From a virus, in the IMG/VR virus record IMGVR_UViG_3300032294_000246, positions 1 to 32,980 of that record: a stretch of DNA of 32,980 bases; one strand, written 5' to 3'. The notes beneath the pieces were generated by a model. That model searched no databases, was not told the origin of the DNA, and worked only from the letters and a program-made list of their open reading frames with translations. A program made the position numbers and the translations under genes. Numbering within the stretch: position 1 is the stretch's first letter; each line of letters opens with the position of its first letter. This document shows, in pieces, positions 1-32,980 of this stretch.

Positions 1-720
1 ATTCTGTACATGGACGTTGAGTGGTTGGGGCTTGGTACGGTGCGTACTGGGTTCATCATTAACGGGGTATTTGTCCCGTGCCACAACTTTGACCACGCCA
101 ACCTCGTTACCACTACCTATATCACCACGGCTTCTCTGCCATTGCGGTACGAGATGACCAATACGGCGGCGACTACTGGAGCCAGTACCCTCAAGCAGGT
201 CTGCTCGACGGTAATTTCTGAGGGTGGCTACGAACTGCGTGGGGCGCAGCTATCAGCCGGGAACACAATCACAAGCCCTACCACGCTGACAACCGCCGGG
301 GCGTTCTACCCTATTGTGTCGATTCGCCTAAAGACAACGAGGCTGGATGGAATCGTCATCCTTACGGCCCTCTCAATCTTGGGAATTACCAACAACGCAA
401 ACTACAAGTGGGAAGTGGTTGCCTCTGGAACTACGACCGGCGGCACTTGGGTGAGCGCAGGCACTAACTCGGCAGTGGAGTACAACATCACCGGAACAGC
501 GTTTACTGTCGGCACTGGACGTATCTTGGCAACGGGCTTTTTCCAAGGTTCCAATCAGGGGTCCAACAGCGTTGACATTCTTAAAGAGGCGTTGTTCACT
601 ACTCAGCTTGAACGCGACACTTTTACCGCAACCGCCTATGAGATTACGCTGGCCTGCACGGGGGCGTCCAACGGTAATCAGGTGCTCGGCTCCGTGGACT
701 GGGAAGAGATCAGTCGCTGA
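1..720 (+). CDS. Phage structural protein, C-terminal part (5' end outside window)
   Basis: The frame is open from the first base of the window, and the first ATG (base 10) has no ribosome binding site in view, so I treat this as the last 239 codons of a longer gene. The visible part is rich in Thr, Ser, Gly and Asn with alternating hydrophobic residues, typical of beta-structured virion proteins. The stretch around VEWLGLGTVRTGF and the later LPLRYEM resemble a recurring phage structural or fibre-type protein, from memory of the family and not from a search. It lies 49 bases upstream of further virion-type genes in the same direction. The exact role (capsid decoration, tail or fibre) cannot be decided from this fragment. 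Confidence 0.7.
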   Translation: MLYMDVEWLGLGTVRTGFIINGVFVPCHNFDHANLVTTTYITTASLPLRYEMTNTAATTGASTLKQVCSTVISEGGYELRGAQLSAGNTITSPTTLTTAGAFYPIVSIRLKTTRLDGIVILTALSILGITNNANYKWEVVASGTTTGGTWVSAGTNSAVEYNITGTAFTVGTGRILATGFFQGSNQGSNSVDILKEALFTTQLERDTFTATAYEITLACTGASNGNQVLGSVDWEEISR

Positions 721-769
721 CTGCTACGGCACAATAGCATTCTGAGACTTGACGCAATAAGGACGAGAC

Positions 770-3061
770 ATGGCAGTCACAAACGATCAAATAACATCTT
801 GGCTCCAGTCAAACCCCGGAGCTACCGACGCGACTATTGCGTCCACAATGCAGCAGTTTGGGGTCACGCCAGCGCAGATGGCTCAGGCTACCGGGCTCGA
901 TACAGGCGCTGTACAGGCACGATACAACGCAGCGATTGCTCCCGTTCCCGTTCCAGCTCCAATAGCGCAGGCTGGGATTACAACTTTGCCTATGACCAAG
1001 GACATAACTGTCGGTCAACCAATGACAGGCGCTGTTACAAATGCTGCCCCGATTACCACTGCAGCTCCTTCGTATGGAGGATTAACAGCCGTTAGTACAC
1101 CAGAAGAAATCGCAAGGGCTTATTACAAATTTGTTGGTGACGCTGGCGGTGACACAACAGCCAACCAAAATATAGCTCGCACTTTTTTGGAAAACCTCGG
1201 CATAACGGCACCCACGATTACAGGTGCGTACAAAGACTACAACGAATTAACTGGGCTTAAATCTAGTTTTGGAGCTCAAAACGCGAAGACTGTACCCACG
1301 CGAGAAGGCATTCTGTCTGGATTCAAATACGCCAACGACAACGGTATTTCAGAGAAGGACATGAAGCAGGTTCTGGGCGAAGACGTGTTCAACACGTACA
1401 AGACGGGGTTTGCCGACTTTGCCAAAACAGGGATTGCCAATATCCTTGCTGACAACAAACTGTCATTTGATGAGGCTAGTACTGCAGTTAAGTTTGGCCG
1501 TGACTACGGCTACGATACGCAGAAGTTGGCCGACCTGACAGGCACAGACAAAAAGGTGTTTGACACCATATACAAGTACTACGACGAAGACAAAAACAAG
1601 GTTATCAACAGTGTACTTAAAGCCGATGATGTAAAAACAGCTGGCGATCAAATTAACAGAGCGTTGGCTCTTGAGAAAAAGTACGGTTTTACAGACGAAG
1701 ACTTTTCAAAAGCCACGGGCCTTTCACTGAATCAAGTTAAGAGCTTTCTTGATCCAGTACGGAACTACGAGGCTGATTTCAAAAAATTGGTGCAAGACCC
1801 AGACCTCAATGAAGATAAGACGAGGGCGTTTCTTACGACCGCGCTGCAAAACCCGTTCATTAAAGAAAAGCTTGGCGATAAGTTGCAGCCAGCACTGGAT
1901 GAGCTGAATAGACCGCCACGCGAAAGAATGCTCGACCAGATTGAGCAGCAGCGCAACGTGCTTGGAGCGCAGCGCTACCGAGGCGTATTTGGCGACCCTG
2001 AGGTGATGACTGACGTGCTTGAAAGAAAGGGCGTTAAAAGTCTTGCAGACTTGGGGCGGAAAGATAAGTTTGAGGCCACACCTGCGGAAAAGCGTTACTT
2101 TGCGCCAGATGGTACGCCCGTCCAAGATTTAGGCAACGGCACGTTTGGTGTTGTGGATGGCGAGGGGGGCTATGGGTTTACCTTCCCGAAAAACCAAGTC
2201 AAAACCGTGTATGGCCGCACCGAGTCCACCATGAATCCTGACGGCGAATCTTCGACCAGCAGATTCATCGAAATACCCAAAAACGAGATTGACAAGGACG
2301 GCAACTACCAGCAAAAGGTCGGTACTGTTGTAGTCAACAAAAGAACTGGCGAGGAATTAACCGGCACCGATCACAGACTTGCCGCCCAAAGCAGTAGTGG
2401 TGGCTTTAAAAAGAAATTTAACACCCTGAATGTGGGGTTTGATAAAAACGGGAATGCAGTGCTAATGGCTTCCAGCGAAAGGGCTGGTCTCGGTGGCCTC
2501 GTGCAAGACCTTGCTCCGATGATTTCTATGGCGCTGCCGTTCGTGTTACCCGGTTTGGGTGCTGGCTTGAGTAGCATGCTGCCCGGTGCTGGTGCTGCAG
2601 CTACTGCGACTTCCGCTGCGGTGGCCCCGACCCTTATGAACCAAGCCTTGACTCAAGGCATCATAGGTGGCGGCATGAGCGTCATTGGCGGTAACCAGTT
2701 TGAAAAGGGTTTTCTTGGTGGGGCTGTAAACCCATTTATTAATGCTGGGATCAACTCACTCTTGCCAACTGGCCTAAGCGAAAACACAGCCAACGCCATC
2801 AGGGGTGCTGGTACAAATGTGCTCAGAGGTGTTCTACAGGGCGAAAGTTTTGGGGACTTGCTCGGTCAGGGCGTGCTCAGTGGCCTAACAAACTACGGCC
2901 TAAACACTGCTTTGGGTAGTTCCGGTTTAACCCCACAACAGTTAAACTTCGCCACAGGAATTGCATTGCCGCTGATTCAAGGCGAAAAAGTTAACCCTAT
3001 GAATGTATTTGGGTCGCTGGCACAAATGGGTCAGCAGCAAACAAAAGGAAGAACGCCATGA
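770..3061 (+). CDS. Putative internal virion or tail protein with four helical modules
   Basis: This 763-aa protein has an AAGGA ribosome binding site 9 bases before the ATG. The N-terminal half carries four copies of a short helical module (aromatic-Gly, then about 8 residues, then a Leu/Ala-x-x-Thr-Gly core, then a Val/Phe-containing helix) at about residues 29-55, 189-214, 244-271 and 303-330. The middle is charged. From about residue 585 to 755 the chain is Gly/Ala/Leu-rich and hydrophobic, which suggests membrane-active or packed helical segments as in ejection proteins. No enzyme motif is visible. Its stop overlaps the start of the next gene (ATGA), so the two are probably translationally coupled. 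The virion role is inferred from position and composition. Confidence 0.75.
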   Translation: MAVTNDQITSWLQSNPGATDATIASTMQQFGVTPAQMAQATGLDTGAVQARYNAAIAPVPVPAPIAQAGITTLPMTKDITVGQPMTGAVTNAAPITTAAPSYGGLTAVSTPEEIARAYYKFVGDAGGDTTANQNIARTFLENLGITAPTITGAYKDYNELTGLKSSFGAQNAKTVPTREGILSGFKYANDNGISEKDMKQVLGEDVFNTYKTGFADFAKTGIANILADNKLSFDEASTAVKFGRDYGYDTQKLADLTGTDKKVFDTIYKYYDEDKNKVINSVLKADDVKTAGDQINRALALEKKYGFTDEDFSKATGLSLNQVKSFLDPVRNYEADFKKLVQDPDLNEDKTRAFLTTALQNPFIKEKLGDKLQPALDELNRPPRERMLDQIEQQRNVLGAQRYRGVFGDPEVMTDVLERKGVKSLADLGRKDKFEATPAEKRYFAPDGTPVQDLGNGTFGVVDGEGGYGFTFPKNQVKTVYGRTESTMNPDGESSTSRFIEIPKNEIDKDGNYQQKVGTVVVNKRTGEELTGTDHRLAAQSSSGGFKKKFNTLNVGFDKNGNAVLMASSERAGLGGLVQDLAPMISMALPFVLPGLGAGLSSMLPGAGAAATATSAAVAPTLMNQALTQGIIGGGMSVIGGNQFEKGFLGGAVNPFINAGINSLLPTGLSENTANAIRGAGTNVLRGVLQGESFGDLLGQGVLSGLTNYGLNTALGSSGLTPQQLNFATGIALPLIQGEKVNPMNVFGSLAQMGQQQTKGRTP

Positions 3062-5205
3062 ACGACTACGATTTTGATCTTGGATCGTTCGATGACTTGG
3101 CTGCGGTAGACCTTGGTGGCCTTGAGAACATAGACTTTGGCAATGTTGACTTCGGCAGCAACTTCGATCTTGGTTCGTTTGAAAACCTGAGTGCTGTCGA
3201 TAATCTGGACCTTGGTAGTCTTGGGAGCATGGACTTCAGTAGCCTAGACCTTGGGGGTCTCGGAAATTTGAACCTCAACAATATTGATGTTGGTGGTAAA
3301 TTTGACTACGATCAACCGCTCGACCAAAGAGGTTTAAATAGCTCTTTTGCTGGAAACGGACCAAGCATTTTTGATGGGCTCAACATGACGAGCAACTCAG
3401 ACAAGCTGGCTTCGATAGCACAGATGGCTCGGATTATTTCGCAAGGTGTGCCTCTGGGTGGTGGTTACATCAAACCTGCACGGTTTGGTCCCGGTTACGG
3501 CTTTAATTGGACGAGAAAATTTAACGGAGGCGGTATGGTTAAACGTTTTGCAGAGGGCGGCTACAACTTTGATCTTGGTTCGTTTGACGACCTTGCTGCT
3601 GTTGATGCCCTGAACAACATTGATTTGGGTAACCTTGACTTCGGCAGCAACTTTGACCTCGGCTCGTTTGATGACCTTGCTGCTATTGACTCCCTGAACA
3701 GTGCTGACTTCGGCAGCAACTTTGATCTTGGCTCGTTCGAGGACTTGATTGCGGCAGACCTTGCCAACATTGATTTCGGCAGTAACTTCGACCTCGGCTC
3801 GTTTGAAGACTTAGTTCCAGCGGACCTTGGTAAAAGTAGATCGTTAGAAATTAACCCGCGCCGCATACTGGTTCCTAATTACAATTTTGGCAGTACCGCC
3901 GACCTTGGCTCGTTTGAAGACTTGGCTGCGGTTGACAGTTTAGCGTCCGGTATTGATCTCTCCAAGGGTATGGATTTTGGAGGTCTTGGCCTCAGTCCTA
4001 CTGGTCGTGGGCAGATGTCTATCCGAGACTCAGAAACTGGCGCAACTGGCCTGACAGCGGAAGGCTTTACAAGCCTGAAAGATTTGCTTGGCTCAGGCAC
4101 AGCAGAAGAAATTACACGCTACACACCCGGAACCGCAGACTACTCTATTCGTTCTGGTCTTGAAACCTCTGACGGTCAAGGCTTGTCTGCGGACGCCACT
4201 CGCGGTATGGGCCTCAAAGACATGGGCGGCGCTCAAGGCTTGTCTCGTTACATCCCTGCCGAGTACGGCAGCAGCGTGTTGGAAGACTTGGTTAAAAGAA
4301 ATTCCAATCGAATTGGTTCGATAGAGGAGGCCCTGCCTAACCAGTTTGGTGGTATCGAGGAATACGTTAACAGCGAGATATTTGGCGACAAAGGTTTGAC
4401 CCCATTCAAAGGCACTGGGGGCACGCTGTCTCAGACTGGATTCCTGTCACAGAGCAGCGCAGAAAATCCTTTGGGGGCGAAATACTCGCTCGGCGATCCA
4501 AATTCAAGCATCAATCGCTCTTCTATTACAGGGCAGCAGGCAACGGTGTCTCCAGACCGTACCGTGATTAACAACGGTGATGGCACGTTCAAGGTTGTGA
4601 CTGTCGGCGATGACGGCAAAGTAACCACAAGAACAATCGACAACACCAAAACGATTGACAACACCAGAACAACCACCACGCCCGGTGGCAGAACAAACAC
4701 ACCGCAGGGCAACATGAGTGCTTTGCTCCCCCTGTTGCTGGCCCTGCTGGCAATGAACAAGGGCGGTGGCGGTGGTGGCGGTGGTCAAAGCGCGGTTATT
4801 CCCGGTTTGACTGCCACTCAACGGCAGACTCCCTACGCCCAGCAGCAACGTGCTCCGGGCTACCGTCCGGGCCAAGGCGGAATCACTTACTTTGACCAGA
4901 CCCAGTACGCTCCAAGGATGGCTGCTGGTGGTGGAATTTCTCGGCTGCTTAATGGTCCCGGCGACGGTGTATCTGACAGCATCCCTGCGGTAATTGACGA
5001 CGAAGGCATGGCCGGTGGCGGTCAACCCGCCAAGCTTGCTCGTGGGGAGTATGTGATTGACGCACGCACTGTTGCCGCTCTAGGCAACGGATCAACTGAC
5101 GCAGGAGCCGAAAGACTCGATAAAATGCGTAAAAACATCCTGCGCGACGATAGAAAAGCTGGGGTCGGCAAAGACTCTAAAGCCTACCGCCACCTGCTGG
5201 CATAA
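3058..5205 (+). CDS. Repeat-rich virion protein with seven DLGSF-type repeats
   Basis: This 715-aa protein starts in an ATGA overlap with the preceding gene. Seven copies of DLGSF(D/E)(D/N)LxxxD are visible at residues 7, 37, 172, 200, 223, 245 and 282, joined by linkers carrying DFGSNF. Between them a GGGMVKRFAEGG motif sits near residues 158-170. Residues 550-640 are Gly- and Gln-rich. The C-terminus has GPGDGVSDSIPAVI (633-646) and a following LARGEYVIDARTVAALG segment, a signature I recognise from many phage virion proteins ('GPGTGTSDSIPA...GEFV' type), function unknown. No catalytic motif is seen. The acidic repeats could form a calcium-binding or solenoid structure, which is inference only. 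Confidence 0.78.
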   Translation: MNDYDFDLGSFDDLAAVDLGGLENIDFGNVDFGSNFDLGSFENLSAVDNLDLGSLGSMDFSSLDLGGLGNLNLNNIDVGGKFDYDQPLDQRGLNSSFAGNGPSIFDGLNMTSNSDKLASIAQMARIISQGVPLGGGYIKPARFGPGYGFNWTRKFNGGGMVKRFAEGGYNFDLGSFDDLAAVDALNNIDLGNLDFGSNFDLGSFDDLAAIDSLNSADFGSNFDLGSFEDLIAADLANIDFGSNFDLGSFEDLVPADLGKSRSLEINPRRILVPNYNFGSTADLGSFEDLAAVDSLASGIDLSKGMDFGGLGLSPTGRGQMSIRDSETGATGLTAEGFTSLKDLLGSGTAEEITRYTPGTADYSIRSGLETSDGQGLSADATRGMGLKDMGGAQGLSRYIPAEYGSSVLEDLVKRNSNRIGSIEEALPNQFGGIEEYVNSEIFGDKGLTPFKGTGGTLSQTGFLSQSSAENPLGAKYSLGDPNSSINRSSITGQQATVSPDRTVINNGDGTFKVVTVGDDGKVTTRTIDNTKTIDNTRTTTTPGGRTNTPQGNMSALLPLLLALLAMNKGGGGGGGGQSAVIPGLTATQRQTPYAQQQRAPGYRPGQGGITYFDQTQYAPRMAAGGGISRLLNGPGDGVSDSIPAVIDDEGMAGGGQPAKLARGEYVIDARTVAALGNGSTDAGAERLDKMRKNILRDDRKAGVGKDSKAYRHLLA
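3076..3936 (+). repeat. Seven imperfect coding repeats of the DLGSF unit
   Basis: Copies begin at 3076, 3166, 3571, 3655, 3724, 3790 and 3901. Each 36-base unit encodes DLGSF(D/E)(D/N)LxxxD. Four copies between 3571 and 3825 are spaced 22-28 codons apart, with a shared linker encoding DFGSNF before most of them. Codons differ between copies, so the protein repeat is kept more strictly than the DNA. Confidence 0.9.
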
Positions 5206-5214
5206 GGAAACAAA

Positions 5215-6126
5215 ATGGCAACTATGGCACCCGGAACTACAGGTACTGCTGGCTCTGCGCTCGGTACAACAGGCGGCACATCGATGGCAGGTTTGGCCGA
5301 CTGGGCTGCGCCTTACATCACAGGATACCTCGGCCAAGCCCAAGCGCTGGGCAACGCCCCATACCAGACCTATCAGGGTCCGCTGACTGCGGGGGAATCT
5401 AACCTGCAGACCAAGGCGTTTCAAGGTATCGGCGGTCTGACTGTGCCCAACCAAGGCCAGTACACCCCGGTCGGCGGTACGTTCGATACCAAGCAGGCCG
5501 AAACGTACATGAACCCGTACCTGAAGCAAGCACTCGACCCGCAGTTGGCAGAACTCAAGCGCCAGTCTGACATTGCCCGTTTGGATGATGCCGCACGCCT
5601 CACCCGTGCCGGTGCGTTTGGTGGTAGTCGTCAGGCCATCATGGAGTCTGAGGCTCGCCGTAATCTGCTGGACAAGCAATCCAATATCTTGGGTCAGGGT
5701 TACGCCTCTGCCTATGACAAGGCGATGCAGCAGTTCAACGCCGACCAGCAGCGCAAGGTCCAAGAGGCTCAGTTCGGTGCGGATTTCGGCCTCAGAGGGC
5801 TGGGCGCTGAGCGCGACATTTTGAAAGACCAGCTTGGCGCTGGCGCTGTGCAGCGTGGCATTACGGCAGAAGGTATTGCAGCAGACTTGGGCGAGTTCAA
5901 CGCCCAGCGCGAGTTCCCCTACAAGCAGGTGCAGTTCCAGCGCGACATGATTACCGGATTGCCAACAGGCTCGGTGACCAACACCCCAGCACAGCTTTCC
6001 GGAATCGCTCAGTTGATAGCCTCTGTTGGTGGTATTGACCAGCTATTGAAGCAAACAGGTCAAGGTGATCTCGGAACCATGCTGAGAAATTTTGGGCTTA
6101 ACTTTGGTGGCGGAGAAGTTGTATGA
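5215..6126 (+). CDS. Conserved phage virion-associated protein (AGAFGGSR family)
   Basis: This 303-aa protein has an AAGGA site 8 bases before the ATG. After a Gly/Thr-rich N-terminus it has the pattern YMNPYLKQALDPQLAELKRQ, then DDAARLTRAGAFGGSRQAI and a long helical Ala/Gln-rich region, then EREFPY-like and LP(T/V)GS elements near the end. I recognise this pattern from many tailed-phage genomes, where the protein sits among tail or ejection genes without an assigned function. Its stop overlaps the next start by ATGA. An internal virion or ejected role fits the helical composition and context but is not proven. Confidence 0.8.
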   Translation: MATMAPGTTGTAGSALGTTGGTSMAGLADWAAPYITGYLGQAQALGNAPYQTYQGPLTAGESNLQTKAFQGIGGLTVPNQGQYTPVGGTFDTKQAETYMNPYLKQALDPQLAELKRQSDIARLDDAARLTRAGAFGGSRQAIMESEARRNLLDKQSNILGQGYASAYDKAMQQFNADQQRKVQEAQFGADFGLRGLGAERDILKDQLGAGAVQRGITAEGIAADLGEFNAQREFPYKQVQFQRDMITGLPTGSVTNTPAQLSGIAQLIASVGGIDQLLKQTGQGDLGTMLRNFGLNFGGGEVV

Positions 6127-7655
6127 GCATGAACTTGATGGAAATCCAAGAAAAGCTGAAAAGCCTACCCAATGATCCTCGGGTCATGCAGCTTTTGACG
6201 GGGTACGCCAACGGCCAGAGTCCGCTAGTCCCTCCGTATCTTGCCCTCGGTGAGTTGAACCGCCGCAAAACTTTGGCGGAAAAGGAGCAAGCCGCCGCTG
6301 CTGGACAGCCTCCCGCTGGTACTGTCAAGGATCAGATCGAGAAGCAGGCAGGTGTCATGGCCCTCCAGCAGGGCCGTCAGCAACAGGCTATGCAGAACAT
6401 GGTGCGCCAAGGTATAGCCGGAGCGGGTCCCGCTCCTCAAAACATTCCCCAGCCTCAAGCACAGGTTATGGCCGCTGCTGGCGGTGGTGTGGCTTCGCTG
6501 GCTCCAAAAGGCTATCGCTCTGGTGGCGTGATTGCGTTCAGCGAGGGAAACTCGGTTAATAAAGCGGTTGAGGCAGAAGATACGGCCCCGATCGATGAAA
6601 GAGAAGCGTACTCGCGGCTGGTGCGTAAAATAGAAAAAAGGCTGAGTGAAGAGCCACCCAAGCCCGAAGATTTCTTCCAACGCCAACAGCGTCTGATTAG
6701 AGAAAATCCAGAAATGCTTGGGGCTTTGGCTAAGCCAATCGGTCAAGACGCGATGACGCGTTTGGATGAGCTCCAGAAGGCAAGACGCGCTGAATTGGCG
6801 CTCCAACAAGAAGAGCTTGCTAAATCCAAACCCGGCATTTTGCAGTTGCTCGGCCAAGCGGCTATGGGCACTCGCGGCCAAAAGGGTGGCAGCGCTCTGG
6901 CCTCCATTCTCGGCGGTTACTCTGAGCTGGCTTCCGGTGCGGACGCTAAGCAGTTGCAGCAGACGCAGGCTCTGCGTATGAAAGAGCTTGATCTGCAACA
7001 AGCTAGGTCTGATGCGCTCGGCAAGCTTGAAGATGCGCAACGTGCTTTTGCCGCAGGCAACATGACTAAGTATGAAGCCTACATGAAGGACATTAAGGAA
7101 GCTGCTGACAAGCGCAACATATCTATAGACACCCTGTTGGGTAAACAACTTTCTGCGGCTTCTCAACAACTTGAGTCTAAAGACAGACGTACTCAGTCTG
7201 AATTGGATCGTGATCAAAGAAGGGAAGCAGAAAGACTAACCCGCGAGTCACAAGAAAGAATTAACAAAGCCCGTATTGCAGACCGTCCGTTCAACGTTAT
7301 CGAACAGCAGTTTAACCTCCTCAAAACCGGAGATAGAGTTAAAGACGTCGCGTTGCTCCAAAGACTCGTAAGAGAAAACGCTGTGGACAGAAAGCCCGGT
7401 ATTGATGAGACACAATTAAACGCTTTTAACAAAGCCAATGACGCTATGCTCACTCAACTCCGTCGGGAAAAAATGCTGGCGGATAAGAATCCAGAGAAAT
7501 ACCAAGAAAAATATCAAACTACGCTTATGACCCTGCGCCGAGCAGCGGAAAACCGTGGGCTTGATCCAAATAGTATTCCTGATCTTGTGGCTGGTGGCGC
7601 TGCAGCGCAAACAGGTAAAGCACCACCCCCTCCACCCGGCTTTAAAGTGAACTGA
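6123..7655 (+). CDS. Coiled-coil virion-associated protein
   Basis: This 510-aa protein begins in an ATGA overlap. Residues about 118-142 contain a Gly-rich GGGVASLAPKGYRSGGVIAF motif, a type found in other phage virion proteins and related to the GGGMVKRFAEGG motif of the protein two genes upstream. From about residue 155 to 400 the chain is charged and Ala/Gln/Leu-rich with long predicted helices and little Gly or Pro, consistent with a coiled coil. The C-terminus ends in a Pro-rich PPPPPGF tail. No enzyme motif is seen. It precedes the giant polyvalent protein by only 2 bases. It may be an internal virion protein or a partner of the giant protein. Confidence 0.75.
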   Translation: MSMNLMEIQEKLKSLPNDPRVMQLLTGYANGQSPLVPPYLALGELNRRKTLAEKEQAAAAGQPPAGTVKDQIEKQAGVMALQQGRQQQAMQNMVRQGIAGAGPAPQNIPQPQAQVMAAAGGGVASLAPKGYRSGGVIAFSEGNSVNKAVEAEDTAPIDEREAYSRLVRKIEKRLSEEPPKPEDFFQRQQRLIRENPEMLGALAKPIGQDAMTRLDELQKARRAELALQQEELAKSKPGILQLLGQAAMGTRGQKGGSALASILGGYSELASGADAKQLQQTQALRMKELDLQQARSDALGKLEDAQRAFAAGNMTKYEAYMKDIKEAADKRNISIDTLLGKQLSAASQQLESKDRRTQSELDRDQRREAERLTRESQERINKARIADRPFNVIEQQFNLLKTGDRVKDVALLQRLVRENAVDRKPGIDETQLNAFNKANDAMLTQLRREKMLADKNPEKYQEKYQTTLMTLRRAAENRGLDPNSIPDLVAGGAAAQTGKAPPPPPGFKVN

Positions 7656-7657
7656 TT

Positions 7658-10600
7658 ATGGCAATCCAAACCGCTACAAACCCACAGACAGGCGAAACAG
7701 TTGTATTGGTCGATGGTAAGTGGGTGCCAGCGGACCAAACTGCCACAAATGATAAGGGTCAAAAAGCCTATTTGGTAAACAATCGGTGGCTGGTTGATCA
7801 ACCCGCAGCGCCCACCTCCAAAGAACGTACAACGGGCGAAGCTTTCAAAGATGTCGGTGCTGGAATTGTTTCTGGTGTTGGCAGTGTTGTCCAACTGCCG
7901 GGGCAACTCTACGGTTTAGCCACGGGCGATTTTTCTAAGACTGGCGCGTTGGGTCTTGGGGAAGACATTACTAAGTTCGGCGAAGAGATGAAGTCTGCGG
8001 GTCTGAAGGCCCGTGAAGCCGAACGCAACCGTAAGGTTCAGGAAGCCGAAAAACAAGGGCAGTTTGCTGCGTTCAAGGCCGCGCTCGGAGAAACAATTAC
8101 CGATCCGGGTTTGCTCACCAGCTTCCTTGCAGAGCAAGTGCCTCAACTCATACCAATGATTCTGGCTGGCGGTGGCGCTGGCTATATCGCCAAGAGAGGT
8201 GTGATGAGTGAGGCCGCAGCGCGAGGCGCTGCACAAGAAGCCGCTAAGCGCTTGGCGTCCCAAAAGGCTGTTAAGGCTGGCACGACAGCGGCGATCCAAA
8301 CTGGCGCTGTGATGCAGGGTACTGATATAGGCGCTGGTGCGTACGATGAGATTTTCAAAGAACTCACAGACTCGGGAATGTCTCCCGAACGAGCAGCGGC
8401 AGAGACCATCAACAAGGCGCGTGCCGCAGGCGTAGCAGGATATGGTCTGTCTATCTTGGCCAACCGTTATCTTCCCGGTGGTAAAGCATTGGAAGAAGTT
8501 CTGGCTGGTAAAAAACTTGCTGGTGGTCGCATCGGCACAGGCGTTGTAACTGGTCTCAAAGAAATCCCCGGCGAGAACATCGAAGAAGTCGGCGGTCGCA
8601 TCGCGCAAAACATTGCTGCCCAGCAAGCTGGCCTCGACCGTGATCTGCTGGCTGGCACTGGCCAGACTGCTGCTATGGCCACTTTGGGTGCTGCCGGTAT
8701 GGGTGGCGGTGCTGGTTTGTTGGCTGGTCGTCGCGCTCCGCCCAAAGATGTTCTGCAAGACACTACGCAGACAGAAACAGAACAAAAACCTGAAGCGCCG
8801 CAAACACCTGCCGAAGAGTCCACTACAAAACAGCCAGAGACTGATCTTTTTAAAGAGCTTATTCTGGGAGAAAAAACGGCGGCTAAGGAAACCGAGCCTA
8901 CTACGGTAGAAGAACTCCGCGCAGCTTACGAAGCTGGTGTAGCGCGTGAATCCGAGTTGCGCAACAAGCCAAAAGGTACAAAAACTCGTGAAGAACAAGT
9001 TGAACTTCAGGCGCTACATCAAAAGAATCGAGCACTAAAGAAAAAACTTGATGATGCGATTGCCCAGACAACTACGCAAGGAGCAACAGATGTTGCAAGA
9101 CCTGACACAGAGCCAAGTGGAGTCGGCACTACAGTATCTGCACCTGCAGCCGACGAGCTTTCCACCACCGAGCGACTTGAAGGAACTGAACGAGATGGAG
9201 TGGTTCCTACTGGATCGGATGCTGCAGTGTCTACTACGGGAGAAGGAACAACAGCCCCTGCAGTAACGCCACCCGCAGAAACCGTAACACCGTCAACTAC
9301 TGGAGAAACCCTTGGCACTGAAACCGCTGAAACCGTCAAAACAGAAACGCAAGGACAAAAAGCTGCCGCAGCCCCCGCAGTAACTGAACCACGCCAAGAA
9401 CTCCTTAACAAACGCAAAGCGCAAGCTGAAGCGTTGGGAATCGATCTGCGTGATATTCAGCAAAGCGAGATTGACGAGCAGGTCGCTGAAACTGAGAAGC
9501 GGATTGGTCAGAAGTTCAATGAAGAACGCAAGAGCGTTGTATATGATGAAGATGCACAGAACTTCATTGAAGAGGCTGAAAAGGGTAACTTGTCGCCACA
9601 GTTCGGCTGGGAAGGCGATAAGCTTGGTGCGTTTGAAGAGATGCTGGAGCGCAACGGCGTTGACTCAGAAAGCGTCCTCAAGCGCGAGCAAGATACAGAC
9701 GTAGTGCCAGAAGCCGAACGCGCGGCGCAGTTGAAGGCTGCGCTTGACGCGCTGAACGCAAAGCGTGAGCAGTTGCGTGAGTGGGACAGACTGACTGCGG
9801 ACCAAAAGCGCGTGTACCTTGATAATCTGACTACCAATGAACTTGGTCAGATTACCCCACTGGGTCGGCAAAAAGCATTGGAAGCATTAAATCGTTACAC
9901 CGCCAGAAAAGAACGCACAACGACTGGCGAAGTCAAAGGCAACCGCGAAGAAGGTCTCTACGAGACACAGCGCACTGCGTACAACAAGAAGACAGGCTTG
10001 TCACTGCCACCGTACTCTGAACTCACTGCCGATGAAAAGGCTAAGTTCAAACAAGACCTGAAGTACCGCAAGAAGGATGGTAAGACCATCGATCCTACTG
10101 TCGAGAACATTGACGAAGCGTTCAACAACCTTGCGCGTTCAGTCAGCGAACGTAGGGGTGTTCAAAGGACAGACGAAAAAGCTGCGCAGCAAGAGGCCGA
10201 ACTCAAGTCTTACAAGAGAGCGCAAAGCGAAATTGCGGCGGCGCAAGAGCAGCGTAAACAAAATCAACGTAAGACAGAAGAAGGAGAAGGCCCTACCTCT
10301 CCTGTTGAACGTATCAAGCGTAACGCGTTCATTCCGAGCAAAGCGGCTGAACAAGTCAAAGCTGGCAACACAGAAAACGTGTTGAACTATCTGCGCACAC
10401 AGGCTAAGAACAAGTTGCATCGCGCGATTGCGCAAGTGATTTCTAATCTTAATCTGAAGACCAAAATCAAGTACGTAGATAAACTGCCCAAAGGTAGGCT
10501 TGCTGAGTACGACCCCAAGACCGACACCATCCTTGTAACGGCAGAGGGTCTGACTGATGAAATTCTTTTGCACGAGTTTGTACATGCCGCCACGATCAAA

Positions 10601-13600
10601 GTGCTGGATCAGTACGAGAAAGGCAACCTCAAAGGACTGACTGAGGCGCAGATTGAAGCTGCCGAGATGCTTGAGGATTTGATGGACCGTGCGAGTGACA
10701 CGTTGGGGGACAGCTACCCCGATGCATTTGAGAACTTGCTTGAGTTTGTGTCTTACGCGTTGACAGATAAGTTCTTCCAAGAAGCTTTGGATAACGTCAG
10801 ATTGGACGTTAAACAAGGGAACAAGATAGTCACCTTTCCGACCATCCTGCCGGAAACAAAATCAGCGTGGTCGGAGTTTATGAAAGGCGTACTGAACGTC
10901 CTTGGCCTGACCAAGAAGATGTTTCAGGGACAGGAAACCAACTACAACGCGCGCAATGCGTTGCTTGAAGTCTTCCAAGCGTTTGAAACAATTGCTGCTC
11001 CATCCACAGAGCGGATTGAACGCGCCCCACTTCCCGCTAAGCGCGTGAAAGCACCAGAACTTCCCGAAAGTGTTCAAAAGACAGTCTCGCGCAGTCCTCT
11101 GCCGTCTACGCCAAAACTTAACACGATCATTGGCACGCTCACAACATACCAAGGTCGCGGCAACATCCTTAAATACGCTGTCAATGAGCGCATCATGCTC
11201 AAGCGGTGGCAAGATGGTTTGAGCAAAGCCGGAAAGATTATGTTCGGCACGGAAAAATCAAATGCCGTGTACGCCGCTGTCCTGCGTTCTACTGGTATGT
11301 CTGTTGACTTGTTCAAAGAGTACGGTCAACAAATTATGGAAGACGTTCAGCAGGGTGTGATTAACTACGCCAAAGCCGTAGGGACTGACGGCTCTGAAGC
11401 CCTTCAACGTATTGGTACTGTGATGATTGCTCTTCATGAGCCTGAGCGCCGTCAGACGTTGTTTAACATGTACGTGCCACTGCAAAACACGACTGTTGAT
11501 GTTAAGTACCCAGACGGCAAGACTCGGAGTGTGGTTCCAGCACAGGTACGCAAAGACATTTTCCGAGTGTTGGACCAGAACACAAAACTTGCTCCGGCTG
11601 ACATAAAGTACATGCAAGACCTGATGGATACTTTGGTAAAAGATCACGTTGACCCTAACGGGTTCTCCGGTCTTGATCCTACGCAGTCGGAAAAACGTTT
11701 CCAGAAAAAGACTGACATCAAAGACGGCGCGTACAACGTAGCTGGCCAGTCTTCGGAAGCCGAAATGAAAGAAGTGCTGGACACGATGTATTCCCCTGAT
11801 AGCGCGGGATACAAAGAACTCAACAAGGTGGTTGAGGCGCTCAAAAAAGCTCAAAAAGCTTCTCAGCGCATGAACAAGATGGCCAACTATTGGACCCAGC
11901 CAGTGGACAACCGTGTTGAATTCTACGGCTGGCAAAACTACACCCCGCTTCGCGGTAAATTAGGTCTTGGAACTAGCGGACAAAACGACCGTATAGAAAG
12001 CCAAATTGAACCTATGCAGCTAAGCACGCGCATGTCCCAATACGAAAAAGGCTTCTTTGGTCGTGAATCCGAGCCAGACAACACTGTGCTGTTGGTCATG
12101 TCCGATATGGCTAAAGCTGCCATGCGTAACGGCATCCGTGAAATTACCAAAAGCACAGTCAATGCCATCAACGATAAGCTGATGGACGGGAATACAAGTA
12201 AGGTCATCAAGTTTGAAGATCGACATAACTTTGAGCCTGACGTGGAACAGAAGACTATCTTCCACTACGAGCCCAATGGTGACATCCGTGTCGTAAAGAT
12301 TGCCGACGGACAATTGGCTGAGGCTATCAAGGGCACGTTCAAAAAATCCAACCCTCTGATTGATATTCCCGGAACGCTCACTTCGTTCATGGGTAAGACT
12401 CACACACGTTACAACTTGTCGTTTGCACCAGTAGACTTTGTTCGCAACGTGCTGACCAACACCGGACTCATAGGGTTCGACATGGGACCAAAGGCAAGTG
12501 CGAAGTATCTTGCAAACATTGCTGGTGCCGTAGTAACGGGAGGCCTGCGTAAATCGTGGACCGCTGGCAGTTTGTATGAATCGGGTAGCATGACTGAACT
12601 CGAAAAGCTCGCGGGTGATAACAAGCCGTACGAACAGCTTACTTCTACCCAACAGTACTATCGTGACGTTCTCGATTACATCCAAGGCGGCGGCAAGATT
12701 TCGTATCTGAAAGGCATTTCCAGCAAGTCACTGCAGGAAGAAGTTGAAGCGCAAATGAGGAATTTTGGGTTTCTGAAAGAGCCCAAGACAGTTGAGAAAT
12801 TCCTCAACAAGTACACCGACATGTTTGAGTTGGCTACCCGTGTTGAAGCGTTCAGGATTAGCCGCAGTGATAAATATGCCGAACTTGTAAAAGAGAAAGC
12901 CCCGAAGACACAAGCTGAAAAAGATGCGTTGCGTTCCGATGCGGCTTCGTATGCGATCTATTACACCAAAGACCTCGCTAACTTTGAACAGACAGGTAAG
13001 TGGGGTAACGCGCTGGCTGCATGGTTTATGTTCTGGCGTCCCGCTGCTACGGGCGCGTATCGGGCTATTGAATCTGTGGCTCCGATGTTCCAAGACGCGG
13101 ACTACACGATGAAGCTTCAACTGCCACGGTCTGTATGGGACCCAGAAAGCAAGAAGTACGATCCGCAAGCGGTGAAGAAATTCAAAGAACGCCATGCCGA
13201 GCAAAAGAAAAACGCCATGATCATGGTTGGACTCTTAGGCACGATGGGCGTAGCGGTGTATTCAATGGCCGCTGCCTTGTCTGACGACGACGATATGGGC
13301 CGTAATAAAGCTCTGGTGGATGACCCAGCGCAGTGGACTCGCTATGCGCGTTTCCATATTCCGGGCTTTGAAAATCCGATTCGTATACCGTGGGGATTTG
13401 GTCCCGGCGCGTTTGCATCTGCTGGCGCTCAGTTGGCTATGGTGGCGCAAGGCGCTTCCACATGGAAAGAAGCGCTCGTGAACATCTGGCACGTTGCTTC
13501 GGATTCTTTCCTGCCTCTGCCGTTCTCCAAAACCGACCCAACAGATAACCTTGCGGTCTGGATGATCGACAGCTTGACTCCAGCGCCTCTTCGTCCGTTG

Positions 13601-14242
13601 GTGCAGTTTACTCTCAACGTAGACGGGTTGGGTCGGCGCATCTACAACGACACGCAGTCCAAGTACAGCAACGTGTTTGTTGCTGGGTTCAACATCCCCG
13701 AGATATACAAGGACGTTGCGCAGTTGATGTATGAAGTGACAGACGGCGGAGTGGAAGTTGAACCTAACAGCCTATACTTCTTTGCGACAAACTACGCTGA
13801 CGGGATTGTGCGTCCGCTTGTCACAATGTCCAACTTGGCGATGGTTGCTTACGGCAGCAAAGACTTTGACTCAAAGACTGACTTGCCAATCATAGGTGGG
13901 TTTGTTGGCGCTAAGGCTAACGTAGACGGCAAACAGTTTGCGAAAGCGGAAAAAGAAGTGCTTGCGCTACGCACTCGGGTCAATACTCTGAGGGATAACT
14001 TCCCAGAACGTTACGTTGATTTCATCGACAAGAACCCGATGGCCGAAGCCATCATTGCTGAATACGACAAGAACGTAAACGGCGAGTTGAAAAAGCTCCG
14101 TTCTGAGATGAAAGAGATCAGCCGTATGCGTGACCTCACTCCTAAAGAACGTAACGACATCCGCAAAGAAATTCTGTTGATGCAGAATCTAGAAAAACGG
14201 ATGATGCTGGATACGTTCGAGGCATACGGTATGAAGCCCTAA
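7658..14242 (+). CDS. Giant polyvalent virion protein with HExxH metallopeptidase-like domain
   Basis: This 2194-aa protein has at its N-terminus two short tandem repeats ending in LVDGKWVP and LVNNRWLV. Next come an Ala/Gly-rich helical region with hydrophobic stretches (about 150-350) and a Thr/Glu/Pro-rich linker (about 365-585). A metallopeptidase-like site follows: H972-E973-F-V-H976, with E1029 in LLEFVSYAL as a plausible third zinc ligand. The C-terminal third includes FWRPAATGAYRAIESVAP and a membrane-like segment at about 1852-1875 followed by four Asp, like large polyvalent protein-associated domain 38 (LPD38) as I recall it. Such proteins are thought to be packaged and delivered into the host. 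No lysozyme or polymerase motif was found. The gene ends the left arm and overlaps a convergent gene by 4 bases. Confidence 0.82.
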   Translation: MAIQTATNPQTGETVVLVDGKWVPADQTATNDKGQKAYLVNNRWLVDQPAAPTSKERTTGEAFKDVGAGIVSGVGSVVQLPGQLYGLATGDFSKTGALGLGEDITKFGEEMKSAGLKAREAERNRKVQEAEKQGQFAAFKAALGETITDPGLLTSFLAEQVPQLIPMILAGGGAGYIAKRGVMSEAAARGAAQEAAKRLASQKAVKAGTTAAIQTGAVMQGTDIGAGAYDEIFKELTDSGMSPERAAAETINKARAAGVAGYGLSILANRYLPGGKALEEVLAGKKLAGGRIGTGVVTGLKEIPGENIEEVGGRIAQNIAAQQAGLDRDLLAGTGQTAAMATLGAAGMGGGAGLLAGRRAPPKDVLQDTTQTETEQKPEAPQTPAEESTTKQPETDLFKELILGEKTAAKETEPTTVEELRAAYEAGVARESELRNKPKGTKTREEQVELQALHQKNRALKKKLDDAIAQTTTQGATDVARPDTEPSGVGTTVSAPAADELSTTERLEGTERDGVVPTGSDAAVSTTGEGTTAPAVTPPAETVTPSTTGETLGTETAETVKTETQGQKAAAAPAVTEPRQELLNKRKAQAEALGIDLRDIQQSEIDEQVAETEKRIGQKFNEERKSVVYDEDAQNFIEEAEKGNLSPQFGWEGDKLGAFEEMLERNGVDSESVLKREQDTDVVPEAERAAQLKAALDALNAKREQLREWDRLTADQKRVYLDNLTTNELGQITPLGRQKALEALNRYTARKERTTTGEVKGNREEGLYETQRTAYNKKTGLSLPPYSELTADEKAKFKQDLKYRKKDGKTIDPTVENIDEAFNNLARSVSERRGVQRTDEKAAQQEAELKSYKRAQSEIAAAQEQRKQNQRKTEEGEGPTSPVERIKRNAFIPSKAAEQVKAGNTENVLNYLRTQAKNKLHRAIAQVISNLNLKTKIKYVDKLPKGRLAEYDPKTDTILVTAEGLTDEILLHEFVHAATIKVLDQYEKGNLKGLTEAQIEAAEMLEDLMDRASDTLGDSYPDAFENLLEFVSYALTDKFFQEALDNVRLDVKQGNKIVTFPTILPETKSAWSEFMKGVLNVLGLTKKMFQGQETNYNARNALLEVFQAFETIAAPSTERIERAPLPAKRVKAPELPESVQKTVSRSPLPSTPKLNTIIGTLTTYQGRGNILKYAVNERIMLKRWQDGLSKAGKIMFGTEKSNAVYAAVLRSTGMSVDLFKEYGQQIMEDVQQGVINYAKAVGTDGSEALQRIGTVMIALHEPERRQTLFNMYVPLQNTTVDVKYPDGKTRSVVPAQVRKDIFRVLDQNTKLAPADIKYMQDLMDTLVKDHVDPNGFSGLDPTQSEKRFQKKTDIKDGAYNVAGQSSEAEMKEVLDTMYSPDSAGYKELNKVVEALKKAQKASQRMNKMANYWTQPVDNRVEFYGWQNYTPLRGKLGLGTSGQNDRIESQIEPMQLSTRMSQYEKGFFGRESEPDNTVLLVMSDMAKAAMRNGIREITKSTVNAINDKLMDGNTSKVIKFEDRHNFEPDVEQKTIFHYEPNGDIRVVKIADGQLAEAIKGTFKKSNPLIDIPGTLTSFMGKTHTRYNLSFAPVDFVRNVLTNTGLIGFDMGPKASAKYLANIAGAVVTGGLRKSWTAGSLYESGSMTELEKLAGDNKPYEQLTSTQQYYRDVLDYIQGGGKISYLKGISSKSLQEEVEAQMRNFGFLKEPKTVEKFLNKYTDMFELATRVEAFRISRSDKYAELVKEKAPKTQAEKDALRSDAASYAIYYTKDLANFEQTGKWGNALAAWFMFWRPAATGAYRAIESVAPMFQDADYTMKLQLPRSVWDPESKKYDPQAVKKFKERHAEQKKNAMIMVGLLGTMGVAVYSMAAALSDDDDMGRNKALVDDPAQWTRYARFHIPGFENPIRIPWGFGPGAFASAGAQLAMVAQGASTWKEALVNIWHVASDSFLPLPFSKTDPTDNLAVWMIDSLTPAPLRPLVQFTLNVDGLGRRIYNDTQSKYSNVFVAGFNIPEIYKDVAQLMYEVTDGGVEVEPNSLYFFATNYADGIVRPLVTMSNLAMVAYGSKDFDSKTDLPIIGGFVGAKANVDGKQFAKAEKEVLALRTRVNTLRDNFPERYVDFIDKNPMAEAIIAEYDKNVNGELKKLRSEMKEISRMRDLTPKERNDIRKEILLMQNLEKRMMLDTFEAYGMKP

Positions 14243-14460
14243 CCGATGCGCCACGCCCTGACACCGAGAACACCTTTCTCGTGTCGGGGGTAGGCTTTCA
14301 TCTTGACTTTAACTTTCTTTGAAGTCACATCAATGATGTAGACCATGTGGGTAGGGCGCATCGTCGGCACAAAGAAACTGTCCCCTACGTTCATAAACTC
14401 GTAGGGGAACACCCACTCAGGCTCATCTACTGGCGCTGGTTCAGTCGGCTTTTTGCTCAT
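14239..14460 (-). CDS. Small conserved phage protein
   Basis: This 73-aa protein is the last gene of the right arm. I chose the ATG encoding MSKKP. A TTG two codons further upstream is possible. Its start lies inside the 3' end of the primase-helicase gene (20-base overlap), suggesting coupled translation. The core YEFMNVGDSFFVPT followed by a basic strand and GVLGVRAWRI resembles a small phage protein family I have seen in other genomes, function unknown. The basic, strand-rich composition would suit nucleic acid binding, but there is no recognised motif. The 3' end overlaps the opposing giant virion gene by 4 bases. Confidence 0.75.
   Translation of the reverse strand: MSKKPTEPAPVDEPEWVFPYEFMNVGDSFFVPTMRPTHMVYIIDVTSKKVKVKMKAYPRHEKGVLGVRAWRIG
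14260..14285. terminator. Possible hairpin at the convergent junction
   Basis: GACAC-C-GAGAA pairs with TTCTC-GTGTC (10 bp with one bulged C, 5-base loop) beginning 18 bases after the stop of the giant + strand gene. There is no T-run, so an intrinsic terminator is not convincing. It also lies inside the 3' end of the minus strand gene, so the pairing could be fortuitous. Confidence 0.25.
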
Positions 14461-17311
14461 CTGCAATGATCTCTTTGGGGAACAAGTGAGAGATGTCCGA
14501 TTGAATCATGTACGCCTGTACGTTGGTACTGCCTACCGCATCGTTCCAGCCCGAGGCCATTTGCTTGCGAATCTTGCCGAGCAAAACACCCGAGTCCGAT
14601 AGGCGCTTCTCAAAGTCTTTGATACCCAGCTTGATCTCATGCAGGTACTGCTTGAACGCAGACGTAGAGATGTAGATGTGACTGCTGTCCACCTCAGCCC
14701 TGATATACAGGGGGCCGCGCGGCGTGACTTTGACTTTGTTGTCATGCACTACCAGCATGTTCTGGATGTTCTTGTTGATGAAGTCACCCAACACATCGCC
14801 TCTGTCATCGGCATCCGAGCGTTTCTTACCAGCGATGATGCGCATGAACTCTCTGCCGACAACCTCCATGATGCGGTCTATGTCGAAGTGGAGCATGTCC
14901 ATGTCACGCAAGATGCGCTCAGCAAGCATGACGCCTACGATCAGGTTTGATAGGAAGCGGTATTCACCACTGTTGGTGTATTTGTCAGATACGTGCATGT
15001 GCGCGATCTTGATACGGCGCAAGATTTCCTCTGGCCCAATCTTGAGAATCTCTTGGATGTAGGGCGTACCTGCATGGCCGTAGTTGCTTTTAAGCTGTTC
15101 AAACATCTCAATACCGCGCTCAAGTGTCAACTCATACCCCGGCACATTCGGCTTGGTTATGGTCGGCTCAAGGATACGCATTTCCTCTGCCGTGGTGTTT
15201 GACTTGTAGGTAGAGATGATGTCGATAAGGCTGTTGTTTGATGTGATGATGGTGATCAGGCGCGTGATGAACTCAGACTCGCGTTCTTGGTTGGCTGAAG
15301 ACATCAACCGAATCTTGGGGCGACCAGCAGATGTTTTGTAGACCACATCAGAAGCCACCTTGCCGTCAAGGTTGGTCTGCTCGTCAAGACCGAACGTAAT
15401 ATTCTTTGAGGTAATCATGCGCTGTGTCAGCGCGTTGGGCGTAGCATCGTTGACTGTCAGACTCTCAGGGTTGCCCCAGATACTCATCGCGCCATACAAC
15501 GCGCCTGTCTTACCTGTGCCGGACTCGCCGTAGAGCGACAGCACAATGCCGTTGACGTTGGTGAACTCCATCAATGGTGTGGCGAACCCACAGAGCATGG
15601 CGAACGCGTGGAACTCATAGCCGGGGTCATTGAACAAACGCGCTGACTTCAGCCACTGCTCAAACGTACCCGCTTGCTTGACGTAGCGCACAATGTTCTT
15701 GGCCATCGGGGAGGGAGGGCAGTGCCGTATCTCATTCGCAAAAATCTCGCTTGTTCCGAGTACGAACGATTTGTGGTCTTCTGTCCACCCCTGCTGTATA
15801 CGCATGATGTCTGCTCTCTTTGTCTGGATTAGATAGCTGGCCCACTTCATCAGGTAGCTGGCCAACTTTGGAGCGTTTGCTGGTTCAAATGTGACGCTGT
15901 TTGATGCAAGAATTGCTTTGAGTCTGTCGGGCGTTGTTACATCTTTCAGAGGCAAAAGAAATTCTCTGGTGGCGTCATGTGGGAGTACAAGGCGCATGAT
16001 CAAGCATTCGCCGTCATGGGGGCTGTACAAGCGCTGTGTCGGATACAGATCGTTCGGCACAAGCATCTCGGGATCGTGAGGAATCTTTTTCCCGTCCTTG
16101 GTGATCCTTGGTGGGGGTTGATAGTACACACCACCGTTGATTGGTCGGAAGTATGGTGCGATGAAGTCTGGGAAGACTAGAACATCTTTGGTATCCTCGT
16201 TGGCCCGTACTGGCTCCGCTTCTTTTTCGGGTGTGAGTTCTGGTTCTGGTTCAGTGTGGACTGGCTCGTCTGGCTTGGCGAGTTTGAGGCTTCGGGCAAG
16301 CATGATGGGTCCTGCTTTTCCGAGTCGTCCCCGGTGTGGGCATCCGTTGCATCCTGCTGAGTTCTCTCGTTCAAAAGCAGTGCAACTGTGGGACCATGCG
16401 GCTTCTTTAAGGGACTGGGCTGCTTTTCGTTCTGTGGCTTCTTCGGTGTAACCGGAGTGGTCTTCGGATAATTTATGTATGGCTGAAGCGCCATCAATAC
16501 ACCGAGCGGCGACAGATATTCCAGCGTACCACAGCGGCTCTGGACAACTAGCGGCGTTGACGATGATTTGTCTAATCTGTTCACAGCCGTTTCCTTCAAG
16601 ACTGGCTAAGGCCAGCTTCTCAAATACATATTCGTAATTGCCGTTCATCTTGTCGAACAGCGCTTTGGTTTCGTCGTCGAGTCCTTTTTCAACCTGAGTA
16701 AGATCGAACGGCTTATCAACTGTGCCAAGAAGTTCTTCGTACATGCTGAACGGATTAGGTTCAGCGTCCTGAATCACCTGAACAGGCAGTGGCTCACCTT
16801 TCAGATTGCGTGTACCGGGGCAGCGCAGAATCCGTGCGGCGTCTGCTGTTACAACCTCGTCTATGTGGAGGTCGTTGTCCAAACAGAACTGCTTGAACTT
16901 CTCGGCGTAGGGCTTCCACGTCTCAGCTTCGATTTCTTCGTTGAAGGGCCAGTAGGCATGGATGCCCCTGCCTGAGTTCACCATGATCGGCTGAGGCAAA
17001 GAAGTTCGTGTCAGGAAGGTGTGAAGCGCTATCAGGCCGTCTTCCCATGTGGCGTATGGCTTGCCTTCACCACAGTCAAGGTCAATGAAGAATGACTTTA
17101 GGTAGAGACAGGCGTTCGCCTTCCTTTGATAACCTTCAAATGTCCCAAGCGCAAAAAATGTGTTGTAGTCGTCTCTATCAAACGCTTCCATCTGATTGAT
17201 GGCCTCGTCGATGTAACCAAAGAACTTAGGCCGTACAGCCCCGTCTTTGATACCCACCACACAAATGTTGCCCTGCGTAGGTAATACTTTCTCAAAAAAT
17301 TGTTGGTTCAT
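14441..17311 (-). CDS. Primase-helicase: AEP-type primase with DUF927-like ATPase
   Basis: This 956-aa protein joins a primase to an ATPase. The N-terminal part fits the archaeo-eukaryotic primase fold: motif I FFIDLD with D77 and D79, motif II SGRGIHAYW with H118, and RCPGTRNLK at 163-171. A Cys cluster (C310, C321, C324, H326) resembles a small zinc site. The C-terminal half has Walker A GESGTGKT (595-602) and a Walker B-like FGLDEQ (640-645), as in DUF927/D5-like helicases. It probably makes primers and unwinds the phage fork together with the family A polymerase encoded upstream. No strong ribosome binding site precedes the ATG, and a 7-bp GC hairpin lies in the short gap before the gene. 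The fusion of both activities is common in mobile elements. Confidence 0.85.
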   Translation of the reverse strand: MNQQFFEKVLPTQGNICVVGIKDGAVRPKFFGYIDEAINQMEAFDRDDYNTFFALGTFEGYQRKANACLYLKSFFIDLDCGEGKPYATWEDGLIALHTFLTRTSLPQPIMVNSGRGIHAYWPFNEEIEAETWKPYAEKFKQFCLDNDLHIDEVVTADAARILRCPGTRNLKGEPLPVQVIQDAEPNPFSMYEELLGTVDKPFDLTQVEKGLDDETKALFDKMNGNYEYVFEKLALASLEGNGCEQIRQIIVNAASCPEPLWYAGISVAARCIDGASAIHKLSEDHSGYTEEATERKAAQSLKEAAWSHSCTAFERENSAGCNGCPHRGRLGKAGPIMLARSLKLAKPDEPVHTEPEPELTPEKEAEPVRANEDTKDVLVFPDFIAPYFRPINGGVYYQPPPRITKDGKKIPHDPEMLVPNDLYPTQRLYSPHDGECLIMRLVLPHDATREFLLPLKDVTTPDRLKAILASNSVTFEPANAPKLASYLMKWASYLIQTKRADIMRIQQGWTEDHKSFVLGTSEIFANEIRHCPPSPMAKNIVRYVKQAGTFEQWLKSARLFNDPGYEFHAFAMLCGFATPLMEFTNVNGIVLSLYGESGTGKTGALYGAMSIWGNPESLTVNDATPNALTQRMITSKNITFGLDEQTNLDGKVASDVVYKTSAGRPKIRLMSSANQERESEFITRLITIITSNNSLIDIISTYKSNTTAEEMRILEPTITKPNVPGYELTLERGIEMFEQLKSNYGHAGTPYIQEILKIGPEEILRRIKIAHMHVSDKYTNSGEYRFLSNLIVGVMLAERILRDMDMLHFDIDRIMEVVGREFMRIIAGKKRSDADDRGDVLGDFINKNIQNMLVVHDNKVKVTPRGPLYIRAEVDSSHIYISTSAFKQYLHEIKLGIKDFEKRLSDSGVLLGKIRKQMASGWNDAVGSTNVQAYMIQSDISHLFPKEIIADEQKAD

Positions 17312-17328
17312 GATCGCAGAGACAATTA

Positions 17329-17347
17329 AGCGGGGACCAGCCCCGCT
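17329..17347 (-). terminator. GC-rich hairpin between the HTH gene and the primase gene
   Basis: AGCGGGG and CCCCGCT form a perfect 7-bp stem with a 5-base loop in the 53-base gap between two minus strand genes. In the minus strand transcript it is followed by TTAATTGT, which is only weakly U-rich. It could be a leaky terminator, an attenuator, or an mRNA-end stabiliser. Confidence 0.45.
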
Positions 17348-17364
17348 GTTACGACAGTGGCTGT

Positions 17365-17694
17365 TTAGGCCGCGCTTTTATCCGCATGAATAGGCCGACC
17401 AGCAAAGTCTTCGGCATACTCCTGCGTTTCTTTCAGGGTAGGCTTAGGTAGCACCCCCAAACGGATTTCTTCCTCCAAGAAATTAATGAACTGTTCGAGT
17501 TGCCCTGTCCTAGATTTCCGAATGACGCCACCACGAAACCAAGTGTGCAGTGTCATGCGTGAAACTTTCAGCATAGGGGCGGCGTAAGATGCGGGAAGCC
17601 CTGCCTTGAGGCAAGTACGGGCAAGAGAGATGCCAAGACTCTTCTCGGCATTCTCTATGCTATCCAGCAGTTGAGGGCTGAACTTCCGTGGCAT
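17365..17694 (-). CDS. Small helix-turn-helix DNA-binding protein
   Basis: This 109-aa protein has a helix-turn-helix-like stretch at about residues 30-60. PASYAAPMLKVSRMTLHTWF fits the pattern of a first helix, a turn and a recognition helix ending in an aromatic residue, followed by RGGVIRK. The N-terminus is basic and a helical acidic segment follows. It starts directly after the stop of the 288-aa gene upstream, so it relies on coupled translation. It may regulate phage transcription or take part in replication initiation next to the primase gene. It is too short to be a full repressor of the CI type and no dimer or protease domain is visible. Confidence 0.75.
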   Translation of the reverse strand: MPRKFSPQLLDSIENAEKSLGISLARTCLKAGLPASYAAPMLKVSRMTLHTWFRGGVIRKSRTGQLEQFINFLEEEIRLGVLPKPTLKETQEYAEDFAGRPIHADKSAA

Positions 17695-18561
17695 TTACTT
17701 CTTGGCCCACTTTTTCACGATGTCGCTCACATCATCAGCAGACTCGGGAGCCGCCTTACGGGCTGTCTCGCGCTTGATTGGCGCTTCGATCACTGTCTCA
17801 TCAGCCGCTGGTTGTGCTGGAGCCTCAGCTTCCTCTTCGCCTTTGTCGGCCTTGTAGACAGTCAGCTTGACTGCGTTCTCGGCTGGCTTGGACTTGCCCT
17901 GACGTTTGACCACTTCATACAACTCATCAGGTACTGCGGCGGCTGGAGAGAACAGCAAGCGCGGCACTGGGTAGTTGATGTCAAACTGCATCTTGGTAAT
18001 CACGCGACCAGCAGACACGTTGTTGTTGGCAAGCATCTGGATGTAGGGGCGGAAGGGCCACCGACCAGATTCTTCTTTACCGAACGCGCTCGTTGCGGGA
18101 AGAACCAACTGATACACGTCACCCTCTGGGTCATTGGGCAACACCACTGCCAAGCGCCAAGACAAGCGGCAAGCAGTTCCCTGACCGCCTTGGCCAGAAC
18201 CTTTAACAGAGTTCGGGCACTCAGCGCATGTGGAAGCGCAAGGCTGTTTGACTTCTGGGTCTGGGGTCTTGGAGTCGTTAGACCAGCAGATGGGAGATGC
18301 TTTCACACCCTTCTTGTATGTCTGTCCGTAGAAGGTGCGGGAGGCTTCGTGCGCCATTTTCACAATGATGACGTTCATCGATGTGTCGGTATTGACACTC
18401 TGCTCTTTGCCACCCACGATCTTGCGGAACACGCGACCCTCGATAGAGATGCGCTTAGTTCCTTGCGTTGCGTTACCAGCAACTGCAAGTGTGTCTTCGT
18501 CAAGACCCTGTGGGAGTGCTACGCCGGAGTTCTGAAAAATTGTTGCGAGTTCGTTGCTCAT
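17695..18561 (-). CDS. Cys-cluster protein, possible single-stranded DNA-binding protein
   Basis: I start this 288-aa protein at the ATG encoding MSNELATIF, which has AAGGA 10 bases upstream. A GTG 10 codons earlier lacks such a site. The centre has C92, then C108, C112, C115 and C131, a zinc-binding arrangement, within a region rich in beta-strands. The last 70 residues are Glu/Ala/Pro-rich and end in a basic DIVKKWAKK. A beta-rich core with an acidic low-complexity tail, placed between replication genes, suggests the phage ssDNA-binding protein. I recognise the family from other phage genomes but recall no tested function. An alternative is a recombination mediator. Confidence 0.72.
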   Translation of the reverse strand: MSNELATIFQNSGVALPQGLDEDTLAVAGNATQGTKRISIEGRVFRKIVGGKEQSVNTDTSMNVIIVKMAHEASRTFYGQTYKKGVKASPICWSNDSKTPDPEVKQPCASTCAECPNSVKGSGQGGQGTACRLSWRLAVVLPNDPEGDVYQLVLPATSAFGKEESGRWPFRPYIQMLANNNVSAGRVITKMQFDINYPVPRLLFSPAAAVPDELYEVVKRQGKSKPAENAVKLTVYKADKGEEEAEAPAQPAADETVIEAPIKRETARKAAPESADDVSDIVKKWAKK

Positions 18562-18574
18562 GATGAGTCTTTCC

Positions 18575-18994
18575 TTAAACTGAAGTTTCACTGGTTGAAG
18601 AAGCCTTGCGCACGACTATGTCAAATTCGCGCAGGGCATTTACGCCGGGAGGCAGACCATCGCCTGATCTCTCTGACATAAATTCTTTGAAATTGCGCTG
18701 GTGGATACGCCGCTCAAGAAGATCAATGGAGCCTTCGCTCTCAACGAACTTTCTGAAGTTGTCCCAGTCAGTGCAAAAATATCTTTCCTTGACCTGTCGA
18801 GTGACAGTGCCGCTTGTTGTTTTAAATCCGTTCTGGTTGTTCTCGTTGCAGATAGCCAAAAGCGCTTCTTTGATTGAGTCCATTGCGTTTTTGAGTTCCT
18901 CGTCTTCAGACTCGTAAGTCGCTTTGAGCGCCTCGCGCATTTTGCGTATCTCAAGATAATCTGATACCAGTTCTTCTGTGTTGTTGATGATCAT
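18575..18994 (-). CDS. Conserved phage protein of the replication block
   Basis: This 139-aa protein starts in an ATGA overlap with the end of the helicase gene and has AGGAG about 9 bases upstream. Residues 1-55 form a charged helix likely to be a coiled coil. The C-terminal half includes GFKTTSGTVTRQVKERYF, a WDNFRKFV segment and LPPGVNALREFDIVVRK, which recur in small phage proteins next to ssDNA-binding-like genes. No catalytic motif is visible. It may be an accessory factor of the helicase or of the neighbouring Cys-cluster protein. Confidence 0.75.
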   Translation of the reverse strand: MIINNTEELVSDYLEIRKMREALKATYESEDEELKNAMDSIKEALLAICNENNQNGFKTTSGTVTRQVKERYFCTDWDNFRKFVESEGSIDLLERRIHQRNFKEFMSERSGDGLPPGVNALREFDIVVRKASSTSETSV

Positions 18995-20556
18995 ATGCTT
19001 TCTCCTATCTCTGCTTTGTAAAGGTCCACCAATTTTTCGTGCATATCAACTTTGCCCTGAAGCATCTTGTACATGCGCCGCTCCACCTCGGACCCCTGAA
19101 GGTGTATCACTGTCATTTTGTTTTTCTGCCCCACGCGATCAATACGTGCGATGCACTGCAGATACGTCTCTACTGACATCACAGGCGACCAAAAAATGAT
19201 GGTGTCTGCCGCTGTAAGCGTCACGCCGTGGGAGGCTGATTGTGGCTGAATCAGCAACACGCGAGGTGTGTCAGTTGTCTGAAAGTTTTTGAAAATCTGC
19301 GCGCGAGCGTTGGCTGTTACATCACCAGAAATAATCTCAGTAGTTACACCCTTCTTAGTCAGGTGTTCCTGAATCACTTGGATGGTGTGCTTGTACGGCA
19401 CAAAGATGATGACCTTGTGGGAGGCTTCGTCTATGACCTCTTGCAGTACGTTCAGTCGTGGTGCGATGTCGAACTCAACCACGTTACCCGCATCGGTATA
19501 CACCGCGCCGCCAGACAACTGCAAAAGCTTTGTGAGAGCCGCCGCCGCATTGACTGTGCTGATAGTTTCTCCCGCCGCTTTGACCTGCATCTGCTTGACC
19601 AACTCTTTGTAGTAGGCAGTAGCCTGTGCAGACAGAGGTACTTCGCGTGTCTGGTACATCACATCAGGCAGATCAAGACACTGCGATTTCTCGTAGCGTA
19701 TGGCTGGCTGTAGCGCCTTGAACACAAGTTCTTGCGCGTTGGGTTTCGGAGCCCACTTGAAATGGCTTATCTGGCGCATGACCAAATCTTTCCACGCTGT
19801 CTTGAACTTGGGTACTGCACTGGGGTTGACCAGCCGTGCAAGTCCAAAGGCATCCTCTGGCGATTGTGATGCGGGTGTGCCTGTCATCATCCACAGATAC
19901 GTGTCACTCTTGATGATCTTGGACAGGGTCTTCCAGCGCACAGTTGTGGGGTTCTTGTATGCGTTGGCCTCGTCCACAATGATGAGATCAAAATCACCTT
20001 TGCTGATTGCTTCGCGCTCTGCGTTCACGCCGTCATAGTTGATGATGACAAAGTCATACGCGCCCTCAATCACCCTGCGGCGTCTTGAGCCGTGGGCCAC
20101 GGCACACGTTCTGTGCATGGCTGTCTTGAACAGGTCTGCTTGCCATGCGCTCTGCATGATGGACAGGGGGCAGATGACCAACACACGTTTCACCATACCC
20201 TGATTCATTAGGTAATCAGCCGCCCAAATAGCTGCTGAAGTCTTGCCCGTGCCTGCCTCGTTAAAGCAGAAGGCGCGTTGGTGCAACGTGAGGAAACGTG
20301 CGGTGTCTTTTTGGTGGTCAAACGGTTTGAACATACCGGGCCAGCCGTAATCACGCTCAATCGGTGAAGGCACGGAGTTTCCGTCTGGTAGTAGCTGTGC
20401 AAGTTTTTGCACTTCATTCATTCCCCAGTAGACAAGCATCTCGTGATGTTGTCCGCGTTGCCCGAGGTACTCGCTTTTAGCAATGTACTTATCGATCTGG
20501 TTTGCCATCTCATGCGAACAGAGAAAGCGCAACGCTGTGTTTTCAACTATTTCCAT
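18991..20556 (-). CDS. SNF2-type superfamily 2 helicase/translocase
   Basis: This 521-aa protein has a GAGGT site before the ATG. All main motifs are visible: an FDHQ Q-motif-like element near 79, Walker A NEAGTGKTS (99-107), the DEAN box LIIVDEAN (191-198), motif III TGTPAS (225-230), SASHGVTLTAAD and WSPV in the second lobe, and motif VI ARIDRVGQ. Proteins of this type translocate on double-stranded DNA and remodel protein-DNA complexes or forks. In phages they occur in replication or recombination blocks. The size matches a minimal two-domain SNF2 core without accessory domains. It is the first gene after the 405-base structured gap and is probably read from the promoter at 20938-20965. 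Confidence 0.9.
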   Translation of the reverse strand: MEIVENTALRFLCSHEMANQIDKYIAKSEYLGQRGQHHEMLVYWGMNEVQKLAQLLPDGNSVPSPIERDYGWPGMFKPFDHQKDTARFLTLHQRAFCFNEAGTGKTSAAIWAADYLMNQGMVKRVLVICPLSIMQSAWQADLFKTAMHRTCAVAHGSRRRRVIEGAYDFVIINYDGVNAEREAISKGDFDLIIVDEANAYKNPTTVRWKTLSKIIKSDTYLWMMTGTPASQSPEDAFGLARLVNPSAVPKFKTAWKDLVMRQISHFKWAPKPNAQELVFKALQPAIRYEKSQCLDLPDVMYQTREVPLSAQATAYYKELVKQMQVKAAGETISTVNAAAALTKLLQLSGGAVYTDAGNVVEFDIAPRLNVLQEVIDEASHKVIIFVPYKHTIQVIQEHLTKKGVTTEIISGDVTANARAQIFKNFQTTDTPRVLLIQPQSASHGVTLTAADTIIFWSPVMSVETYLQCIARIDRVGQKNKMTVIHLQGSEVERRMYKMLQGKVDMHEKLVDLYKAEIGESI

Positions 20557-20705
20557 ACTACCTCAAACTGAGTGTGGTCTCCGCTTCTGGTTGTCGGCGC
20601 GGTAGATGCCTCATGGTTTCAGGTGTGCGAACGGCCCCTGACGCCGGTTGATTTCTCGACTCGCACTGTGAATCAACAGACCCTATCTGTTTGCCTTTCG
20701 GCTAA

Positions 20706-20818
20706 ACCAACACGGCTGAAGACTGCCGGGGGGAGTCGAACCCCCGATGATCCGTAACCCATTACTGGGTTGGCTGCTGCTACCACTGGCTCCATCAGCA
20801 GACCTCATGCGTGTTGGT
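20706..20818. repeat. 9-bp inverted repeat enclosing the tRNA-like element
   Basis: ACCAACACG at 20706-20714 and its exact complement CGTGTTGGT at 20810-20818 enclose the tRNA-like fold. In RNA this would make a closing stem outside the acceptor stem, giving one compact domain of about 113 bases. Confidence 0.7.
20722..20802 (-). tRNA. Degenerate tRNA-like element (no assignable anticodon)
   Basis: On the minus strand a perfect T-arm is visible: five G, loop TTCGACT, five C (20729-20745). The last 7 bases, CGGCAGT, pair with TCTGCTG at the 5' end except for the outermost pair. A D-loop-like AGTGGTAG lies at 20780-20787. The anticodon-like arm AACCC/GGGTT has a 6-base loop AGTAAT without the expected U at position 33, and the D-stem is weak. 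A normal 7-base anticodon loop cannot be formed, so I would not expect a functional tRNA. It may be a decayed tRNA, an RNase P or processing signal, or a tRNA mimic. Confidence 0.45.
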
Positions 20819-20909
20819 CCCCGTCTTTCCGGGGTGTCCGTCACTCCCATCGGAGAAACGATTGAATGACTGACGTGGTTAAAAGGCTGAAAGCAACTGC
20901 AAAGTGCCT

Positions 20910-20937
20910 CGTGACTCACTCACGCCTAACAGTCACG
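20910..20937. promoter_or_regulatory. Operator-like palindrome at the promoter start site
   Basis: CGTGACT and AGTCACG are perfect 7-bp inverted half-sites separated by 14 bases, a centre-to-centre distance of 21 bases or two helical turns. They lie directly next to the -10 box, over the expected start of transcription. This fits a repressor-binding site. A hairpin at the 5' end of the transcript is an alternative only if transcription starts further upstream. Confidence 0.5.
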
Positions 20938-20965
20938 ATATTAAGGCCACATCAAGAAATGTCAA
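20938..20965 (-). promoter_or_regulatory. Sigma70-like promoter for the leader and helicase gene
   Basis: On the minus strand TTGACA (20960-20965, full consensus) is followed after 16 bases by TAATAT (20938-20943), 4 of 6 matches to TATAAT. The start would be near 20931. The -35 box overlaps the last codons of the upstream HNH-like gene. It is the only clear promoter I found in the window. Confidence 0.7.
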
Positions 20966-21276
20966 GTTCTTTTACGTTCTTTTTTGCTGGTTTCTGATAC
21001 GAGGTTTCCCTTAGAGTCACGGCTGAATGAACGATTACGTGAAGCAGACTCGATGCGCACACCGTGCTTGTTTGAGCCGCCCTTGTCCATCGCCTTAACG
21101 TGCGCAACGTCCTTGCCTTCACGCTTTTCGGCTTTGCCGTTACCGTTGTGGTCAGCACCTGTCTTATCGATACCTCGACGGGCGCGTTGGCGCTCCATGC
21201 GGTTGTCGTGTTCGCCACGCGCCTTCTGTTGCTCGTACTCTTTTTTGTACGGCCTTGGTTTGTTTACGTAGGGCAT
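20962..21276 (-). CDS. Small basic HNH-like protein
   Basis: I start this 104-aa protein at the ATG encoding MPYVNKPRPYKK, which has AAGGAG 7 bases upstream and overlaps the stop of the nuclease gene by one base (TGATG). The protein is very basic. GKDVAHVKAMDKGGSN (54-69) followed by ESASRNRSFSR (76-86) resembles the core of HNH endonucleases (D-x-x-H, then Gly-rich turn, then Asn), but the usual Cys pairs and final His are not seen, so activity is doubtful. Similar short proteins occur in many phages, often beside replication genes. It could be a structural DNA-binding variant of the HNH fold. Confidence 0.72.
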   Translation of the reverse strand: MPYVNKPRPYKKEYEQQKARGEHDNRMERQRARRGIDKTGADHNGNGKAEKREGKDVAHVKAMDKGGSNKHGVRIESASRNRSFSRDSKGNLVSETSKKERKRT

Positions 21277-21941
21277 CAGCGCTCCTTGTGATGTTCGCAT
21301 GTATGTACTGGACACCACCCGCACAGTGGGGTGGGGTTTGCTTGCCAGCTATCATTTTCGTAGGAAAGCCGCATCCTTTCAAGTTCCCAATAGAAGTCTT
21401 GCCAGTACTCGTCAATCTTTTCTCGGGTGTATTCCGAGGTAACAAAGTGCTCGTGTGCGACAAACAACAGACCAGCCTTGATGTGGTTAACTTCTGGGAA
21501 GTGTGCAAACGCCATGAGCGCCATTAACTGAAGCTGTTTGGGGTCTGGGTACTTGTTGCTACCCGTCTTGTAATCAACAATAAAAGCGTGATCGCCGTCC
21601 ACGACCAGCAAGTCGGCAATGCCACGCGCCCAGTAGTTCTTGGCCCCAAAGGTACACGGCTCCTTGTCGTAGGTGATCGCCATACGATGCTCGGGGTACT
21701 TGATACCCTCCATGTCACGCAACGGGTCAAGTTGTTTCTTGTACCGTTCGTAGTTTTTGGCGAGGGGTGTGCCGTCTTTGACGTAGTTCTCAAGGGCTGT
21801 GTGGACCTCAGTGCCGTACAGCATCTGCTGAGTAGGCCGCTTGGTGAACTTCTTCAATACCTTTACTTGGTGATACTGTTTTGGGCAGTTACTGTAGTCT
21901 TTCAGACCTGAGTAAGACCACTTGATCTCTTGGGGTGACAT
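21276..21941 (-). CDS. Cas4/RecB-like PD-(D/E)XK exonuclease with four Cys
   Basis: This 221-aa protein has AAGGA 9 bases before the ATG. The nuclease core is clear: H47 in GTEVHTALE, D110 in ARGIADLL, then D123-Y-K125 in IVDYKTG and QLQLMAL. One Cys near the N-terminus (C19) and three at the end (C207, C210, C215) match the 4Fe-4S cluster pattern of Cas4 and AddB-type nucleases. Such enzymes degrade single strands or trim ends. In a phage this one would process replication or recombination intermediates beside the polymerase and helicase. No CRISPR array or Cas1/Cas2 gene is present, so a CRISPR function is not supported. Confidence 0.88.
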   Translation of the reverse strand: MSPQEIKWSYSGLKDYSNCPKQYHQVKVLKKFTKRPTQQMLYGTEVHTALENYVKDGTPLAKNYERYKKQLDPLRDMEGIKYPEHRMAITYDKEPCTFGAKNYWARGIADLLVVDGDHAFIVDYKTGSNKYPDPKQLQLMALMAFAHFPEVNHIKAGLLFVAHEHFVTSEYTREKIDEYWQDFYWELERMRLSYENDSWQANPTPLCGWCPVHTCEHHKER

Positions 21942-21982
21942 ACTGAATCCTTACTGGTGAGTTGTTTAGAGCTGAAATGGTA

Positions 21983-23863
21983 TCAGCAATCACCGTAAGT
22001 ATCACCAGCATGGGCCTCACACGCCACAGGCAGTCCTGTCGCCCACTCGGGGGCGGTGTGCATGATCTTGGTTATGGTCTCAATCGCGCTGTCCACCTCA
22101 TAGTCTGGCACAACGCACACAGCGGCGTCATGGACTGTCAGCACCACCCGGTGGTGGTTGTTGATCTCAAGCATCTGAACGCCAACGACGATACGTGCAA
22201 GGGCTTGGACCACGTTCTCGACGACTGCTCCGCCCCAGATAGATATGGTTCCCTTGCGAGAGTCATACACGATGCTGGACTTCTGCTTCTCTTCGTCCCA
22301 CTCCTTGCGTAAGTTCTTGTAGCGGATACGCATGTTGTTCGGGAGGATGATGCCCTCCTTGTCGTAGAAGACACACTTGTGCTTGCCGAACTGTTTGGGG
22401 CCGTTCTTGAAAGAACCGTTGAGCATGTCGTTGAGCATCGCATCCGCTTCGCCCCACAACTCGATGATCATGTCGTTCTTCTCGCGGTACACACCAACGA
22501 TACGCTTGGCCTCGTCCTCGTCGATCTTCACGCTGATGGGCTGGGATGTAGACAGCGTGTGTTGTAGCTTCAACGCTCCAGTGCCGTACCCCAGACCGAG
22601 GATACAGGTCTTACCAACGAACCGTTGCTCAGCGTCTTTCTTTGTGATTGTGCGTCCGTAGACTGCAGATGCAAACAGCGAGTACACATCCTCGCCCCGT
22701 GCAAACTGCTGAACCACATCGTCTTGGCCAGCCAGCCACGCAACCATACGCGCTTCGATCTGCGATGAGTCAGCGTTGATTACCTTGTAACCTTCTGGCG
22801 GCACGATAGCCTTCTTGAGCGCTTTCTTCTTGGGGTCACGGCTTGGCAGATTTTGGAAGTTAACCTTGTCCATGCCCGACCAGCGACCCGTGTGCGCTCC
22901 GTAGTATTTCAGGGGGACCGGAATGAGTCCCTTATTGCGTTTGCCAATATCCATGAACCTCTGGATGCGCCCAGCTTCAAGGGTTGACTTCGTGCCAAGG
23001 CGCACAGCGCACAGGTGCTGGATGACCTCATCCTCGCTCTCGCACAGCGCGATGAACCCTTCGTCTTTCTTAGCCAAGGCAGGGACATCCTTCTTCTGTT
23101 TCTCACTGTACTTCATCGGCACTTTGATGCCGTAGTTCTCCAAAATCTCAGCGAACTTCTTATTGCTGGACAAACTCTTGCGCACGTCCTCTTCAGTCTC
23201 GCATTTGAGCTGGCTCATGAGCGATGACAATAGTTCAGACTTTTCTTTACGCATGTCTTCGAGGCGGTTGTTCAGCTTGTCCTCGTCCACGTACAGCATG
23301 GGGTGAGTGAACATCCGTATCGTCATGTCGATCAGGCGATACTCGTCCATTGGGAAACCCTCGGACATGATGTTGAACAGCTTGTGGGTCAACGTCACAT
23401 CGTTGTTGCAGTACACACCGTACTGCGCTAGGTCTTCGGGGGTGAAGTCTTTGCGGCGTTTGTCGATAGCCGTAACAACCTCGGTCCCCTTAGTACCTAT
23501 CTTGTAGCGCTCAGCGAGTGCCGCCAGCGAACCACCAGCGTCAACCCCATGCAGTGCCCTAGCCATGCCCAATGTGTCGAGATAGATTTTCGGTGTGATA
23601 CCGAAATGCCAATACAAGATACAACCATCGAACAGAGTGTTGTGCGCCAGCATCATGGAGTTGCGCCAGTCGAACTGGAGAAGCCACTTACGTATCGATT
23701 CACGGTCCCCTGAAAACCAAACTGGCTCTCCTGAGTCCACTTGGACTGACGCCCCGATCACCTCGAAACGCTTGTCACGCACGTATTCTTCGGTGGTCTG
23801 GGTGCGGAATCCAAGTCCCTTGCTTGTGTAGTAAGTTTCAAAATCGATGGTAAGCAGCGACAC
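21983..23863 (-). CDS. DNA polymerase, family A, with 3'-5' exonuclease domain
   Basis: I start this 626-aa protein at a GTG one base after the stop of the upstream gene, because the exonuclease motif begins at once. The longer reading from an upstream codon would overlap that gene entirely. Exo I is D7-F-E9, Exo II N75 and D79 (AHNTLFD), Exo III D155 (YGVYCNND). Polymerase motifs are YYGAHTGRWSG, motif A ADSSQIEAR with D365, motif B R414, K418 and Y426 in a GYG turn, and motif C VHDA with D579. The catalytic Asp pair is present, but the usual Glu of HDE is Ala. It lacks a 5'-3' nuclease domain. It is the replicative polymerase of the phage and pairs with the primase-helicase. Confidence 0.93.
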   Translation of the reverse strand: MSLLTIDFETYYTSKGLGFRTQTTEEYVRDKRFEVIGASVQVDSGEPVWFSGDRESIRKWLLQFDWRNSMMLAHNTLFDGCILYWHFGITPKIYLDTLGMARALHGVDAGGSLAALAERYKIGTKGTEVVTAIDKRRKDFTPEDLAQYGVYCNNDVTLTHKLFNIMSEGFPMDEYRLIDMTIRMFTHPMLYVDEDKLNNRLEDMRKEKSELLSSLMSQLKCETEEDVRKSLSSNKKFAEILENYGIKVPMKYSEKQKKDVPALAKKDEGFIALCESEDEVIQHLCAVRLGTKSTLEAGRIQRFMDIGKRNKGLIPVPLKYYGAHTGRWSGMDKVNFQNLPSRDPKKKALKKAIVPPEGYKVINADSSQIEARMVAWLAGQDDVVQQFARGEDVYSLFASAVYGRTITKKDAEQRFVGKTCILGLGYGTGALKLQHTLSTSQPISVKIDEDEAKRIVGVYREKNDMIIELWGEADAMLNDMLNGSFKNGPKQFGKHKCVFYDKEGIILPNNMRIRYKNLRKEWDEEKQKSSIVYDSRKGTISIWGGAVVENVVQALARIVVGVQMLEINNHHRVVLTVHDAAVCVVPDYEVDSAIETITKIMHTAPEWATGLPVACEAHAGDTYGDC

Positions 23864-23864
23864 G

Positions 23865-24473
23865 TTATTTCCAGTTCTGGTTGTTGCGTTTTTTATATGC
23901 CTGAGACTGCGCCCTGAATGCGTCCCGTCGAGCGATATCATCTTTAACTGCCTGAAGTTTCTCTTCAAGCACCGCGTTCTGTACCCGAATGTTTTGAATT
24001 GTGGCTTTGTCTTTGCCACGCTCAATCAGGTCATGAATACCTTCATCCATAAGAACGCGGTACTTCTCAGTACGTTGGTAATCGGCGGGGACATCTCCAG
24101 ACCACCACACCTGATTACCTTCTGATCTTGCGATTGCTGACCCAAGTGGTGCAAGAGATTGTGACCTATCATATGCAGCTTTAAGGGATGGCGACCCCTG
24201 TGTGGTATACGTATTCGCTTTGGCTTGGCGTTCCTGTGCGACTCGCAGTCTGGTTCCACTGGCGATCTCTTCGACGATCTTAGCGTTCAGTTCTTTGCGT
24301 CTGATCTCTTTGACCTTCTTGTTCAGCATCAGGATGTCTTCTTCGTCGAGAAACTCAGGCCCATGCTTGGCGATGTCCTGCATTATCTCGGACCAGCGAA
24401 AGGACAAGTCCCCAAAGAACTCCTCTGGGTATTGGTCCATCCTGTCGATCAATAGTTTGATTCCGTCTTGCAT
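23865..24473 (-). CDS. Hypothetical phage protein upstream of the polymerase
   Basis: This 202-aa protein has GAGGT before its ATG, 7 bases after the stop of the DUF3310 gene. The N-terminal 40 residues (IDRMDQYPEEFFGD, then FRWSEIM and FLDEEDILML) match a pattern I have seen at the start of several phage hypothetical proteins. The middle is charged and helical, and residues about 155-195 form a likely coiled coil ending in a basic, Asn-rich tail. No catalytic motif was found. Its position directly before the polymerase gene with one base between them suggests coupled expression, perhaps as a processivity or accessory factor, which is inference. Confidence 0.75.
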   Translation of the reverse strand: MQDGIKLLIDRMDQYPEEFFGDLSFRWSEIMQDIAKHGPEFLDEEDILMLNKKVKEIRRKELNAKIVEEIASGTRLRVAQERQAKANTYTTQGSPSLKAAYDRSQSLAPLGSAIARSEGNQVWWSGDVPADYQRTEKYRVLMDEGIHDLIERGKDKATIQNIRVQNAVLEEKLQAVKDDIARRDAFRAQSQAYKKRNNQNWK

Positions 24474-24480
24474 AACTACC

Positions 24481-24957
24481 TCACTTGATCGAGTTGATTT
24501 CGCGGGTGAGATACCACTGCGCTTTAAGCAGGTCTTCCTTGCGGTTACCCTTGTGGTCTGAGCGGGTGATGTACTTGACTACGTTGCCAAGGTTGTACCC
24601 AAGTTCTTTGGCTTCGATGAAGTCGATGGTCTCGATGCCGCCGTACTTGTAGTGTGCGGGGTGATTCACTGGGTCGGGCGTAGGCTCCAACATCGTAATT
24701 TTCTCTGTGATAGACCCGTCTTTGTTTTGGGTTAAATCAACCAGCATGTGCGGCGCAGGTTTAAATTCCGCTTGCATCTTGGTTATTGTCTTCTTGGTCA
24801 AGTACTGCTTGGGGGTGTACTTGGTATCCATCTTGCGTTTAACAACGTACACGTATTGGTACTTCACCCCGAGGTCCTTAGCGACCTCAGCCACCTTCTT
24901 GGTTGGGTTTTGCTCAATGTATTTGCGAATCTTTGCGGACAGGGAAATTTTAGCCAT
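24481..24957 (-). CDS. DUF3310 (SaV-like) protein with N-terminal HTH-like segment
   Basis: This 158-aa protein has AAGGAG 7 bases before the ATG. The C-terminal 60 residues are a typical DUF3310 domain: VNHPAHYKYGGIETIDFI (97-114), then LGNVVKYITR and DLLKAQWYL. This domain occurs in very many phages, and a link to nucleotide metabolism has been suggested without proof. Residues 1-45 (KKVAEVAKDLGVKYQYVYVV) look like a small helix-turn-helix, so the protein may be a fusion of a DNA-binding module and DUF3310. It sits at the head of the DNA replication block. Confidence 0.85.
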   Translation of the reverse strand: MAKISLSAKIRKYIEQNPTKKVAEVAKDLGVKYQYVYVVKRKMDTKYTPKQYLTKKTITKMQAEFKPAPHMLVDLTQNKDGSITEKITMLEPTPDPVNHPAHYKYGGIETIDFIEAKELGYNLGNVVKYITRSDHKGNRKEDLLKAQWYLTREINSIK

Positions 24958-24980
24958 GTGGGTTCTCCTTGGTTGGCTGG

Positions 24981-25166
24981 TTAAAAAAGCGCTTCGGGTA
25001 AATCAGTCGTTGGTTTCTTGCGGTCTACGATAGACAGGTGCATCAAATTCAGCACCTTGGGGTCGGCTCTGTCGAAAGGCCACCATGCCTTTGTTATCAG
25101 GGCGTGTAGTTGCTCTCGCTGTGACTTGTTCAGTCTCGGTAAAGGTTTGATTGGGTTGTCTTCCAT
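24981..25166 (-). CDS. Small hypothetical protein overlapping the winged-helix gene
   Basis: This 61-aa reading frame starts at the ATG encoding MEDNPIKPLPR, in a different frame from the 3' part of the winged-helix gene. The frame is open further upstream to 25226. Composition looks protein-like (NKSQREQLHALITKAWWPF, then LNLMHLSIVDRKK), more so than the Arg/Thr/Pro-rich overlapping frame. Its ribosome binding site is weak. Either it is a separate overlapping gene, or the true product joins the winged-helix domain to this tail by frameshifting or a sequencing error. It ends just before the ribosome binding site of the DUF3310 gene. Confidence 0.45.
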   Translation of the reverse strand: MEDNPIKPLPRLNKSQREQLHALITKAWWPFDRADPKVLNLMHLSIVDRKKPTTDLPEALF

Positions 25167-25416
25167 CTCGTATTCGTTTTCGTTGAATGTCAGGTCGTGG
25201 GCAGTTCTCTGGAGGTACAACAACACACCAGATAGCCATTGGTGGATTGCCGTTCTTGCGCACCCATCTGTCGATGTAGGTGTCAGGCATGGTGCTCAGT
25301 AATTTGCGGATGTTGCTCGGCTCTCGGTCAAGGTTGTTGGCAATCGTGCCCACGTCCAGTCCATCAGGGTTGGCTCTGAGCAATTCGCGTAGTGACTGCG
25401 TTGCAAAGGTTCTCAT
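25003..25416 (-). CDS. Winged-helix DNA-binding protein, paralogue B
   Basis: I start this 137-aa protein at the ATG that overlaps the stop of the 62-aa gene (ATGA). Residues 1-45 form a winged-helix-like unit: SLRELLRANPDGLDVGTIAN, then EPSNIRKLLSTMPDTYIDRW. This is followed by CVVVPPENCPRP, which parallels VAVPVPDDCPHP of the neighbouring paralogue at 25598-25900. From residue 84 on the sequence (Arg, Thr, Gln and Pro-rich) overlaps another plausible frame, so the true C-terminus is uncertain. A role as phage transcription regulator is inferred from the fold only. Confidence 0.62.
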   Translation of the reverse strand: MRTFATQSLRELLRANPDGLDVGTIANNLDREPSNIRKLLSTMPDTYIDRWVRKNGNPPMAIWCVVVPPENCPRPDIQRKRIRDGRQPNQTFTETEQVTARATTRPDNKGMVAFRQSRPQGAEFDAPVYRRPQETND

Positions 25417-25601
25417 TGAAGTTCGTGTTTGTTGAGGTACGGTTTGATGTGTGGTGTGGCTCGGCTGTAGATGCCGAACGCCTTGTAGTCCGTGGTTGCC
25501 GTAGCACCCTTGGCTCTGAACACAGGGTCTTGAAAGAAAACACTTGGCCTTGGGTTGTGCCTCCAGTGAAAGGGTGAGTCGGGGTGGCATTTACATTTCA
25601 T
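25413..25601 (-). CDS. Small 62-aa protein between two winged-helix genes
   Basis: AAGGAG stands 8 bases before the ATG. The start overlaps the stop of the upstream winged-helix gene, and the stop overlaps the start of the downstream one, both as ATGA. The protein begins MKCKCHPDSPFHWRHN, with two Cys and two His that could bind a metal, and continues with FFQDPVFRAKG and YKAFGIYSR. I do not recognise it. The double coupling shows that it is a real gene. It may be a partner of the two winged-helix proteins that flank it. Confidence 0.7.
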   Translation of the reverse strand: MKCKCHPDSPFHWRHNPRPSVFFQDPVFRAKGATATTDYKAFGIYSRATPHIKPYLNKHELQ

Positions 25602-25900
25602 GCGGTGGCTCCTTGTGTGATGACCCACTGGGTCTTTGGTTTCTTGTAGTGTGCGCCCCACTTGGTGCGGTCTCTGGGGTGAGGGCAGTCGTCTGGCACG
25701 GGTACAGCAACCCACACCTTCTCGAACTGTCCGCGCTTGCCCATACGCCAGCGGTCTACATACACATCGGGCATGGCTCTCAGGGATGTCCGCACGTTGG
25801 ATGGATGAATCCCCGTGATCTCAGATATCTCGATGGGCGTCAGGCCGCTTGGCTTTGAGCGCAGTAGCGTACGTATTTTCTTTTGGCGTACAGGTGTCAT
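25598..25900 (-). CDS. Winged-helix DNA-binding protein, paralogue A
   Basis: This 100-aa protein starts at the ATG encoding MTPVRQKKI, which overlaps the stop of the 30-aa gene (ATGA) and has AGGA 9 bases upstream. The fold is a winged helix: IRTLLRSKPSGLTPIEISEI, then HPSNVRTSLRAMPDVYVDRW, then KVWVAVPVPDDCPHP. The arrangement matches IclR/MarR-like N-terminal domains in phage proteins. It shares the MPD(V/T)Y(V/I)DRW and VPxx(D/N)CPxP elements with paralogue B 182 bases downstream. It lacks an effector domain, so it would act as a simple DNA-binding factor. Confidence 0.75.
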   Translation of the reverse strand: MTPVRQKKIRTLLRSKPSGLTPIEISEITGIHPSNVRTSLRAMPDVYVDRWRMGKRGQFEKVWVAVPVPDDCPHPRDRTKWGAHYKKPKTQWVITQGATA

Positions 25901-25989
25901 TTGATAATCCTCAAGTAAGTGTTGCACCGGACGCACTTGTAGATGGGCTTGTCAGGTACGGGTTCCCAGCGGTGTTTGCATTCGCTCAT
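25897..25989 (-). CDS. 30-aa zinc-ribbon-like microprotein
   Basis: This tiny gene starts in an ATGA overlap with the 61-aa gene and its stop overlaps the start of winged-helix paralogue A in the same way. The protein carries C4 and H6 near the start and C19-x-x-C22 (YKCVRCNTY) near the end, a complete set of four metal ligands for a treble-clef or ribbon knuckle. The size is less than a normal zinc ribbon. Function is unknown. It may bind a nucleic acid or a neighbouring protein. Confidence 0.68.
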   Translation of the reverse strand: MSECKHRWEPVPDKPIYKCVRCNTYLRIIK

Positions 25990-26171
25990 ACTGTCTCTCC
26001 CAATATCTGTGCGACGATCTTCTTGATCCTGCTGTGTGCGTCTGCTTTCGTGAACGGTGCAGTCAGGATGTTGTCGATAGCTACCAGCGCATCGTAGTAG
26101 TCAGTACCCTTCAGCGCATGCTCTAGCTTGTGTTCGTCTTCGGGGTAGTTGAACTCTAGTACGGCTTTCAT
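25986..26171 (-). CDS. Conserved small phage protein (MKAxLEFNxPEDE type)
   Basis: This 61-aa acidic protein starts in an ATGA overlap with the gene upstream. Its opening, MKAVLEFNYPEDEHKLEHAL, is a pattern I recognise from many phages, followed by YYDALVAIDNIL and a C-terminal helix. No function is known to me. One strand and two helices are likely. It belongs to the chain of coupled small genes between the VRR-NUC gene and the DUF3310 gene. Confidence 0.82.
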   Translation of the reverse strand: MKAVLEFNYPEDEHKLEHALKGTDYYDALVAIDNILTAPFTKADAHSRIKKIVAQILGETV

Positions 26172-26350
26172 TTAACCCGCCGAAATTGATTTAGCCATGC
26201 TGGTTCTTGCACCTTGACTACGGGTGGGGGAACCATCTTCTCGCTCGGTGGTGTCCAGCCGTACTTGCGCCATAGTGCTTGCACATCAGAGCCACTGCTC
26301 CATTTGAAGTCGGGGTGGCCAACGGGAATCCAAGGCATTGTCTTATTCAT
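26168..26350 (-). CDS. Small hypothetical protein
   Basis: This 60-aa protein starts at the ATG encoding MNKTMPWIPVGHPDFKW, with GAGGAG about 9 bases upstream inside the end of the 45-aa gene. The sequence is rich in Trp, Pro and Lys (DVQALWRKYGWTPPSEK) and ends basic. It overlaps the next gene by ATGA. I do not recognise the family. The repeated Trp suggests a small folded domain. Confidence 0.68.
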   Translation of the reverse strand: MNKTMPWIPVGHPDFKWSSGSDVQALWRKYGWTPPSEKMVPPPVVKVQEPAWLNQFRRVK

Positions 26351-26480
26351 TTTCAGTCTCCTCATCAAGTTCAAACTGTGGGTTACCTAATTCACTGTTC
26401 ATCTCGCGTCTGTGACGCTGACGCTCGAATTTGTCTTCGTAGTATTCGTCTGGCAATTCGTCGTACTCATACGCTCTCAT
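26343..26480 (-). CDS. Small acidic 45-aa protein
   Basis: The ATG overlaps the stop of the VRR-NUC gene (ATGA). The protein is strongly charged: MRAYEYDELPDEYYEDKF, then a basic ERQRHRRE patch, then an acidic tail. The last 8 bases overlap the next start, and its own 3' end supplies that gene's ribosome binding site. I do not recognise it. The gene is supported by the double overlap and by a full-length open frame. Confidence 0.65.
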   Translation of the reverse strand: MRAYEYDELPDEYYEDKFERQRHRREMNSELGNPQFELDEETENE

Positions 26481-26773
26481 TTTGTTTTCTCCAAGATAAG
26501 TTGTTTGAGAATCTTCAAGTTGTATTCGTCTACAACAAGGGCGATACCGCCGCGCATTTCAATCTCATCAAGGTGAGACTGCTGTAGTCGCGTAACCTTG
26601 CCACCGTTTGCTTTGCACTCGATGCCAATGAAACGCCCGTTGAAGCAACACAGGATGTCAGGGATGCCTGAATTGCCGAACCCTCCCGTTACGGGCATGA
26701 CGTAGTAAGCGCCGATTGAAGCCAGTTCCTCCTTGACCTTGCGCTTAACTTTTCCTTCTGGTGTTTCAGCCAT
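26477..26773 (-). CDS. VRR-NUC type endonuclease
   Basis: This 98-aa protein starts at the ATG encoding MAETPEGKVKRK, with GGAGG 6 bases upstream. It is a compact PD-(D/E)XK nuclease of the VRR-NUC family: E6 on the first helix, D39 in SGIPDILCC, E52-C-K54 in IGIECKA, and a Gln pair Q64-Q65. Single-domain versions this short are frequent in phages and are thought to cut branched DNA such as Holliday junctions or replication forks. It may help debranch DNA before packaging. It starts 8 bases inside the preceding gene. Confidence 0.88.
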   Translation of the reverse strand: MAETPEGKVKRKVKEELASIGAYYVMPVTGGFGNSGIPDILCCFNGRFIGIECKANGGKVTRLQQSHLDEIEMRGGIALVVDEYNLKILKQLILEKTK

Positions 26774-27098
26774 GTAAGTCCTCCATCTGATCTCTGCCGA
26801 GGATGATGATGTACAAGTGTCTGTTGACTCTCCACCCAATCGTGTTGAGTTTCTCGTCTTGCTTGTTGATGTATGCCGTGATTGGGTCTATATCCCATAT
26901 GGCAACGTCATTCGGGGGGAACGCGTTGATCATTGCGAACGCAGACTTCAGATCGTTCGGCAGTGTGTCGTCTGTGTAGTACCTGTAATAGTTCTGCTTG
27001 AGGCATAACCTGTACTTGTCACCATCCACCCACAACGGTACACGCCAGTGGTCCGACCAGCTTGTGTGCATGATCGGAACATACGGGTCATTCTTCAT
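26766..27098 (-). CDS. Conserved hypothetical phage protein
   Basis: This 110-aa protein starts at the ATG encoding MKNDPYVPIMHTSWSDHW, in an ATGA overlap with the gene upstream. It is rich in aromatic residues (YRLCLKQNYYRYYTDDTLP, then GWRVNRHLYIIILGRDQMEDL). Sequences of this type occur in other phage genomes without known function. An alpha/beta domain is likely. It follows the MoxR/VWA cassette and precedes the VRR-NUC gene. Confidence 0.75.
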   Translation of the reverse strand: MKNDPYVPIMHTSWSDHWRVPLWVDGDKYRLCLKQNYYRYYTDDTLPNDLKSAFAMINAFPPNDVAIWDIDPITAYINKQDEKLNTIGWRVNRHLYIIILGRDQMEDLHG

Positions 27099-28021
27099 GG
27101 AGCCACTTTGGGAATGGCTACCCACATCGGTTGGCTGTGCGAGGTGTACCCAGTGGCTATGTCCAACTCAGGGTAGTAGCGGTCGCGTACTGGCAGACCG
27201 AACTCGTTGTCAACGTTGTGGCTGTCCCTACCCTGCATGAATGTATTTATCATCATGACTACCGGAGCAATCGGTAGTTCCTTGAGGGTACTGTAGCGTT
27301 TCAGGGGGGCGTGAACTGTTAGTTCACCTTCGTCACCCAACGACACATCTGCAACGAGATAGTGTGGGTCTGTGGTGTTGTTTGTTACGCAACCAATCAC
27401 GGTTGCACCTTTTTTAAACCGCTTAACGTCTGAAGTTCTTTCTTCATGTGACTTAGTCTCCGACTGATGTTTACTGTATATGGTTTTGAGCTCGTCAATG
27501 TACGCATTCATTCCAACGGTGTCAACACCTAAAACAAAATTCATTGCTGCTTTTTGTATGTGCTGTGGTAAAGATACACTGGGACCGCCATACCTTATGT
27601 TGTGCTCGATTGCCTCGAACGGCGTAAGCATGTCTCGCTTCATTGATTTAAGAAGGGCTTCCATAGTGGGCTCCTCCTTGTTCTTCTTGATTGCGCGAAT
27701 GAGACTACTGATCTTGTTAGAGTCTCTCGCGTCACGATCTGACTTGGCGCTGGCTTTATCCTTGCTGATAGTTTTGAGGTAAGCACGATAGGTGTACTTG
27801 TTATCCCCCATGTATTCGATTGATACCGACCCACAAGATATGCCGCTCTCTGTGACAAGGTACGCCGACTCTCTGCTTCCACTCTTTGTTATTCTGATCA
27901 AGCGCAAGTTGTATGCGTGGCAGAACTCATGTACCAGCTTCTTGAGTTCTATCCGATAGAGGTGGTCTTCGTTGAGTTGCTCAGCCACGTTGTCACGGGC
28001 ATAAGTTGAAATGATGCTCAT
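27095..28021 (-). CDS. Hypothetical protein at the end of the MoxR/VWA cassette
   Basis: This 308-aa protein starts at the ATG encoding MSIISTYARDNV, with GGAGA 8 bases upstream. It has a beta-rich part with repeated Tyr and Ser (IEYMGDNKYTYRAYL), a charged helical centre, and a C-terminal strand-rich segment ending PMWVAIPKVAP. I do not recognise a domain. It sits 23 bases downstream of the 321-aa gene and shares the cassette's direction. It may be a substrate or adaptor of the AAA+/VWA pair, which is inference from position. Confidence 0.72.
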   Translation of the reverse strand: MSIISTYARDNVAEQLNEDHLYRIELKKLVHEFCHAYNLRLIRITKSGSRESAYLVTESGISCGSVSIEYMGDNKYTYRAYLKTISKDKASAKSDRDARDSNKISSLIRAIKKNKEEPTMEALLKSMKRDMLTPFEAIEHNIRYGGPSVSLPQHIQKAAMNFVLGVDTVGMNAYIDELKTIYSKHQSETKSHEERTSDVKRFKKGATVIGCVTNNTTDPHYLVADVSLGDEGELTVHAPLKRYSTLKELPIAPVVMMINTFMQGRDSHNVDNEFGLPVRDRYYPELDIATGYTSHSQPMWVAIPKVAP

Positions 28022-28044
28022 CGTTTTCTCCGTTTGGTTAAAAA

Positions 28045-29010
28045 TTACAGGCGCTTCATTGCTACGCCGTTGACAGTCACCAGCAAGTCCCACTTGCTCT
28101 CAGGTAACTCTTTACCTGCTTGCAGTTCCTTGAGTTCAAACAAGTCTTTATGAGTTGATACTGCGATGTCTCTGAACTTGTTCTTCAGTGCGCGCATGGT
28201 GCGCTCCTTGAAGCGGCTAGGTAGTCCGTTTAGATGATTAGGGACATACTCCCCGGACACACGGGCTTCGTGTCTGAATCTAGTGCCATGCCTGATCTCC
28301 CACAAAGAGTTCTCGATCATGGAGAACAAGCACAGAGCATCAACGTACTTGCCTTCGTGTATTAGTTGCATGACGTGCTTTTCATTCAAGTCCTTGAACA
28401 AATCTTTGTGGATGTCATACATGTCGTCGTACACCTGAAGGATGCCAGCGTCATCCATACTGTTCAGCATCACAGGCGCTACAGTCTTGAACTCATCGAA
28501 CTGCTTCATGTACTGATTCGCTTCTTTGCGTTTCACCACTGACTGAAACAGTTTGTAATCGGTGCGAGACTCGCCCGAGTCACAGTCGATACGCAGACCA
28601 CGGAACACAGGATGGATGTGTTGGCCACGATGGAATACCAGACCGCCTTTGTTGACGTTGTAGCCCAGACCACCTCTTAGACCTTCGCACAGCAACATGT
28701 TCTCGCCCTGCCCGCTTGCGTTGAGGAACTCAAACGAGTTGTCTGAACGAACCAAGCCAAGCTTCTGTGATTCGTAGCGACTCGCGTACTGCTTACGTTC
28801 TTCAGCCAGTGTGTCTTTAGCAAGACCGTCAGACACTTCTTTGTTGAGATACCAAATCGAGAAAGAACCATCCTCCTCTCTGCGGAAGTGCCGCGATGAG
28901 TAACGCCTTTCACCCAAGGGCCACGAGTTGTCGCTACCTCTGAATGGCTTGGAGCGACTGATCTCCTCCAAGTTCTTGTAGTTGATGTATTGAATGTCGT
29001 AGAAAGCCAT
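28045..29010 (-). CDS. Hypothetical protein of the MoxR/VWA cassette
   Basis: This 321-aa protein starts in a one-base overlap (TAATG) with the VWA gene and has GGAGAAC upstream. The N-terminal third contains many aromatic and charged residues (YINYKNLEEISRSKPF, GGLVFHRGQHIHPVFRGLRI). The rest is helical. No known motif is visible. The tight coupling to the VWA gene suggests the two products work together. It could be the target or a scaffold of the AAA+/VWA machine. Confidence 0.75.
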   Translation of the reverse strand: MAFYDIQYINYKNLEEISRSKPFRGSDNSWPLGERRYSSRHFRREEDGSFSIWYLNKEVSDGLAKDTLAEERKQYASRYESQKLGLVRSDNSFEFLNASGQGENMLLCEGLRGGLGYNVNKGGLVFHRGQHIHPVFRGLRIDCDSGESRTDYKLFQSVVKRKEANQYMKQFDEFKTVAPVMLNSMDDAGILQVYDDMYDIHKDLFKDLNEKHVMQLIHEGKYVDALCLFSMIENSLWEIRHGTRFRHEARVSGEYVPNHLNGLPSRFKERTMRALKNKFRDIAVSTHKDLFELKELQAGKELPESKWDLLVTVNGVAMKRL

Positions 29011-30230
29011 TACTTGTTCTCCATAAAAACTTTTTTACCTGTTGGTGGTGTCCAGCCCTTGTTCTCTGTGACCATCCACAGAGTCGGAGCAGAGATCGAC
29101 CACTTGACGTCACTCTCAAGATAACCATCGGTGAAGACCAACACGCACTCAGCGTTGACCTTGTTCTTGTTTATGTATTCACTGACACATGAAACCCTAG
29201 TGCCGCCGCCACCCTTGGGCTTGAGCATTGCACCGATGTTTGCGTAGTTGTCTGTGAACAGTTGCTCACCGTGAACCATCGTGTCCCACCACAAAACGCG
29301 CACAGCTTCGGGCGACACAGCCTCACAAATGGATACCAGTTCTGAAGCGAACTCATTGAGTTCCCTCTCACCGATCGAACCCGATGTGTCAATGGCAACG
29401 ACAATCTCTCCGATAGTCTCTGTCTCCACAGTTGGCAGATACATATCGTTGGCAATCACCCTGCGGTTGAACTTGCGCCATGTGTACTCGTCCTTACCTT
29501 TGGTGGCCGCTGACACGAACTCGCGCAGTGCTTCACGCCAGTCAATCTTTGGCTCAAGCAACTCTGTGATGGAGCGAGGCAGATCGATACCGAGGCGACC
29601 AGCGAGTAACGCACCTTCGCGGATAGCCCTGTCGATACGCGCATCCAAGGCTTTGGCCTCCTCTTGCGTTGCGCCTTGTGCAGAACCTTCTCCATCGATG
29701 TCGTGGTCATCGAACTTGTAACCACCACCGCCCGACCCATCGTCATCACCTTGCTTTTCACCCTCCCCTGAACCTTTACCTTTGCGTTCGTCCTTGTCTT
29801 TCTTCAACAGGCGATAGACCTCACGCATGTTCATGTTGTGATACTTCGGGTCGTAACAGCCACCCTCTGGTAACTTAACAAGGCTCTTGTCCTTGATGTT
29901 CATGATGATGTCGTTGACCACAAAGTCAGCCGCCATGTTTGCCAACTGCCGATCCTCCTTGAACAGATCGATGCTGTGGATCATGTGACGCAGACCGATG
30001 TGCAAGTTCTCGTGCAAGATGAGACCATTGACTTCTGTTTGTTCCTTGCACACTGTGCTGAGAAACTTACGGCCATACTTCTTGTTGACACCATCGGTGT
30101 AGGCTGTCACGCTGTCATCGTCAATGACAGATGTATTGCCCATCATCATCACACCCGACCACAGCGCAGTCTCTGGGTGCTTCATCAGGGCAATGTGGCC
30201 CTTCTTGATTCGTTGTTCTTCAGTCAGCAT
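29010..30230 (-). CDS. VWA protein with HExxH metallopeptidase-like N-terminus (DUF2201-like)
   Basis: This 406-aa protein has AAGGAG 8 bases before the ATG. The N-terminal domain has H73-E74-N-L-H77 in LILHENLHIGLRH, followed by N98-x3-D102-x3-N106, as in the putative metallopeptidase DUF2201. An acidic Gly-rich linker (150-185) leads to a von Willebrand A domain with a full MIDAS: D281-x-S283-x-S285 (DTSGS), T344 in GGGGTRVS and D368 in FTDGYL. Such proteins pair with MoxR-type AAA+ ATPases to remodel or insert metals into targets. The MoxR-like gene lies two short genes upstream, which supports that pairing. Confidence 0.87.
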   Translation of the reverse strand: MLTEEQRIKKGHIALMKHPETALWSGVMMMGNTSVIDDDSVTAYTDGVNKKYGRKFLSTVCKEQTEVNGLILHENLHIGLRHMIHSIDLFKEDRQLANMAADFVVNDIIMNIKDKSLVKLPEGGCYDPKYHNMNMREVYRLLKKDKDERKGKGSGEGEKQGDDDGSGGGGYKFDDHDIDGEGSAQGATQEEAKALDARIDRAIREGALLAGRLGIDLPRSITELLEPKIDWREALREFVSAATKGKDEYTWRKFNRRVIANDMYLPTVETETIGEIVVAIDTSGSIGERELNEFASELVSICEAVSPEAVRVLWWDTMVHGEQLFTDNYANIGAMLKPKGGGGTRVSCVSEYINKNKVNAECVLVFTDGYLESDVKWSISAPTLWMVTENKGWTPPTGKKVFMENK

Positions 30231-30414
30231 TTCTTAACTCCTTCATGAATGAGTCGTGATCGTTCTTCATCCGGTCATAGATGTCACGGTCGTTGAGCAT
30301 TGCTCTGATCATCCGCTTACCCATAACAGATTCCTCACGGTACTTGAGCGCATAGCCCAACGCGATGAAGAACGCACAGATCAGAAAGATTTCAAAGTAG
30401 GTGTATTCGATCAT
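30220..30414 (-). CDS. Small single-pass membrane protein
   Basis: This 64-aa protein has GAGGAA about 7 bases before the ATG. Residues 6-24 (YFEIFLICAFFIALGYALK) form a clear transmembrane helix, followed by a charged cytosolic tail with many Arg, Asp and Met. The gene starts in an ATGA overlap and its stop lies 11 bases inside the VWA gene. It may anchor the cassette at the membrane, or act as a small holin-like or superinfection-type protein. The single helix and charged tail do not decide this. Confidence 0.75.
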   Translation of the reverse strand: MIEYTYFEIFLICAFFIALGYALKYREESVMGKRMIRAMLNDRDIYDRMKNDHDSFMKELRNAD

Positions 30415-30575
30415 TTCATTTCCTCAATTGATTCAACATCCCACACAGCATCATCACTGTCTGGTCGATCGCCACACTCAGCCCATGCTTTGTCCAACGC
30501 ATCATCGTTGTCTTCAGCCTCCACAGTGAACGTGATGTAGCTTGTGCGGCGTAGTTCCACTTCGTATGTTTTCAT
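30411..30575 (-). CDS. Small acidic 54-aa protein
   Basis: AAGGGGAACAAC stands before the ATG, and the stop overlaps the start of the membrane protein gene (ATGA). The protein opens MKTYEVELRRTSYITFTVEA and continues with an acidic helix (DDALDKAWAE). This is a strand-strand-helix pattern seen in small phage proteins of unknown role. It lies between the AAA+ gene and the VWA gene, so it is expressed with them. Confidence 0.75.
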   Translation of the reverse strand: MKTYEVELRRTSYITFTVEAEDNDDALDKAWAECGDRPDSDDAVWDVESIEEMK

Positions 30576-30585
30576 GTTGTTCCCC

Positions 30586-31656
30586 TTACATCAACACATG
30601 GTTCTCAGCAGACCACTTCATGATCTCTTGGTTGTATCGCGCAACGCGAGGCTTGCCGCGCATGATCATCGTGAAGAAGATGGATTGAACTTCTGACGAC
30701 GGGATACGGTTCACGAACTCCATGTACTTGCTTAGATCATCCTGTGTCTCCACACAGTCAACGGCCTCGAACATCATCATGACTTGAGCAGATACATCGT
30801 CTGGCATAGCGACAGTCTTCGGAGCTTTGATCACGTCCTTGAACCCGATCAGCTTGCTCTCAAGCGCAATGAACGCCGCCATAGATTTAGCCGCCGCTTC
30901 GCCAATGGTGCCAGCCAGCATTGCCATCATCAGATGTTCTCCCAGTTCAGCCTTAGCTGAAACGATCGGCGATGCTTTAGCCAACGAACGGGGCGAGACA
31001 AACTGCGCTGTGACCCCACTCGGTTTGAAGATGTACGGGTTGTCGTCCTGACCACCATCTGTGTATGAGTAGAGTGCGCGGGGATTCATGGACACCCAAG
31101 CGCGGATAGGTCTTGCGATCTTGTTGGCTGTCGCCCACACGTTCCACTGCTCAGCGTTTGGCTTGGCCATTTTCAGCATGGTCACACGGTTACCAACGTG
31201 CGCCAGCATCGAGTCGCCCACACCATCGCTTGAGTTGTTACTTGTTGCAAACACGATGGAACCATCGGGAAGAGGTTCGTCACCCACACTGCGCTCAAGG
31301 ATGAGTCGAGTGAAGATGATCTGCAACAGCTTGGGAGACTTCATAAACTCGTCAAGCATGATGACCTTCTTCTTGCCGTTGCCAAGCTTGAACAGCGATG
31401 ACACGTAATACTCCAGAGTCTTACTCTCATGATTGGGGATGGATGCCGCAACGTCCATCATGTCTTTGACAGGGCAGTCAACGTAGATGAAGTCGTACTC
31501 GTTGTTGTCCATCTCGGCCTCAAGCATCTTGATGATGGTTGACTTGCCGACACCTGGCTCGGACACAATGATCGGAGTGATGTATTGGCCAACAGTCTTG
31601 ATAGCAGTCTTGGCCTCTTCGATGGATACAGCGAGTGTGAAGTTAATTTTTGACAT
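30586..31656 (-). CDS. MoxR/CbbQ-like AAA+ ATPase
   Basis: This 356-aa protein starts at the ATG encoding MSKINFTLAV with AAAGG upstream. A codon 12 residues earlier lacks a better site. Walker A is EPGVGKST (33-40), Walker B VIMLDE (98-103), sensor 1 FATSNN (136-141), with an Arg-finger candidate at R157 in HVGNRVTM. The order and the short Walker A-B spacing match MoxR/NorQ/CbbQ-type AAA+ proteins, which act as hexamers with a VWA partner. T4-like cyanophages carry a related gene often annotated cobS. The C-terminal third is helical without a known domain. The VWA partner is encoded by the third gene downstream. Confidence 0.88.
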   Translation of the reverse strand: MSKINFTLAVSIEEAKTAIKTVGQYITPIIVSEPGVGKSTIIKMLEAEMDNNEYDFIYVDCPVKDMMDVAASIPNHESKTLEYYVSSLFKLGNGKKKVIMLDEFMKSPKLLQIIFTRLILERSVGDEPLPDGSIVFATSNNSSDGVGDSMLAHVGNRVTMLKMAKPNAEQWNVWATANKIARPIRAWVSMNPRALYSYTDGGQDDNPYIFKPSGVTAQFVSPRSLAKASPIVSAKAELGEHLMMAMLAGTIGEAAAKSMAAFIALESKLIGFKDVIKAPKTVAMPDDVSAQVMMMFEAVDCVETQDDLSKYMEFVNRIPSSEVQSIFFTMIMRGKPRVARYNQEIMKWSAENHVLM

Positions 31657-31688
31657 GGTTTTACCTTTGCGTTTCAGGGGTGGGTGAA

Positions 31689-32597
31689 TCAATAAGTCTT
31701 GAGCGGTTTGAACTTGGACAGCATCTCATCGATGTTGTCGCGTACCTCACTGCGTGTGAATGAACTCTCACGTAACTCCTCCACGGTTACATCGCGCAAT
31801 GCGTTAGAGAGTTGATCGACAGCCGCGTCGAGCAGAGTGTTGTTTGTCAGATTGAAGTTACGGATGGTCTCGCATATCTCCTTGGCTTGCGTGAATGTGC
31901 TGTCGTAAATCTTCTTGCGGCGAACCTTGCCGTCATCGTCTGCGCTTGCCTCGGTGCATGCGTTCTGCAAACGCTCGGCAATCTCGATGAGTCGGTCGGT
32001 CGCATCGTTCATCACGGAGTCAATGATCTCCTTGGTCTGACGCTCGTAATGTTGTTTTAGATCATCAGCGATTGCAGTTGCGATGCCGCCGGTGCGGAAG
32101 TCACTCGCCGGTACTTGGCTCACATGAAGCTTGATGCGGAACTTGGAGCGAACATCTTGCGTGTCAGGGTACTCTGAACGATTGAACATGTCGCCTTGCT
32201 TGAACGCCGCATCGCTGACGATTTGTGGATATGACACGATGAACTTGTCCAACAGTTTGGCAAACTCGGTCTCATGCTGTGCGTACTCTTTCTTGAACCG
32301 TTCAAGATTGATGATTGGCAACAGCCGCATGGAACCCGCCCAGTCATACGTAGAACGCTGAAGCCAGTTATAGACCGTCTGCCGATAGTTCAACAGCGCT
32401 TTGTGATCGGGTGATGAGCTCAGCAAGTTCTTCGTAAACTTGCCAGCGTCTGACGATGCATTCTTAGATGCAGTCACCTCGTTGGATATGGCGCGGTCTT
32501 GCTTGGTTGCAGTCCACACGTTCACATCCACAGAGACAATCAGCGCAGATGATGCGAGTGAGATCAAGTGGTTAGGTTGGTTGAGTTCAAAGTTCAT
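31689..32597 (-). CDS. DUF3150-like protein of the MoxR/VWA cassette
   Basis: This 302-aa protein starts at the ATG encoding MNFELNQPNHL, with GGAGAG 7 bases upstream. An in-frame ATG four codons earlier is possible. It is largely helical. The segment YDWAGSMRLLPIINLERF, the FIVSYP pattern and SEYPDTQDVRSKFRIKL, ending in VSQVPASDF, resemble DUF3150, a family that often sits next to MoxR/VWA genes. This likeness is from memory and moderate. The gene is the first of the three cassette core genes and its product may regulate the AAA+ ATPase. Confidence 0.72.
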   Translation of the reverse strand: MNFELNQPNHLISLASSALIVSVDVNVWTATKQDRAISNEVTASKNASSDAGKFTKNLLSSSPDHKALLNYRQTVYNWLQRSTYDWAGSMRLLPIINLERFKKEYAQHETEFAKLLDKFIVSYPQIVSDAAFKQGDMFNRSEYPDTQDVRSKFRIKLHVSQVPASDFRTGGIATAIADDLKQHYERQTKEIIDSVMNDATDRLIEIAERLQNACTEASADDDGKVRRKKIYDSTFTQAKEICETIRNFNLTNNTLLDAAVDQLSNALRDVTVEELRESSFTRSEVRDNIDEMLSKFKPLKTY

Positions 32598-32613
32598 GGC
32601 TCTCTCCATTAGT

Positions 32614-32862
32614 TCAGGGGTTGGTGAAATCGATGTTGATCGGCTTGAGGTGGGTGACTGTCACCTCGTACCCGAGTTGTTGTATCCGTCTGATGTTTGT
32701 CTCAGACAGAGTGGCAGTCCTAGCAATAGCGGCGAACAAGCGCGATGTCTCGCACGCCGGATAGAACATCCATTTGCCGTAGTTATCTTTGGCGAGGATG
32801 ACTATCTGCTTGCCTGCTTTCAAGCCTGCTTCGTAAGATTCGTTGTCGTGCGCTTGGCTCAT
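32614..32862 (-). CDS. Small hypothetical protein
   Basis: This 82-aa protein has GGAGG about 10 bases before the ATG, and its start overlaps the stop of the truncated gene at the window edge (ATGA). It has a strand-rich core (KQIVILAKDNYGKWMFYP) and a helix (CETSRLFAAIARTATL) and ends in IRRIQQLGYEVTVTHLKP. No known domain is seen. The stop is 17 bases before the start of the DUF3150-like gene. Confidence 0.75.
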   Translation of the reverse strand: MSQAHDNESYEAGLKAGKQIVILAKDNYGKWMFYPACETSRLFAAIARTATLSETNIRRIQQLGYEVTVTHLKPINIDFTNP

Positions 32863-32980
32863 CGGTGAAACCCTCCCTTGTTGTTGAGACCGCGCAAGTC
32901 TTCGTAGTCTGTGATGAGCATGTAATTTGATTTGTGCATCGGTGCGATGGTGAAGCGGCGCAGTTGTGCGTTGTCCTCCC
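32859..32980 (-). CDS. C-terminal end of a gene cut by the window edge
   Basis: The frame is open from the right edge and ends in a TGA that overlaps the next start as ATGA. The visible 39 residues read EDNAQLRRFTIAPM, then KSNYMLITDYEDLRG, and end NKGGFHR. Too little is seen to identify it, but the overlap and reading direction show that it belongs to the right-arm gene chain. Confidence 0.6.
   Translation of the reverse strand, partial: EDNAQLRRFTIAPMHKSNYMLITDYEDLRGLNNKGGFHR

Follow-up and report, generated by a model that had tools for sequence, protein, structure and literature searches.

The window analysed here is a 32,980-nucleotide stretch of viral DNA (IMG/VR record IMGVR_UViG_3300032294_000246). 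Between positions 27095 and 32597 it carries a tight minus-strand operon. Genes for a DUF3150-like protein and an AAA+ ATPase come first, followed by a 54-aa ORF, the gene of a single-TM protein, that of a VWA protein and finally two genes whose large products are orphans, designated P321 and P308 (Table 1). All genes named in the first-pass annotation were found at the positions given there and on the minus strand; the 54-aa ORF was absent from it and has been added here.

Table 1. Genes of the cassette and of the adjoining syntenic block, with positions in the window.
Feature	Coordinates	Strand	Remarks
DUF3150-like protein, 302 aa	31689..32597	-	constant third component
AAA+ ATPase, 356 aa	30586..31656	-	N4 gp24 homologue; MoxR/midasin-like
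Acidic small ORF, 54 aa	30411..30575	-	ATG at 30575, stop 30411-30413; ATGA overlap with TM gene
Single-TM protein, 64 aa	30220..30414	-	one hydrophobic helix
VWA protein with putative N-terminal zincin-like domain, 406 aa	29010..30230	-	DUF2201_N + DUF2201; N4 gp25 homologue
P321, 321 aa, accessory	28045..29010	-	no known family; in 65/85 testable loci
P308, 308 aa, accessory	27095..28021	-	no known family; in 83/85 testable loci
Conserved 110-aa protein	26766..27098	-	syntenic block continues here; 79/85 testable loci; no family in Pfam or PHROG
VRR-Nuc-type endonuclease, 98 aa	26477..26773	-	phrog_93 endonuclease, E 7.6e-18; syntenic block ends; 85/85 testable loci

Protein components of the cassette

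The AAA+ protein matches the phrog_1297 ATPase with an E-value of 2.8e-51. Its Walker A residues G35, G37 and K38, the Walker B pair D102 and E103, and residues N140, R157 and R223 are invariant in the clade of related phages. The protein had been called MoxR-type, and it does combine AAA+ motifs with an adjoining VWA gene, the criterion used for the MoxR family. The label is nevertheless a loose one. The nearest PDB match to a profile of distant AAA+ relatives is to the AAA domains of midasin (E 1e-37), and AAA_3, the MoxR model of Pfam, is matched by only 2 of 15 relatives while AAA_5 is matched by 11 of 15, the window protein itself giving only sub-threshold matches.

In the VWA protein, both Pfam domains of DUF2201 were detected, DUF2201_N ('putative metallopeptidase') with E 1.5e-26 and 94.1 bits (cut-off 23.2) and DUF2201 ('VWA-like') with E 2.2e-20 and 73.4 bits (cut-off 26.4). 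With DUF2201 membership defined as PF13203 plus PF09967, both past the Pfam cut-offs, the protein qualifies as a member. The HExxH motif and full MIDAS already described for it could be assigned to H73-E-N-L-H77 and to D281-T-S283-G-S285, T344 and D368, respectively. The HExxH, N98, D102 and the MIDAS are unchanged in 48 of 48 clade members, so no loss of either motif was seen among these close homologues. Among 15 distant relatives, the HExxH is kept in 14 and the MIDAS in all. The Variovorax plasmid lineage has lost the HExxH with retention of the MIDAS, which suggests that proteolysis may be non-essential in some elements. In the AF2 model, the N-terminal domain is mostly at pLDDT >90 and places the HExxH on the helix of residues 64-79. 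Foldseek matches of the model are dominated by VWA folds, with MDN1 MIDAS, Ro60 and NorD matching the VWA part, and the peptidase profile matches of the protein, to M48 and MJ1213, are weak (E 0.02-0.09). Based on the motif and the predicted secondary structure, the N-terminal domain is a putative zincin fold, and the VWA protein may act as a peptidase.

The window's DUF3150-like protein falls below the Pfam cut-off for PF11348 (E 0.011; 15.6 bits against 24.9), and 11 of 42 clade proteins reach E <0.01, with 1.1e-4 as the best value. The assignment is instead carried by the relatives' profiles and by structure. A clade DUF3150 profile matches the plasmid and ICE DUF3150 proteins with E-values of 1e-22 to 1e-38, including a Chitinophaga protein (E 1e-31) that itself passes the Pfam cut-off, and a structural comparison of the AF2 model (pLDDT 84) picks up a phage protein of the DUF3150 family (E 5e-17). 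The earlier name 'DUF3150-like' therefore stands through homology, although not through the protein's own Pfam score. No match with E <0.1 was found for this fold in the PDB.

The single-TM protein first looked lineage-specific, with 8-12 loci recognised by sequence alone. When scored by position it proved recurrent and fast-evolving: a TM-type small ORF is present in 31 of 57 long AAA-VWA gaps, as compared to 6 on the antisense strand and 2.0 expected from codon shuffles. The recurrence of a small TM protein between the AAA+ and VWA genes is a new observation. The 54-aa ORF matched no family in a Pfam search. Profile searches of P321 and P308, suggested by the first-pass annotation, yielded no useful family in Pfam, PHROG, NCBIfam or the PDB, and the two proteins show no relationship to each other. 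P321 evolves fast, and the mean column identity of P308 is 20%. A weak NADAR match in one of 46 members of the P321 family and a lone weak Specificity_I match for P308 were taken as chance.

Distribution in phages, plasmids and integrative elements

A DNA-level search for relatives in phages gave no match. Orthologues of the cassette genes in the same order and on the same strand were found in >110 distinct viral loci, a recurrence far beyond chance. The DUF3150 gene lies upstream of the AAA+ gene in 113 of 113 testable clade loci and the VWA gene downstream of it in 118 of 118. The AAA+ and VWA genes are thus never apart in the clade, and the co-conservation of the partners that had been proposed earlier is borne out. 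A DUF3150 protein thus belongs to the pair throughout the testable loci of this unclassified clade, and its presence as a constant third partner has not been described before.

The same trio is also newly found on plasmids, on a Chitinophaga integrative element and in cyanophage MinM2, and profiles connect all three components across the phage, plasmid and integrative-element copies. Among 44 DUF3150-bearing plasmids, 41 carry the trio on one strand in the order AAA-DUF3150-VWA. In most of the regions inspected, the plasmid trios adjoin conjugation or DNA-metabolism genes, and several sit near T4SS, PRTRC or RecT/SSB/nuclease genes. The Chitinophaga element has the order AAA-VWA-DUF3150, near relaxase- and coupling-protein-like genes; its genome was the sole match in a survey of 396 Bacteroidota genomes for DUF3150 and had been the starting point of that survey. 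Cyanophage MinM2 has the arrangement AAA...DUF3150...VWA, followed by two large proteins with no detectable kinship to P321 or P308. The trio is not obligatory, since the AAA+/VWA pair occurs without a detectable DUF3150 in Synechocystis pSYSA and in N4-like and jumbo phages, and DUF3150 is found next to another AAA+ gene and without VWA on Manganitrophus plasmids. Taken together, the trio looks like shared mobile-DNA equipment.

Relation to known AAA+/VWA systems

The AAA+/VWA-peptidase pair corresponds to gp24/gp25 of phage N4, which are core genes of the N4-like phages (Schitoviridae) (PMC4193335, PMC7650795, PMC2784036). The two systems share a homologous AAA+ protein and DUF2201 VWA protein, the upstream position of the AAA+ gene, the HExxH and MIDAS kept in gp25, and expression or placement with replication-phase genes. 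In contrast, N4 has no detectable DUF3150, P321 or P308 genes at that place. Membership of the virus in the Schitoviridae was considered and rejected: when the window, which is a genome fragment, and a 63-kb relative were compared with N4 (9-70 kb) by tblastn, a method of limited reach here, only AAA+ and VWA matched, and the replication and structural core typical of N4 did not. The longest gene encodes 2194 aa with an LPD38 domain, as compared to ~3500 aa for the vRNAP of Schitoviridae. As a side observation, relatives of gp25 are annotated as 'HNH endonuclease', and gp24/gp25 are treated as rIIA/rIIB-like in one paper; both labels are misleading and are corrected here.

MoxR-vWA-metallopeptidase pairs are already known from jumbo phages, for which a role in virion assembly was proposed (Iyer et al. 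2021, PMC7824862). In the group 2.2 jumbo phages the pair is built alike, the peptidase preceding the vWA in one fused protein; a third component is unreported there, while the present system has a conserved DUF3150 partner and copies on plasmids and an ICE. The first-pass annotation held that the role of such a set in a phage is not established; the pair itself is known (PMC4193335, PMC7650795), and an assembly role has been proposed for it.

NorQ/NorD, CbbQ/CbbO and RavA/ViaA likewise have an AAA+ ring and an adjacently encoded, MIDAS-bearing VWA partner, but act on host metalloenzymes or respiratory complexes. To our knowledge, their VWA partners are without a DUF2201_N peptidase domain, and these systems have no DUF3150. 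Midasin (Rea1/MDN1) resembles the cassette proteins at both of its relevant parts, as seen above for the AAA+ profile and the VWA-part model. It differs in being a single chain of ~4,900 residues that holds several AAA domains and functions in ribosome assembly, while the cassette encodes separate proteins and a putative peptidase domain.

Proposed function

On balance, we consider it somewhat probable that the cassette encodes a membrane-linked remodelling machine of mobile elements, built of AAA+ and VWA-zincin proteins, with DUF3150 as its adaptor and a host or element protein as its target before virion assembly. The AAA+ protein would form an ATP-driven ring. The VWA protein would use its MIDAS to dock on this ring, in the manner of NorQ/NorD or midasin, and its N-terminal part would add a minimal peptidase domain of the zincin type. 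DUF3150 would be a dedicated third subunit, most likely an adaptor that chooses the substrate or couples the VWA protein to the ring, and in the phage clade the small TM protein may anchor the complex at the inner membrane. Such a machine would remodel, and probably cleave, its target in the pre-virion phase of infection, with an equivalent job around transfer or establishment on plasmids and the integrative element. The gene content, the synteny, the conserved catalytic and MIDAS residues and the recurrence of the trio and of a TM ORF are observations. From there we infer that a complex forms, that it is proteolytic, that DUF3150 is its adaptor and the TM protein its tether, and also when it acts and on what kind of target.

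A chaperone-protease acting on phage structural proteins in their folding, assembly or trimming is the alternative with a published proposal behind it, made for jumbo phages with the Acidianus two-tailed virus as precedent (PMC7824862), and virion genes do lie near the gp24/gp25 homologues of roseophage RPP1 (PMC4193335). We nevertheless regard this role as unlikely, because the same trio is carried by plasmids and an integrative element, which build no virions. The N4 gp24/25 transcripts are middle rather than late (PMC4193335), and in the window the cassette shares its strand with the replication genes, the structural genes being on the other strand. The earlier reading is retained as far as it concerns a remodelling pair of AAA+ and VWA proteins, the latter with a putative metallopeptidase domain, while its option of a virion target is weakened. 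A counter-defence or establishment role, in which the machine of both phages and conjugative elements would inactivate a defence or restriction complex of the host for the benefit of incoming DNA, would suit the element types found, all of which enter cells as foreign DNA, and the plasmid copies near conjugation genes, one of them on a plasmid with RecT/SSB/nuclease and methyltransferase genes. It is made quite doubtful by the lack of any PADLOC match of note, by the inspected plasmid contexts, in which the trio is not restricted to the leading region, and by the core status of the pair in N4-like phages, which would fit a standing requirement better than an arms-race gene.

Insertion of metal into an element or host enzyme, as by NorQ/NorD or CobS/CobT, would agree with the general biochemistry of AAA+/VWA pairs (PMC13036017, PMC9976466). 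NorD is also among the matches of the VWA part, but no gene for a metalloenzyme target accompanies the trio consistently from context to context and the block holds no candidate client, so that we find this role highly improbable. We also know of no NorD-type partner with an extra HExxH domain. Offensive ternary conflict systems of MoxR, vWA and VMAP proteins likewise have three components, among them one AAA+ and one VWA protein (PMC7159879); here the third component is DUF3150 and not a VMAP protein, the VWA protein ends with its VWA domain in every aligned row and carries no C-terminal effector, and the architecture varies little. This domain architecture already contradicts such a system, which we hold to be barely credible.

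The constant third partner and the trio on conjugative plasmids speak for a function common to DNA that enters cells rather than for virion assembly. A broader and more tentative proposal, possible rather than probable, is a membrane-linked machine of three components, not described before and common to phages, conjugative plasmids and integrative elements, whose action on a single conserved host factor, by remodelling or cleavage, would let incoming DNA establish itself, with N4 gp24/gp25 as its reduced form. In N4 and its family, gp24/gp25 are core genes without an assigned role. The trio offers a testable three-subunit complex, the Variovorax lineage a natural variant without the HExxH, and the small TM protein a candidate membrane tether.

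Gene layout and constancy within the clade

The genes named in the first-pass annotation were all found on the minus strand of the window, but a 54-aa ORF had been overlooked. The genes are closely packed: the DUF3150-like and AAA+ genes are spaced by 32 nt; the single-TM and VWA genes overlap by 11 nt, and the VWA and 321-aa genes by 1 nt. Two more conserved genes lie beyond the 308-aa gene, the last encoding a VRR-Nuc endonuclease. It is noted that an 82-aa protein of no family, kept in about one third of clade loci, is encoded immediately upstream of the DUF3150-like gene (32614-32862, minus strand).

Cassette genes in the IMG/VR virus record of 32,980 bases
Gene	Position	Strand	Remark
DUF3150-like	31689-32597	minus	
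AAA+	30586-31656	minus	
54-aa ORF	30411-30575	minus	ATGA overlap with TM gene
Single-TM protein	30220-30414	minus	
VWA protein	29010-30230	minus	
321-aa protein	28045-29010	minus	
308-aa protein	27095-28021	minus	best start, 28021
VRR-Nuc endonuclease	26477-26773	minus	phrog_93, E 7.6e-18

Scans of IMG/VR gave ~300 loci of related phages, reduced to 128 after deduplication by AAA+ sequence. As they were retrieved by homology to the cassette itself, the following counts, from loci with enough flank, measure constancy inside the clade and not frequency among phages: the DUF3150-like gene is upstream of the AAA+ gene on the same strand in 113/113 and the VWA gene downstream in 118/118; of 85 such loci, all encode VRR-Nuc, 83 a member of the 308-aa family, 79 a 110-aa protein and 65 a member of the 321-aa family. 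Mean column identity is 45-57% for the AAA+, VWA and DUF3150-like trio and 20-26% for the 321-aa and 308-aa partners.

By sequence similarity alone, the TM protein seemed confined to a few clade loci. The gap between the AAA+ and VWA genes is long in 57 loci, and 31 of these have a sense TM-type small ORF, against 6 with an antisense one and 2.0 expected from codon shuffles; the usual layout is a short N-terminus, a single TM segment and a charged C-terminal part. The excess over expectation points to a recurrent, fast-evolving feature, for which we infer a function as membrane tether.

Predicted properties of the trio proteins

Both DUF2201 domains of the VWA protein exceed Pfam cut-offs. Among 48 non-redundant clade proteins, H73-E-x-x-H77, N98 and D102 are invariant, as are the MIDAS residues D281, S283, S285, T344 and D368. 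In the AF2 model (pLDDT 83.7, N-terminal domain mostly >90), HExxH lies on a single helix (64-79) and N98/D102 on the following one (94-110), a predicted arrangement as in minimal zincins, in which D102 would be the third ligand. A profile of distant relatives matches M48 and MJ1213 peptidases weakly over the HExxH segment (E 0.02-0.09), and the VWA part is similar to MDN1-MIDAS, Ro60 and NorD. MIDAS is intact in 15/15 distant relatives and HExxH in 14/15; a Variovorax plasmid protein (L320:6944-8230), with SATVLH at the HExxH segment and MIDAS kept, reads as a naturally occurring form that lacks the peptidase motif. The docking function therefore appears more constrained than the putative peptidase. 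PHROG 1314, the DUF2201 VWA/metallopeptidase family, bears the label 'HNH endonuclease', a name repeated in RefSeq phage records, e.g. for N4 gp25 (L152:2165-3307), and apparently wrong.

The AAA+ protein has a complete set of AAA+ motifs. Its earlier designation as MoxR-type is usable only as a broad label, because the solved structures nearest to the family profile are midasin AAA domains (E 1e-37). The DUF3150-like protein taken alone is under the Pfam cut-off; its clade profile matches plasmid and ICE DUF3150 proteins (E 1e-22 to 1e-38), one of which exceeds the cut-off. In predicted structure, the DUF3150-like protein is matched by a DUF3150 protein of a phage (E 5e-17) and by nothing in the PDB.

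Occurrence in other phages and mobile elements

With tblastn, the VWA protein was found in 722 and the AAA+ protein in 568 phage records. Most of these are N4-like phages, and PA5oct and Bacillus phage G are also among them; this is the N4 gp24/gp25 pair. Earlier publications cover the pair, its place among the core genes of N4-like phages and the fused peptidase domain (PMC4193335, PMC7650795, PMC2784036, PMC7824862). A schitovirus identity of the window virus was rejected by the tblastn test, because nothing beyond these two proteins matches N4 in the window or a 63-kb relative. A 2194-aa gene (7658-14242, plus strand) ends the structural block, faces the replication genes in convergent orientation and sits where N4 has its vRNAP; its product has no PHROG match and C-terminal LPD38 as sole domain. 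The RIIA/RIIB genes of the N4 record are gp33/gp34. DUF3150 adjoining the pair was looked for and not found in N4, PA5oct, phage G and XC38; in cyanophage MinM2 the order is AAA, one ORF, DUF3150, three ORFs, VWA.

DUF3150 occurs on 44 plasmid records; in 41, as compared by hand, the three genes share a strand and follow the order AAA-DUF3150-VWA. The remaining three are from Ca. Manganitrophus; in the one that was read (L321:3689-6711), DUF3150 adjoins a different AAA+ gene, with DUF1257/DUF2997 and no VWA gene, which is a second AAA+ association of DUF3150. Some plasmid trio regions read adjoin T4SS/Tra, PRTRC or RecT/SSB/nuclease genes. On two Burkholderiaceae plasmids (L324, L325), the trio and the set of plasmid PRTRC genes (ThiF/JAB/E2-like) are no more than ~10 kb apart. 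Synechocystis pSYSA has the AAA+/VWA pair alone. A Chitinophaga genome has AAA-VWA-DUF3150 near relaxase- and coupling-protein-like genes, and the translations of that locus, as we read them, suggest a mobile element. Since no mention of DUF3150 was found in the open-access literature, to which the search was confined, neither the trio nor its occurrence across plasmids and an integrative element appears to have been described.

Proposed role

We rank remodelling of a host or element protein first among three readings. Virion assembly, as proposed previously (PMC7824862), is ranked second; it fits phages but not plasmids or an ICE, and the position of the genes, on the replication strand here and among the middle genes in N4, points to a role before virion formation instead. 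Specific counter-defence comes third, and comparison of the cassette to anti-phage defence families gave no match of note.

In the NorQ/NorD pair, the VWA domain inserts a finger into the pore of the AAA+ protein, and NorD is remodelled by the ATPase activity (PMC13036017). For the favoured remodelling of a host or element protein, by analogy with AAA+/VWA biochemistry, the AAA+ ring would likely pull or twist its VWA partner, which in turn would probably offer its own zincin domain a client that it has bound, while DUF3150 likely picks the client or couples parts of the machine.
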